Assembly: GCA_021324595.1 (NCBI GenBank)
Contig: JAJPIV010000070.1
Coordinates: forward strand, 1-48,814
Length of the DNA: 48,814 nucleotides
Direction of reading: 5' to 3'
DNA from: Actinomycetota bacterium
Lineage (GTDB): Bacteria > Actinomycetota > Actinomycetes > Streptosporangiales > Streptosporangiaceae
Every line of letters begins with the position of its first letter. Positions within the stretch are counted from its first letter, which is position 1. Under the pieces are notes generated by a model. It saw nothing but the letters and a program-made list of their open reading frames with translations, made no database searches and was not told the origin of the DNA. Position numbers and translations under genes: made by a program. Positions 1-48,814 of the stretch are shown one piece after another.

Positions 1-1
1 C

Positions 2-307
2 GCCATGGACGAGCCCGTGACCGTGCCGTTCGGCACCGTCCCCGGTGCCGTCGCCGCGAACCTGCGACTCACCGAGGTGCTCGTGCACGGCTGGGACCTG
101 GCCCAGGCCACCGACCAGCCGGCCAGCGCCTTCCCCGAGGACCTGGCCCAAGCCGCCCTGGCGTTCACCCGGGGCGCCCTCGGCGCCCTCTCTCCCGGGC
201 GGCGGCCCTTCGCCCCACCCCAGCCGGTGGCTGACGACGCCCCGGCCATCGACCGCCTCGCCGCCTTCCTCGGCCGGCCGGTTCCCTCCACGGCGTGGCC
301 CTCGTGA
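2..307 (+). CDS. TIGR03086-type (DinB-fold) metal-binding protein, 3' part
   Basis: Only about the last 101 codons are inside the window; the start lies to the left, and the ATG at 5 is probably internal. The segment LTEVLVHGWDLAQAT is typical of the third helix of the TIGR03086/mycothiol-dependent maleylpyruvate isomerase-like family, whose DinB-type helical bundle binds a divalent metal; the His in VHGWD would be a ligand (family knowledge). The tail (PAIDRLAAFLGR) is also usual for the family. Substrate cannot be told. Its stop overlaps the next start as GTGA, so the two genes are probably translated together. Confidence 0.7.
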   Translation, partial: AMDEPVTVPFGTVPGAVAANLRLTEVLVHGWDLAQATDQPASAFPEDLAQAALAFTRGALGALSPGRRPFAPPQPVADDAPAIDRLAAFLGRPVPSTAWPS

Positions 308-693
308 TCTCCCTCGGCAACAACGCCCACCTCTTCGCTCGACCCCACCGGCGGGACCAACTGCGCTCCAGTCTCACGGCCCTCTTCGGCTGCCCCGTCG
401 CCGACGTCGAGCACCCGGGCATCCCCGGCGGGATGCTCCTCGTCCGATTCCCTCGCGGCGGCAGCCTGAGCATCGAGTTCGACGACGATGCCCCCGATGA
501 CGACCGCCCTCGCCTCGGAACCTGGCTGGAGCTCCGAACCGACGACCTGGCCGGCCTCGTGCAACGAGCCCGAGACGCCGGGCTCCCCGACGTCCACCAC
601 GGCGGCCACCCCCACTACCTCGCCATCCCCGGAGGACAAGTCTTCGCCGTCGCGCCCCAAGCTGAGCAGGCGCCGCCAGTCGGCCCCCGCTGA
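304..693 (+). CDS. VOC (glyoxalase/bleomycin-resistance-like) family protein
   Basis: A 129-residue protein of the size of a single VOC domain pair. Near the start HLFARPHRRDQLRSSLTALF resembles the first beta-alpha unit, and the end (HYLAIPGGQVFAVAPQ) resembles the closing strand of VOC proteins, where GG.V.A. is common. GTG at 304 is chosen because it overlaps the upstream stop as GTGA; GTG at 295 is an alternative adding three residues. Family members are dioxygenases, isomerases or drug-binding proteins; metal ligands cannot be assigned with confidence, so the role is unknown. Coupling to a DinB-fold thiol-type protein would fit detoxification, which is inference. Confidence 0.6.
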   Translation: MISLGNNAHLFARPHRRDQLRSSLTALFGCPVADVEHPGIPGGMLLVRFPRGGSLSIEFDDDAPDDDRPRLGTWLELRTDDLAGLVQRARDAGLPDVHHGGHPHYLAIPGGQVFAVAPQAEQAPPVGPR

Positions 694-822
694 GCGACAA
701 CGCAGGCGGTGAGAGAGCCGGGACGCCCGGCGTCACCATGTTCGCGAGCGCGATCCCTTGCCCCGTTCGCTTCCTCCATGGAGGTATGACACGAAGTTGT
801 GGATGCGGGGCCTGGGGGGCGG

Positions 823-1063
823 ATGCTGGCTGCCGCGCTGGGAAGAGAGGTCGCCGCCTGCATCGCCGCACACGCCGGTGAACGCGACGAGGATGGGCGG
901 CGGCTGGTGATGCGCAATGGGCACGCCCGGCCCGCGGCGGGTGACGACGGCCGCGGGAGCGGTGGCAGTGACGGCGCTGCGGGTGAACGACAACCGCACC
1001 TGGCCGTCGGCGACGGGGCGCTGGGATTCTGGGCCGCGCTGGCCGAGGTGTTCCCCGAGACGT
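823..1063 (+). mobile_element. IS256-family transposase fossil (frameshifted, internally deleted)
   Basis: Three fragments in family order are readable. Frame 1, about 823-918, gives EVAACIAAHAGERDEDGRR and LVMRNG. Frame 2, about 938-997, gives RVTTAAGAVAVTALRVNDNR. Frame 1 again, about 1010-1063, gives GDGALGFWAALAEVFPET followed by a stop. The first two are the N-terminal part of actinobacterial IS256 transposases; the third is normally some 150-200 residues further on, after the second catalytic Asp region, so there is one frameshift and a large internal deletion. No terminal repeats were found. The bases 694-822 before it show nothing else recognisable. It is inert. Confidence 0.7.
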
Positions 1064-1074
1064 AGAGCGCCCGG

Positions 1075-1134
1075 GATGTCGGTCAGCCACAGCGCGCCCG
1101 GCGCATCGACGGTGAAGTTCCGCTTGACGCTGCC
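1075..1134 (-). mobile_element. IS3-family OrfB fragment
   Basis: On the minus strand these bases read SVKRNFTVDAPGALWLTDI, matching the segment just before and including the first catalytic Asp of IS3-family DDE integrases (commonly VKRDFTA.AP...LW.TDITE). The match breaks off exactly where the IS256 fossil begins on the other strand, so two different elements seem to have been truncated against each other. Only about 20 residues remain, so the assignment rests on one strong motif. Confidence 0.55.
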
Positions 1135-1255
1135 CGCGTCCGCGCCACCCTCACATGCTGCACACGCAACGGCTGAGTAGGTCCCGCAGACTGTCCCCAG
1201 AAACACTGGCCAGCAGCCTGTGCATAAGCAAGGGACACGAGAAAGACCCGCTACT

Positions 1256-1332
1256 TGGTAGCGGGGGCAGGATTTGAACCTGCGACCTCTGGGTTATGAG
1301 CCCAGCGAGCTACCGAGCTGCTCCACCCCGCG
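1256..1332 (-). tRNA. tRNA-fMet (CAT), initiator
   Basis: The minus strand folds as a 77-base tRNA with encoded CCA (1256-1258 on the plus strand, read as TGG). It starts CGCGGGGTGGAGC and has the anticodon loop CTCATAA. Initiator features are seen: three consecutive G-C pairs next to the anticodon loop (GGG/CCC), and an unpaired first position (C1 facing U72) at the end of the acceptor stem. The T arm reads GGTTCAAATCC. A good promoter lies just upstream (1344-1372). Confidence 0.96.
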
Positions 1333-1343
1333 TCGGTGCATCC

Positions 1344-1372
1344 AGCATACGTGCGCCGTCGCCCGGGCGCAA
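1344..1372 (-). promoter_or_regulatory. Promoter of tRNA-fMet
   Basis: Minus strand: TTGCGC (1367-1372), 17 bases, TATGCT (1344-1349). Transcription would start about 6 bases before the mature 5' end at 1332. It sits just after the stop of the GT-C-like gene, so the tRNA probably has its own transcription. Confidence 0.6.
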
Positions 1373-1383
1373 CCGGCCCGGGC

Positions 1384-3891
1384 TCACAGCCCGGTGCCCG
1401 GTGCGCTCGCCGCCGCCATCCAGATCACGTACCGTGCAGGCCACGGGGCACCCGGCGGCCGGGTCAGCTCGTGCGGGTCCTGCGTGGTGCGCAGGTCGAG
1501 CACCCGCTGCGGCGGCCCGCCGTAGCCGGCCACCTCGCCGGGCCGGGCTCCCAGCACGACCGGGCGCCGCCCGGCGCGGAAGATGCCGCTGAGGACCGCG
1601 TCCACCGCCGGCGGCCGCGCCCCCTGCGGCAGCCACGCGGCGGGCAACCCGCAGACCCCGCGGATGACCTGGGTGAACAGCTGCGCGACCCGGCGGTCCA
1701 CGATCACGACGGACGAGGACCGGCCGAGGGCGGCGCACAGGCCGGCGACGGCGGCGTCCTCCCCCGGCCGCACCCGGTGCTGCGCGAGCCCGCCGGCGCC
1801 CGGCCGCAGGCCGCCGGACACCCCGGAGTGGCTCAGCCCGAAGCCGAACGACGTGCTCGCGGCCGGAAGCGCGACCGCGACCAGGCAGAACGCCGCGATC
1901 GCCCCGCCGGTCGCCACTCCCGCCCCGCGGTCCCTGGCCCGGCGGGCCAGCCACCCCGAAGCCCATGCCGCGAGGAGGATGAGCCCGGGCAGGACCACCG
2001 GGACCAGGCGGCGGCTCGCCCAAGGCTGGTCGGGCACGGTGAGCGGCTGCCACAGCACGGCCGCGGCGCCGGCGAGGGTCACCGCGAGCGGCAGCGCCCA
2101 CGCGAGCGCGGCGCCTGAGTCATCCCGCCAGGCAAGAAGCGCCCGCAGGCAGCGGCGGAGCAGCACGGCGGCGCCGAATCCGCCGAGCAGCACGGCGGGC
2201 ATCCCGGCATACCAGATCACCCAGTACAGGGTGTCTTCCGCGTACAGGCGGGCCGGATCGACCGGCAGTCCCTCGGCGCGCTGCAGGGCGGCCACGTAAT
2301 CGGCCGCCCCCCGGCCCAGGTCCCCGCGCGTGACCTGCAGGTATGGCCGTGCCGCGAGGAGGGCGAGCGCGATCGCGACCGCGCCGCCGGCGGCCGGCGG
2401 CAGCCACCGCAGCGGGCGGGCCGCGACCGCGCGGCGCAGCGCCCGGCGCGCCCGGCCCGGGCGGGCCAGTGCCACCAGGACGACTGCGGTGACCAGCAGG
2501 GCCCCGGCGGCGTCGCGCCCGATCGCCTCCAGGACCGGGGCCTGCGCGTCGGCGAGCGGGCGGGCCAGGACGTAGCCGGCGAGCAGGCCGGATCCGCCCC
2601 CGGCGGCCAGGCCGATGGTGAACGGGACCCCCGTGGCCGGCCGCGCCGCCAGAAGCACTCCGGCCACGGCGATGGCCGGGATGAGGTAGGCGAGCGAGCC
2701 CAGGCTCAGCAGGCTGGCCAGGCCGAGCGCCAGGCCGCCCAGGGCGCCGAGCAGCCGTGCCGGGGCGAGCAGCCGCCCGGCCGGGGCCCGCCGCGCCATG
2801 CGGGCACGCGCGGCCCCGCCTGCACGCGGCCCCGCGATCTCGCGCCGCCGGCCCGCCCGGCCGGCCGGGCCGGGCCGGTGATCATCCCCGGGCCGGAAGG
2901 CCCCGCCCGGCGCCACGGCCAGGGAGTCGGCCACCAGGCTCATCCCGCCAAAGAGCAGCAGCTGGACCGCGGGCTCGCTGAACGCGTCCCTGGCGGTGTA
3001 GATCTCCGGCAAGGTCAGCGCGAGCGCGAGCGCCGCCAGCGGCGCCCACTGCCGCCCGGCCAGCCGGCCGGCCAGCCCGCCGAAGGAGAGCACCGCGAGC
3101 GCGCCGAGCACCGGCCCGACCGCGCCGCCGCCGCGCAGGCCGCTGGTCCAGAACCCGGCGGCGAGGAGCATCGGCAGGCCGGGCTGCACCCCGGGGACGA
3201 CGGCGCCGCCCTGCTGGAAGAAGCCGATGCTGGACAGGTGCAGGCCCGCCGCGCCGCCGAATGCCGCGAGCGAGCCGGGAACCGGCAGCGATCCGTGCTC
3301 GGCGATCCAGTAGCCCGCCTGGAACGCCGCGCCCGGGGTCCGCGCGGCGAGCACGGACGGCGAGCGGAGCGCGAGCTGCCAGGCGGCGAAGCCGACGGCC
3401 ACGGCGGGCGTGCCGAGCAGCCCGAGCCAGGCCACCGCGCCCCCGGTAGTCCCCTCCGGACGGCCCCCTGCCACCGCGGGCGGCCAGCGCGCGGGCACCC
3501 GGTGCAGCGTGTTCACGGCGAGGGCCGTGGCCAGGGGCACGGCGACCAGCAGCTGGGGGACGGGGCTGAACTCGCCGGCGAGCAGCAGGCCGAGCCCGGG
3601 CACCAGCCACGCGACCAGGGCGATGGCGGGCGCGGCGGTCAGCCCGGCGAAGCCGCGGTCCGCGGCGGCGAGCCGGCCGCCGCGCGCCGGCGTGCCGGCC
3701 GCCCTGCCGTCCGAGCCGGCGTGCCGGCGGCCCTGCCGTCCGAGCCGCGCGGGGCAGCGGGCCAGCAGCAGCGCGGACGCCAGGGTCCGGGCCCGAGGGC
3801 CCGGCCGCCCCGGGCGCGGCCCGGCTGCCTCCGGGACGCCGGCGCCCGCGCCCTCGCCTGGCAGCCGCTCGGGCGGGCTCACGCGCACCAC
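1384..3891 (-). CDS. Large polytopic membrane protein, GT-C glycosyltransferase-like
   Basis: An 835-residue protein dominated by hydrophobic segments from about residue 100 on, with a soluble C-terminal domain (about 690-835). Charged loop motifs such as TARDAFSEPAVQLL resemble the region after TM helices in GT-C enzymes that use polyprenyl-phosphate sugars; this is a fold-level resemblance, not a clear family match. It is the last gene of the six-gene operon, 49 bases after a GT2 gene whose product could make its lipid-linked donor. The start GTG at 3891 is the only start codon in frame before the membrane region; no strong ribosome site is seen. The first 80 residues are low-complexity and contain a 29-bp tandem duplication, so the N-terminus is uncertain. 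Confidence 0.55.
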   Translation of the reverse strand: MVRVSPPERLPGEGAGAGVPEAAGPRPGRPGPRARTLASALLLARCPARLGRQGRRHAGSDGRAAGTPARGGRLAAADRGFAGLTAAPAIALVAWLVPGLGLLLAGEFSPVPQLLVAVPLATALAVNTLHRVPARWPPAVAGGRPEGTTGGAVAWLGLLGTPAVAVGFAAWQLALRSPSVLAARTPGAAFQAGYWIAEHGSLPVPGSLAAFGGAAGLHLSSIGFFQQGGAVVPGVQPGLPMLLAAGFWTSGLRGGGAVGPVLGALAVLSFGGLAGRLAGRQWAPLAALALALTLPEIYTARDAFSEPAVQLLLFGGMSLVADSLAVAPGGAFRPGDDHRPGPAGRAGRRREIAGPRAGGAARARMARRAPAGRLLAPARLLGALGGLALGLASLLSLGSLAYLIPAIAVAGVLLAARPATGVPFTIGLAAGGGSGLLAGYVLARPLADAQAPVLEAIGRDAAGALLVTAVVLVALARPGRARRALRRAVAARPLRWLPPAAGGAVAIALALLAARPYLQVTRGDLGRGAADYVAALQRAEGLPVDPARLYAEDTLYWVIWYAGMPAVLLGGFGAAVLLRRCLRALLAWRDDSGAALAWALPLAVTLAGAAAVLWQPLTVPDQPWASRRLVPVVLPGLILLAAWASGWLARRARDRGAGVATGGAIAAFCLVAVALPAASTSFGFGLSHSGVSGGLRPGAGGLAQHRVRPGEDAAVAGLCAALGRSSSVVIVDRRVAQLFTQVIRGVCGLPAAWLPQGARPPAVDAVLSGIFRAGRRPVVLGARPGEVAGYGGPPQRVLDLRTTQDPHELTRPPGAPWPARYVIWMAAASAPGTGL
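3686..3743. repeat. 29-bp tandem duplication, two copies
   Basis: 3686-3714 and 3715-3743 differ at one base. The unit is not a multiple of three, so the duplication changes reading frame within the N-terminal codons of the GT-C-like gene. Confidence 0.8.
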
Positions 3892-3940
3892 TGTACGGGC
3901 ACCGCGGCGAGGCGCCCAGCGGCGCGCACCCGGACGCCTT

Positions 3941-4801
3941 CTAGATCACCGGCGGGCGGCCCGCCCGCGTCATCCGCCACGCGGTGCGCCACGAGATCGG
4001 CCGGCGCTGGCCGGGATCGGCGCGCCAGCCCTCGGCGAAACCGCTGAACCACGCCCGGAGCGCCGCGGCGGACCGCTCGCGCGCCAGCGTGACCGCGATC
4101 CAGTCGGCCAGGTAGAGGGCGCACAGCGGCCACGGCAGGTTCCGGCGCGCCAGCCAGACCCGGTTCCTGGCGTCATGCCGGTACCAGATCGCGTGCCGGG
4201 CGTTGGGCACCGCGGGATGGCAGACGCTCACCGCGGCGTCGTACTCGATCCGGTAGCCGAGGTCGAGCAGGCGCCACGACAGGTCGGTCTCCTCGTGGGC
4301 GAAGAAGAAGGCCTCCGGCTGCCCCCCCGCCTCCAGGTACGCGGACCGGCGGATCGCGCAGACGCCCCCGGCGAACGTGGTGACGACCGACGACCGCCCG
4401 GGGTCGCCAGCCCGCAGCCTGGGGACGTGCCAGCGCCCGCCGGCCCTTCCCTCGGGGGTGACCACCCGGAACGACAGCACGGCGAGCGCGGGATCGGCGG
4501 CGAACCGGGCAGTGACGTGCTCGCCGAGCCCCGCCGGATCGGGGTACCACGCGTCGTCGTCGAGGAACAGCACCACGTCGCCGGCGCAGGCCGCCACGCC
4601 GGCATTCCGGCCCCCGGCCACGCCCGCGTTCGCGGGGAGCCGGACGATGACCGCCTCGCCGGGCAGCGCGGGGACGTCGGCGCCGTTGCCGACCACCACC
4701 AGCTGCGCCCCGGCCGCCCGCAGCGGCCCGGTGCTGGCGACCGCGCGGCGCAGCTCCCCGGGCCGGTCGCCCATGGTAAGGATGACGACCGAGAGCTTCA
4801 C
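3941..4801 (-). CDS. Family 2 glycosyltransferase
   Basis: 286 residues with a GT-A fold: VVILTMGDR at residues 5-13 (nucleotide-binding strand), NAGVAGGRNAGVA in the middle, and LFLDDDA, the DXD-type metal site, near residue 100. HEETDLSWRL later in the chain is the usual acceptor-side ED motif of rhamnosyl/galactofuranosyl-type GT2 enzymes. It transfers an activated sugar, probably from a nucleotide sugar, at the inner membrane face. GTG at 4801 has GGGAGG six bases upstream. It sits 36 bases after the CDP-alcohol phosphotransferase, so it likely glycosylates the same product. The sugar is not deducible. Confidence 0.85.
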   Translation of the reverse strand: MKLSVVILTMGDRPGELRRAVASTGPLRAAGAQLVVVGNGADVPALPGEAVIVRLPANAGVAGGRNAGVAACAGDVVLFLDDDAWYPDPAGLGEHVTARFAADPALAVLSFRVVTPEGRAGGRWHVPRLRAGDPGRSSVVTTFAGGVCAIRRSAYLEAGGQPEAFFFAHEETDLSWRLLDLGYRIEYDAAVSVCHPAVPNARHAIWYRHDARNRVWLARRNLPWPLCALYLADWIAVTLARERSAAALRAWFSGFAEGWRADPGQRRPISWRTAWRMTRAGRPPVI

Positions 4802-4837
4802 CGGAGCCTCCCGGGTCTCACCGGGGCCGCCTCGGCG

Positions 4838-5611
4838 TCACCGGAGCCGCCTGGAGGCCAGCACCGCCGCGAGATGGGCGATGACCATGAGCCCGGCGAC
4901 CCCCAGGCACGCGAGCGTGAGCGCCCGGGTCGCGGTCAGCGTCCCGGTGGCCGCGTCAATGATCGCGGCGGCCAGGATCAGCAGGGACAGCTCGACCGCC
5001 TGGGTGATCCGGTGCACCCGCAGCGCGCTGGCCAGCCGCCGGGCCAGGGCCAGGCCCGGGCTGGCGGGCGCGAGCGCCTCGTCGCCGTGGGCCGCGGGCA
5101 GGCCCGACTTCGCCCGCGCGACGACGACGTTGTCGGTCTCCGCCCTGACCAGCATGGCCAGGAGCGCCGCGGCGATCCCCGCGGTCACGTACCCCCCGGC
5201 GACGGTCAGCCGGCCCTGCGCCCGGAACGCCAGGCCGGCCAGGAGGGCGGACTCGGCCAGGTAGTGGCCGACGCCGTCGAGGTACACCCCGGCGGCGGAC
5301 TTCCTGCCACTCCACCTCGCCAGCTCCCCGTCGGAGCAATCGAGGATCAGGTAGAGCTGCACGAGGACGGCGCCGGCGACCGCGGTGGCCAGCCCGCCGA
5401 AGGCGATCACGGCCCCGGCCGCCACCCCGCACGCGATGAACGCCGCCGTCACCGCGTTCGGCGCCCAGCCCAGCCGCGCGAACACCCAGGTCGCGTACGG
5501 GGACAGCCTGCGCCCGTAGAGCCGGCCCAGCCAGTGCTCGTCGTTCAGGCGCCGCAGGATGGCCTGCGGCTGGCCCTTGGCCCTCAGCTCAGCCAGGGAT
5601 GGCGCCGACAT
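4838..5611 (-). CDS. CDP-alcohol phosphatidyltransferase family protein
   Basis: 257 residues, five to six membrane helices. The signature begins D91-C-S-D94-G-E-L-A98-R99 and continues with G108 and D112, but the last Asp of the consensus DG..AR(8)G...D...D is His116. Family members transfer the phospho-alcohol of a CDP-alcohol to a hydroxyl acceptor (phosphatidylinositol phosphate, phosphatidylglycerol phosphate and similar products). ATG at 5611 has GGAGGAG directly before it and lies 23 bases inside the upstream dehydrogenase gene, so translation is coupled. An upstream start at 5905 exists in frame but lies wholly inside that gene and codes for Arg/Pro-rich noise. The neighbours suggest it uses a CDP-alcohol made by the operon's nucleotidyltransferase. 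Confidence 0.8.
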   Translation of the reverse strand: MSAPSLAELRAKGQPQAILRRLNDEHWLGRLYGRRLSPYATWVFARLGWAPNAVTAAFIACGVAAGAVIAFGGLATAVAGAVLVQLYLILDCSDGELARWSGRKSAAGVYLDGVGHYLAESALLAGLAFRAQGRLTVAGGYVTAGIAAALLAMLVRAETDNVVVARAKSGLPAAHGDEALAPASPGLALARRLASALRVHRITQAVELSLLILAAAIIDAATGTLTATRALTLACLGVAGLMVIAHLAAVLASRRLR

Positions 5612-6644
5612 ACTCCTCCACCTTCCTGGCCGCCTGGTCCGGCGGCATCGCCAGCCGCTCCAGGATCGTGTACCGCCCGGGCCTGGTCGCCGGCGCGCGG
5701 CAGACCGCGGCGGTGAACTGCTCCGCGGACAGGCCGACCTCGCCGGGGCGCCTGGGCAGGCCGTGCCGTTCCAGGCAGGACGATATCGCCGCGAACTGCG
5801 CGGCGTCGCCCCGCAGGAAAGCGCAGAACAGGGCGCCGATCCCGGCCAGCTCGCCGTGGCTGGCCGTGCCGGGGTAGAGCTGGTTGATCGCGTGCATGAT
5901 CTCATGGTCGCCGCCGCTGCTCGGCCGGCTCGACCCGGCGACGGCCATCGCCACGCCTGACAGGATCAGCGCCTCGGCCAGGATCGTGAGGAAGCCGTCC
6001 GACGTGCTCGGGCCCGGGGCCCCGAGCACCGCGTGGGCGGCGGACCTGGCCATCGCGGCGGCGAGGCCGTCGACCGGCTCGCCGGTGTCGGCCGCGGCCA
6101 GCTCCCAGTCCGCCACCGCCGACAGGTTGCTCACCACGTCCCCGATCCCCGCGGTGGACAACGGCCCCGGGGCGCTCCGGACCCGGTCCAGGTCGACGAC
6201 CACGGCGACCGGCGCCAGGACGACGCCGTAGGAGCCGGTCCCCGACTCGTGCCGCAGCGTGCTCACCGGCGACGCGATGCCGTCGTGGGCGAGGCTGGTC
6301 GGCACCGAGACCATCGGTATGCCTGCCATGTGCGCGGCGTACTTGGTGACGTCAATGGTCTTGCCCCCGCCGATCCCGGCCACGGCCTCGAACCCGCCGG
6401 CGCGCAGCTGCCTGCCGAGCGCCACCGCGCCGTCGTAGCTGGCCTCGCCGAGGCGGAACACCTGCCGCGCGACGCCGCCGAGCTCACGGGCGATCGAGTC
6501 GCCCTGGCCGGGCCCCACGGCGATCGCGACCCGCCCTTCGGTCGCGATCCTCCGGTCGCAGAGCAGCTCGCCGAGGCCGCCGATCGCGCCGGGCCGCACG
6601 TCGATGACGAGGGGGGCGGCGAGCATGCGGGCCAGCAACGGCAT
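5589..6644 (-). CDS. sn-Glycerol-1-phosphate dehydrogenase-like (iron-containing ADH superfamily)
   Basis: 351 residues, the usual size of the glycerol/G1P dehydrogenase family. Seen: nucleotide-binding GGGKTIDVTKY at 92-102, PTSLAHDG at 115-122, probable metal ligands D169 (GIGDVVSN), H247 (GGDHEIMH) and H263 (ASHGELAG). The DHEIMHAI and SHGE pattern is closer to G1P dehydrogenases (archaeal EgsA, Bacillus AraM: S.EH...H and HGE) than to glycerol dehydrogenase. Expected reaction: dihydroxyacetone phosphate plus NAD(P)H to sn-glycerol 1-phosphate, in the cytosol. ATG at 6644 follows GAGGAGG. Operon neighbours (nucleotidyltransferase, CDP-alcohol phosphotransferase) suggest activation as CDP-glycerol of unusual stereochemistry; that is inference. 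Confidence 0.8.
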   Translation of the reverse strand: MPLLARMLAAPLVIDVRPGAIGGLGELLCDRRIATEGRVAIAVGPGQGDSIARELGGVARQVFRLGEASYDGAVALGRQLRAGGFEAVAGIGGGKTIDVTKYAAHMAGIPMVSVPTSLAHDGIASPVSTLRHESGTGSYGVVLAPVAVVVDLDRVRSAPGPLSTAGIGDVVSNLSAVADWELAAADTGEPVDGLAAAMARSAAHAVLGAPGPSTSDGFLTILAEALILSGVAMAVAGSSRPSSGGDHEIMHAINQLYPGTASHGELAGIGALFCAFLRGDAAQFAAISSCLERHGLPRRPGEVGLSAEQFTAAVCRAPATRPGRYTILERLAMPPDQAARKVEEYVGAIPG

Positions 6645-6685
6645 GATCCTCCTCTCGCGCCACGCCGGGGCGGCCTGCCGCGAGA

Positions 6686-7453
6686 CTAGCAGCGGGCGGC
6701 GATCCGCCTGGCCCGGCTCAGGTCCGCATGGTCGTCCACCTCGACCCAGTCCACGGCGCCGACCGGCGCGGCGAGCACCTCGCCGCCACGCTCGCGGAAC
6801 TCGGCGAACCCGTCCTCGTAGTACAAGCCCGGATCGCGGCGCCAGGTGGCCTCGAGCGCCGCCGCCAGGAGGGAGGCCGCGGCGGGCTCGACGAGGGTCA
6901 CCCCCATGTACTCGCCGTGCGCCAGGGCCGGGTCCATGTCCTTGGTGATCCGCGTGACCTGCCCGCGGCCGTCGAGAACGACCTTCATCTCCTCTCCGGC
7001 GAGCGGCTTGACGTCATCGATCGCGATGATGATCCGGCCCCCGGCCGAGCCGGCCCGGCCCTGCGAGCCGGCCGCCGCGCTCGCCGCGAGCAGCGTCTTC
7101 TCCACGCTCGCCGGATGCACGGTGTCCCCGTTGACGACCAGGGCGCCGCCGCGAAGGCACCCCCGGGCGAGCCAGAGTGAGTAGGCGTTGTTCCACTCCA
7201 GCGCCCGCGGATTAGGGATGAGCTCGATCGCCACGCCATGGGCGCGGCGAAGCGCAGGGACCCGGTCGGCGATCACGCCGGCCGCGTGGCCGGCCACGAT
7301 CGCGGCCTCCCGTGCCCCCGCCGCGGCCAGGTTCCGCAGCGCGATGTCGAGGATCGTCGTCTCGGCGGCGACGGGGAGCAAGGCCTTGGGCAGCGCGTCG
7401 GTCGCCGGCCGGAGCCGCCGTCCGGCTCCGGCCGCGAGAATCACCCCGATCAC
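6686..7453 (-). CDS. Sugar-phosphate/alcohol-phosphate nucleotidyltransferase
   Basis: About 255 residues. The N-terminus IGVILAAGAGRRL and PKALLPV are the nucleotide-binding and metal-binding signatures of the NTP-transferase fold. LVVNGDTVH near residue 110 gives the metal-binding Asp, and WVEVDDHADLSRAR at the end resembles inositol-phosphate or phosphocholine cytidylyltransferases (LicC/IPCT group). GTG at 7453 is preferred over the GTG at 7477: it overlaps the upstream stop as GTGA and has AGGGGAGG seven bases before it. It likely makes a CDP-alcohol for the phosphotransferase two genes downstream, the alcohol phosphate perhaps coming from the G1P dehydrogenase between them. Confidence 0.75.
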   Translation of the reverse strand: MIGVILAAGAGRRLRPATDALPKALLPVAAETTILDIALRNLAAAGAREAAIVAGHAAGVIADRVPALRRAHGVAIELIPNPRALEWNNAYSLWLARGCLRGGALVVNGDTVHPASVEKTLLAASAAAGSQGRAGSAGGRIIIAIDDVKPLAGEEMKVVLDGRGQVTRITKDMDPALAHGEYMGVTLVEPAAASLLAAALEATWRRDPGLYYEDGFAEFRERGGEVLAAPVGAVDWVEVDDHADLSRARRIAARC

Positions 7454-9051
7454 CGGGTCGCCTCCCCTGGTCGCCACCCGCGGGCCAGCACCTCCCGGCC
7501 TGCCAGCACTGCGAGGTACGCCGCCAGGCCAACGTACCCGATCACCGCGATGCCGGAGGTCGCCGCCGCCCCCGCGACGAACATCCGCGCCTCCCAGCCG
7601 ATCCCCCGCGCCTGCCGGCCGGGCGGCCCGCCGCCTGCCAGCGCGCGCCAGGTCATCGTCATCGCGCAGAGGCCGAAGACGGCCGGCCCCGGCACTGCCC
7701 AGGCGAACCCGAGCGTGGCCAGGTAGACGGACTCGCCGAGGACGAGGCAGGCGGGGGCGAGCCAGTCGAGCCGCCCGTCATGCGGGTGCCCCGAGCCGGG
7801 GGCGGCCAGCAGCATCACGACCAGGGGCGCGAGTGCGAGCAGCCCCAGGGCGGTGCGCAGGCCGAGGGAATCGACCAGGATGGCGGCGGATGCGCCCGCT
7901 ACGGCCGGGGCCAGCGGCGCGATCCGGCCCTGAACGAGCCGGCCCGCCCATCGGGCCAGGGCGCCGTCGTCGCGGCAGGCCCGGATCGCGTCCGGCTGCG
8001 CCGGCGGCGGGCGGCCGGCGACGGCACGCCGGGCGACCCCGGTGACCACGACCGGGACCGAGCCCATCCCGGCGGCAAGCACGAGGACCAGGGCCAGCCG
8101 CGGGCCGCTCACGGCCAGGCCGGCGGCCGCCAGGGCGAGCCGCGCCCACGGCGGCACGGCGAGCGCCAGGCCGATCCGGTGCCAGGCCGGGGAGCCGCCC
8201 GGCGCCATCCGGGACAGCCCGCCCGGGACGCGGACCTGGCCGCACGCGGCGACGGCGTCGGCGACCGCGGCCGCGACCAGCGCGCCGACGGCGAGCGGCC
8301 ACATGCCCGGCCAGCCTGCCGCCTGCCCGCCCGCCGCGATGCCGCCATAGATCGCGCACTCGCCCGCCGTCGCGCACGCGCCCGCGAGCCAGCCCGGCGG
8401 CGCCGACGTGGGCACGCCCGGCCCCGCCTCGCCGAGCCCCGCTCCCTGCGGTCCCGCGTCGCCGAGCCGCGCGGCCTCGCGCCCTTCGCCGGGCCCCGCC
8501 CCCTCGCGCCCTTCGCCGGGCCCCGCAGCCTCAGGTTCGGCCACGCCGGGCGGTGCAGGGCTGGCGGCGTCCCGGGCCGGCGCCGGCCCGGCGGCGCCTG
8601 GCCCGGCTCCGCTCGCGCCCGGCCAAGCCAGGCCGGGCAGCACGAGCCAGTCGGTGAAGACGGCCCCGGCGCCGGGCGCGCTCGCCGGGTCCTGATGCCG
8701 CGCGCGCCCTGCCCGCGGCGGCGTGGCGGCCCGATGCGGCGCCGGCGGCCGGCGGCCGGTGCCGGCTCGCGCGAGGAGCGAGCCAGCCAGTGCCGCGATC
8801 CCGGCCAGCCAGTCCCCGGCCGTCCCGCCGCTGAACCATCCTGCCGCGCAGAGCGCCAGGAGCAGCGACAGGCCGCTGAGCGACGCCGATGACGGTATCG
8901 GCGGAACGGCCCGGCCCGAAAGCCACGCCCGGAGACCGCGGGCCGCCGCGGCGGCCCGCGGGCCGGCCAGGAGGGCCAGGCGGACGGTGCCACCCCTGGG
9001 CGCGGCCGGCCAGCCTCCCGCGGCACCGACCAGGCGCCTGAGCCCAGCCAT
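7450..9051 (-). CDS. Polytopic membrane protein, DUF5941-like
   Basis: 533 residues, first gene of the operon. Hydrophobic segments occur at about 55-95 and repeatedly from 240 to 520, separated by a Gly/Pro/Glu-rich linker (about 165-220) containing a nine-residue tandem repeat. In the C-terminal half, CRDDGALARW and GIGWEARMFV resemble what I recall of DUF5941, a domain found beside CDP-alcohol phosphotransferases in actinomycetes; I cannot verify this without a search. No catalytic motif is recognised. ATG at 9051 follows GGAGG. It could be a transporter or membrane partner for the phospho-alcohol product. Confidence 0.5.
   Translation of the reverse strand: MAGLRRLVGAAGGWPAAPRGGTVRLALLAGPRAAAAARGLRAWLSGRAVPPIPSSASLSGLSLLLALCAAGWFSGGTAGDWLAGIAALAGSLLARAGTGRRPPAPHRAATPPRAGRARHQDPASAPGAGAVFTDWLVLPGLAWPGASGAGPGAAGPAPARDAASPAPPGVAEPEAAGPGEGREGAGPGEGREAARLGDAGPQGAGLGEAGPGVPTSAPPGWLAGACATAGECAIYGGIAAGGQAAGWPGMWPLAVGALVAAAVADAVAACGQVRVPGGLSRMAPGGSPAWHRIGLALAVPPWARLALAAAGLAVSGPRLALVLVLAAGMGSVPVVVTGVARRAVAGRPPPAQPDAIRACRDDGALARWAGRLVQGRIAPLAPAVAGASAAILVDSLGLRTALGLLALAPLVVMLLAAPGSGHPHDGRLDWLAPACLVLGESVYLATLGFAWAVPGPAVFGLCAMTMTWRALAGGGPPGRQARGIGWEARMFVAGAAATSGIAVIGYVGLAAYLAVLAGREVLARGWRPGEATR
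8475..8526. repeat. 27-bp tandem repeat within the DUF5941-like gene
   Basis: A 25-base stretch at 8475-8499 recurs identically at 8502-8526 (period 27). On the minus strand it codes for a Gly/Glu/Arg-rich nine-residue unit in the linker between membrane regions; being in frame, it can change copy number without breaking the gene. Confidence 0.75.
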
Positions 9052-9246
9052 GCGGCCTCCACCAGCGATGTGGAGCGGCCGGCCACCCCGACATGGCTGA
9101 CCGCGCTCGATCAGTCACCGAGAGTACTTTCACCGGCCCGGTTCGGGGAGGTCCTGGAAATGCGGAGCGTCTGCGCATCACGGAAGCCGGGCGGCGCCGC
9201 GAGCCCCGGGCACCGCCCGCCAGGCGGAGCCCGCCCGTTCCCCCGA

Positions 9247-9252
9247 TAGGGT
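9247..9252 (+). promoter_or_regulatory. -10 element for a leaderless ispD-like transcript
   Basis: TAGGGT lies exactly six bases before the ATG at 9259, and there is no Shine-Dalgarno sequence. A -10 at this distance would start transcription on the A of ATG. No good -35 is visible. The rest of the divergent gap (9052-9258) shows nothing certain. Confidence 0.4.
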
Positions 9253-9258
9253 CCGGTC

Positions 9259-10059
9259 ATGCGCACTGTCGCCGTCGTGCTCGCGGGCGGCGCCGGCCTC
9301 CGGCTCGGCGGGGCCGTGCCGAAGCAGCTGCGGCTGCTGGGCGGGCGGACGCTGCTTGAGCACTGCGTCGCGGCCTTCGAGCAGGCCCCGGGGGTCGATG
9401 AGATCGTCGTCGTGGTGCCCGCCGGCCTGGTGGAGGAGGCCCGGCGGATCCTCGGCGACCGGTACGGCAAGCTCCGGCAGGTGATCCCGGGCGGGGCGGA
9501 CCGGCCCGGGTCGACCTGGCGCGCGATCGAACTGCTGACCCAGGCCTACCCCGACCGGCCCGGTGAGGTGAACGTGCTGGTCCACGATGCCGCCCGGCCG
9601 CTGGTGGACCAGCGGATCATCGCGGACTGCGTGGCCGGCCTGGAGCGCTGGGAGGCTCTCGGCGTCGTGGTGCCGAGCACCGACACGATCGTCGAGGTGA
9701 CGGGCGGGCGGATGACCTCGGTCCTTGCCCGCGAGCGGCTGCGCCGCTGCCAGACCCCCCAGGGGTTCCGGCTGCCGGTGCTCCGCCGCGCCCACGAGCT
9801 GGCACGGGCCGACCCGGACGCCGGGTCGTACCGCCCCACCGACGACTGCGGGATCGTGCTGCGCTACCTGCCGGAGGTCGAGGTGCGGACCGTGCCCGGA
9901 AGCGAGCGCAACATGAAGATCACCCTGCCAGGTGACCTGCGGATCGCGGAGGCCAGGCTCGCCGAGCCCGGCGACGACGGCCCCGGCGGGAACGGCATCA
10001 GCCGCCCCGGCCGCCGGCCCGCCCCTGGCGGGACGGCCGGCGTCCCTGGCCGGGCGTGA
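9259..10059 (+). CDS. IspD/TarI-like cytidylyltransferase
   Basis: 266 residues; the last 30 are a low-complexity tail beyond the usual 230. LAGGAGLRLGGAVPKQ at 8-23 is the CTP-binding signature, VLVHDAARPLV and RRCQTPQGFRLPVL are conserved IspD/TarI segments, and NMKITLPGDLRIAE is the C-terminal substrate-binding segment. IspD makes CDP-methylerythritol in the isoprenoid MEP pathway; TarI makes CDP-ribitol for teichoic acids. No IspF or TarJ gene adjoins, so sequence alone does not decide; TDDCGIVLRYL and the setting beside envelope genes make TarI-like use plausible. It faces the G1P operon and converges with a glycosyltransferase gene 21 bases away. Confidence 0.75.
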   Translation: MRTVAVVLAGGAGLRLGGAVPKQLRLLGGRTLLEHCVAAFEQAPGVDEIVVVVPAGLVEEARRILGDRYGKLRQVIPGGADRPGSTWRAIELLTQAYPDRPGEVNVLVHDAARPLVDQRIIADCVAGLERWEALGVVVPSTDTIVEVTGGRMTSVLARERLRRCQTPQGFRLPVLRRAHELARADPDAGSYRPTDDCGIVLRYLPEVEVRTVPGSERNMKITLPGDLRIAEARLAEPGDDGPGGNGISRPGRRPAPGGTAGVPGRA

Positions 10060-10080
10060 CCGCCGGCAGCGGCGCGACGA

Positions 10081-11277
10081 TCAGCTTCGCTGGCCCGGGC
10101 GCTCGCGCGCGGCCGGTGCCAGGCGGCGCGGGCTGGTCAGGAAGCCGGCTCCCCAGCAGGCGTGCATGGTCGCGAGCACGACGGGGAGCCACGCCAGCGC
10201 CCGGCCGCGGAGCGCCCGCACGGCCGTGGCGGTCACCGCGAGGACGCCGGCGAGGTATGCCACCGGGATCACAAGGCCGGCGGTCAGCAGCCCGGGCCAC
10301 CAGCCCCCCGCGCCGGCGGCCTGGGCGCTCACGCCCACCGCGCCGGCGACCGTCCCGGCGGCTATCGCCGCGACCGCGGCCGGCGGCGCCAGGTAGCGCA
10401 GGTTGATGGTGCCGGCGTGCTGCCTGGCCACGACGCGCCGCCACCGCCCGTAGTGGAAGTACTGCTCGGCAAGCGCGGCCACGGTGGCCCTGGGCCGGTA
10501 GGTGACCCTCATCTCGGGCTGGAACCAGATCAGCCCGCCGCGCTCGCGGATCCGGTGGTTCATCTCCCAGTCCTCGGCCCGCTCGTAGCGCTCGTCGTAG
10601 CCGCCGACGGCCTCGATGGCCTCGCGGCGGAACGCCCCGAGGTAGACCGTGTCCGCCGGGCCCGGACTGCCGCCGGTGTGGAAGCGCGCCGCGCCGACCC
10701 CGGCCGGCGAGGTCATCGCCCAGGCGACCGCCCGCTGGAACGGCGTGATCCCCTCGGCGGCCATGATCCCGCCGACGTTCACCGCGCCGGTCTCCCTGAG
10801 GGTCCGCACGGCCGTGGCGATGTACCCGGGCGGCAGGAGCGCATGCCCGTCCACCCGGACGACGATGCCGTGCCGCGACGCCCGCACCGCCGCGTTCAGC
10901 CCGTCCGGGCGCTGCCCGGACGGGTTCGCCACGACGATGATCCGGCCGTCCCGCTCCGCCAGGCGCCGGGCGATCTCCTCGGTCCGGTCGCGGGACGGCC
11001 CGACGGCGATCACCAGCTCGAGCTCGCCGTCGTACTCCTGGCCGAGCACGTGCCGCACCGCCTCGGCCAGGTGCCGCTCCTCGTCGCGGACCGGCATGAT
11101 CACCGACACCGGCGGCGCGGTCCCGGCCGGGTCCGCCGCCTCCGCGGCCGCCCAGGCGCCCGCGCCCAGGCGGCCCGCGCGCGGCTCCGGGCGGGCCTGT
11201 CCCGGGCCGGCGTCCGCCCGCGGCGCCGCGCCCGGGCGCGCCCGCAGGTCACCGATCTCGCTCATGACGCTCGCCAC
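10081..11277 (-). CDS. Family 2 glycosyltransferase, membrane-anchored (ExoA-like)
   Basis: 398 residues. After a 55-residue low-complexity lead, VSVIMPVRDEERHL opens the GT-A domain; VVRVDGHALLPPGYI carries the metal-binding DXH variant, GGYDERYERAEDWEMNHRIRE the acceptor-side ED motif, and FHYGRWRRVVARQ a QXXRW-like end. The last 110 residues form two to three membrane helices. This layout matches succinoglycan-type ExoA enzymes that elongate lipid-linked saccharides at the cytoplasmic face. GTG at 11277 is supported by GGGAGG seven bases upstream; ATG at 11265 is an alternative. It lies 38 bases after the PhoH-like gene and may be cotranscribed with it. Confidence 0.8.
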   Translation of the reverse strand: MASVMSEIGDLRARPGAAPRADAGPGQARPEPRAGRLGAGAWAAAEAADPAGTAPPVSVIMPVRDEERHLAEAVRHVLGQEYDGELELVIAVGPSRDRTEEIARRLAERDGRIIVVANPSGQRPDGLNAAVRASRHGIVVRVDGHALLPPGYIATAVRTLRETGAVNVGGIMAAEGITPFQRAVAWAMTSPAGVGAARFHTGGSPGPADTVYLGAFRREAIEAVGGYDERYERAEDWEMNHRIRERGGLIWFQPEMRVTYRPRATVAALAEQYFHYGRWRRVVARQHAGTINLRYLAPPAAVAAIAAGTVAGAVGVSAQAAGAGGWWPGLLTAGLVIPVAYLAGVLAVTATAVRALRGRALAWLPVVLATMHACWGAGFLTSPRRLAPAARERPGQRS

Positions 11278-11315
11278 GGTACCGCCTCCCGGCCACGCCG
11301 GCGGCGGCAGGCCGG

Positions 11316-12803
11316 TCAGAGCGCGGCGTCCTCCAGCATCTCGGTGACCAGGGCCGCGATCGGCGAGCGCTCCGATCGCGTGAGCGTCACATGAGCGAAC
11401 AGCGGGTGGCCCTTGAGCTTCTCGATGACCGCCACCACCCCGTCGTGCCTGCCGACCCGCAGGTTGTCCCGCTGGGCGATGTCGTGGGTGAGCACCACCC
11501 GCGATCCGGTGCCGATCCGGGACAGGACGGTGAGCAGGACGCCGCGCTCCAGCGACTGCGCCTCATCGACGATCACGAAGGAGTCGTGCAGCGACCGGCC
11601 GCGGATGTGGGTCAGCGGCAGCACCTCGAGCATGTCGCGGGACACGACCTCGTCGATCACCTCCGGCGAGGTGACCGCCGACAGGGTGTCGTAGACCGCC
11701 TGCGCCCACGGGTTCATCTTGTCGGCCTCGGAGCCGGGCAGGTAGCCGAGCTCCTGGCCGCCCACCGGGTAGAGCGGGCGGAAGACCACGACCTTGCGGT
11801 GCTGGCGGCGTTCCATGACCGCCTCCAGCCCGGCGCACAGGGCCAGCGCCGACTTGCCCGTGCCCGCCCGGCCGCCGAGCGAGACGATCCCGACCTCGGG
11901 ATCGAGCAGCAGGTCCAGGGCGATCCGCTGCTCCGCGCTCCGGCCCCGCAGCCCGAACGCCTCGCGGTCGCCGCGGACCAGCCGCACGGACTTGTCGGGC
12001 TGCACCCGCCCGAGCGCGCTCCCGGCGCCCACGCAGCTGGAGTAGAGCACCAGGCCGGTGTGGCACGGCAGGCCGGCGGCCGCCTCCGACTCCAGCCTGC
12101 CCGCCTGGTAGAGCTCGTCGATCTCGGCCGCGCTCACCTCCAGCTCGACCATGCCCGTCCAGCCCGAGTCCGGCGGCAGCTCGGCGCGGTACTCCTGGGC
12201 GGCAAGGCCGATCGCCGACGCCTTGATCCGCAGCGGCAAGTCCTTGCTGACCAGGATCACCTGCTCGCCCTCGGCAGCCAGGCCGCGGGCGACCGACAAG
12301 ATCCTGGTGTCGTTGTCGCCGAGCCGGAACCCGGCGGGCAGCACGGCGGGGTCGGTGTGGTTCAGCTCCACCCGCACGGTCCCGCCGGCGCCGGAGACCT
12401 CGATGTCGGCGTCGAGGCGGCCGTGCCTCATGCGGAGGTCATCGAGGTGGCGCAGCGCCGCGCGCGCGAAGAAGCCGAGCTCGGGGTGGTTCCGCTTGGC
12501 CTCCAGCTCGGTGATCACCACCAGCGGCAGCACCACCCGGTGCTCGGCGAACCTGCCGAACGCCCCCGGATCGGCCAGCAGGACGCTGGTGTCGAGCACG
12601 TAGGTGCGGCGGCCTGCCGTTCCCCTGGCCGCCCGCGAGCGCCGCGCGCGCCGGGCCGGGGAGGCCGCCGGCGAGCCAGCGGCGCCCCGCGCCGCCGCGG
12701 TGCCTGGGACGGCCGGCGCGGGCGCCGTCCGGGTGCGGGCCGCGCCGCGGGCCTGGCTGGCCGCGGATGCTGAGCATGCTGCGGATGCTGCGGAAATGAC
12801 CAC
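11316..12803 (-). CDS. PhoH-family ATPase with N-terminal PIN domain (PhoH2/YlaK type)
   Basis: 495 residues. A 65-residue Ala/Arg-rich lead precedes a PIN RNase domain: [13 protein letters not shown] with catalytic Asp71, ITELEAKR with an acidic site, and [12 protein letters not shown] plus [11 protein letters not shown] with the later acidic residues. The PhoH domain follows, with Walker [12 protein letters not shown] (near residue 300) and Walker [10 protein letters not shown]. Family members are reported as toxin-like RNA-unwinding, sequence-specific RNases; no antitoxin (PhoAT-like) ORF is evident just upstream. GTG at 12803 has GGGGAG five bases before it. It is transcribed away from the uppS-like gene across a 308-bp gap. 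Confidence 0.9.
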
Positions 12804-13111
12804 TCACTCTCCCCTTGGCGCCATGCCGGGCGCAGACGTTCCGGAGGGACCGGGGCCGGCCCGCGAGGGGCCGGGCACCGGCCCTTCGCGCATCTCGCCT
12901 GCGTGCCAGGACGCGAAGCTCGAGGATCTCGAGGGCCTTCCCGCCGGGCGGCGACGCACCGCCCGCCAGATCCGAAGGTACCTGGAATGCCCGCTCTGAC
13001 GGAAGTACCTCGGCGTCGCGGCCTGGTGGCGGAGGGTCGCGGCCCGGCGGCGGGCCGAGGGCGCGGCGGCCCGGCGCGGCGGGCGGAGGGTGAACGGGCC
13101 GCCGGGTCGGC
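12804..13111. other. Gene-free gap between PhoH-like and prenyl synthase genes
   Basis: No convincing gene. It holds a 7-bp inverted repeat with a 7-base loop (12945-12965, CGGGCGG / CCGCCCG) and a near-direct repeat, on the minus strand AGGTACTTCCG and AGGTACCTTCGG, around 12975-13015. Either could be a weak terminator or leader structure for the minus-strand genes. Confidence 0.3.
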
Positions 13112-13876
13112 TCAGGCGCCCAGGCGGCGGTGGCGGCCCGCGTAGGAGCGCAGCGCCCGCAGGAAGTCCACCTTCCGGAACGCGGGCCAGTACGCGTCGC
13201 AGAAGTAGAACTCCGAGTGGGCGCTCTGCCAGAGCAGGAACCCGCCGAGCCGCTGCTCGCCCGACGTCCTGATCACCAGGTCGGGGTCGGGCTGCCCGGC
13301 GGTGTACAGGTGGTCGGCGATGTGCTCGACGTCGAGGAACTCGGCCAGTTCCTCGATGGTGGTGCCCTTGGTGGCGTGCTCCTGCAGCAGCGCGCGGACG
13401 GCGTCGGCGATCTCCCGGCGCCCGCCGTAGCCCACGGCCACGTTGACCAGCAGCCCGGGGTAGCCCGCGGTCGCCTCGGCGGCGTCCTTGAGCACCTGCG
13501 CGGTCTCGGCGGGCAGCAGGTCGAGCGCCCCCACCGGCTTGACCCGCCAGCGCTGGGCGACCAGCTCCCGGGCGGTGTCCTCGATGATCGCCAGCAGCGG
13601 CTCGAGCTCGGACTCCGGCCGGGCGACCAGGTTGTCGGTCGACAGCAGCCAGAGGGTCACGACCTCCACGCCTGCCTCGCGGCACCACTGGAGCAGCTCG
13701 AAGATCTTGTCGGCGCCCTTGCGGTGGCCCTTGCTGACGTCGGCCAGGCCGGCCGAGCGCGCCCAGCGGCGGTTGCCGTCGCACATCACCCCGACGTGCC
13801 TGGGCATGGCGGACGGCGACAGCGATGCCTCGAGCCGCCGCTCGTAGAGCCGGTAGAGGAGACCGCGCAGACCCAT
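13112..13876 (-). CDS. uppS: Z-type polyprenyl diphosphate synthase (UppS family)
   Basis: 254 residues. MCDGNRRWA with catalytic Asp33, GHRKGADKIFELLQWC, LWLLSTDNLVARP, VAVGYGGRREI, DLVIRTSGEQRLGGFLLWQSAHSEFYF and AYWPAFRKVDF are all signature regions of cis-prenyltransferases. The enzyme adds isopentenyl units in Z configuration to an allylic diphosphate, giving the lipid carrier for cell wall and glycan synthesis; actinomycetes often have two such enzymes, a short Z-farnesyl and a long decaprenyl/undecaprenyl one, and product length is not readable here. ATG at 13876 has GGAAGG eight bases upstream; the in-frame start at 14008 would add 44 low-complexity residues without a ribosome site. 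Confidence 0.93.
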   Translation of the reverse strand: MGLRGLLYRLYERRLEASLSPSAMPRHVGVMCDGNRRWARSAGLADVSKGHRKGADKIFELLQWCREAGVEVVTLWLLSTDNLVARPESELEPLLAIIEDTARELVAQRWRVKPVGALDLLPAETAQVLKDAAEATAGYPGLLVNVAVGYGGRREIADAVRALLQEHATKGTTIEELAEFLDVEHIADHLYTAGQPDPDLVIRTSGEQRLGGFLLWQSAHSEFYFCDAYWPAFRKVDFLRALRSYAGRHRRLGA

Positions 13877-14056
13877 CTGGCACCCTTCCTCGCAGTTCGC
13901 GCCGCCGGCCAGGTGAGTGATCGCGGCTCCGTGCGACCGCGGGGCGGCGGCACGAGGGCGCCTCGCCGCCTTGGCGGCGTTGGCCGGCTCTGGTAGCACC
14001 GTATCCAAGATCGGGGCGCCCCGGCGGCCGGCCGCGCACCCGCGCCAGACATGACC

Positions 14057-14086
14057 GCGGGGCCCCCGCCTCCGCGGGGGCCCCGC
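14057..14086 (-). terminator. Perfect 13-bp hairpin after the PEP carboxykinase gene
   Basis: Arms 14057-14069 and 14074-14086 are perfectly complementary with a 4-base loop (CTCC). It lies 20 bases past the pckA stop, before the uppS-like gene on the same strand. There is no U tract, as is common for terminators in high-GC actinomycetes. Confidence 0.8.
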
Positions 14087-14106
14087 TGCCGCCGGAGCGG
14101 GCTGGC

Positions 14107-15639
14107 CTAGCCGATCGACTTGACGATCGCCTCGTCGAGCCCGGTGAACGACGTGAGGTACTCGCGCCGCTCCCGCTTGAGCCTGGCGACCATCGCCTCG
14201 TACTCGGCGAGGCGGCCCTGCCGCTCGTACAGCCGGCGCGGCTGGAGGATCTCGATGTCATCGATGCCGGGCACCGATGCGGCGACCTCGTAGCCGAAGT
14301 CCGGGTCGGTCTGCCACTCGATCGTGTCCTCCACGATCGCCTGGACGATGGCCGAGGAGTGGGGGATGATCACCTTCTTCGAGGTCTCCTCGTCGGTGCC
14401 GCCGACGCGGCCGGTGTTCAGCACGAAGACCTTCAGCTCGTGGCCGTCGAGCAGCTCGAGCATCCTGTTGCCCATGTCCGCCATGTTCCGGGGGAAGAAC
14501 GGGTTGGTGCCGGGGACGCGCAGGAACTTGCCCTCCTCGTCCTTGCCCCCCGCCGAGGTCCCCGTGGTCTCGCCCAGCATGAAGTAGGCCACGGCCTGCT
14601 CCCGGTCGAGCCGGGCCACCGCGGGCACGATGTTCTCGTTCCGGTTCAGGATCAGCAGGAACTCGGCGGGCGGGATGCCGGTGGCCGGCCAGGGGTCGAC
14701 GTACTTGAACGGCCAGGTGGTGCGGCCGTTCTTGGTGTAGGAGGTGTCGAAGAAGTCGACCTTGCCCCCGGCGTCCACCGACACGTTCTCCAGGTAGGCG
14801 TCCGGCTGGGTCGTGGCGTGGTAGATGGCGGGCTCATACCGCGGGTCGAGGCCGAACGTCTTGGCGAAGCAGCCGTTCTCCGTGGCATAGATCCGGCCGC
14901 CGGGCATCAGCGCGACGAAGTCGTCCTGGGCGGGCTTGCTGTCCAGCTGCGTGGTGAACGTCGTGGTGGTCTTGCCGGTGCCGGACAGGCCGACGATCAG
15001 GATCGCGGTGGGGTGCCCGCCGCGCGGCATGACCTTGCAGCCCGCGTGGAGCGCCAGTCCGCCGCGGCCGTAGACGATGCTGTTCCACATCCGCAGGCCG
15101 CCCTTCTTGGACTCCCCGAAGTAGTCCGAGTTCAGCACGCGGGTGACGTTCGCGTTGAGGTCGACGGCGATCACGCGGTCATCCGGGTAGCCGGGCGCGG
15201 GCAGGTTGGGCGTGTAGATGACCGTCGTGTCCGGCTCCCAGGTCGCCGGGTCGTAGTCCTCCCCGGCCGGGTAGTACAGCTGCTGCTGCATCCCGGCCAC
15301 GTTCGCGTTCGCCGCCTCCATGATCAGCCGCGCCCGGGTGCGGAACCCCGGGTCCGCGCCGATGTAGCCGTCGACGACGACCATGTGCTGGCCGGCGATG
15401 TACGCGTCCTGCTCCGCCGCGATGCGGTCGTACTCCTCGCGGGTCATCGTCTGCTTGGTGGCGTTGGTGGAGTCCTCGACGATGAACGTCGAGCGGGTGC
15501 TCCGGGAGTCCACCCGGGCCTTGACGGCCACGTTCCCGAATTCGGTCACCTGACAGTTGGGCATCTTCTCGGTCAGCTCGCGGAGCCGCTCCGCCGTGGG
15601 ATTCCATTCCACCAGTGCGGCCCTTACCTCATACACCAC
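14107..15639 (-). CDS. pckA: Phosphoenolpyruvate carboxykinase, ATP-type, divergent
   Basis: 510 residues. P-loop GLSGTGKT at 217-224; substrate and Mn ligands at ESKK (K178/K179) and LHAG (H198), matching K213 and H232 of the E. coli enzyme by position; R in KNGRTTWPF matching R333. It would interconvert oxaloacetate plus ATP with phosphoenolpyruvate plus CO2 in the cytosol (gluconeogenesis). The kinase-2 segment is unusual: the canonical IGDDEHGW is replaced by AQDDFVALMPGG, and the adenine-binding loop reads MLGETTGTSAGGKDEEG. Start: GTG at 15639 six bases after AGGAGG; GTG at 15636 also possible. The longer frame to 16032 enters the neighbouring gene and is not coding. Confidence 0.85.
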   Translation of the reverse strand: MVYEVRAALVEWNPTAERLRELTEKMPNCQVTEFGNVAVKARVDSRSTRSTFIVEDSTNATKQTMTREEYDRIAAEQDAYIAGQHMVVVDGYIGADPGFRTRARLIMEAANANVAGMQQQLYYPAGEDYDPATWEPDTTVIYTPNLPAPGYPDDRVIAVDLNANVTRVLNSDYFGESKKGGLRMWNSIVYGRGGLALHAGCKVMPRGGHPTAILIVGLSGTGKTTTTFTTQLDSKPAQDDFVALMPGGRIYATENGCFAKTFGLDPRYEPAIYHATTQPDAYLENVSVDAGGKVDFFDTSYTKNGRTTWPFKYVDPWPATGIPPAEFLLILNRNENIVPAVARLDREQAVAYFMLGETTGTSAGGKDEEGKFLRVPGTNPFFPRNMADMGNRMLELLDGHELKVFVLNTGRVGGTDEETSKKVIIPHSSAIVQAIVEDTIEWQTDPDFGYEVAASVPGIDDIEILQPRRLYERQGRLAEYEAMVARLKRERREYLTSFTGLDEAIVKSIG

Positions 15640-15737
15640 GACTGTCCTCCTCGTTGCCGCTCGAGCCGAGCGCTCCGCTGCGGGGTGGGGCAGGCCCGGG
15701 CAGCCCGAACGGGCGCCCGGAACCGACGGATTCCGGG

Positions 15738-15765
15738 AGTGTACCCCGCGGCAGACCGGGTCAAA
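15738..15765 (-). promoter_or_regulatory. Candidate pckA promoter
   Basis: Minus strand: TTTGAC (15760-15765), 16 bases, TACACT (15738-15743). This would give a leader of about 90 bases before the GTG at 15639. It sits between the RHH-like gene's stop (15792) and pckA. Confidence 0.4.
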
Positions 15766-15791
15766 TGTCCCGGTGCTCGCCGCTCCGCGGC

Positions 15792-16334
15792 TCAGGCGGA
15801 GCGCGGTCCCTCGGCCCTGACCTGCTCGACCCGCCGCAGTGCCGCCCGCAGGTCCGCCAGCCAGGAATCCTCGTGCTCGCCCACCAGCCGCACGCACCAC
15901 GCGAGCGCGTCGCTCCGGCTCCTGGCCACGCCCGCGTCGACCAGCGTGTCCAGGACCATCCGCTCGGCTTGCCGCAGCCGGGTCATCACCGGCACGGACA
16001 GCGTGGTGTACATGAGCGTCCGGTCGCCGCACCGCACGCCCCAGGAGACCTTGCGGCCGTAGGCGTGCTCGGCCTCGCGCGCGATCTCGATCCGCTGCTG
16101 CCTGGTGTCCTCCCGGAACCGGCGGCCGCGGCCCTCCCAGGCGGCGGCCCGCTCGGCATCCGAAGCGCCCTCGGCGACCTTGGGTCCGGGGATCGGCAGC
16201 ACGACCGTGATCTCCTCGCGGTCCGCCCGGATCTCGATCTCGCCGTCCAGCCAGTCGCCCGGGACCCGTCCCGTGAACCAGCCGCGCAGGCGCTCGGTGA
16301 ACGTGCCGCCCGGTCCGGAGTCGGGTGTACTCAT
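15792..16334 (-). CDS. Unidentified protein with ribbon-helix-helix-like C-terminal half
   Basis: 180 residues, no named family recognised, though similar proteins seem widespread in actinomycetes (recollection). Residues 30-105 are mixed and charged (DGEIEIRADREEITVVLPIP; EIAREAEHAYGRKVSWGVRCG). Residues 113-155 (SVPVMTRLRQAERMVLDTL followed by VDAGVARSRSDALAWCVRL) follow the ribbon-helix-helix pattern: a short basic strand, a helix, a turn, then ARSRSDAL like the R/SRSEAL start of helix 2 in CopG/ParD proteins. ATG at 16334 has no ribosome site but a promoter placing transcription start on it. Interlocking palindromes over the start suggest autoregulation. Function otherwise unknown. Confidence 0.6.
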   Translation of the reverse strand: MSTPDSGPGGTFTERLRGWFTGRVPGDWLDGEIEIRADREEITVVLPIPGPKVAEGASDAERAAAWEGRGRRFREDTRQQRIEIAREAEHAYGRKVSWGVRCGDRTLMYTTLSVPVMTRLRQAERMVLDTLVDAGVARSRSDALAWCVRLVGEHEDSWLADLRAALRRVEQVRAEGPRSA

Positions 16335-16369
16335 GTAACGATAATTACATCGTTCGCCAGCTTGTGCAA
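16333..16369 (-). promoter_or_regulatory. Leaderless promoter with interlocking palindromes
   Basis: Minus strand: TTGCAC (16364-16369), 17 bases, AATTAT (16341-16346), then exactly six bases to the ATG. Two inverted repeats interlock here: ATGTAA/TTACAT (16333-16338, 16345-16350) and AACGAT/ATCGTT (16337-16342, 16349-16354), each with a 6-base spacer. The block is strikingly AT-rich for this genome and covers the -10 and start codon, as an operator would. Confidence 0.55.
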
Positions 16370-16411
16370 CCCAGCCGGACCTCATGCAGGCCGCCGGGCA
16401 CCTGATCGGGA

Positions 16412-17686
16412 TCAGCCAGCCGGGCTGGCGGCGACCACGGCGGCGATCCGCGGGATGACCCGGATCGCGCCCGCGAAGCCCGCTCCGAAGTCGGCGGGCA
16501 CGATCTGGACGTCCATGCCCGGCTGCGGGGCCTGCACCATCAGCCCGTGGCCGAGGTAGATCGCCACGTGCGAGATGTAGCCGGGCGCGGTGGGGTCGGT
16601 GTGGTAGAAGAGCAGGTCCCCCGGCCGGAGCTGGCTCAGCGGCACCATCGGCCCGGTGCGCGCCTGGTCGGCGGCGACCCGCGGCATCACCACGCCCGCC
16701 TGCGCCAGCGACCACTGGACCAGCCCGGAGCAGTCGAACGCCCGCGGGCCGTCGCCGCCCCAGACATAGGGCATGCCGACCCGGCTCGTCGCCGCGGCGA
16801 GGAACCGCGCGACCTGCGCGCTCGTCAGCCCGGCCATGGTGCCCGCGCTCACGCCGACCGCGCCGGCCAGGGCGGCCACGGCCCTGCCCGGCAGGACCTG
16901 GCTGACCAGGGCGGCGACGCCCGCGCCCGGCGGCGCCAGCCTCCGCAGCTGGGCGACCAGCCGGCCCAGCCGGGCGCGCGGGGCGCTGATGACGATCGCG
17001 TTCGCCGTGGGCAGGCCGAGGCGGGCGGCCACGGCGCGGGAGACCACGGCGTCCACGTCGCCGATGCCGACCGTGCCGAACCCGGCGACCGGCAGCCGCA
17101 GGGCACGGGCTCCGGTGACCGCGACGGGCCTGGTCAGCGAGAGCCGTTCCTGGCTGCCCATCGTCCACGAGACCGCGACCGCGCCGGCCGCGACGTTCCG
17201 CCAGAGCGCCGGGGACCTGGCCGTCGGGCCGGCGGCGAACGGCCGGAACGCGACCGGATCGACCCCCAGCACGTCCGCGAAGACGCCGTCCACGGTGATC
17301 CGGCCCGCATCCACCGCAACGGCGGAGGCCACGCCGGGCAGCCGCCTGATGGCGGCGAGCAGGGACGGCGGCAGCGTCCTCCGGCCGACCACGAGCGCGT
17401 CGGCCGGGAACAGGCGGCGAGGCGGCGGCCGCCCCCCGGCGCGGGAGGACGGGACGGGCACCGAGGTCACCGCGAACGGCAATCCGGCGGGCGCCGCCGG
17501 CCCGCCGGCCACGCCCTGCCCGTCTCGCGACGCCGGGCCGGCCGCGGCACGGGCCGGGGCGGCACGGGCCGGGGCGGCACGGGCCGGGGCGGCACGGGCC
17601 GGGGCGGCGAACGACCCGGCGGCCAGCAGGCCGGGCAGGAGCCCGAGGCCGACCGGCCAGATCAGCGCGCGCGCCGCAGAGTGCAC
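16412..17686 (-). CDS. Secreted NlpC/P60 peptidoglycan hydrolase
   Basis: 424 residues from GTG 17686 (GGGAG five bases upstream). It starts with a signal peptide (ALIWPVGLGLLPGLLAAGSF), then a four-fold PARAA repeat, a middle domain of about 200 residues with no recognised family, and a C-terminal NlpC/P60 domain: catalytic Cys319 in DCSGLVQWS, His373 in ISHVAIYLG, and RPGDLLFY between them. Such enzymes cut D-Glu-to-diamino-acid bonds in wall peptides outside the membrane. An in-frame start at 17992 would put 100 Arg/Pro-rich residues before the signal peptide and is rejected. The middle domain (NAIVISAPRARLGRLVAQLR) resembles an FtsX-like extracytoplasmic fold only vaguely. Confidence 0.88.
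   Translation of the reverse strand: MHSAARALIWPVGLGLLPGLLAAGSFAAPARAAPARAAPARAAPARAAAGPASRDGQGVAGGPAAPAGLPFAVTSVPVPSSRAGGRPPPRRLFPADALVVGRRTLPPSLLAAIRRLPGVASAVAVDAGRITVDGVFADVLGVDPVAFRPFAAGPTARSPALWRNVAAGAVAVSWTMGSQERLSLTRPVAVTGARALRLPVAGFGTVGIGDVDAVVSRAVAARLGLPTANAIVISAPRARLGRLVAQLRRLAPPGAGVAALVSQVLPGRAVAALAGAVGVSAGTMAGLTSAQVARFLAAATSRVGMPYVWGGDGPRAFDCSGLVQWSLAQAGVVMPRVAADQARTGPMVPLSQLRPGDLLFYHTDPTAPGYISHVAIYLGHGLMVQAPQPGMDVQIVPADFGAGFAGAIRVIPRIAAVVAASPAG
17546..17605. repeat. Four perfect 15-bp tandem repeats
   Basis: Unit GGCACGGGCCGGGGC, four copies. On the minus strand it codes for repeated AAPAR, directly after the signal peptide of the NlpC/P60 protein; in frame, so copy number may vary between strains. 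Confidence 0.9.
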
Positions 17687-17922
17687 CGCCGCTCCCTTCG
17701 CCCGGCGCGGCACCGGCCATTCCGGCAGGCGCCGCCCCCAGAGGGCACGCGAGCCAACCGTGACCTTCCCGTCCCCTGCCAGGTTAATTCCGGCGCCCGC
17801 AGGCCGCCACAGCCGCATGACTGCGAGCGAGCGGGCGGGGACGGGGCCGGTGCACGGGCCGGCAGGCGCGCGAGAGCGGCCCGGCCGCCGCCCGGCACGC
17901 GGGAGCCGGGCGGGCGGGGCGG

Positions 17923-19935
<2,013 letters not shown>

Positions 19936-19985
19936 CTCCCCATCATCCCCGGGGCGCGCGGGCAGGGTCCCCGCGGCCCGGCTGC

Positions 19986-19991
19986 TACCGT
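19986..19991 (+). promoter_or_regulatory. -10 element for a leaderless fur/zur-like transcript
   Basis: TACCGT ends six bases before the GTG at 19998, placing transcription start on the start codon; no Shine-Dalgarno is present. No clear Fur or Zur box could be identified around it. Confidence 0.4.
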
Positions 19992-19997
19992 GCGGAT

Positions 19998-20438
19998 GTG
20001 AGCTCCCCCGCGCGCCCGAGCGGCGACCGGCCGCACGGCACCCGCGTGCGGGGCACCCGGCAGGCCGAGGCCGTCGCTGCCGTGCTCGACCGCCTGCCGG
20101 GCTTCTGCAGCGCCCAGCAGATCCACGCCGAGCTGCGCGAGCGCGGGCAGCAGGTGGGGCTGACCACCGTCTACCGGCACCTGCAGGTGCTGGCCGAGGC
20201 TGGCCGGATCGACGCGATCAGGGACTCCAGCGGGGAGACCCGGTACCGCCGGTGCCGGACCGGCAGCCACCACCATCACCTGACCTGCCGCCGCTGCGGT
20301 CGCAGCGTGGAGGTCGAGGGCAGGGCGGTGGAGCGGTGGGCCGAGCAGGTCGCGCAGCAGGCTGGGTTCACCGACGTGGGCCACACCGTCGAGCTGTTCG
20401 GGCTGTGCCCGGACTGCGGCGCGCACCCGCGGGCATAG
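19998..20438 (+). CDS. zur: Fur-family metalloregulator, Zur-like
   Basis: 146 residues. Winged helix: [16 protein letters not shown] followed by [20 protein letters not shown], the Fur recognition helix. Metal regions: HHHH at 91-94, structural zinc Cys pairs C97/C100 (TCRRCG) and C137/C140 (LCPDCG). The HHHH plus TC..CG pattern and [12 protein letters not shown] fit Zur (zinc uptake) better than Fur or PerR, whose metal site has a different spacing; the metal is inferred. GTG at 19998 has no ribosome site but a -10 hexamer six bases upstream, suggesting a leaderless message. No zinc importer gene lies in the window, so targets would be elsewhere. Confidence 0.88.
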
Positions 20439-20469
20439 GCCCCGCCCGGCGCGCCGCGCCCGGCGGCGC

Positions 20470-20507
20470 CGCCCCCCGGCCCCGGCCATGGCCGCGCCCC
20501 GGGGGCG
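20470..20507. terminator. Bidirectional GC-rich hairpin between convergent genes
   Basis: GCCCCCCGG...GGCCATGGCC...CCCCGGGGGC can fold as an imperfect long stem around GGCCATGGCC, between the convergent zur-like gene and the redox fusion gene. No U tract. Confidence 0.45.
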
Positions 20508-20513
20508 GCCCGG

Positions 20514-22733
20514 TCACGGCGCGCCCGCCCCGGCGCGCGGCCCGGCCGGCCACGCGGCAGCCCGCAGCCCGGCGGCGAACCCCGCCGCCTGCACCTCGAT
20601 GTGACGGGCGCGGGGGCCGAACGCGCCCTCGGCGACGACCACCATCCCGTGCCCCTCAAGTTCCCGGCGCATCGACGCCAGGGCCTGACCGGGCGAGACG
20701 GCGAAGGTGCAGAACGGCGCCACCCGCAGTCCGGCGAGCCTGGGCAGGCCGGCCAGCCAGGAGCGGGTGGCCCGGGCGGCACGCACTCCCGCGATCACGA
20801 AGCCCTCGACCCAGGTGCCCGCCACGAGCAGGTCGATGTCGGCAAGCTCGGCAGGCGTGACCTGGGCGAGCGGCATCGCCCGGACCACGGCGCCCGTGCC
20901 GCGCAGGTCGCGCGCGATCAGGCCGGCGGCGCGGGCGGTCCGCCCGCCGCGGCTCTCGTAGGCGACCAGCACGTGGCGCGGCGCCCTCCGCGCGCCGCGG
21001 CGCGGCCCGGCGGCGATCACCGACGCCGCCGCCCGGCGCCCCTGAGCCATGGCCTCGACCACCGTGGAGGGACCGACGAGGGCATCGCCGGCCGCCCACA
21101 CCCGCTCCTGGAACGGCAGCGCCGACGCCGCCAGGCCGGCCTCCCTGCCGAGCGCGAGCCTGCCGACCGGCTTGCCGTGCGCGTAGGAGGGCGCCGGGTT
21201 CGCGAGGATGCCGCTGCCGGCCCACCTCCGGTCGGGCAGCCCCCGTGCCTGCCTGGCCACCGGCGTGCCCGGCAGCCTCCCGGCCAGCGCCGGATCGGCC
21301 CGGTATCCCATCGCCACGACGACCAGGTCCACGTCGAGCAGCTCGGGCGCCCCGTGCAGGACGCGCGGCCGCCGGCCGGCCCGCCGCTGGCGGGTGGCGG
21401 CGAGCGCCGCCCGGCGGACCCGGCCGCCCTCGCCTTGCAGGCCCGTGACCGTGCGCAGGAACCGGATCTCCACCCCTTCGCCGCGGGCCTCGGCGATCTC
21501 GTCGGGACGGGCGAGCGCGAATCGCTCGTCCACCCAATCGACGCAGGTCGCCCGCAGTCCCAGCCGAAGGGCCGTCCGCGCCACGTCCATCGCCGTGTTG
21601 CCCGCCCCGAGCACCAGGACCATCGGCCGGGCGCGCTCTCCGCCGCGCCGCGCCGGCCCGGGCAGCCCGTACGACTGGCGGAAGCCAGCCAGGCTGCCGT
21701 TCTCCAGGGCGGTCTTGCCCGCCTTGAGGAACGACGTCGCGTCGACCACGCCTTCCAGGTCGGCGCCGCTCACCGGCAGGCGCAGCGGCACCGGCGCGCC
21801 GTGGGCCAGGATCACCGCGTCGTGCTCGGCCAGCAGGCCGTCGAGGTCGTCGGGGCCCACCTCGACGCCGCAGCGCAGCCGCACCCCGGCGGCGGTGAGC
21901 TGCCGCCACGGCCGGCTGGCCACCTCCGGCGGCAGGGTGAAGTCGGGGATCCCCCAGCCGATCAGGCCGCCGGGTTCGGGGTCGCGCTCGTAGACGGTGA
22001 CGGCTGCGCCGGCCTCGCGCAGGTGCCAGGCGGCGCCGATGCCGGCCGGGCCGCTCCCGACGACGGCCACGGTGAGGCCGGAGCCGGCCCGCGCCCCTGG
22101 CCCCGGCGCTGGCGGCGGAACGGGGGCGTTGTCGGCCACGAAGCGCTCCAGCTTGCCGATGGCGACTGGAGTGCCGCCGGCCAGCGACCAGGTGCACGCG
22201 CCCTCGCACTGGGCGGCCTGATCGCACACCCTGCTGCACACGTCGGGCAGCACCGATGTCAGGCGCAGCACGTCGTGGGCGGCGGCCAGGTCGCGCTCGC
22301 GGATGGCGCGGATGAAGGCCGGGATGTCGTTGTGCGCGGGGCAGCCGCGCACGCAGGTCGGGTCCGGGCAGTCCAGGCACCTGCTGGCCTCGGCGAGCGC
22401 CTCGTCCCACGAGCCGAATCCCGGGCGGACCTCGCCGTTGTCGCCCTCCGGCCGGTCCGGGCGCGGGCGGGCGACCTCGACCCGGGCGGGCACCGCCAGC
22501 GGGCCCCGCACCGTGATCGCGCTGAACGGGCAGGTCCGCTCGCACTGCCGGCACCCGACGCAGAGCGCGTCGTCGGCCACGGCCACCCACCGGGCGGAGT
22601 CCATCGACAGCGCCCCTGCCGGGCAGCGGACGATGCACTCCTGGCATCCCGCGCACCGGTCAGTCAGCACCGTCACGTGCATCTGATCGTCGCCTGCCGC
22701 GGCCTGGCCGGCATCGGTCACTGTCTGCGTCAT
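20514..22733 (-). CDS. Ferredoxin/GltD-like oxidoreductase/flavodoxin fusion
   Basis: 739 residues in three modules. (1) Two 4Fe-4S clusters: C27, C30, C33, C37 and C58, C61, C64, C68. (2) A glutamate-synthase-beta/GltD-like module with its Cys-rich helical part (CLDCPDPTCVRGC; VCDQAAQCEGACTW), FAD-binding VVGSGPAGIGAAWHL and pyridine-nucleotide GAGNTAMDVARTA, ending in VWAAGDALVGPSTVVEAM. (3) A flavodoxin-like C-terminus from about residue 590 (VLVAYESRGGRTARAAGL). It should move electrons between NAD(P)H, flavins and Fe-S centres. ATG at 22733 has GGGAGG five bases upstream. It follows the membrane polyferredoxin by 13 bases, so the pair probably forms a membrane electron-transfer unit. Donor and acceptor are unknown. 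Confidence 0.85.
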   Translation of the reverse strand: MTQTVTDAGQAAAGDDQMHVTVLTDRCAGCQECIVRCPAGALSMDSARWVAVADDALCVGCRQCERTCPFSAITVRGPLAVPARVEVARPRPDRPEGDNGEVRPGFGSWDEALAEASRCLDCPDPTCVRGCPAHNDIPAFIRAIRERDLAAAHDVLRLTSVLPDVCSRVCDQAAQCEGACTWSLAGGTPVAIGKLERFVADNAPVPPPAPGPGARAGSGLTVAVVGSGPAGIGAAWHLREAGAAVTVYERDPEPGGLIGWGIPDFTLPPEVASRPWRQLTAAGVRLRCGVEVGPDDLDGLLAEHDAVILAHGAPVPLRLPVSGADLEGVVDATSFLKAGKTALENGSLAGFRQSYGLPGPARRGGERARPMVLVLGAGNTAMDVARTALRLGLRATCVDWVDERFALARPDEIAEARGEGVEIRFLRTVTGLQGEGGRVRRAALAATRQRRAGRRPRVLHGAPELLDVDLVVVAMGYRADPALAGRLPGTPVARQARGLPDRRWAGSGILANPAPSYAHGKPVGRLALGREAGLAASALPFQERVWAAGDALVGPSTVVEAMAQGRRAAASVIAAGPRRGARRAPRHVLVAYESRGGRTARAAGLIARDLRGTGAVVRAMPLAQVTPAELADIDLLVAGTWVEGFVIAGVRAARATRSWLAGLPRLAGLRVAPFCTFAVSPGQALASMRRELEGHGMVVVAEGAFGPRARHIEVQAAGFAAGLRAAAWPAGPRAGAGAP

Positions 22734-22746
22734 CGTCGCCTCCCGG

Positions 22747-24336
22747 TCAGTCCGCCGCGTTGATCATCACGTACAGCGCCGCGGCCACGGTGCCGCAGGC
22801 GAGCACGAGGCCGAGCGATGCGGCGCGCAGGACAACCGGCCGGCGGCTCACCGCCGCCAGCTCCCGGCCGGAGATCCGCCAGGTGGACCACAGCGCGGCG
22901 AGCGTGCCCGCCGCGATCGTGGCGACCTGGACGGCCACGATGCGGGGGTCGGAGAGCAGCCGCACGCGGTAGAGCGGCGAGTGGATGGCCGCCATGCCGG
23001 CGGCCTGCTCCACCGCGGGGATGAGCCGCGGCGCGTGCTGGAAGAACTTCGGCAGCTGGCGGGCGAAGTAGTCCGCGCCGACGACCGGGATCAGGCCATA
23101 GGCCAGCGGCAGGAAGTAGGCCCTGAACCGCGTCTTGCGGTCCAGGAAGTTCCCCGCCGCCTCAAGCCGGGCGTCCGGGCGGGCGGACAGCCGGCCGATC
23201 AGCCCGGTCGCGCCCGCGGTGACCAGCGCGAACGCCAGGATCAGGCCCAGGTAGGCGACCGGGTCGGGGTAGTGGGGGAAGCCGAGGCGCGTGTTCAGCC
23301 AGGTGTCGATGGCGGCGTACAGGCTCGTGGCGTTGAACTGCTGGTACAGGACCAGGCCCCACAGGAGCACGATGGCCCACGCGACGTCGGCCCGCCGGCG
23401 CCTGGGGGCGATCACCGAGGTCAGCGGCGGCTGCAGGTACAGGCCGATGTTGCCGGACGGGCAGGCCTTGTAGCACTCCGAGCACAGGCCGCACGCCAGG
23501 TTGGAGTCGGCGCTGCCCGGCCAGGTGTACCAGGGGCAGCCGAAGCCGTCCGCGCCCCCGCGCATGCAGTCCTTGGTCTGGCAGGACAGGCAGACCGAGC
23601 GGTCCCTGGTGCGGAAGCCGGCGACGCTGCCCATCGACCCGACCGTCCCGATGAGCGCGGTGAGCGGGCACAGGTAACGGCAGAACGTCCGGCGCTCGAA
23701 GACGAGGAAGAAGATGAGCGCCGAGCTGACGATCCCGATCACCATGTAGCTGGTCGCGGACGGGGTGCCCGGCCCGGCGATGTTGAAGAACTCCTCGATC
23801 CAGGTGAGCAGCAGGAAGGTCGCCACCGGGAGGAGGAACCCGTAACGGGCCAGCGGCTCGGGGAACTTGAGCCCGAGCCCGAGCGCCCGCTGCGTGCGCT
23901 GCCAGAGCGCGCGGCGCTGGATCCACTCGGCGAAGCCGCCGAACGGGCACATCGCGCACCAGGCCCGGCCGACCACCACCATCAGCACGAAGACCAGGCA
24001 GAACCAGATATACCAGGTGATGGCCGTGCCGAAGTTCAGCCCGGGGATCGTGGTCCCGAGCAGGCCCACGAAGATCACCGTCCAGAAGATGATCTGGTTG
24101 GGCAGGATGAGGAGGAACTGGAAGCGCCGGCTCCGCAGCGCCCGGGCAACCCGCGGGTACCTGGCGAGATCCCAGCCGCGCGGGGGGTCCGTCGGGGCGA
24201 AGCGCTCGGCCGCGCCCGAGGCGTCCGGTGGCCTCCGGCGAATGGCGATCGGCACCGGCTCGCGCAGCGCGACCGCCCGTGCCGGGCCGGCGGTCTCATC
24301 CTGTCCTGCGCCCGCAGGGGCATGGGAGGTAGTCAT
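22747..24336 (-). CDS. NapH/RdxA-like membrane polyferredoxin
   Basis: 529 residues. Membrane helices at about 70-130 and 165-235 surround NapH/NosR-type motifs CAMCPFGG and CRYLCPLTALIG. A cytoplasmic ferredoxin-like part follows, with CLSCQTKDCMRGG and CGLCSECYKACPSGN, then four to five further helices to the C-terminus. Relatives (NapH, NosR, RdxA/CcoG) pass electrons across or along the membrane. The C-terminal helical half is longer than in NapH. ATG at 24336; 49 bases after the small membrane-protein gene and 13 before the fusion flavoprotein, so one operon. Genes for nitrate or nitrous oxide reductases are absent, so the terminal acceptor is open. Confidence 0.85.
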   Translation of the reverse strand: MTTSHAPAGAGQDETAGPARAVALREPVPIAIRRRPPDASGAAERFAPTDPPRGWDLARYPRVARALRSRRFQFLLILPNQIIFWTVIFVGLLGTTIPGLNFGTAITWYIWFCLVFVLMVVVGRAWCAMCPFGGFAEWIQRRALWQRTQRALGLGLKFPEPLARYGFLLPVATFLLLTWIEEFFNIAGPGTPSATSYMVIGIVSSALIFFLVFERRTFCRYLCPLTALIGTVGSMGSVAGFRTRDRSVCLSCQTKDCMRGGADGFGCPWYTWPGSADSNLACGLCSECYKACPSGNIGLYLQPPLTSVIAPRRRRADVAWAIVLLWGLVLYQQFNATSLYAAIDTWLNTRLGFPHYPDPVAYLGLILAFALVTAGATGLIGRLSARPDARLEAAGNFLDRKTRFRAYFLPLAYGLIPVVGADYFARQLPKFFQHAPRLIPAVEQAAGMAAIHSPLYRVRLLSDPRIVAVQVATIAAGTLAALWSTWRISGRELAAVSRRPVVLRAASLGLVLACGTVAAALYVMINAAD

Positions 24337-24385
24337 GCCCCCGACTGTCCGCCCGCCGGGGCGCGAGCCACAGGGACCAAGGTCC

Positions 24386-24670
24386 CTAACTGTACGGGCC
24401 TTGTCTCCGTGATTTCACGGAGAGCACGGGCCACGCCCGGTCCTCGGCGGCGATCCGGTCGAGCGCCTGGTCGAGCTCGGCGAGCTCGCTCGCTGAGCAC
24501 CAGCGGGACATCTGGCCCAGGCGGGCGCGCGCCCGCCTGGCCCGGCGCCGCGCGCCCGCCACCGCCCGCACCGCCGTGAGGGCGCCGGCCACGAGGACGG
24601 CCACGACGCTCAGCAGCGAGGCGAGCACGCACGCCATCCACAGGCCGGCGGCAGCCCGTTCCAGGCCCAT
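24386..24670 (-). CDS. Small single-helix membrane protein
   Basis: 94 residues: one membrane helix (ACVLASLLSVVAVLVAGAL), an Arg-rich stretch (ARRRARRARARL) that would lie in the cytoplasm, then a soluble tail SASELAELDQALDRIAAED. No family recognised. ATG at 24670 is preferred to the in-frame start at 24787, which would add 39 Arg/Pro-rich residues. It is the first gene of the redox operon and lies 173 bases from the divergent response regulator, so it may be an assembly or anchoring subunit for the polyferredoxin; that is inference from position only. Confidence 0.6.
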   Translation of the reverse strand: MGLERAAAGLWMACVLASLLSVVAVLVAGALTAVRAVAGARRRARRARARLGQMSRWCSASELAELDQALDRIAAEDRAWPVLSVKSRRQGPYS

Positions 24671-24830
24671 GAGCCAAGCGTGTGCGCGAGGTCGGCGCCG
24701 CGGAACGGCGCGATCACGGGGAACGCCACCGACTTCCCGGCCAGGCCGGCCAGTGGGACCACTGGGGCCCGCCGTCCGCGCGATCACGGCACCGGCGCCG
24801 CGGGCCGGCCCGGCGGCCTCCCCCGCGGTC

Positions 24831-24836
24831 TAACCT
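24831..24836 (+). promoter_or_regulatory. -10 element for response-regulator transcript
   Basis: TAACCT lies seven bases before the ATG at 24844, with no Shine-Dalgarno; a leaderless or near-leaderless message is likely. No convincing -35. Confidence 0.35.
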
Positions 24837-24843
24837 GATGCTG

Positions 24844-25512
24844 ATGGACGACACCAGGCCCCCGACCCGCATCCTCGTGGTCGAAGATCACGCCCTGGTC
24901 CGTGAGGGGACGGCCGAGCTGCTCGAGCGCGACGCCGACCTGACGGTGGTGGGGCAGGCCGCCTCCGCCGAGGAGGCCGCAGCGCTGGTCGGCAGCCTGC
25001 GGCCGGACGTCACCCTGGTCGACGTGGAGCTGCCCGGCATGAACGGGATCGACTTCGCGCGGGCGCTGGCGGACCAGGGGGCCGAGACCCGCGTCCTGAT
25101 CCTCAGCGCGTACGACGACTACGCCTACGTGATCGGGGCGCTGGAGGCCGGAGTCACCGGCTACCTGCTCAAGACCGCCAGCGCCCGGGAGCTGCGCGCC
25201 GCGGTCCGGACCGCGGCCAGCGGCGCCCTGGTGCTCGACGAGGCGATCTCCCGCAGGCTCACCCGGCGCTGGCGGGCCGGCCCGGGGACGGCGGCGCCGG
25301 CCCTCACTGCGCGCGAGCTCGAGGTGCTCCGGCTGATCGCCCGCGGCCTGCCGAACAAGCAGATCGCCAGCCAGCTCGGGCTGGGGCTGCGCACGGTGGA
25401 GAGCCATGTGTCCAGCGTGCTCGGCAAGCTCGGGCTCGCCTCGCGGACCGAGGCCGCGCTGTACGCGGTGAGCCACGACCTGGCCGCGCCGGGACGCCGG
25501 GGCACGGGGTGA
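24844..25512 (+). CDS. NarL/LuxR-family response regulator
   Basis: 222 residues. Receiver domain ILVVEDHALVREGT with the acidic pocket, phospho-acceptor Asp60 in TLVDVELPGMNG, LSAYDD and the conserved Lys in YLLKTAS. The C-terminal LuxR helix-turn-helix is ALTARELEVLRLIARGLPNK followed by QIASQLGLGLRTVESHV. ATG at 24844 is chosen because a -10 hexamer sits seven bases before it; ATG at 24838 is two codons earlier. The stop overlaps the kinase start as GTGA, so they form a two-component pair. It is divergent from the redox operon and probably controls it. Confidence 0.92.
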   Translation: MDDTRPPTRILVVEDHALVREGTAELLERDADLTVVGQAASAEEAAALVGSLRPDVTLVDVELPGMNGIDFARALADQGAETRVLILSAYDDYAYVIGALEAGVTGYLLKTASARELRAAVRTAASGALVLDEAISRRLTRRWRAGPGTAAPALTARELEVLRLIARGLPNKQIASQLGLGLRTVESHVSSVLGKLGLASRTEAALYAVSHDLAAPGRRGTG

Positions 25513-26981
25513 GCAGCTCGCGGGCCGCGATGCCGGGCTGGCGCGGCGCGCTGCGGCCCCCGGTGCGCGAGGTCAGGTTCTGGATCGTGCAGGCAGTGGT
25601 CGTCGGGCTGGCCCTCGCCCACCTGGCCATCGACGTGACAGCGGAGCCCGGCAGCATCCCGGCGGGCATCCCGGTCGCCCTGCTGCTCGGGCCGGTCAGC
25701 TACGCCGCGCTTCGCTACGGCCTGGCCGGGTCGGTTCCCACCGCCGCCGGCGCCGTGGTCTTGTGGCTGCCCGACCTGCTGCTGCCGCACGACGAGGGCC
25801 ACGTGGGCAATGACCTGATCGAGCTGGCCCTCGTGGGCGCGGTGGCCGCGTTCGTCGGCTATCACATCGACGCCGAGCACCTGGCCCGCAGCCACGCGCG
25901 CCAGGCCCGGAACGAGCAGCGGGCCGCCGAGGCGCGTTACCGGCAGCTATTCGACACCAATGCCGCGCCGATCCTGGTCGCGGGCCAGTCCGGAGAGATC
26001 GTGGACGCCAATCCCGCCGCGCGGGCGCTGTTCCCCGGCAGCCTGCATGGCAGGCCGGCGCCGCAGGTGCTCGGCCTGCCCGGCGGAGTCGGGGACTGCG
26101 CCGGGCAGGTGGTCGCCATTGCGACCCCGCACGGCCCGCGCTCGTACCGGCTGAATGTCGGCCTGGTGCCGGCCGCGGCCGGGCAGGAGCCGATGTGCCA
26201 GCTCGTGCTGGAGGACGTCACCGAGGAGCTCGCCGAGGGGCTGCGCGTGCATCGCTTCGCCGGCCTGCTCCTGCGGGTCCAGGAGGACGAGCGCCGGCGC
26301 ATCGCCAGGGAGCTTCATGACGAGCCGCTGCAACTCCTCGTCCAGCTGGCCCGGGCCCTGGAGCGGCTGGAGGCGATGCCGCAGGCCGGCGGCCTGGCCG
26401 ATAACCTGCGGGACGCGCGCCATCAGGCGGTGGACATCGCCGGCCGGCTCACCGCGGTGGTCGCCGGCCTCCGGCCGGCCGCCCTGGAGCAGCTCGGGCT
26501 CGTCCCGGCCATCCGCGGCCTGCTGGCCGACGTGGCCGAGTCGGCGCCGATCCGGGCGGAGCTTGAGGTCGCCGGGGCGCAGGCCAGGCTCTCCCCGGAG
26601 GCCGAGCTGGCGGCGTTCAGGATCGTGCAGGAGGCGCTGAACAACGCGGTCCGCCACGCTGGCGCCGCCAGGGTGCTGCTCGCCCTGTCATTCGGCGACG
26701 ACGGCCTGCGCCTGCGGGTGACCGATGACGGCCGCGGCTTCGACCCGGCGGCGGCCGACATCCGGCCGCGGAGCGGGGGCCTCGGCCTGGCCGGGATGCG
26801 CGAGCGCGCGGCGCTCGTCGGCGGCAGCCTCACCGTCGACTCGGCCCCGGGCCGCGGGACGACCGTCTCCGCCACCGTGCCAGCCGGGCGCCCGGCGGCC
26901 GAGCCCGCTCCGGCTGGGCCGGCGGGCGGCGGCGACCGGGCTGCCCAGCCCTTCCCGGCAGGCGGCCACCGGGCCGGGTGA
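25509..26981 (+). CDS. Membrane sensor histidine kinase, PAS plus HisKA_3
   Basis: 490 residues. Hydrophobic N-terminus with about four helices (22-120), then a PAS-like region (141-240: RYRQLFDTNAAPILV, IVDANPAARALF). The dimerisation/phosphorylation box is DERRRIARELHDEP with His270, the form typical of NarX/DesK-type HisKA_3. The ATPase domain has FRIVQEALNNAVRHAGA (N box), VTDDGRGFD (G1), and GGLGLAGMRERAALVGG (G2). Partner of the response regulator upstream. The signal may be sensed in the membrane part or by PAS; no heme- or flavin-binding residue is evident. The low-complexity C-terminal 30 residues are probably disordered. Confidence 0.92.
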   Translation: MSSSRAAMPGWRGALRPPVREVRFWIVQAVVVGLALAHLAIDVTAEPGSIPAGIPVALLLGPVSYAALRYGLAGSVPTAAGAVVLWLPDLLLPHDEGHVGNDLIELALVGAVAAFVGYHIDAEHLARSHARQARNEQRAAEARYRQLFDTNAAPILVAGQSGEIVDANPAARALFPGSLHGRPAPQVLGLPGGVGDCAGQVVAIATPHGPRSYRLNVGLVPAAAGQEPMCQLVLEDVTEELAEGLRVHRFAGLLLRVQEDERRRIARELHDEPLQLLVQLARALERLEAMPQAGGLADNLRDARHQAVDIAGRLTAVVAGLRPAALEQLGLVPAIRGLLADVAESAPIRAELEVAGAQARLSPEAELAAFRIVQEALNNAVRHAGAARVLLALSFGDDGLRLRVTDDGRGFDPAAADIRPRSGGLGLAGMRERAALVGGSLTVDSAPGRGTTVSATVPAGRPAAEPAPAGPAGGGDRAAQPFPAGGHRAG

Positions 26982-27003
26982 GCCGCGCGCCCGCCCCGGG
27001 CGG

Positions 27004-28149
27004 TCAGAGGTTCTCGCAGGCCGGGCCGCCGATCGCGGCCGCGTTGACCACGTGCATCCCGAGCACGGGGTGGATGGCCTTCACGGCCGGGGGATCCACG
27101 ACGAGCACCGACCGGCCCTGGCCGGTCACCGCGAACCCATAGCCCGGCGTGACCTGCGCGTACCGGCCCGTGGCCGGGTCCGCCACGTAGGTTGCCCGGG
27201 TCGTGGTCCAGGCGAGCGCGCCGCCGCCGCCGAGGTTGGTGAACGCCTGGCCGGGCGGCAGCGCGAGGACCACGCGGGCGCGGCGGGCCGGATCAGGGGA
27301 GTAGTACAGCCGCGACAGGTCGGCGCCCACGAAGGCGATGCCGTGGCCGACGACGGCGACCTGGTCGGTGCCGCGGACCGGCCGGAGCACCGGGGGCAGC
27401 CGGGCGGGCCGGCCGGCGGCCGGGTCGTAGGCGCGCAGCCTCGCGGGCGCGCCCGGCCGGCCCGACTCGGGCCAGACGAGGAGGCTCCCGTCGAAGAACG
27501 GCGCCTGCAGGTGCCCGCGGCTGATCACGCTGACCCGGCCGGTCCGCAGGTCCGCCAGCCTGATCTCGGTCAGGCCGCGCGGGCCGGCGCCCTGCGCCCA
27601 CGCGGCGTACCGGCCGTGCACCGCCGGCGCGTGCCACGGGCTCGGCCACGGCTGCCCGGAGGGCGCGTCCCGCGAGCGGCCGAGGCGCGTGAGCCTCCCG
27701 GTGGCCGAGTCCCACGCCAGCACCGTGAAGGCGTCCAGGCTCCGCAGCGAGTACGTCTGCTCCCAGACCAGCCAGCGTCCCCCCCACGCGCCGTCGGCCT
27801 GATCGTTGGCCGGCGAGGCGAACCGCTCGATCCGCCGGATTCGGCCGGTGCGCAGGTCCAGCGCCGCCACCCCGGAGAACCGGCGCGTCCAGTCCGACAC
27901 GTAGGCGGTGCGGCCGTCCGCCGAGATGCCGAGCGGCACGACCGGGTGGCGGAGCGAGCCGGGAACCGCGCGTGACATCTCGCTGGACAGCGCCGGGGAC
28001 GCCTGCCCGGCGCAGAACGCGGTCACCGCCGCGACGGGCGCCGCGCGGCCGCCGACGGCGCACCCGGGCACCGCGGCAGCGCACGCGGCCGCGAGAGCCG
28101 CGGCCACGGCCCCGCGCGCCCCGGGCCGCCGGTCACCACACGTAGCCAC
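27004..28149 (-). CDS. Secreted lipoprotein with beta-propeller-like repeats
   Basis: 381 residues from GTG 28149, which overlaps the stop of the upstream C39-like gene by 17 bases; GTG at 28155 is possible. The lead AVAAALAAACAAAVPGC is a lipoprotein signal ending in a lipobox Cys. The mature part carries repeating blade-like segments: GISADGRTAYVSD, GVAALDLRTGRIRRI, RWLVWEQTYS, EIRLADLRTGRVSVI, RLRAYDPAAGRPARL, similar to TolB/WD-type propellers but in no named family I can identify. Likely exposed on the outer face of the membrane. The in-frame start at 28236 would place 29 residues lying in the other gene before the signal and is rejected. Confidence 0.65.
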   Translation of the reverse strand: MATCGDRRPGARGAVAAALAAACAAAVPGCAVGGRAAPVAAVTAFCAGQASPALSSEMSRAVPGSLRHPVVPLGISADGRTAYVSDWTRRFSGVAALDLRTGRIRRIERFASPANDQADGAWGGRWLVWEQTYSLRSLDAFTVLAWDSATGRLTRLGRSRDAPSGQPWPSPWHAPAVHGRYAAWAQGAGPRGLTEIRLADLRTGRVSVISRGHLQAPFFDGSLLVWPESGRPGAPARLRAYDPAAGRPARLPPVLRPVRGTDQVAVVGHGIAFVGADLSRLYYSPDPARRARVVLALPPGQAFTNLGGGGALAWTTTRATYVADPATGRYAQVTPGYGFAVTGQGRSVLVVDPPAVKAIHPVLGMHVVNAAAIGGPACENL

Positions 28150-29149
28150 GGGCACCGAGAATGTACACGATCGTGACGGAAGGCATCTCGGAATAGGCCG
28201 GAACATTCCCGCCCCAGCCAATGCCAGGCGCGCCATGCACGGAATCCTCGTAATAGGTCATCCTCCCCGACTGCGCATATCCCCTGATGTCGAACCAGTG
28301 CAGGATCGTCAGGCCCGGCGGGTGGCCCACCAGGTGCGGACCGCCGGGAACCTCATAGGCGTTTCCGGCGATCGGGACGCCCGGCCCGCGGCTGACGTCG
28401 GCCACCAGGTCCCGCTCGTAGGTCCGCACCTGGGCCATCGTGGGCGACCACGGCAGGCCGACCGCCACGTAGCGGTTGAGCCTCTGGTGCGCGTTGAGGA
28501 CGCGCGGCACCGGGTACCCGCGGGAATCGGACCAGTCGGTGCCCGCGCTGGTGGTGCCAAGCTGCCGGGCAGCCGCGCGCTGCGTCAGGCGCACGCCCAT
28601 CTGGGCGAGCATCTCCGAGACCGTCGCCGGGCCGCAGAAGTAGCCGCGGGCCTGCGGCCGTGCCGTCGCGGCGAGCACCCTCGCGGCCGGCGGGCGGGCG
28701 TGGCGCAGGTACCGCCCGGCGGCGGCCTGCCGGATCGCGTCCGCCCGCCGCATCGCGGCGCTCATCGGCGGCGCGGGCATGCCCCGCTTGGACGTGTGAT
28801 CCCCGGCGAGGTCCGTGACCAGCGGCGCGGCCTCACCTGCCGCCCGTGCGGGCAGGCCGCCGCCAGTGCTGGCCCCCCGGCCCGACGGGACCGAAGTCCC
28901 AGCCTTCGATGCTGAACGTGCAAGCAGGCCGCCGCCCGCGGGCGCGCGGCGTGCACTGGCCGGCCGCGCCGCCTCGGCCAGCGGCCGCGGAGGACGGGGC
29001 GGGCGCGGCCGGTGCTGGGCGCGCTGCCGGGCGGCCCCGGGCCGGTGGCCGCTCGCTCCGGCCCCGGTCAGCGAGGTGACCAGGGCGCCCACCGTCCCGA
29101 TCACGAGCGCCGCCATGATGACCGGCGGCCTCCACCGTGCGGCCAGCAT
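28133..29149 (-). CDS. Secreted C39-like (papain-fold) cysteine peptidase
   Basis: 338 residues. An N-terminal membrane helix (VIMAALVIGTVGALVTSL) acts as signal or anchor, followed by a 110-residue low-complexity Arg/Pro/Ala linker. From about 165 comes a C39_2-type domain: ARGYFCGPATVSEMLAQMG with catalytic Cys172, HWFDIRGY with His284, and YYEDSVHG with Asp302. The Q before the Cys expected for the oxyanion hole is Q167 (PQARGYFC). Substrate unknown; members process or degrade peptides outside the cell. ATG at 29149 follows a GGTGGGGGG stretch. Coupled to the lipoprotein gene downstream; a 27-base palindrome lies 90 bases upstream. Confidence 0.75.
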   Translation of the reverse strand: MLAARWRPPVIMAALVIGTVGALVTSLTGAGASGHRPGAARQRAQHRPRPPRPPRPLAEAARPASARRAPAGGGLLARSASKAGTSVPSGRGASTGGGLPARAAGEAAPLVTDLAGDHTSKRGMPAPPMSAAMRRADAIRQAAAGRYLRHARPPAARVLAATARPQARGYFCGPATVSEMLAQMGVRLTQRAAARQLGTTSAGTDWSDSRGYPVPRVLNAHQRLNRYVAVGLPWSPTMAQVRTYERDLVADVSRGPGVPIAGNAYEVPGGPHLVGHPPGLTILHWFDIRGYAQSGRMTYYEDSVHGAPGIGWGGNVPAYSEMPSVTIVYILGARGYVW

Positions 29150-29532
29150 GATCCCCCCACCCTCGGTTGAACGCACGCCCGCGTCAGCGGAAAACCAGGA
29201 TTGGCTGCAGCCGAGCCTATTCCAGGAGCTATTGGATCTCGCCTCCAGATCATATCTGGAGGCGACGCCAGCGCAAAGCACATCGGCTGTGCCGTCAGAT
29301 ATCAATGCTCATGATGGACATGTCATGCTTCACGCCTGGAGCGCTGTTCCTTCCTCTCGGCGGCAGCCATTGACCACCGGCATTCCCTGGCCCCTGGCCG
29401 CGAGGCCCGGGCGCTTGCCCAGGCCCATCACCCGGCTGCGCCACGGCTTGTCCTAGATCGTGGAGCGCCGCCCCTGGCCGTGCGAGCGGGTCGCGGGCGC
29501 GCAGCCGGCCCGGATGCCGCACCGACGGGCGT
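29150..29532. other. 383-bp intergenic region of lower GC
   Basis: No gene is supported. The stretch 29180-29350 is visibly richer in A+T than its surroundings, which suggests regulatory or acquired DNA. It holds the perfect palindrome at 29240-29266 and an 8-bp palindrome GACATGTC (29317-29324 area). On the minus strand TAGGCT about 70 bases before the C39-like gene could be a -10. Confidence 0.4.
29240..29266. promoter_or_regulatory. Perfect 12-bp inverted repeat, 3-base spacer
   Basis: TCGCCTCCAGAT-CAT-ATCTGGAGGCGA. It lies about 91 bases upstream of the C39-like gene and about 270 from the ArsR-rhodanese stop, so it is more likely an operator for the minus-strand pair than a terminator; a terminator for an upstream transcript cannot be excluded. 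Confidence 0.65.
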
Positions 29533-30192
29533 TCACGCGCCGACCGCGACCGGGAAGCCCGACAGCCGCCATTCGGGCATGCCATCGGCCAGGCGGCGGG
29601 CGGCGCGGCCGTGAGCGCGCAGGAGGCGGACGGCGTCATGCGCGAGGACGCAGTACGGGCCTCGGCAGTAGGCGACGATCTCGGTGTCGGGGGGGAGCTC
29701 GGCCAGCCGCTGGCTGAGCTGGCTGAGGGGGATGGAGACGGCGCCGGAGATATGCCCGGCCGAGTACTCGGCGGCGGGGCGGACATCCAGGATGGTGACG
29801 TCCCCGGCGCGGGCGCGGCGCAGCAGTTCGTCGCGGGTGATCTGTTCCACGTCGTCGCCCAGGTAGGCGTGGCACGCGGGCCCGACCTCGGCTAGGTGCG
29901 CGGCGGCCACCTGCCGGACGCCGGCGTACAGGCGGGTGACGTCGTCGCCGGCCAGGGAGTAGAACACGCGAGTGCCCTGCTTGCGGGTGGTCACCAGGCG
30001 GGCGCGGTGGAGCACCTGGAGATGGGCCGAGCAGGCGCTCACGCCCAGCCCGGCCTCGGCGGCCAGGTCCTCGACGCTGCGGCCGCCCTGGGCGAGCAGG
30101 TCGAGCAGTTCCAGCCGCTTCGGGCTGGCCAGGGCCTTGCCCACGCGGGCGAACTGCTCATACAGCTCCGCCTTGGCGTGCGGGTCCGCCAT
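29533..30192 (-). CDS. ArsR-type regulator fused to rhodanese domain
   Basis: 219 residues. Residues 1-100 are an ArsR winged helix (ALASPKRLELLDLLAQGGRS; AEAGLGVSACSAHLQVLHRA). Residues 118-215 are a rhodanese domain with DVRPAAEYSAGHISGAVSIP and active loop C176-R-G-P-Y-C181. Two Cys in or near the loop could form a persulfide or disulfide switch, as in BigR/SqrR-type sulfur sensors. ATG at 30192 has AGGAGG seven bases upstream. It is divergent from a truncated MBL-fold gene and an MFS gene, with an AT-rich inverted repeat between, so it probably represses them in response to reactive sulfur or metal; this is inference. Confidence 0.92.
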   Translation of the reverse strand: MADPHAKAELYEQFARVGKALASPKRLELLDLLAQGGRSVEDLAAEAGLGVSACSAHLQVLHRARLVTTRKQGTRVFYSLAGDDVTRLYAGVRQVAAAHLAEVGPACHAYLGDDVEQITRDELLRRARAGDVTILDVRPAAEYSAGHISGAVSIPLSQLSQRLAELPPDTEIVAYCRGPYCVLAHDAVRLLRAHGRAARRLADGMPEWRLSGFPVAVGA

Positions 30193-30313
30193 CAGCCCCT
30201 CCTCTGCGCCGCCAGTGGCCTCCCGGGCCGCCGGCGTCAGGATACGGCTGCCTCATGCGCCGGCCTGGCGCTGGCAGCTCCCCCGGGGCCCGGCAGGGGC
30301 CGGCTTAACGTTA

Positions 30314-30342
30314 TTCCATAGAATTTATGAATTGTGTAACTT
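30314..30342 (+). promoter_or_regulatory. Promoter with ArsR-type operator candidate
   Basis: Plus strand: TTCCAT (30314-30319), 17 bases, TAACTT (30337-30342). Inside lies CATA-GAATT-TATG (30317-30329), an inverted repeat in a 40-base AT-rich block, as expected for ArsR-family binding. The same block could serve the divergent regulator gene. Confidence 0.5.
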
Positions 30343-30392
30343 GCTGGATGTGGCTCGCTGGCGGGCGGGCCACGGGAGGGGAGGGAGCGCCG

Positions 30393-30611
30393 GTGTGCGG
30401 AGCGGGCATCGCGACGGTCGGGGATGAGGGCCTGGGGAACTCGGCCTGCCTGGTGGGTCTGGGGGGCGGGCGCGCGCTGGCCGTGGATGTGCCCCGCGGC
30501 CTGCGGCAGTCCGGCCCGCTGCGCCGGCTGCTCACGCTGCCGGATGCCACGGCGGGCGGCGGCCCGCCCGAGCGGGCCGATGCCGGCCCGCCGCTGGCGG
30601 CGGGCCAGTGA
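30393..30611 (+). pseudogene. Truncated MBL-fold hydrolase (N-terminal remnant)
   Basis: 72 residues from GTG 30393, preceded by GGGAGGGGAGGGAG. Residues 8-37 read ATVGDEGLGNSACLVGLGGG followed by RALAVDVPRGLR, the opening strands of the metallo-beta-lactamase-fold hydrolases that normally follow ArsR-rhodanese genes (family form VDEGLGNS.YLV.LGDG.A..VD..R). The chain then turns to Pro/Gly-rich sequence and stops, so the HxHxDH metal site is missing. Its stop overlaps the MFS start as GTGA. It may survive only as a translational leader for the transporter. Confidence 0.65.
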
Positions 30612-31927
30612 GCACCCCGGCGGCTGCCCGGCCGGCTCGGCTGGCGCGGCCTGAGCTGGGCCTGCGGCGGAACTGGTACCAGTTCACGCTGTTCACATTC
30701 ATCACCTTGCTGATCGGGATGACCATCGGGGTGGAGCGGGTCGCGCTGCCTCCGCTGGCACGGCAGGCCTTCGGGATCACCTCGGTCCTCTACACCGTGT
30801 CGTTCATCTCCGCGTTCGGTGCCGTGAAGTCGGTGATGAACTTGGTCTCGGGCCGCCTGTCGGATCAGCGCGGCCGCAAGGCGCTGCTGCTGGCCGGGTG
30901 GGCCTTCGCGGTCCCGTTCGCCCTGCTGATCATCTTCGCCCGGGCGTGGTGGTGGGTCGTCGTCGCGAACCTGTTCCTGGGCGTCAATCAGGCGCTCACC
31001 TGGACCATGTCGGTGACCGCCAAGATCGACCTGGTTGGCCCGGTCAACCGCGGGCTCGCGGTCGGCATCGATGAATCGGCCGGCTATGTGGGCACCGGGC
31101 TGGGCGGTTTCGCCGCCGGCCTGCTCGTCGCCGCCTACGGGCTGCGCCCCGCCCCCTACCTGCTCGCCCTCGGCGTGATCGCCGTCGGCACGCTGGTCAG
31201 CTTCGGACCGGCGAAGGAGACCCTGCCGTGGGCCCGCGCCGAAGCCGCCAGCCGCGGCGGCCCCCACGCCCCCGCCGCCGGGGTGCCGGGGCTCGGGCGG
31301 CTGGCCGCCTACATGAGCTGGCACGACCGCGGCATGCTCGCGGTCTGCCAGGCCGGGCTGTTCAACAAGTTCGCCGACAGCCTGGTCGCCGCGCTGTTCC
31401 CGCTCTACTTCCTGCGCGAGGGCCTGTCCCTGCCCGCCATCGGGCTGCTCGCCGGCGTCTACGCCTGGGTCTGGGGACTCGGCCAGGCCGCCAGCGGGAT
31501 GCTGGCCGACCGGATCGGGCGCAAGGCCCCGGTCACCGCCGGGACGTTCCTCATCGGCGCGGGCATCGCCGTGATCGCCGCGGCCAGCACGAACGCGCTG
31601 CGGGTCGCCGGAGCCGCCATCATGGGAGCCGGGATGGCGCTGACCTACCCCAACCTGATCGCCGCCGTGGGCGACACCGCGCACCCGTCCTGGAGGGGCG
31701 GGGCGCTGGGCGTCTACCGCCTCTGGCGCGACGGCGGCTACGCCCTCGGTCCCCTCGTCCTGGGCGCCATCGCCGAGCTGGCCGGCATGGCCGCGGCACT
31801 GTGGGCGACCGCCGCCATCATGGGCGCCTCAGGGCTGATCCTGCTGCTCCTCCTGCGCGAAACCGACCCGCACCACCGCACCAGGAAGCCGGCCTGGGAG
31901 CGCAACCCCGAGCTCGTGGGCCTGTGA
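30608..31927 (+). CDS. MFS transporter
   Basis: 439 residues with twelve predicted membrane helices. The MFS loop 2-3 motif reads GRLSDQRGRKALLLAG, and the second-half counterpart GMLADRIGRKAPVTAG. Charged residues inside early helices (IGVERVALP; VGIDESAGYVGTG) may line the substrate path. GTG at 30608 overlaps the upstream remnant's stop by GTGA, so its translation is coupled. Control by the divergent ArsR-rhodanese protein suggests export of a sulfur compound, oxyanion or metal chelate, but the MFS sequence does not identify a substrate. A hairpin about 40 bases downstream separates it from the convergent LytR-CpsA-Psr gene. Confidence 0.88.
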   Translation: MSTPAAARPARLARPELGLRRNWYQFTLFTFITLLIGMTIGVERVALPPLARQAFGITSVLYTVSFISAFGAVKSVMNLVSGRLSDQRGRKALLLAGWAFAVPFALLIIFARAWWWVVVANLFLGVNQALTWTMSVTAKIDLVGPVNRGLAVGIDESAGYVGTGLGGFAAGLLVAAYGLRPAPYLLALGVIAVGTLVSFGPAKETLPWARAEAASRGGPHAPAAGVPGLGRLAAYMSWHDRGMLAVCQAGLFNKFADSLVAALFPLYFLREGLSLPAIGLLAGVYAWVWGLGQAASGMLADRIGRKAPVTAGTFLIGAGIAVIAAASTNALRVAGAAIMGAGMALTYPNLIAAVGDTAHPSWRGGALGVYRLWRDGGYALGPLVLGAIAELAGMAAALWATAAIMGASGLILLLLLRETDPHHRTRKPAWERNPELVGL

Positions 31928-31966
31928 GAGCCGGGGCTGCGCCGGCGGTCCAGCCCAGTCGCGCGC

Positions 31967-31987
31967 TCGCCAGGGGTCACCTGGCGA
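31967..31987. terminator. 8-bp perfect hairpin, 5-base loop
   Basis: TCGCCAGG-GGTCA-CCTGGCGA, 40 bases past the MFS stop, between it and the convergent LytR-CpsA-Psr gene (stop at 32102). Probable bidirectional terminator without U tract. Confidence 0.6.
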
Positions 31988-32101
31988 CCTCCATCGGCGG
32001 CCTGCGGGCTACGGGCACATCGGCTGCGGGCAACGGCATCCGCCGCCGAGCACTCCGGCCAGGCCGCACGGCGATGTCACGCGCGCTGCCCGCGCCGGAG
32101 C

Positions 32102-33601
32102 CTACCCGGCGCAGGCACAGGCCGCGGGCTGGGCCGTCCGCGGCGTGTAGGTGCCGTAGAAGGCGCTGTTGCGGCAGGCGGCGGTCGCGGTGATGCCGCC
32201 GTAGCTCGTGTACAGGTGGCCGATCGAGGACGGGGACGTCGGGTGGGGCGGCGCGAGCCCGCTGAAGTCCGACCCGAGGATCACCGTGACGGTGCCCGGG
32301 GCGAGCCCGGTGACCCGCTCCAGCCTGACGGAGCTGAACTGCTGCCGCAGCGTGGCCGCGGCGGGCAGGTCGGCGGCCGAGCCGTACTCGATGACCGACG
32401 CCGTGTATCCCGTGCTCGCGGCGTAGCCGGTGCCGAGCACGGTGAACCCGCGGCTGGCCAGCGCCGTCGCTGCCTGGCTCGCGTAGTCGGTGCCGGCCGA
32501 CCCGTCCAGGACGTTCACCTTCACCTGGGCCGGGCTGACGGTCAGCGTGCCGGAGCCGCTCCCGGACCTCCCCTCGCGCTTGCCGACCCTGCCGTACCTG
32601 CTGACCCTGGGCAGCGCCGTGTCATGCGCCAGCGCGTAGAACAGCGCGTCCGCCTGCGGCTGGGCGAACTGGAGCTCGTTCGGATCGGGCGGGTAGGGCG
32701 CCCACGGCGCCGTGATGAACTGGATGTGCGACGGGGAGATGCCGCGCAGGCTGGCGGCGATGCTCAGCAGCTCGCCATCGCTGGCATCGGTGGTCATCGC
32801 CCGCGCGACGTCGCCGATCACCCGGTAGAGCTTGGCCGGGCTGGAGAGCAGTCCGCTGTGCAGGACTCCCTTGACGACCTGGGCCATCAGGTACTGGTCG
32901 CGCGCGATCCTGGCCAGGTCCGAGCCGTCGGCGATGTTCTCCCTGGTGCGCCAGAACTCCAGCGCCACCCGGCCGTTGATGTGGTGCTCCCCGGCGGTCA
33001 GGTGCAGGCCCGAGCCGCCGCCCGCGGTGATCACGTTGTCGATCGTGAACGGCACGCAGATGTTGACCCCGCCGATGTCATTGATGACCTTCTCAAAGCC
33101 GGAGAAGTTCAGCTCGATGAAGTTGTCGATGTAGATCCCGGTCTGCTGCTCGACCGTCTCCCGGACGCACTCGGGGCCGCCGGCGGCCAGGGTCGCGTTG
33201 ATCCGCTCCAGCGCGTACGGGTCGGCCTGCTGGCCGGGCAGCCCGCCGGTCGGCGCGCACGCGTAGTAGGGCACCATCGTGTCCCGAGGGATGCTGACCA
33301 CGGTCACCCGGCCGCGCCCCGGCGAGACGTGGACCAGCATGATCGTGTCCGAGCAGTTGCAGCCGACCCGCCCGCCGACCCGCTGGCCCTTCCTGGTGTC
33401 CGAGCCGAGCAGCAGGATGTTCAGCGCGCTGGTGTACCTCGGGGGGCGGTTGCTCGTGTCGATCTGCCTGACGTGGGTGATGCCGCTGAGCTGGTGCCGG
33501 ATGGCGATGTAAAGGCCGGCTGCCGCCGCCGCCACGACGGCCGCCATCGCCGCCGAGGCCCATGCGAGGATCCTCATCCGCCGCGACCGCAAGCGCTTCA
33601 T
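32102..33601 (-). CDS. LytR-CpsA-Psr (LCP) family ligase with LytR_C domain
   Basis: 499 residues. One N-terminal helix (ILAWASAAMAAVVAAAAAGL), then the LCP domain from about 58: NILLLGSDTRKGQRVGG, DTIMLVHVSPGRGRVTVVSI, PRDTMV, INDIGGVNICVPF and LEFWRTRE with the conserved Arg residues that bind the prenyl pyrophosphate. The C-terminal 110 residues (VKVNVLDGSAGTDYASQAA) are a LytR_C domain. LCP proteins attach glycopolymers (arabinogalactan, teichoic-type) to peptidoglycan outside the membrane. ATG at 33601 follows GGAGG. It could act on the product of the envelope cluster at 1384-11277, though it is 20 kb away. The 198-bp gap before it holds only a weak hairpin (33773-33785) after the LacI gene. 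Confidence 0.92.
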   Translation of the reverse strand: MKRLRSRRMRILAWASAAMAAVVAAAAAGLYIAIRHQLSGITHVRQIDTSNRPPRYTSALNILLLGSDTRKGQRVGGRVGCNCSDTIMLVHVSPGRGRVTVVSIPRDTMVPYYACAPTGGLPGQQADPYALERINATLAAGGPECVRETVEQQTGIYIDNFIELNFSGFEKVINDIGGVNICVPFTIDNVITAGGGSGLHLTAGEHHINGRVALEFWRTRENIADGSDLARIARDQYLMAQVVKGVLHSGLLSSPAKLYRVIGDVARAMTTDASDGELLSIAASLRGISPSHIQFITAPWAPYPPDPNELQFAQPQADALFYALAHDTALPRVSRYGRVGKREGRSGSGSGTLTVSPAQVKVNVLDGSAGTDYASQAATALASRGFTVLGTGYAASTGYTASVIEYGSAADLPAAATLRQQFSSVRLERVTGLAPGTVTVILGSDFSGLAPPHPTSPSSIGHLYTSYGGITATAACRNSAFYGTYTPRTAQPAACACAG

Positions 33602-33799
33602 CGATCCCTCCGCAGCGAGGGCGCCGGCGCATCGGCCGCCCCGGGAAAGGCATGGGCCGCAGCCGGCCGATCGCGCCGCCGGGCGTCGCCGTCTGCGCAG
33701 CCCGGCGCCGCGGCCCGCCACGGAGGACCAGGCACCCGTGCCCTTCCGGCGGCCATCCCGGACAACGGACGGCTCGCCCGGCGAGTTCCCTCTGGTTGC

Positions 33800-34849
33800 T
33801 CAGGCAGGTCGCGGGGCAACCGAATCCCGTAGTACCATCCGCATCGGCTCGCGGACAAGCACATCGCCGCGCGAGTCCGATTCCACGCGCGCGATCAGCG
33901 CGTCGACCGCCGCAGCGCCGAGCTCGGCGAGCGGCATCGCGACGCTCGAGACCGGCACCTCCAGGTAGGCCAGGCACTCGTCCTCGTCGAAGCTGACCAC
34001 GGACATGTCCCCGGGCACCGCGACGCTCGCCTCGCGCAGCGCGGCGAGCACGCCGAAGAGCTGGTTGAGGCTGCCGACGCCGCACGCGGTCGGCCGGGGC
34101 GCACGGCGGAGCATCTGCCGCACCGCCTCGTACCCGCCCTCCTCGGTGGCGGGCGCGTGCAGGACGGACAGCGACATGCCGCGGGAGGCACAGCCGCGCC
34201 GGGCGGCGCTCACCCTCCGGTGGACGGTGTCCACATCGGCCGGGCCGTCCACCATGGCCACCGCGCGGTGGCCGAGCGCGGCGACGTGGCCGACGAACAG
34301 CCGGACCGCGCCGGGCTCGTCCATGACGACGTTGTTCCCCCGGTCCGGCCCGCGCCTGTTGACGTAGACGTGCGGGACGGCGGTCACCCCGGGCGCGTGC
34401 TCGGGGACCCGCAGCGCCGTGGCGATCAGCAGCCCATCCGCCCGGCTCTCCTCCACCAGGTAGCGGTAGCTGTCCGGTGGCTTCGGCTCCTCGGTCGGCT
34501 CCTCCATGATCATGACTACGTGGCCCCGCTCGGCCGCCCGCTGGAGCGCGCCGCGCTGGAGCCTGGCCCAGATCGGATTGCGCAGCAGCGGGATCACGAA
34601 CGCGAACGCGCCGGTGCGCTGCCGCTTGAGCGCCCTGGCCAGCGCGTTCGGCCGGTAGCCCTGCTGCCTGGCCACGGCGAGGATCCGCCGGTAGACCTCG
34701 GGCCGCACCGACTGGGCCGGATCCCCGTTGAGCACCCGCGACACCGTCGAGACGTGCACGCCGACCACCTCCGCGATGTCCACCAGCCGGGATGCCCGGC
34801 GCCTGGCCCTTGCCCCGCCAGGGCGGCGCGCCTCATCGGACGCGGTCAC
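33800..34849 (-). CDS. LacI-family transcriptional regulator
   Basis: 349 residues. The N-terminal helix-turn-helix and hinge read RLVDIAEVVGVHVSTVSRVL followed by the NGDP...VRPEVYRRI segment and GYRPNALARAL. A periplasmic-binding-protein-like effector domain follows (FAFVIPLLRNPIWARL; YVNRRGPDRGNNVVMDE; VSFDEDECLAYLEVPVSSV). GTG at 34849 overlaps the upstream stop as GTGA. It is the last gene of the peptide-import operon, so it is made together with the genes it presumably controls; the ligand is probably a substrate or product of this pathway. Candidate operators lie in the divergent region at 42324-42380. Confidence 0.9.
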   Translation of the reverse strand: MTASDEARRPGGARARRRASRLVDIAEVVGVHVSTVSRVLNGDPAQSVRPEVYRRILAVARQQGYRPNALARALKRQRTGAFAFVIPLLRNPIWARLQRGALQRAAERGHVVMIMEEPTEEPKPPDSYRYLVEESRADGLLIATALRVPEHAPGVTAVPHVYVNRRGPDRGNNVVMDEPGAVRLFVGHVAALGHRAVAMVDGPADVDTVHRRVSAARRGCASRGMSLSVLHAPATEEGGYEAVRQMLRRAPRPTACGVGSLNQLFGVLAALREASVAVPGDMSVVSFDEDECLAYLEVPVSSVAMPLAELGAAAVDALIARVESDSRGDVLVREPMRMVLRDSVAPRPA

Positions 34850-35670
34850 ACGACCTCCGCGATCGACCGGGTGAGCATGACCGCCGCGCAGAACGACCGG
34901 TAGACCGAGAGCGGGTCGTCGCCGCCGATCCGCAGCTCGCGCGGGCCGACCCGGTCCACCCCCCGCACCCAGCTGGCGGCCTCCGCGATGTCGGTGGTGC
35001 GCACGGACACCTCCAGGGCAGCCTCCCGCAGCGGCGGCGGCTCGGCCGCGGCCGCCGAGGCAACCGCCCGCCGCGCCGCCTCCCTGATCAGCTCGCAGGC
35101 CAGGTCCGGGTGCAGGCTGTGCGCCGCCTGCCGGGTGACCGGCTCCTTGACGACGGCGGCGTGGACGCCGGGGATCAGCGCCGCGGTCTCCTCGCAGGCC
35201 ACGCGGTCCCCGGTGACGAGCACGACCGGCACCCCGTAGTGGGCGGCCACGAGCGCGTTGATGCCCGCCTCCCCGGTCACCACGCCGCCGATCCGGGCCT
35301 CCGTGACCGCGCGGGGATTGTAGGTGTGGGACAGGCACGCCGGCGCGCCCACCGAGCCGTGGTAGGAGACGAACAGCACCGCGCCGAAGCTGCCGTCCAG
35401 CCCCTGCATCATGTAGAGCGGCTTGTGGCTGCCGGAGATGTAGGAGGCCCGGCCCGCGATCTCGCCGGGCGGCAGGTTCCGCATGGTCGAGTGGGAGTCG
35501 TTGACCACGATCTCGGTCGCGCCCCCGGCGATCGCCCCCTCGATCGCCGCGTTCACCTCGGCGAGCAGCAGGCGCCGGCCGGCCGCCGCCTGCGGCCCGT
35601 CACCGGCGCACTGCTCCCAGTCGACGACACCTGCCGTCCCCTCCATGTCGCTGGACAGGAAGACCTTCAT
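34846..35670 (-). CDS. M55-family D-aminopeptidase (DppA-type)
   Basis: 274 residues. The start MKVFLSSDMEGTAGVVDWEQ has the M55 zinc-site residues (Asp8, Glu10). EIVVNDSHSTMRNL and FVSYHGSVGAPACLSHTYNP carry the further His ligands, and GGVVTGEAGINALVAAHYGVP and VLVTGD are conserved. Family members are decameric zinc enzymes removing N-terminal D-amino acids from short peptides, in the cytosol. ATG at 35670 overlaps the previous stop as ATGA. Beside a peptide ABC importer it should act on the imported molecule. Confidence 0.9.
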   Translation of the reverse strand: MKVFLSSDMEGTAGVVDWEQCAGDGPQAAAGRRLLLAEVNAAIEGAIAGGATEIVVNDSHSTMRNLPPGEIAGRASYISGSHKPLYMMQGLDGSFGAVLFVSYHGSVGAPACLSHTYNPRAVTEARIGGVVTGEAGINALVAAHYGVPVVLVTGDRVACEETAALIPGVHAAVVKEPVTRQAAHSLHPDLACELIREAARRAVASAAAAEPPPLREAALEVSVRTTDIAEAASWVRGVDRVGPRELRIGGDDPLSVYRSFCAAVMLTRSIAEVV

Positions 35671-36608
35671 ATCCGCAGCCTCTCCTCGATCCGGTAGGTG
35701 TCGTCGTCCGCGGTCTGCACGCTGTAGGTGGAGCCCGCCCGGGTGGACGCCCCGCCGTGCCGGCCGTCGGGGGCCAGGCACAGGGCCTGCAGCGGCGCGC
35801 GGTACTCGTCGGGCAGCTCCGCGGCGTCCCGCAGCGCGGCGGCGCACGCCCGCGCCGGGTCCAGCCCGCCGGCCAGCCCGAGCAGCACCGAGCGCGCCGT
35901 TCCGGCCCGGATCGCCAGCTCGCCCCGGCCGGTGCAGGCGGCGGCCCCGACTCTGTTGTCGCAGTAGTTCCCGGCCCCGATCACGGCCGAGTCGCCGACC
36001 CGCCCGGGGTACTTCCACGGGTACCCGCTGGTGCTCACCCCGGCCGCGAGATTGCCGGCCGCGTCCAGCGCGATCACGTTCACCGTGCCCCATGGCCCGT
36101 CCGGCGTGCCCATCGCCGCCAGCAGGCCGGACATCGCGCGCCGGTAGGCGGCCTCGCCCTCGCCCTGGATCTCCCGCGCCAGCGCCAGGCCCTCGGCCGT
36201 CAGCCCCTCCCGCCACAGTCGCCTCGCCTCCTCGGTGAGGACCGGCCCGCGGGGAATGCCGACCTCGTCGGCGAACCGCTCGGCTCCGGCCCCGACCAGC
36301 AGCACGTGCTGCGGCAGCCGGTCGCAGACCGCGCGGGCGATCGAGATCGGGTGCGGGAACCCGGTGACCGCCGCGACCGCCCCGGCCCGCCTGGTCGCGC
36401 CGTCCATGATCGAGGCGTCCAGCTCGACCTCGCCGAGCAGGTTCGGCAGGCCGCCGACCCCGACGTAGTGGTCGGCCTCGTTCGCCTCGGCAGCGCGGAC
36501 CGCGGCCTCGACCGCGTCGAGCGCGCTGCCGCCGGCGCGGAGCACGGCGATTCCGGCGGAGAGCCCGACCTCGCCCCGCTCGCTGGCGATGATCACTGGC
36601 GTGGTCAC
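35667..36608 (-). CDS. Aspartylglucosaminidase-like Ntn hydrolase (isoaspartyl peptidase/asparaginase family)
   Basis: 313 residues. The autoproteolytic site is G174-T175 in PWGTVNVIALDAAGNLA; Thr175 becomes the nucleophile of the beta chain. VSTSGYPWKYPGRVGDSAVI and GAGNYCDN follow as in glycosylasparaginases, where the Arg and Asp bind the free alpha groups of an Asn. Family reactions: cleavage of GlcNAc-Asn, Asn, or beta-aspartyl peptides. The segment before the cleavage site is shorter and lacks the isoaspartyl peptidase lid. GTG at 36608 overlaps the ABC gene's stop (GTGA). Substrate probably carries an Asn or beta-Asp amide, imported by the transporter of this operon. Confidence 0.85.
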   Translation of the reverse strand: MTTPVIIASERGEVGLSAGIAVLRAGGSALDAVEAAVRAAEANEADHYVGVGGLPNLLGEVELDASIMDGATRRAGAVAAVTGFPHPISIARAVCDRLPQHVLLVGAGAERFADEVGIPRGPVLTEEARRLWREGLTAEGLALAREIQGEGEAAYRRAMSGLLAAMGTPDGPWGTVNVIALDAAGNLAAGVSTSGYPWKYPGRVGDSAVIGAGNYCDNRVGAAACTGRGELAIRAGTARSVLLGLAGGLDPARACAAALRDAAELPDEYRAPLQALCLAPDGRHGGASTRAGSTYSVQTADDDTYRIEERLRI

Positions 36609-37627
36609 GGCGCGCCCGCCGCGATGCCCTCGAAGGCGAAGTGGCAGGCGGCCAGGTGCCCCGGTTCGCCGGGGGCGCTCGCCAGCGCCGGGTCCTCGGC
36701 CGCGCAGCGCTCCCGGGCGTGCGGGCACCTGGTGCGGAACCGGCATCCGGAGGGAACGCTCAGCGCGCTGGGCATGTCGCCGGCCACCGCGGGCCCGGCC
36801 GTTCCGCCGGGCTCCTGGCCGCCCGCGGGCGCCAGGCGCGGGATGGCTGCCAGCAGCCCGCGCGTGTACGGGTGAGCCGGGGAGGTAAACAGGCGCTCGG
36901 TGGGGCCGACCTCCACGATCCGGCCGAGGTACATGACCGCGGTGCGGTCGCACAGGTGGCGGACGACCGCGAGGTTGTGCGAGATCAGCAGGAGGCTCGG
37001 GCCGAGCTCGCGGCGCAGGTCGGCGAGCAGGTTCAGGATCGTGGCCTGGACGCTCACGTCGAGGGCGGAGACCGGCTCGTCGGCCACGAGCACCTCAGGG
37101 CGCAGCGCGAGGGCGCGGGCGAGCGCCACCCGCTGGCGCTGGCCGCCGGAGAACTGCCGGGGGTAGGCGCGCAGGGCGTCCTCGCCGAGGCCGACCAGCC
37201 GAAGCAGCTCCGCGGCGAACGCGGCTTGCTCGCGCGGCGGGACCACCTTGTGCACGGCGATCAGCTCGCGCAGCATGCCGCCGACCGTCAGCCTCGGGTT
37301 CAGGGAGGAGTAAGGGTCCTGGAACACGATCTGGATCCGCCGGCGGTCAGCGCGGGACCTCCGGGTCGGCAGCGGGCGGCCGTCGTAGGTGATGCTGCCG
37401 CGGTTGACCGGCCGGAGCCCGGCGAGCGCGAGCGCGAGGGTGGACTTGCCCGACCCCGACTCTCCGACCAGGGCCAGCGCCTCGCCGCGCGCCAGGTCCA
37501 AATCGACTCCGTCGACCGCGCGCAGCAGCCTGGGCCGGTGCCTGAGCCGGGCGGTGACTGCCGAGCCGACCGGGAACCAGACTGCGATGCCGCGGGCGCT
37601 CAGCAGCTCCGCGCCCGGGCCGGTCAC
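36605..37627 (-). CDS. Peptide ABC transporter ATP-binding protein (DppF/OppF type)
   Basis: 340 residues. Walker [11 protein letters not shown] loop IVFQDPYSSLNPRLTV, signature FSGGQRQRVALARAL, Walker B VLVADEPVSALDVS, H loop LLISHNLAVV. The C-terminal oligo_HPY region (HPYTRGLLAAIP; GCRFRTRCPHARERC) binds an Fe-S cluster or is structural in this family. It energises import with the DppD-type partner. GTG at 37627 overlaps the upstream stop (GTGA). Confidence 0.95.
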   Translation of the reverse strand: MTGPGAELLSARGIAVWFPVGSAVTARLRHRPRLLRAVDGVDLDLARGEALALVGESGSGKSTLALALAGLRPVNRGSITYDGRPLPTRRSRADRRRIQIVFQDPYSSLNPRLTVGGMLRELIAVHKVVPPREQAAFAAELLRLVGLGEDALRAYPRQFSGGQRQRVALARALALRPEVLVADEPVSALDVSVQATILNLLADLRRELGPSLLLISHNLAVVRHLCDRTAVMYLGRIVEVGPTERLFTSPAHPYTRGLLAAIPRLAPAGGQEPGGTAGPAVAGDMPSALSVPSGCRFRTRCPHARERCAAEDPALASAPGEPGHLAACHFAFEGIAAGAP

Positions 37628-38724
37628 CGGGGGCTCCGCTCGGTCGCGAGCACGTCCTCGCAGCGCTCATGGTGCAGGCAGGCCGTCCGCCGGCCGCCGG
37701 GAAGCTCGCGCAGCGGCGGCGGCGGCTCCGCCCGGCAGTCCTCCTCGGCGAACGCGCACCGCGGGTGGAACCGGCATCCCGGCGGCGGGCTGACCAGGCT
37801 GGGAGGCGATCCGGGGATCGCCACCAGGGACTCCCGCACCTCGTCCACGTCGGGCGCGGACCTGACCAGGCCGAGCGTGTAGGGGTGCCGCGGGTCCAGC
37901 AGCACGTCCCGCACGTCACCCCACTCGGCGATCTGCCCGCCGTACATGACCGCGACCCGCTGGCACAGCTGGGCGACCACCGGCAGGTCGTGGGTCACGA
38001 AGACCAGGCTCACGCCCGACTCGCGGCACAGCCTGGCGAGCAGCCGCAGGATCTGGTCCTGGATCGTCACATCGAGCGCCGTCGTCGGCTCGTCGCACAG
38101 GATGACCTCCGGATCGCACGACAGCGCGATCGCGATCATCACTCGCTGGCGCATGCCGCCGGAGAACTCGTGCGGGTAGGCGCGGTACCGCCGTTCCGGG
38201 TCGGGGATGCCGACCCGCCGCATCAGGTCGAGGGCGCGCTCGGCGGCCTTGGACCTGCTGTAGCCCAGGTGGACCCGGGGGCCCTCGGCGATCTGGTGGC
38301 CGACCCGCATGACCGGGTTGAGGGCGCTCATCGGCTCCTGGAAGATCATCGAGATCTTCCGGCCGCGGATCCGGTTGAGGTCCGCCTGGGACAGCGGCAC
38401 CAGGTCGGCGCCGTCGAGCAGGATCTGGCCCGCGGTGACCCGCGCCTCCGGCGGCAGCACGCCGAGGATCGCCCGCAGGGTCATCGACTTGCCGGAGCCG
38501 GACTCCCCGACCAGCCCGACGGCCTCGCCCCGGGCGACCTCCAGGCTGACGCCGTCCACCGCCCGGACCAGCCCGCGCCGGGTCGCGATCCGCACCTTCA
38601 GGTCGCGTAGCTGAAGGACCGGGCCGCCCGGCGCGGCGGCCCCGGGCGCCGCTCCGCCGGGGCCCGTCCCCGCGCCGCCGCGGATTCCCCCCGCGCCGTC
38701 CGTCCCCGCGCCCTCCCGGCTCAT
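37624..38724 (-). CDS. Peptide ABC transporter ATP-binding protein (DppD/OppD type)
   Basis: 366 residues. After a 30-residue Gly/Ala-rich lead: Walker [11 protein letters not shown] loop [15 protein letters not shown], signature [15 protein letters not shown], Walker [16 protein letters not shown] loop FVTHDLPVV, and the oligo_HPY tail with [15 protein letters not shown]. First ATPase of the import complex. ATG at 38724 overlaps the permease stop (ATGA). Confidence 0.95.
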
Positions 38725-39614
38725 GCCGCACCCGGCCGGATCAGGTCGGCGAGCCCGTCGCCGATCAGCGAGAGCGCCAGGCCCACCACCACGACCGCGA
38801 GCCCGGGGAACGTGGTGAGCTGCCAGTGCGTGGTGAGGAAGTTCTGGCCGTCGTTGATCATCGAGCCGAGGTCCGGGGTCGGCGGCGGCACGCCGAGGCC
38901 GAAGTATCCGAGCGTGACGATCGCCAGGATGTCCTGCACGATGTCGGACATCGCGTAGATGATCGCCTGGGTGATCACGTTCGGGAGCAGGTGGCGCGCG
39001 ATGATCCGCGCGCCCGACAGCCCGCCGGACCGGGCCGCGAGCACGTAGTCCTGGCGCTTGGCGACGAGGACCTCGCCGCGGATGATCCGCGCGTAGGACA
39101 CCCAGCCGACCAGGGTGATCGCGATGTAGATGCTCCGCTCCCCCGGGCCGAGCACGAACACGAGGGCGATGATCAGCACGTAGAACGGGAACGCCACCAC
39201 GATGTCGACCAGGCGCATGAGCACGGTGTCCACCCAGCCGCCAAAGTAGCCGGCCAGGCTGCCGAGCGCGGTGCCGATGCAGAACGGCAGCAGCACCGCG
39301 ATGAAGGCGATCCGCAGGTCGGTCCGCAGGCCGTACAGCAGCCTGGTGAAGGTGTCCCGGCCGATCTGGTCGGTGCCCAGCAGGTGGCGCGCGCTCGGCG
39401 GCAGCAGCGTCGCGTTCAGGTTCTGCGCGATCGGGTTGTACGGGGTGAGCAGCGGCGCCGCTGCCGCCGCGAGCACGATGATCCCGAGCAGCACCAGCCC
39501 GGACATCAGCGCGGGCTGACGGTACCAGCGCCGCGCCGCCCGCGGAGCGGCGTGCTCCGCCGCCGCCTGGGCGGGCGCCGGGCCGGGCAGGCCCGGCAGC
39601 GACAGCGCGCTCAC
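38721..39614 (-). CDS. Peptide ABC transporter permease (DppC/OppC type)
   Basis: 297 residues, six helices with the OppC N-terminal helix (LMSGLVLLGIIVLAAAAAPL). LLGTDQIGRDTFTRLLYGLR is the conserved DppC motif, and SGGLSGARIIARHLLPN is the EAA loop that docks on the ATPases. GTG at 39614 overlaps the DppB stop (GTGA). The in-frame extension to 40388 lies inside the DppB gene and is not coding. Confidence 0.95.
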   Translation of the reverse strand: MSALSLPGLPGPAPAQAAAEHAAPRAARRWYRQPALMSGLVLLGIIVLAAAAAPLLTPYNPIAQNLNATLLPPSARHLLGTDQIGRDTFTRLLYGLRTDLRIAFIAVLLPFCIGTALGSLAGYFGGWVDTVLMRLVDIVVAFPFYVLIIALVFVLGPGERSIYIAITLVGWVSYARIIRGEVLVAKRQDYVLAARSGGLSGARIIARHLLPNVITQAIIYAMSDIVQDILAIVTLGYFGLGVPPPTPDLGSMINDGQNFLTTHWQLTTFPGLAVVVVGLALSLIGDGLADLIRPGAA

Positions 39615-40555
39615 CGGTCGAACCTCACCCTCGGGTCGAGCGCGGCGTAGGACAGGTCGGCGAGCAGGTTGACCAGCACGACCAGGACCCCGAACACGAG
39701 CGTCACCCCCTGCACGACCGGGAAGTCGCGCTGGAAGATCGAGTTGATCATCAGCTGGCCGATGCCCGGGATCGCGAACACGTTCTCGATCACCACGGTG
39801 CCGCCGATCAGGAAGCCGATGTTGATGCCGAGGACGGTCACCGCGGGGATGACCGCGTTGCGCAGCACGTGCCGCAGGAACAGCCGGGAGCGGGGCACTC
39901 CCTTGGACCGCGCGGTGGTGATGTACTCGGCCCCCAGCACGGTCAGCATGCTGGCCCGCAGCGCCCGGATGACCACCGGCGCGAGCGCGATCGCCACGGT
40001 CAGCGCGGGCAGGAACATCGCGTGCAGGTGGCCGCCGAACCCGGTGCCATACCCGCTCACCGGGAACCAGCGGACGTGGATCGCGAGCGCGTAGATCAGC
40101 AGGATCCCGACCCAGAACGGCGGCATCCCAAGGCCCAGCAGGGGCACCGCGCGGACCACGTGGTCGCGGATGCCGTCCTTGCGCGAGGCGGCGATCATCG
40201 CGAGCGGCACCGAGACCAGGACCGCGAGCACCGCCGCGTAGCAGACCAGCCAGAGCGTCGCCGGGAGCCGGCCGAGGATGAGCCCGGTCGCCGGGACCCC
40301 GTAGTACAGGCTCTGGCCCAGGTTGCCGTGCAGCAGCCGGTCCATGAACAGCCAGTACTGGCTGACCAGCGGCCGGTCCAGGCCCCACTGGCGGTGCAGG
40401 ATCGCCACGGCACGCGGCGTGGCGTGGATGCCGAGGATCGTCCGTGCCGGGTCGCCCGGGATCAGGTGGATCATGAAGAACACGATGATCGTCACCCCGA
40501 CGGCCACCGGCACCAGCATGAGCAGGCGGCGCAGCACGAAGGCCATCCGTCCCAT
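39611..40555 (-). CDS. Peptide ABC transporter permease (DppB/OppB type)
   Basis: 314 residues, six helices. The N-terminus FVLRRLLMLVPVAVGVTIIV and FFMIHLIPGDPARTILG is the family pattern, and ARSKGVPRSRLFLRHVLRNA is the EAA loop. ATG at 40555, or the ATG three codons on. It follows the binding-protein gene after 83 bases that hold a very strong hairpin. Confidence 0.95.
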   Translation of the reverse strand: MGRMAFVLRRLLMLVPVAVGVTIIVFFMIHLIPGDPARTILGIHATPRAVAILHRQWGLDRPLVSQYWLFMDRLLHGNLGQSLYYGVPATGLILGRLPATLWLVCYAAVLAVLVSVPLAMIAASRKDGIRDHVVRAVPLLGLGMPPFWVGILLIYALAIHVRWFPVSGYGTGFGGHLHAMFLPALTVAIALAPVVIRALRASMLTVLGAEYITTARSKGVPRSRLFLRHVLRNAVIPAVTVLGINIGFLIGGTVVIENVFAIPGIGQLMINSIFQRDFPVVQGVTLVFGVLVVLVNLLADLSYAALDPRVRFDR

Positions 40556-40576
40556 CGGCTACCGCGCTTCCGGCGC

Positions 40577-40615
40577 GGCGCCGGCGGCGCGCGCCGGGCG
40601 CGCGCCGCCGGCGCC
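40577..40615 (-). terminator. Perfect 17-bp hairpin between binding-protein and permease genes
   Basis: Arms 40577-40593 and 40599-40615 are exact reverse complements, loop CCGGG. It lies just past the binding-protein stop (40639) and 21 bases before the DppB start. It can work as an attenuator or as a 3' stabiliser that raises binding-protein levels over permease levels. Confidence 0.8.
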
Positions 40616-40638
40616 TGAGCGCCCTGGTCCGCGGGGGG

Positions 40639-42210
40639 TCATGACTTGCTGAGCCAGACGTTCTCCATGTGCATGTTGCCGAGTGGCGTGACGAAGAATC
40701 CGTGCACGTTGGTCGTGGTGGCGTAGGGGTACGGCGAGTAGTACAGGAAGGCCATGAAGGCGTCGTTGGCCGACTGCGTCTGGACGAAGTTGTACAGCCG
40801 CTGCCGGACCGCCGGATCGGTGGTCGTCTCGGCCAGGTGGGTGTCCTTGACCACGGCCGGGTTGTCGTAGGCGGTGAAGAACGACCTGGCGCCCGACTTC
40901 GGGTCCACCGCGAACGTCGCGAGCTCGTCCGGGTCCGGGATGTCCATCGTCCACAGCGTGAGCACCATGTCGTACTTCAGCGTCTGCTCGTCATTGTTGA
41001 CCGTGTTCGGGTCGAGCTGCACGATGTTCAGCTTGATCCCGAGCGGCCTGAGTTCTGACTGAAGGATCGTGGCGATCGTGACGTAGTCCGAGTTCCCGGC
41101 CGGGACCAGGATCGACGTGGTGAATCCGTGCGGCACGCTGGACTTGGCCATCTCGGCCCTGGCCGCCGCCAGGTTGTACTGCAGTCCCGGGGTGCCGGGG
41201 TCGTAGAACGGCACCTGCGGCGGGAACAGCGAGTTCGCGGGCTTGCCGTTGCCGAACAGCACGGCCTTGACCAGGGCCGCCCGGTTGATCGCGAGCGAGA
41301 TCGCGCGGCGGACGTGCACGTCCTGGAACGGCCTGCGCAGCTCGTTGAAGGCCAGGTAGTTGGTCTGCGTCGAGGGGAACAGGTACATGTGGACGCCCGG
41401 GGTGGTCTTCAGGCTCCCGACCGTGGACCACGCGGGGAACTGGTCGATCTGCGCCTGCCCGCCCTTGAGCTGCAGCTCCCGGGTGTTGTCGTTGGGCACG
41501 TCGGTCCAGGTGATGCTGTTCAGGTAGGGCAGGCCCTTCTGCCAGTAGTACGGGTTCCTGACCAGCTTGAGCGCCTGGCCCTTGTGCCAGTAGTCCCACA
41601 TGAACGGGCCGGTCCCGACCGGGTGCTGGTAGAACTGGGCCTCGGTCTGCCCTCCGTAGTTGGCGGGAACGACGCCGTTGGCGAAGATGGACAGGTCCGC
41701 GAGCAGCGGCGCCCACGGGTACTTCAGGTGGATCACGACGGTGTCGGGGGCCGGGTCGTCCACCGAGGCGATCGCCGTGTCCAGGAAGGCCCAGCCCTGG
41801 GTGGCCTTGCGGGCCTGGTCGATGGAGAACTTCACGTCCGCCGAGGTCATGAGCCTGCCGGTGGAGAACCGCACGCCCTTGCGGAGCGTGAACGTGTAGG
41901 TCTTCTTGTCCGGCGAGATCGTGTAGCTGGTGGCCAGCCAGGGCTTCACCCCTTTCCCGTTGTCGGTCACCGTGTACAGGGTCTGGAAGATCTGCTCGAA
42001 GATCCAGATCGAGTTGTTGTCGAAGACCGTGGTGTTGTTCATCGACTGGGCGTCCTGGACCGCGGCGAAGATCAGGTTGCCGCCGCGGACCGGGCCGGCG
42101 CCGGAGGCGCCGCCGGACGGGGCGCTCCCGCCCGACCCGCACCCGGCGAGCACGACGAGGGCGCAGGCCGCGAGCACGGTCTTCGCCGTGGTGAATCGGT
42201 GGTAGGTCAC
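40639..42210 (-). CDS. Peptide-binding lipoprotein of ABC importer (SBP family 5)
   Basis: 523 residues. The signal ends in lipobox VVLAGC (Cys24). The family-5 pattern follows: GVKPWLATSYTISPDKKTYT, FTLRKGVRFSTGRLMTSADV, HPVGTGPFMWDYW, VRRAISLAINRAALVKAVLF and VFP-type loops, ending with Tyr/Phe-rich segments. It captures an oligopeptide or related amide at the membrane face. GTG at 42210 has GGGGGAG six bases before it. First gene of an eight-gene coupled operon. Confidence 0.93.
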   Translation of the reverse strand: MTYHRFTTAKTVLAACALVVLAGCGSGGSAPSGGASGAGPVRGGNLIFAAVQDAQSMNNTTVFDNNSIWIFEQIFQTLYTVTDNGKGVKPWLATSYTISPDKKTYTFTLRKGVRFSTGRLMTSADVKFSIDQARKATQGWAFLDTAIASVDDPAPDTVVIHLKYPWAPLLADLSIFANGVVPANYGGQTEAQFYQHPVGTGPFMWDYWHKGQALKLVRNPYYWQKGLPYLNSITWTDVPNDNTRELQLKGGQAQIDQFPAWSTVGSLKTTPGVHMYLFPSTQTNYLAFNELRRPFQDVHVRRAISLAINRAALVKAVLFGNGKPANSLFPPQVPFYDPGTPGLQYNLAAARAEMAKSSVPHGFTTSILVPAGNSDYVTIATILQSELRPLGIKLNIVQLDPNTVNNDEQTLKYDMVLTLWTMDIPDPDELATFAVDPKSGARSFFTAYDNPAVVKDTHLAETTTDPAVRQRLYNFVQTQSANDAFMAFLYYSPYPYATTTNVHGFFVTPLGNMHMENVWLSKS

Positions 42211-42323
42211 GGAAGCTCCCCCTTGAGGTCGAGGCGGCCCGGGTCAGGGCCGCCGCCCACGGCAAGCCACGCCGCTCGCCCCGCAAGGCAAACCTTTGTC
42301 CTGCCTAATCTGGGCCAGACGCG

Positions 42324-42380
42324 ACCAGTTGTAAATAGCTGGTTCATACCTGGACCGACGACGTTATCGTGTTGTAACGT
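42324..42380. promoter_or_regulatory. Divergent promoter region with two inverted repeats
   Basis: For the plus-strand fusion gene: TGGACC (42351-42356), 18 bases, TAACGT (42375-42380), eight bases before its GTG start. ACGTTA/TAACGT (42361-42366, 42375-42380) forms an inverted repeat covering the -10; ACCAG/CTGGT (42324-42328, 42339-42343) forms another. TGTAACGTT resembles a LacI-family half-operator with central CG. The region is AT-richer than the genes. Confidence 0.45.
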
Positions 42381-42388
42381 TCCGAGCC

Positions 42389-44689
42389 GTGCGCTACGTC
42401 GTGGTGGGCTGCGGGGCGATCGGCGGCACGGTCGCGGCCGGCCTGGCCAGGGACGGGCACGCCGTGCTGGCCTGCGATGCCAGCCCCGAGGTCGTCCGCG
42501 CGATCGGCGAGCGCGGCATCACGGTCACCGGGCCCGTCGAGCGATTCACGGCGCGGGTCGAAGCGGCGGTCACCCCGGACGCCCTGCCCGGGCGCATCGA
42601 CTGCCCGGTGCTGGTCGCGGTCAAGGCGCATCACACGCCGCGGGTCGCAAGGCTGCTGGCCGGCCGCCTGGCCGGCGACGCCTTCGTGGCCTCGCTGCAG
42701 AACGGGCTGAACGCGGACGTCCTGGCCGGCGCGGTCGGGCCGGGCCGGGTCGTCGCGGCGTGCGTGAACTTCGGCGCCGACGTGCTCGAGCCGGGGGTGG
42801 TGCGGCGCGGGAACCGGGCCACGTTCGTGATCGGCGAGCCGGACGGCACGGTGAGCGACCGGGTCCGCGCCCTCGCCGCCGACATCGCCGACGCCCGCCC
42901 GGCCGAGAACGTGCTCGGCTACGTCTGGGCCAAGGAGGCCTACGGCGCGATGCTCGCCGCGACCGCGGTGAGCGACCTGCCGATCGCCGACGCGCTTGCC
43001 GACCCGGCCTACGCCCTGCTGTTCACCGAGCTGGCCGCGCAGGTGCTCGCCCAGGCGCCGGTCCCGGCGGTGCCGCTCGACGGATTCGACCCGGCCGACA
43101 TCGCCGGGTCGCTCCCGCGCCTGGCGGAGCTCAACCGGCGGTCCGCCAAGACCCACTCGGGCATCTACCGGGACCTCGCCGTGCTGCGCCGCCCGACGGA
43201 GGCCGCGGCGGTGCTCGGCGGCCTGTCCGGCCCGCTGGTCCGCCGGGTGCTCGAGCTGATCGAGGCGATCGAGGCGGGGACGCGGACGTGCTGCCGGGCC
43301 AACCTGGACCTGCTGGCCGCCTACGAGCGCCTGGAGCGGCTCGGGCGGCCGCTCAACGCGGTCGCGGCCGTGATCGGCGCCCCGGCCCGGGCCTGGGCGC
43401 AAGCTGCCGGCCCGGCCGCGCCCGGGGCACCCGGCGGCCGGGGGCCGGGCGGCAGGGCACGCCCCGGGGGCCGCGACCTGCCGCTCGCCGGGCGGCCGGT
43501 CGCGGTCAAGGACATCATCGCGGTGGCCGGCGTCCCGACCCGCTGCGGCAGCCCCGCCAGCGATCCCGCGCCGGCGGCCGCCGACGCGGCGGTCGTGGCC
43601 AGGCTCCGCGCGGCGGGCGCGGAGGTCTTCGCGACCAGCCAGTGCCTGGAGTACGCGGCGGGGTTCGCCCACCCGGAGATCGGCGGCACCCGCAACCCCC
43701 GCGACCCGTCCCGGACCTCGGGCGGCTCCTCGGGCGGCTCCGCCGCGCTGGTCGCCGCCGGGGTGTGCGACCTGGCGATTGGCACCGACACCGGCGGGTC
43801 GGTCCGGATCCCGGCTGCCTACTGCGGGGTCACCGGGTTCAAGCCGAGCCGCGGGCTGGTCCCGGCGGACGGGGTGTTCCCCCTCTCGCCGCGCTGTGAC
43901 CACGTCGGCACGCTCACCGCCGGCGTGGCCGGCGCCGCCGAGCTGCTCGCGGTCCTGGCCGGGGACCGCGCCAGGCGGGCGGGCGGCGGGCGGGCGGGCG
44001 GCGCTCCCGCGGCCGGGCCGGCGTCCTACGGGGCCGCGGGTGGCAGGCGGGGGGACGGCCCGTTCACGCTGGGCCTGCTCACCGCCCAGCTCGCTGACCC
44101 TTCCGTGACCGCCGACGTGCGGGCGGCGATCTCTTCCGCGGTGGACGCGCTCGCGGCGGCGGGATGGCGGGTACGCGAGGTCCGCGCCCCCTGGCTGGGC
44201 CGGCTGCCGTGGTGGGAGCAGGTCCTGGCCGTGATCGTCGCCCGCGAGGCGCACCTGGTCCACGCGGGCCGGGACACGAGCCGCTACGCCGATGGCACCC
44301 GCGCGCTTCTGGAGATCGGCGCGTCGGTGACCGGCGAGCAGTTCGACCGGGCGGTCGCCGACCAGGCCGCGCTGGCCGCGGCGATCGACGAGTGCCTGGC
44401 CGGCGTGGACGCGCTCGCCGGGCCGACCGTGGGGTACCCCGCCCCGGAGCGCGACCCGCCGTTCGGCCTGGGCGACGACAACGCCGAGGGGCGGTTCACC
44501 GGGCCGTACAACCTCGGCGGGCACCCCGCGATCTCGCTGCCCGTACCGGCGGGCGGGCTGCCGGCCGGGCTCCAGCTCGCCGGGCCGCGCGGCGGGGATC
44601 TCGGCCTGCTCCGCGTCGCCGCCGCAGCCGAGCGGGTGCTCGGCCGGGCCGAGCCCCTCGCCGGCCAGCGCCCGGGATGGGCCGACTAG
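42389..44689 (+). CDS. Fusion: ketopantoate-reductase-like domain plus amidase-signature domain
   Basis: 766 residues. Residues 1-320 are PanE/ApbA-like: GCGAIGG at 8-13 for NAD(P)H, LVAVKAHHT at 75-83, SLQNGLN, and W180-A-K182 with the catalytic Lys, though the following Asn residues of PanE are Gly/Ala. Residues 360-766 are an amidase-signature enzyme with the full Ser-cisSer-Lys triad: K374 (VAVKDII), S447 (RTSGGSSGGSAAL), S471 (GTDTGGSVRIPAAY). A Gly/Pro/Ala linker joins them at 330-365. It would reduce a 2-oxo acid and hydrolyse an amide, perhaps of one substrate. GTG at 42389 has no ribosome site and probably a near-leaderless message. Each domain is slightly short. No single named family covers both. 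Confidence 0.85.
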   Translation: MRYVVVGCGAIGGTVAAGLARDGHAVLACDASPEVVRAIGERGITVTGPVERFTARVEAAVTPDALPGRIDCPVLVAVKAHHTPRVARLLAGRLAGDAFVASLQNGLNADVLAGAVGPGRVVAACVNFGADVLEPGVVRRGNRATFVIGEPDGTVSDRVRALAADIADARPAENVLGYVWAKEAYGAMLAATAVSDLPIADALADPAYALLFTELAAQVLAQAPVPAVPLDGFDPADIAGSLPRLAELNRRSAKTHSGIYRDLAVLRRPTEAAAVLGGLSGPLVRRVLELIEAIEAGTRTCCRANLDLLAAYERLERLGRPLNAVAAVIGAPARAWAQAAGPAAPGAPGGRGPGGRARPGGRDLPLAGRPVAVKDIIAVAGVPTRCGSPASDPAPAAADAAVVARLRAAGAEVFATSQCLEYAAGFAHPEIGGTRNPRDPSRTSGGSSGGSAALVAAGVCDLAIGTDTGGSVRIPAAYCGVTGFKPSRGLVPADGVFPLSPRCDHVGTLTAGVAGAAELLAVLAGDRARRAGGGRAGGAPAAGPASYGAAGGRRGDGPFTLGLLTAQLADPSVTADVRAAISSAVDALAAAGWRVREVRAPWLGRLPWWEQVLAVIVAREAHLVHAGRDTSRYADGTRALLEIGASVTGEQFDRAVADQAALAAAIDECLAGVDALAGPTVGYPAPERDPPFGLGDDNAEGRFTGPYNLGGHPAISLPVPAGGLPAGLQLAGPRGGDLGLLRVAAAAERVLGRAEPLAGQRPGWAD

Positions 44690-44705
44690 CCAGGAAGGAC
44701 AGCCG

Positions 44706-45683
44706 ATGACCACCACGTGCACCCGCCGCACCCTGGAGCTGGCCGGCCTGGACGTCCCGCTGATCGAGGCGGCCGGCGCGGCCGACGGCCCGCTGCTGAC
44801 CGTGATCGCCGGTGTCCACGGCTGCGAGTACGCGTCCATGGCCGGGGTGCGCCGATGGGCGGCGGGCCTGGCCGGGCGGGAACTGCGCGGCCGGGTCCGG
44901 GTGGTCCCGGTGCTCAACCTGCCGGCGTTCGAGGCGCGCAGCCCGTTCGTCGTGCCGCAGGACGGCAAGAACCTCAACCGCTGCTTTCCCGGCGACACGG
45001 CCGGGACGCTGGCCGACCGGCTCGCCCATGCGGCGTTCACCCAGCTCATCGCGGGCTCGGACGCGGTGGTCGATGCCCACGCCGGGGACCTGCCCGAGGC
45101 GCTGGAGCCGTTCGCCCTGTACGACGCCGGGCCCGCGGAGGATCGGGCGCTGGCGCTGGCGCTCGCCTACGGGCTCGGCTACGTGATCAGGCAGGAACCC
45201 GGGCCCGGCCGCGCCGTGGCGGGATCGACCAGCGCCGCGGCCGCGGAGGCTGGCATCCCGGCGATCATCGCCGAGGCGGGCGGATGCGGCCTGGTCGAGG
45301 CCGAGGCGGTGGCCCGGCACGTCCGCGGCCTGGACGGAGTGCTCGCCGCGCTCAGCATGACCGACGCCGCGACGGCCCCCGGCACCGCGACTGTCCCCGG
45401 CACCTCCCCCGTCCCCGGCACCTCCCCCGTCCCCGGCACCTCCCCCGTCCGGCTGAACCGGTTCATATGGCTGCGGTGCTCGTCCGGCGGCTGGTGGGAG
45501 CCCGCGGTGCGCCCCGGTGAGGAGGTCAGGCAGGGCCAGGTGCTCGGCACGGTGAGCACCCTCGACGGGGAGCGGGTACTGGAGACGATCCACGCGCCGA
45601 CGGCCGGGGTGCCGCTGTTCATCACCAGCTCCCCGGCCGTCGGCCCGGATGGCCTGCTCCTGGGCCTGGGCGCCGGATCCTAG
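44706..45683 (+). CDS. Succinylglutamate desuccinylase/aspartoacylase-family zinc deacylase
   Basis: 325 residues. Zinc site H38 and E41 (AGVHGCEYAS) with H125 (VDAHAG); NLPAFEARSPFVV and DGKNLNRCFPG are family motifs binding the carboxylate of the substrate; the general base is probably Glu in IIAEAGG near 205. A C-terminal beta domain (PAVRPGEEVRQGQVLGTV) follows after an 18-bp tandem repeat linker. Family reaction: release of a carboxylic acid from an N-acyl amino acid. ATG at 44706 has AGGAAGG six bases upstream and lies 16 bases after the fusion gene, so they form an operon. Together with the amidase it could dismantle an acylated amino-acid amide. Confidence 0.85.
   Translation: MTTTCTRRTLELAGLDVPLIEAAGAADGPLLTVIAGVHGCEYASMAGVRRWAAGLAGRELRGRVRVVPVLNLPAFEARSPFVVPQDGKNLNRCFPGDTAGTLADRLAHAAFTQLIAGSDAVVDAHAGDLPEALEPFALYDAGPAEDRALALALAYGLGYVIRQEPGPGRAVAGSTSAAAAEAGIPAIIAEAGGCGLVEAEAVARHVRGLDGVLAALSMTDAATAPGTATVPGTSPVPGTSPVPGTSPVRLNRFIWLRCSSGGWWEPAVRPGEEVRQGQVLGTVSTLDGERVLETIHAPTAGVPLFITSSPAVGPDGLLLGLGAGS
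45394..45447. repeat. Three perfect 18-bp tandem repeats
   Basis: Unit TCCCCGGCACCTCCCCCG, in frame within the deacylase gene, giving a Pro/Gly/Thr/Ser/Val-rich hinge between its catalytic and C-terminal domains. Confidence 0.9.
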
Positions 45684-45714
45684 GCCCCGGCGCCGGCCCG
45701 GCCTGCCGATCCGA

Positions 45715-46968
45715 TCACGGGTAGTTGACCGGGCTGCCCAGGCCGGTCACCAGGTCATAGCCGGTCCCCGCAGTGCAATCGGTGCCGCAGGTTCCGTTGG
45801 TGCCGCTGGTGATGTCCCGCAGGTTGGTCGCATAGCCGCCCGAGTAGATCGCCGCCGCGCCCTGCAGCGCCGTCGCCCCGGCGGCCGCCCCGGCCGCGAG
45901 GATGCCGGCCCAGTCCGGCGCGCCGACGCTGGTGCCGCCGATCGTGAACCAGCCCGACTGCCCCTGGTACGACGTGCTGTCGTACACCGAGACGCCGGTG
46001 TTGGGGTTGGCGTCGAACGAGACGTCGGGGATGCCGCGCATCCCGCCGGTCAGCGCCGAGATGCTCGTGGCGCCATAGACCGGTCCGCTGTAGCCGTTCT
46101 GCGTGGCGGGGATCGCCTCATAGGCGGAGATCCCGCCGCCCGAGCCCGACCAGGCCGTCTCCGACGTGAACCCGGCGCAGGAGGTGCCGCTGCACCCGTT
46201 CAGCGTCGTCCCGCCCACCGCGATCACCTTCGGTGACGCTGCGGGGTACTCGGCCCCGTGCCCGCTGTCTCCCGAGGAGGCGGTGTAGAAGGTGCCGGGA
46301 TGGGTCATGTCGGAGTCATAGGTCGTCTCGCCGCTCGACTCGCCGCCGCCCCAGCTCATCGAGACTTCCGTGGCGCCCAGGTTGTTCGCGTAGACGACCG
46401 CGCCGAACAGGTTGCTGTCGCTGTTGCTCGCCGCCTCGACCAGCACGATCTTGGCGGCGGGTGCCTCCGCGTGCGCCCATTCGATGTCGAGCGACTCCTC
46501 CAGCGCCCAGCCGCTGTTGGTCTTCGGCTTGCTGCCCTGGGCGTAGACCTGCTCGAAGCAGGGGCCCGACTGGCCGAGCGAGGTGCAGGTGGCCAGCTTG
46601 GCGTAACCGTACTGGGCGTTGAACGTGTTCAGGTCCGACAGCGCGTTCGGGTCGTGGTAGGCGTCCACGATCGCGATGATCTGCCCGGCTCCCGCGCCGG
46701 AGCTTGGCGACAGCCCGGACAGGTTGTAGACCGACGCGATCGCGCTCGGCGGCAGCCCGGTCGGCGTGCTCGACGTGACCCGGGGCCGGCCGTCCGGCAG
46801 GTGCCCGATCGTCTTCACGACGAGCGGCGGCGTGGCCATGCCCGCGCCGCGCGCCGCGCCGGCGGCGCGAGCCACAGGCGATGCCATCGCGCCCGCGGCG
46901 CCCGACGCGGCCGCGACCGCGAGCACTGCCGAGGCTCCCAGCATGCCCAGTCGTCTGGTCAAGCTCAT
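45715..46968 (-). CDS. Secreted S53 (sedolisin) serine-carboxyl protease
   Basis: 417 residues. Signal peptide at the start (LGASAVLAVAAASGAAGAMA). Catalytic Glu157 and Asp161 in ALEESLDIEW, oxyanion Asp234 in SSGDSG, nucleophile Ser347 in GGTSVGAP, and the C-terminal calcium loop around DITSGTNG and YDLVTGLGSP. These acid proteases usually carry a prodomain of about 180 residues; here the catalytic domain begins within about 65 residues of the start, so no Pro-kumamolisin domain is present. Four Cys pairs suggest disulfides. ATG at 46968 has AAGGGA eight bases before it, and a promoter is found at 47013-47041. It converges with the deacylase gene 31 bases away. Confidence 0.9.
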   Translation of the reverse strand: MSLTRRLGMLGASAVLAVAAASGAAGAMASPVARAAGAARGAGMATPPLVVKTIGHLPDGRPRVTSSTPTGLPPSAIASVYNLSGLSPSSGAGAGQIIAIVDAYHDPNALSDLNTFNAQYGYAKLATCTSLGQSGPCFEQVYAQGSKPKTNSGWALEESLDIEWAHAEAPAAKIVLVEAASNSDSNLFGAVVYANNLGATEVSMSWGGGESSGETTYDSDMTHPGTFYTASSGDSGHGAEYPAASPKVIAVGGTTLNGCSGTSCAGFTSETAWSGSGGGISAYEAIPATQNGYSGPVYGATSISALTGGMRGIPDVSFDANPNTGVSVYDSTSYQGQSGWFTIGGTSVGAPDWAGILAAGAAAGATALQGAAAIYSGGYATNLRDITSGTNGTCGTDCTAGTGYDLVTGLGSPVNYP

Positions 46969-47012
46969 GCATGTTCCCTTCTCATGGCCCGGCATCCCGG
47001 GCGCCTGAGCGA

Positions 47013-47041
47013 ATCATGATCAAGCATGACCAGGCGGTCAA
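47013..47041 (-). promoter_or_regulatory. Promoter of the sedolisin gene
   Basis: Minus strand: TTGACC (47036-47041), 17 bases, CATGAT (47013-47018), giving a leader of about 38 bases to the ATG at 46968. Confidence 0.55.
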
Positions 47042-47150
47042 GATAGAGTTTTGTTCCCATTTGAACGGACTCTGCCGGACGGGCCCGGTGGCGGGCGCGC
47101 ACAGGCGACGCGGGACGCGCAGGCTCCAGCGGGCGCGATCGGCCGTCCGG

Positions 47151-47504
47151 TCAGGAGGCCGTCGCTTCGGGCTCGCTCCCCGCGTGCGTCGCCTCGGCGA
47201 GGCGCTTGATGGCGGTGAGCCGCCGGTCCCAGTCGTCTGCCACCTGGGTCATCGCGTGCGCGGCGGCATAGAGGCGGGCGGGCACGACCCGGTAGCGGAC
47301 TTCACGCCCCAGCCGCCGGTGGCGCACCAGGCCGACGGCCTCGAGGACGGCCAGGTGCTTGCTGACCGCCTGGCGGGAGAAGGGAACCTCCGACGCCAGC
47401 GAGCTGGGCGTCGCCTCACCGTGGCGGACGAGGAGGTCCACGATGCGCCGCCGGGAGGGGTCAGCGACGGCGGACCAGAGCTCGTCGTCGGCCGGCTCGG
47501 TCAT
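47151..47504 (-). CDS. ArsR-family regulator
   Basis: 117 residues. Winged helix: SAVADPSRRRIVDLLVRHGE, SEVPFSRQAVSKHLAVLEAV and GLVRHRRLGREVRYRVVP. This is the ArsR subgroup that precedes or follows SRPBCC/AHSA1 genes, without the metal-binding Cys. ATG at 47504 overlaps the SRPBCC stop as ATGA, so it is the last gene of a three-gene operon and probably represses it through the palindrome at 48492-48508. Confidence 0.9.
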   Translation of the reverse strand: MTEPADDELWSAVADPSRRRIVDLLVRHGEATPSSLASEVPFSRQAVSKHLAVLEAVGLVRHRRLGREVRYRVVPARLYAAAHAMTQVADDWDRRLTAIKRLAEATHAGSEPEATAS

Positions 47505-47983
47505 CGCCCGGGCCTGCCGACGGCGGCCTGACGGGCCGACTCCGCGAGACGGCCGAGGTAGCGGGCCCAGCCGGCGCGATGCTCGTGCGCATAGCGGTCC
47601 GTGTCGGCCTTCGGCCAGCCGAGCATGGCGAGGCCGCGCTCGACGACGCGCAGGCGGGTCCGTGCGGCAGCCTCGGCGACCAGGGTGAACTCCACGACCA
47701 GCGAGTTCCCCGGGCGCGGGTCCGCATGCTCTGGATGGTTCCACCGGAAGGAGAAGCGGTGCGGGGGCTCGACCGCTTCCACCACCAGGGGCACGATGCG
47801 ACTGACCCCGCCGTCACACCGCGAGAACACGAGCCGGCCCTGTCCTCCCGGCCGGGCGTCGAGCTCGACCCGGTCGGCGAGCCACTGGGCGATCTGGTCC
47901 GCTTCGGTGATCGTGCGCCACACCACCTCGATCGGCGCCTCGATCACCACCTCGTGGCCGATCGAGCTGTCGTCGGTGCCCAT
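47501..47983 (-). CDS. SRPBCC (AHSA1-like) protein
   Basis: 160 residues. Helix-grip fold pattern: HEVVIEAPIEVVWRTITEAD, QIAQWLADRVELDARPGG, RFSFRWNHP and the long C-terminal helix (HRAGWARYLGRLAES). Members bind hydrophobic ligands or assist protein folding; the ligand is unknown. It lies four bases after the second SRPBCC gene and overlaps the ArsR gene. Confidence 0.85.
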   Translation of the reverse strand: MGTDDSSIGHEVVIEAPIEVVWRTITEADQIAQWLADRVELDARPGGQGRLVFSRCDGGVSRIVPLVVEAVEPPHRFSFRWNHPEHADPRPGNSLVVEFTLVAEAAARTRLRVVERGLAMLGWPKADTDRYAHEHRAGWARYLGRLAESARQAAVGRPGR

Positions 47984-47987
47984 CCGC

Positions 47988-48434
47988 TCATCCCCAGCTG
48001 CTGATCGGCATGTCGTCAGGCCATGGAGTCGCCGCGCCGCCCTCGAACCCTGACTTCAGGCCCAGCAGGAAGTAGGCCCACTTCGTGCTGCAGTGGTGCA
48101 GGAAGGGCCCAGCGTCTCGCCATCCGGCGTGGGTGAACAGCAAGTGCGTCTCCCCGCCGCCGTCGCGGAGCTCGAAGCTCAGATCGGTGTCCTGCCACTC
48201 GTCCGGGCCTTCCACGCAACGCCACCGCACCAGCGACGGCGGGACGAGCTCGCTCACCTCCATGACCGCGGCCGGCCTGGGGCCACCGAAGCCGAACGCC
48301 AGCCGCCCTCCTGGCCGGTCCTCGCCCTCGACGTCCCGTGTCCACCAGCCGGACAGCCCGGCCCTGGTGGCGACGGCGGCGTACACCTCGCCGATTGGCG
48401 CGCTGATCCCCACGTGATGCCGGATGTCAGCCAT
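47988..48434 (-). CDS. SRPBCC (AHSA1-like) protein
   Basis: 148 residues. IRHHVGISAPIGEVYAAVAT, GLSGWWTRDVEGEDRPGG, and the C-terminal helix FLHHCSTKWAYFLLGLK fit the AHSA1/START-like fold. ATG at 48434 follows GGAGGTGGTC; the in-frame start at 48464 lacks a ribosome site. First gene of the operon controlled by the palindromic promoter upstream. Confidence 0.85.
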   Translation of the reverse strand: MADIRHHVGISAPIGEVYAAVATRAGLSGWWTRDVEGEDRPGGRLAFGFGGPRPAAVMEVSELVPPSLVRWRCVEGPDEWQDTDLSFELRDGGGETHLLFTHAGWRDAGPFLHHCSTKWAYFLLGLKSGFEGGAATPWPDDMPISSWG

Positions 48435-48467
48435 GACCACCTCCGATGCCAACTCGATACGCAACCG

Positions 48468-48508
48468 ACGGTAGCAGGTTCTGAGGCGATGCGCAACTGA
48501 TAGTTGCG
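48468..48508 (-). promoter_or_regulatory. Promoter and operator of the SRPBCC/ArsR operon
   Basis: Minus strand: TTGCGC (48491-48496), 17 bases, TACCGT (48468-48473). The inverted repeat CGCAACT-GAT-AGTTGCG (48492-48508) covers the -35, and further GTTGCG/CAACT half-sites lie at 48450-48465, after the start of transcription. This fits autorepression by the ArsR protein of the operon. Confidence 0.6.
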
Positions 48509-48639
48509 AGTTGGCGGCCCGGCGGCCGCGGCCTCGCGCCGAGGCGCCGAAGGCGCGGCTGATCCATGGACTCAGAGCACCTAGAGCACTGATAGGCTAT
48601 GCAGCATCATGTCCGCAGCCAGCATCGACGGAGGCGGTA

Positions 48640-48814
48640 GTGCCCGACTTCATCCCGGGCGAAGCCAGGCAAGCCGACGCGCTCGAGGAACTCGCCGCGT
48701 GCTTCAACCCCGACCACTACCGGGCCACCCTGGTCACCCGGCCCGGCCAGCCCCCGTGCCTGACCGTCACCAACCGGCACGCCACCCTGCTCACCGAGGA
48801 CATCTACGCCGGCC
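48640..48814 (+). CDS. Unidentified protein, 5' part only
   Basis: The frame from GTG 48640 stays open to the window edge (58 codons). GGAGG stands five bases before it. The visible start is VPDFIPGEARQADALEELAA and continues with CFNPDHYRATLV, TRPGQPPCLTV and TNRHATLLTEDIYAG. The LTV.NRHA.LL.E pattern recalls short actinobacterial proteins encoded near XRE regulators and DUF397 genes; that is recollection, and the neighbour to the right is not visible. TAGGCT near 48592 may be its -10. Confidence 0.45.
   Translation, partial: MPDFIPGEARQADALEELAACFNPDHYRATLVTRPGQPPCLTVTNRHATLLTEDIYAG

Follow-up and report, generated by a model that had tools for sequence, protein, structure and literature searches.

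The window (the whole 48,814-nt stretch of contig JAJPIV010000070.1, Streptosporangiaceae, forward strand) contains five adjacent minus-strand genes that overlap or are separated by gaps of less than 50 bases. The ORF coordinates bear out the operon proposed in a preliminary description of this DNA. The locus and its surroundings comprise:

1384..3891, minus strand: GT-C-like multi-pass membrane protein (835 aa), a neighbour outside the widely conserved core
3941..4801, minus strand: GT2 glycosyltransferase (PF00535, 41.3 bits), last of the five operon genes
4838..5611, minus strand: membrane CDP-alcohol phosphotransferase (CDPOH; 257 aa, PF01066)
5589..6644, minus strand: glycerol-1-phosphate dehydrogenase (G1PDH) homologue of the EgsA/AraM superfamily (DH; 351 aa)
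6686..7477, minus strand: LicC-like cytidylyltransferase (NTP; 263 aa), a proposed CTP:glycerol-1-phosphate cytidylyltransferase
7450..9051, minus strand: membrane protein with a degenerate CDP-alcohol phosphotransferase domain and a DUF5941 domain (533 aa)
9052..9258: divergent intergenic region of 207 bp between the operon and ispD, from coordinates
9259..10059, plus strand: ispD (PF01128, 150 bits), a housekeeping neighbour outside the pathway
10081..11277, minus strand: second GT2 glycosyltransferase (PF00535, 70.8 bits), a frequent neighbour

The NTP gene overlaps the membrane-protein gene by 28 bp and CDPOH overlaps DH by 23 bp; the gaps are 41 bp (DH to NTP), 36 bp (GT2 to CDPOH) and 49 bp (GT-C to GT2). 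The CDP-alcohol phosphotransferase starts at approximately 5611 (257 aa); a longer ORF from 5905 overruns DH, and this additional start is taken as spurious. Judging from its coordinates, the intergenic region 9052..9258 is a possible shared promoter region of the operon and ispD.

A search for conserved gene order, set beforehand as a test, found the order kept. Among the best 80 named loci, the complete five-gene order occurs in 63. NTP and DH are adjacent in all 78 assessable named loci, DH and CDPOH in 74 of 80, CDPOH and GT2 in 72 of 78, and DUF5941 and NTP in 70 of 76; with these counts the five-gene arrangement is not due to chance. In six of the 17 loci without the full order (L093-L096, L099 and L100), an opposite-strand gene follows DH and replaces CDPOH and GT2, while the other misses either have no called DUF5941 or GT2 gene where expected or reach a contig end. 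The system extends beyond the source contig: a Streptomyces version has already been tied by synteny to teichoic acid genes (PMC13118837). This araM-tagGH-CDP-alcohol block consists of the same kinds of genes and is filed under teichoic acid biosynthesis, but the sections that treat it offer synteny and annotation, without a donor route, a TagD comparison or stereochemistry.

The dehydrogenase is a G1PDH homologue, as had been proposed, and groups with EgsA/AraM, apart from the glycerol dehydrogenase GldA. In a tree of 25 rows with three GldA rows as root, the other 22 are set off by a branch supported at 100/100, and 12 actinobacterial rows form a clade (96/89) separate from AraM; the program flagged some branches as long (root branch 3.46; L028 group). 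In an earlier tree of 57 rows, since set aside, E. coli GldA sat next to an archaeal row, its branch having a length of 10. The protein scores 230.8 bits with the G1PDH model NF002022 versus 50.4 bits with the GldA model. It misses the curated NCBIfam cut-off of 413 bits and is therefore called a homologue only; an annotated bacterial sn-G1PDH from Priestia (229.9 bits) is likewise under the cut-off. The best solved-structure relatives are archaeal G1PDHs (140.7 bits), nearly equalled by 3ce9 (129.6 bits), which was deposited as a glycerol dehydrogenase and nonetheless groups with the G1PDH-like rows of the tree. The active-site residues align with those of archaeal G1PDH, and the segments HDGIASP and SRPxSGxxH nearly match. 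The residues D169 (80 of 81 sequences, one Glu), H247 and H263 (81 of 81 each) are presumably metal ligands, and the substrate motif (H/N)DG, here H120-D121-G122, is present in 81 of 81. The specificity predicted from superfamily and motifs is for sn-glycerol-1-phosphate (G1P) over glycerol-3-phosphate.

The NTP protein matches PF00483 and PF12804 over cut-off, and its best solved relative is the CTP:phosphocholine cytidylyltransferase LicC (1jyk). Its motifs are invariant in the aligned orthologues (PK 77/77, NGD 78/78, NNAYS 78/78), as are the active-site residues R21 (76/76), K31 (77/77) and D118 (78/78). CTP and G1P are its putative substrates, judging from the gene partners. An activity converting CTP and G1P to CDP-1-glycerol, the step proposed for the operon, is known from Archaeoglobus fulgidus, whose glycerol phosphate cytidylyltransferase activity prefers G1P (Rodrigues et al. 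2017, via PMC8262930); the activity is archaeal and serves glycerophosphoinositol, and PMC8262930 describes the enzyme behind it as not identified. A related bacterial case is Caulobacter CpgD (CDP-glycerate, COG1213), a COG1213-type cytidylyltransferase that contributes to an envelope molecule by activating a three-carbon phosphate; unlike the enzyme proposed here, CpgD uses phosphoglycerate and is reported to give no product with glycerol-1-phosphate (PMC12275187). The NTP residues were matched to those of CpgD by eye, and the protein is a putative COG1213 member.

We note that the core of the operon is the cytidylyltransferase-like gene beside the G1PDH homologue, a pair kept by many soil actinobacteria. 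Among 246 sampled genomes of the class, DH (counted at >220 bits) occurs in 60 and NTP in 60, and both occur in 59 of the 61 genomes having either. The two single-gene exceptions (G112 and G125) sit at contig edges. In one genome (G107) both genes are approximately 10 kb apart.

The CDPOH protein narrowly exceeds the PF01066 cut-off (23.5 versus 22 bits), and Archaeoglobus AF2299 is its best match by sequence as well as by fold (Foldseek E 4e-6; in the VIA comparison Z 17.2, rmsd 3.6, 208 aligned), placing it within the fold. In the family motif, D(x)2DG(x)2AR(x)8-9G(x)3D(x)3D, the fourth Asp serves as catalytic base. The complete motif is absent from the CDPOH protein, which reads D..DG..AR...G...D...H; His occupies the fourth position in 73 of 75 sequences including the window, with Ala and Pro in the other two. 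If the protein acts as the family does, the catalytic base would have to be this His or another residue. AF2299 and the IPCT-DIPPS system likewise combine cytidylyltransferase-type and CDP-alcohol phosphotransferase enzymes, the latter sharing the fold, whereas in the operon the two are separate proteins, a G1PDH is added and the fourth Asp is changed to His.

The description of the first gene as DUF5941-like holds for the C-terminus, which aligns with PF19365 proteins, although the 533-aa protein has no Pfam match at E 0.01. This part is 36% identical to the protein of a related locus (L110) that scores 111.4 bits for DUF5941 (PF19365). The N-terminus lies where relatives have a CDP-alcohol phosphotransferase domain, and the catalytic motif of that family was not found in the protein of the window. 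At the same site relatives harbor two genes (PF01066, ~500 aa; PF19365, ~200 aa), and Streptomyces a single DUF5941 protein of 605 aa. The L110 DUF5941 model matches AF2299 with a Foldseek probability of 1.00 but an E of 0.08. In the VIA comparison (Z 13.9, rmsd 4.9, 187 aligned) its top 14 entries all have the CDP-alcohol phosphotransferase fold and the next reaches 6.2; helical models that lack a clear match can also attain a Z of 14, and the gap to unrelated rows is the better sign. DUF5941 is accordingly predicted from the model to be a CDP-alcohol phosphotransferase fold without its motif.

The occurrence of the pair is linked to that of TagF-type polymerases (PF04464). A strong PF04464 match is found in 56 of the 61 genomes with either pair gene versus 28 of the 185 without (Fisher p 3e-28, ancestry ignored; Mantel-Haenszel p 0.002 inside the five families that vary). 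Among the nearest 41 relatives the figures are 24 of 27 genomes with DH and none of 14 without. The TagD model exceeds 105 bits in none of the 61 genomes with the pair versus 10 of the 28 PF04464-strong genomes without it, and TIGR01518 (TagD) is over cut-off in none of the nearest 41 relatives. In one family (f28) TagD is present in 14 of 18 genomes, but one member (G263) has the pair and PF04464 without TagD. In 7 of the 21 Streptomyces-like genomes (g49) the TagD family is matched weakly (58-66 bits, cut-off 165), by what could be a glycerol-3-phosphate cytidylyltransferase; f19 and f21 genomes without PF04464 likewise show matches of 56-84 bits. In five of the 61 pair genomes PF04464 is not strong: two have moderate matches (E ~1e-31), and no match was found in G126, G187, at 68% completeness, and G269. 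Another user of the product must therefore exist. Conversely, 18 genomes with strong PF04464 lack both the pair and a strong TagD, which means that there are other donor routes too.

Genomic proximity of the pair and PF04464 is the exception. No PF04464-like ORF occurs in any of the 80 named loci, with flanks of at most 10 kb; such an ORF is present in 4 of 14 hand-picked stretches of the class in which DH was called, and in 1 of 9 belonging to the wider phylum. One locus (L183) has the order NTP-DH-ABC permease-ABC ATPase-GT2/PF04464 fusion; another (L182) combines LCP, GDPD, NTP, DH, an ABC pair, both CDP-OH genes, GT2 and PF04464; L181 is likewise counted as an adjacency, and L235, outside the class, has PF04464 (TarF-like, 268 bits)-NTP-G1PDH. 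The pair adjoins PF04464 and exporters in a few lineages. In the genome of the window, the PF04464 polymerase (G000:C152, 328 bits) lies on a different contig from the operon and is a GT2/PF04464 fusion of 1081 aa (L192). The same genome has two TagG-like permeases, and the ORF after each resembles an ABC ATPase on visual inspection. In the first 17 kb of the window, the part used for comparison, gene calling yielded no ABC exporter, LCP or GDPD.

The reading to which we incline, by a modest margin over doubt, is that the operon makes and uses activated G1P for the envelope, the pair converting G1P to CDP-1-glycerol in place of TagD, for teichoic-acid-type polymers. The dehydrogenase would reduce DHAP to G1P, and the LicC-like enzyme would form CDP-1-glycerol from G1P and CTP, the enantiomer of the Bacillus donor. 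TagF-type polymerases, encoded elsewhere in the genome of the window and beside the pair in a few lineages, would consume it. The operon's own membrane CDP-alcohol phosphotransferases would probably load a lipid-linked primer or anchor with glycerol phosphate, the GT2 enzymes may prime or decorate, and TagGH-like and LCP proteins would export and attach the chain. The acceptor, and the way in which PF04464 and CDP-alcohol enzymes would share the work, are inferred. Compared with the TagD-TagB/TagF-TagGH-LCP system of Bacillus, a CDP-glycerol-type donor, PF04464 polymerases, a TagGH-like exporter and, in relatives, a nearby LCP protein are shared; the proposed route differs in that no TagD was found, the donor would come from G1PDH and a LicC-like enzyme in opposite configuration, and membrane CDP-alcohol phosphotransferases are part of the operon. 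The earlier proposal of a route from DHAP via G1P and a CDP-alcohol to an envelope acceptor is supported and narrowed: since TagF-type polymerases tend to be present where the pair is, and adjoin it in a few lineages, a teichoic-acid-type polymer is favoured over a lipid.

A phosphoglycerol membrane lipid or lipoteichoic-acid anchor as the main product, with CDP-alcohol phosphotransferases moving G1P to lipid and a secondary link to TagF, is rather improbable, yet the strongest of the alternatives. It would account for two CDP-alcohol phosphotransferase-type proteins and the DUF5941 fold in the operon of most relatives, for the 80 named loci and five genomes in which PF04464 is absent or not strong, and for actinobacterial lipoteichoic acid, whose synthesis, with no clear LtaS, is reported to follow an unknown route (PMC3196553). 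It fits poorly with the PF04464 co-occurrence, with the six close relatives that have no CDPOH and GT2 after DH, and with three loci in which no CDP-alcohol gene was called near the pair, L183 (19.9 kb) and the short contigs L194 (6.7 kb) and L195 (9.7 kb); in all three exporter genes follow the pair, in L183 also a polymerase.

The PF04464 family also takes in CDP-ribitol enzymes, the ribitol-phosphate polymerases, and the pair might then make another CDP-polyol (ribitol, arabitol or erythritol) with DH reducing a ketose phosphate other than DHAP. A mannitol dehydrogenase-like gene adjoins the pair in L235, and the wall polymer of S. griseus is given as mainly ribitol phosphate (PMC13274773). 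The same source assigns S. griseus a separate TarIJ gene and a glycerol-phosphate unit; together with the nearly archaeal active-site segments of DH and the pair genomes without strong TagD, this makes a polyol unlikely. Very unlikely is a soluble phosphodiester solute of the di-myo-inositol phosphate or glycerophosphoinositol type: the NTP and CDP-OH proteins are distantly similar to the IPCT/DIPPS family (36.8 and 31.6 bits) and the fold matches 4mnd, but the scores are far under the family cut-off (580 bits), and relatives have TagGH-like exporters, LCP and GDPD genes nearby, which suits an exported polymer. An archaea-type isoprenoid ether lipid, as made from AraM via PcrB (heptaprenylglyceryl phosphate) in B. 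subtilis, scarcely merits consideration, for despite the G1PDH homology the dehydrogenase forms a separate clade with a cytidylyltransferase partner instead, the family search found no prenyltransferase in the operon, and PcrB/GGGP synthase (PF01884) is over cut-off in none of 41 relatives including the genome of the window (B. subtilis and archaeal controls were detected).

G1P is regarded as the archaeal enantiomer, and bacteria have been described as likely to lack CDP-1-glycerol (PMC8262930). Whether a large part of the Actinomycetes, including Streptomyces and Streptosporangiales, make it via an archaeal-type G1PDH and a LicC-like enzyme, and with it mirror-image teichoic acids, we regard as close to evenly balanced. 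The glycerol-phosphate units would be opposite to those of Bacillus wall teichoic acid and of the same configuration as Bacillus lipoteichoic acid. If true, a donor of archaeal stereochemistry would be routine in many actinobacteria, including antibiotic producers, and the donor source of genomes with TagF-type polymerases but without TagD would be explained. An LtaS-less route to actinobacterial lipoteichoic acid would be provided, its origin testable (PMC3196553), and the predicted chirality of the wall polymer would be measurable with stereospecific GlpQ (PMC7086022). DUF5941 would gain a function, as would genes whose annotation goes no further than 'iron-containing alcohol dehydrogenase family' or 'phosphocholine cytidylyltransferase family'.

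The GT-C-like gene lies directly downstream, as noted earlier, but falls outside the widely conserved unit: 10 of the 81 neighbourhoods, counting that of the window, contain its cluster (cluster 28), mostly those of close relatives. The 835-aa protein has no Pfam match above cut-off, and the name "GT-C" comes from the preliminary description, which was made from sequence alone. The ispD gene is the sole strong IspD match in its genome (next best 34 bits), and the second GT2 (cluster 7) is found near 64 of the 80 named loci.

The reading that we modestly favour is that the operon makes and uses activated sn-glycerol-1-phosphate (G1P), in the form of CDP-1-glycerol, for the cell envelope, in place of the TagD route. 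The five tightly spaced genes are present as given in the preliminary description, except that its start of the CDP-alcohol phosphotransferase did not hold and is now placed near 5611. Pfam assigns the dehydrogenase (DH) to PF13685 (88.6 bits), the nucleotidyltransferase (NTP) protein to PF00483 and PF12804, the CDP-alcohol protein to PF01066 (23.5 bits, cut-off 22), and the GT2 protein to PF00535; the search with the first operon gene (7450-9051) returned no match. The window is a complete contig (48.8 kb, 75% GC) of a 4.09-Mb draft genome, and the named relatives nearest to it in the genome scan are MAGs whose titles read Actinomycetes, Streptosporangiales or Streptosporangiaceae. A tRNA-Met (cat) is located at 1256-1332, just beyond the GT-C-like gene, and we take the window genes at 11316, 13112 and 14107 to be PhoH, UppS and PEPCK, respectively.

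The DH scores 230.8 bits on the G1P dehydrogenase (G1PDH) model versus 50.4 bits on the glycerol dehydrogenase model. The cut-off of the former (413) is missed, as it is by an annotated sn-G1PDH from Priestia (229.9 bits). The closest solved relatives are archaeal G1PDHs (approximately 140 bits), followed by 3ce9, deposited as a glycerol dehydrogenase (129.6 bits); GldA-type chains reach 65.9 bits at most. In a GldA-rooted tree of 25 rows, which were aligned by local pairs and omit locus L029 as well as most actinobacterial rows, all other rows, 3ce9 included, form one group. The actinobacterial DHs form a separate clade (96/89) next to the EgsA, AraM and 3ce9-like groups, with the branching order among these groups not fixed and with long-branch warnings. 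A first tree of 57 rows was set aside, as its careful search was incomplete and two branches (E. coli GldA and L029) had a length of 10. The residues that we take to be metal ligands, together with the HDG motif, are kept in at least 80 of 81 sequences. By model scores, the 25-row tree and conserved residues, the DH lies apart from the GldA glycerol dehydrogenases, and the initial assignment is upheld: the protein is best described as an EgsA/AraM-type G1PDH homologue with putative specificity for G1P. In some genomes there is a second group of distant G1PDH-like proteins, represented by loci L028 and L030 and by matches of approximately 82-114 bits; both loci join AraM in the 25-row tree.

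The closest solved relative of the NTP protein, CYTIDYLYLTRANSFERASE, is LicC, a CTP:phosphocholine cytidylyltransferase (35.7 bits), and its catalytic motif residues are nearly invariant among aligned orthologues. Synthesis of CDP-glycerol would be permitted by the enzyme type. For CpgD, the available excerpts of PMC12275187 state that no product was formed with glycerol-1-phosphate.

The order membrane gene, NTP, DH, CDP-alcohol phosphotransferase and GT2 is repeated among the flanks of 29 relatives' loci, in three of which the sole DH-type gene is a distant paralogue. Among the named loci, which are the best 80 of at least 509 from the genome scan, the full five-gene order is found in 63, and NTP and DH are adjacent in all 78 that have both positions on the locus. 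Six close relatives (L093-L096, L099 and L100) differ after the DH: a gene on the opposite strand takes the place of the CDP-alcohol and GT2 genes. This gene encodes 580-615 aa and is followed by a gene of 428-473 aa, with LCP and GT-C-like genes beyond. Neighbours within the 80 named loci comprise ispD (67), a second GT2 (64), an LCP family protein (63), a glycerophosphodiester phosphodiesterase (GDPD)-like protein (32), an ABC permease (10) and an ABC ATPase (10); we take such ABC-2 permease and ATPase pairs to be TagGH-like. The ispD neighbour in the window is ruled out as a TarI-like partner, being the sole strong IspD of this genome.

The modelled CDP-alcohol protein of the window (mean pLDDT 87.5) matches the fold of AF2299 (Z 17.2, rmsd 3.6, 208 aligned). 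Its motif reads D..DG..AR...G...D...H. The fourth Asp, which presumably has a role in the motif of CDP-alcohol phosphotransferases, is replaced by His in 73 of 75 sequences, and once each by Ala and Pro. A second CDP-alcohol protein of the relatives has the canonical fourth Asp in 40 of 41 motif-bearing sequences, with six more gene calls, some short, being without the motif; a search of the window and of several close relatives did not reveal this second motif. DUF5941 (PF19365), modelled on the L110 protein (L110:8587-9243) from 49 sequences (mean pLDDT 89.1), is predicted to have a CDP-alcohol phosphotransferase fold (Z 13.9, rmsd 4.9, 187 aligned) without the DxxDG motif. The DUF5941 part of the window protein (7450-9051) is fused to another degenerate domain, in which low-complexity sequence occupies the expected motif site. 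The operon thus encodes up to three related membrane domains, some inactive-looking, for which a scaffold role is our guess.

In the class-level sample of 246 genomes, DH (counted above 220 bits) and NTP (E below 1e-25) occur in 60 genomes each, and 59 genomes have both; the absent partner in G112 and G125 would fall past the contig end. Strong matches to PF04464, the CDP-glycerol glycerophosphotransferase family of TagF-type polymerases (E below 1e-60; weaker ones, in G095, G124, G073 and others, left uncounted) are found in 56 of 61 genomes with DH or NTP versus 28 of 185 without, where G141 (127.7 bits for G1PDH) is scored as lacking DH. None of these 61 genomes has a TagD match (TIGR01518) above 105 bits, versus 10 of the 28 PF04464-strong genomes without DH or NTP; weak TagD matches of 53-84 bits, seen with and without PF04464, were left uncounted. 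Fisher tests across genomes take no account of ancestry, and the sole correction attempted, a Mantel-Haenszel test within five varying families (PF04464 cut at 1e-20 instead, G125 scored as without DH), yields p 0.002. In family f28 a strong TagD match is present in 14 of 18 genomes, and G263 has the pair and PF04464 without TagD. Among the 41 nearest relatives, strong PF04464 accompanies DH (above 300 bits) in 24 of 27 genomes versus none of the 14 without it. None of the 41 passes the TagD cut-off, and TagD was dropped as donor enzyme because strong matches are absent from these relatives and from the 61 genomes. Counter-evidence is provided by the five of 61 genomes that miss strong PF04464, by 18 PF04464-strong genomes with neither donor route (pair or strong TagD), and by weak TagD-family matches (58-66 bits) in 7 of 21 Streptomyces-like genomes (g49, taken by us as Streptomyces since it groups with L170 and L171 in both trees).

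Gene arrangements around the NTP-DH pair
Streptomyces fungicidicus, annotated run: DUF5941, phosphocholine cytidylyltransferase family, iron-containing alcohol dehydrogenase, CDP-alcohol phosphatidyltransferase, glycosyltransferase, ABC permease, ABC ATPase, hopanoid genes
L183 (family f11): NTP, DH, ABC permease, ABC ATPase, GT2/PF04464 fusion; CDP-alcohol genes not between
L194 and L195 (short contigs): NTP, DH, ABC permease, ABC ATPase, as the first four genes of L183
L182, within 20 kb: LCP, GT2, GDPD-like, NTP, DH, ABC pair, both CDP-alcohol genes, GT2, PF04464 fusion
L181: PF04464 approximately 4.4 kb from DH
L186: pair separated from the ABC genes by a GlfT2-like galactofuranosyltransferase
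L235 (outside the class): TarF-like PF04464 gene (268 bits) adjoining NTP and a G1PDH homologue (261.7 bits)

In S. fungicidicus (L170:19826-31017) hopanoid and MEP genes follow directly after the operon. At L235 (7334-11789) a mannitol dehydrogenase-like gene lies beside the TarF-like, NTP and G1PDH genes, and the polyol could differ. In G107, DH and NTP are approximately 10 kb apart.

PF04464-like ORFs occur in 4 of 14 class stretches and 1 of 9 outside-class stretches with a called DH (hand-picked), and in none of the 80 named loci, 53 of which extend past 18 kb. PF04464 beside the pair is a minority arrangement; as a general rule, such adjacency is ruled out by the named loci. The absence from these loci slightly lowered our confidence in the CDP-1-glycerol route and in polymers of mirror-image type. 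It slightly raised the standing of a rather improbable rival, for which it is one item of favourable evidence, namely that the main product is a phosphoglycerol membrane lipid or lipoteichoic-acid anchor and the link to TagF polymerases secondary. An archaeal ether lipid route is very improbable, with no PcrB match over the cut-off in 41 relatives, this genome included.

In the CDP-1-glycerol route, DHAP would be converted to G1P, which with CTP would yield CDP-1-glycerol for transfer onto envelope acceptors; PF04464 enzymes would polymerise, and the CDP-alcohol proteins may prime or anchor. Whether many Actinomycetes in this way, via G1PDH and a LicC-like enzyme, build teichoic acids that are the mirror image of Bacillus wall teichoic acid is close to evenly balanced. 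According to the excerpts of the papers cited here, Bacillus wall teichoic acid contains sn-glycerol-3-phosphate (G3P) and its lipoteichoic acid G1P (PMC7086022), the latter derived via phosphatidylglycerol (PMC8262930). A polyglycerolphosphate structure is common to both polymer types in Streptomyces hygroscopicus, and actinobacteria are described as without clear LtaS orthologues (PMC3196553). The wall polymer of S. griseus consists of ribitol phosphate with terminal glycerol phosphate, and TagF and TarIJ genes are named (PMC13274773). As excerpted, PMC8262930 reports that the TagF-like polymerase Cps7D forms polymer from CDP-1-glycerol in vitro and Cps3D none, that two tested TagD-like enzymes accept both enantiomers with G3P preferred, and that an Archaeoglobus activity, its enzyme not assigned there, favours G1P (citing Rodrigues et al. 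2017); its authors judge CDP-1-glycerol likely absent in bacteria.

The synteny of a Streptomyces block of araM, tagG, tagH, a CDP-alcohol gene and a nucleotidyltransferase has already been tied to teichoic acid biosynthesis (PMC13118837); the excerpts of that paper contain no mention of a G1P-based donor route, exclusivity with TagD or the DUF5941 fold. Our searches of openly licensed PMC papers gave none on any of these three points, none that connects an actinobacterial G1PDH with CDP-glycerol, and none containing the word DUF5941. Teichoic-acid donor synthesis as such is known; the G1P-based variant, suggested by comparative genomics, appears to be new.

Two further gene arrangements are noted. 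Family f47 (L231-L234) has a divergent G1PDH-like gene (approximately 240 bits to the A1 model) that likewise comes after an NTP gene, and the pair may serve another purpose there. Downstream of this G1PDH-like gene, L232 and L234 carry a type I phosphodiesterase/nucleotide pyrophosphatase, after which L234 has a bacterial sugar transferase. L184 (G160) carries a second DH copy, with no NTP called nearby, approximately 5.5 kb from two PF04464 ORFs.
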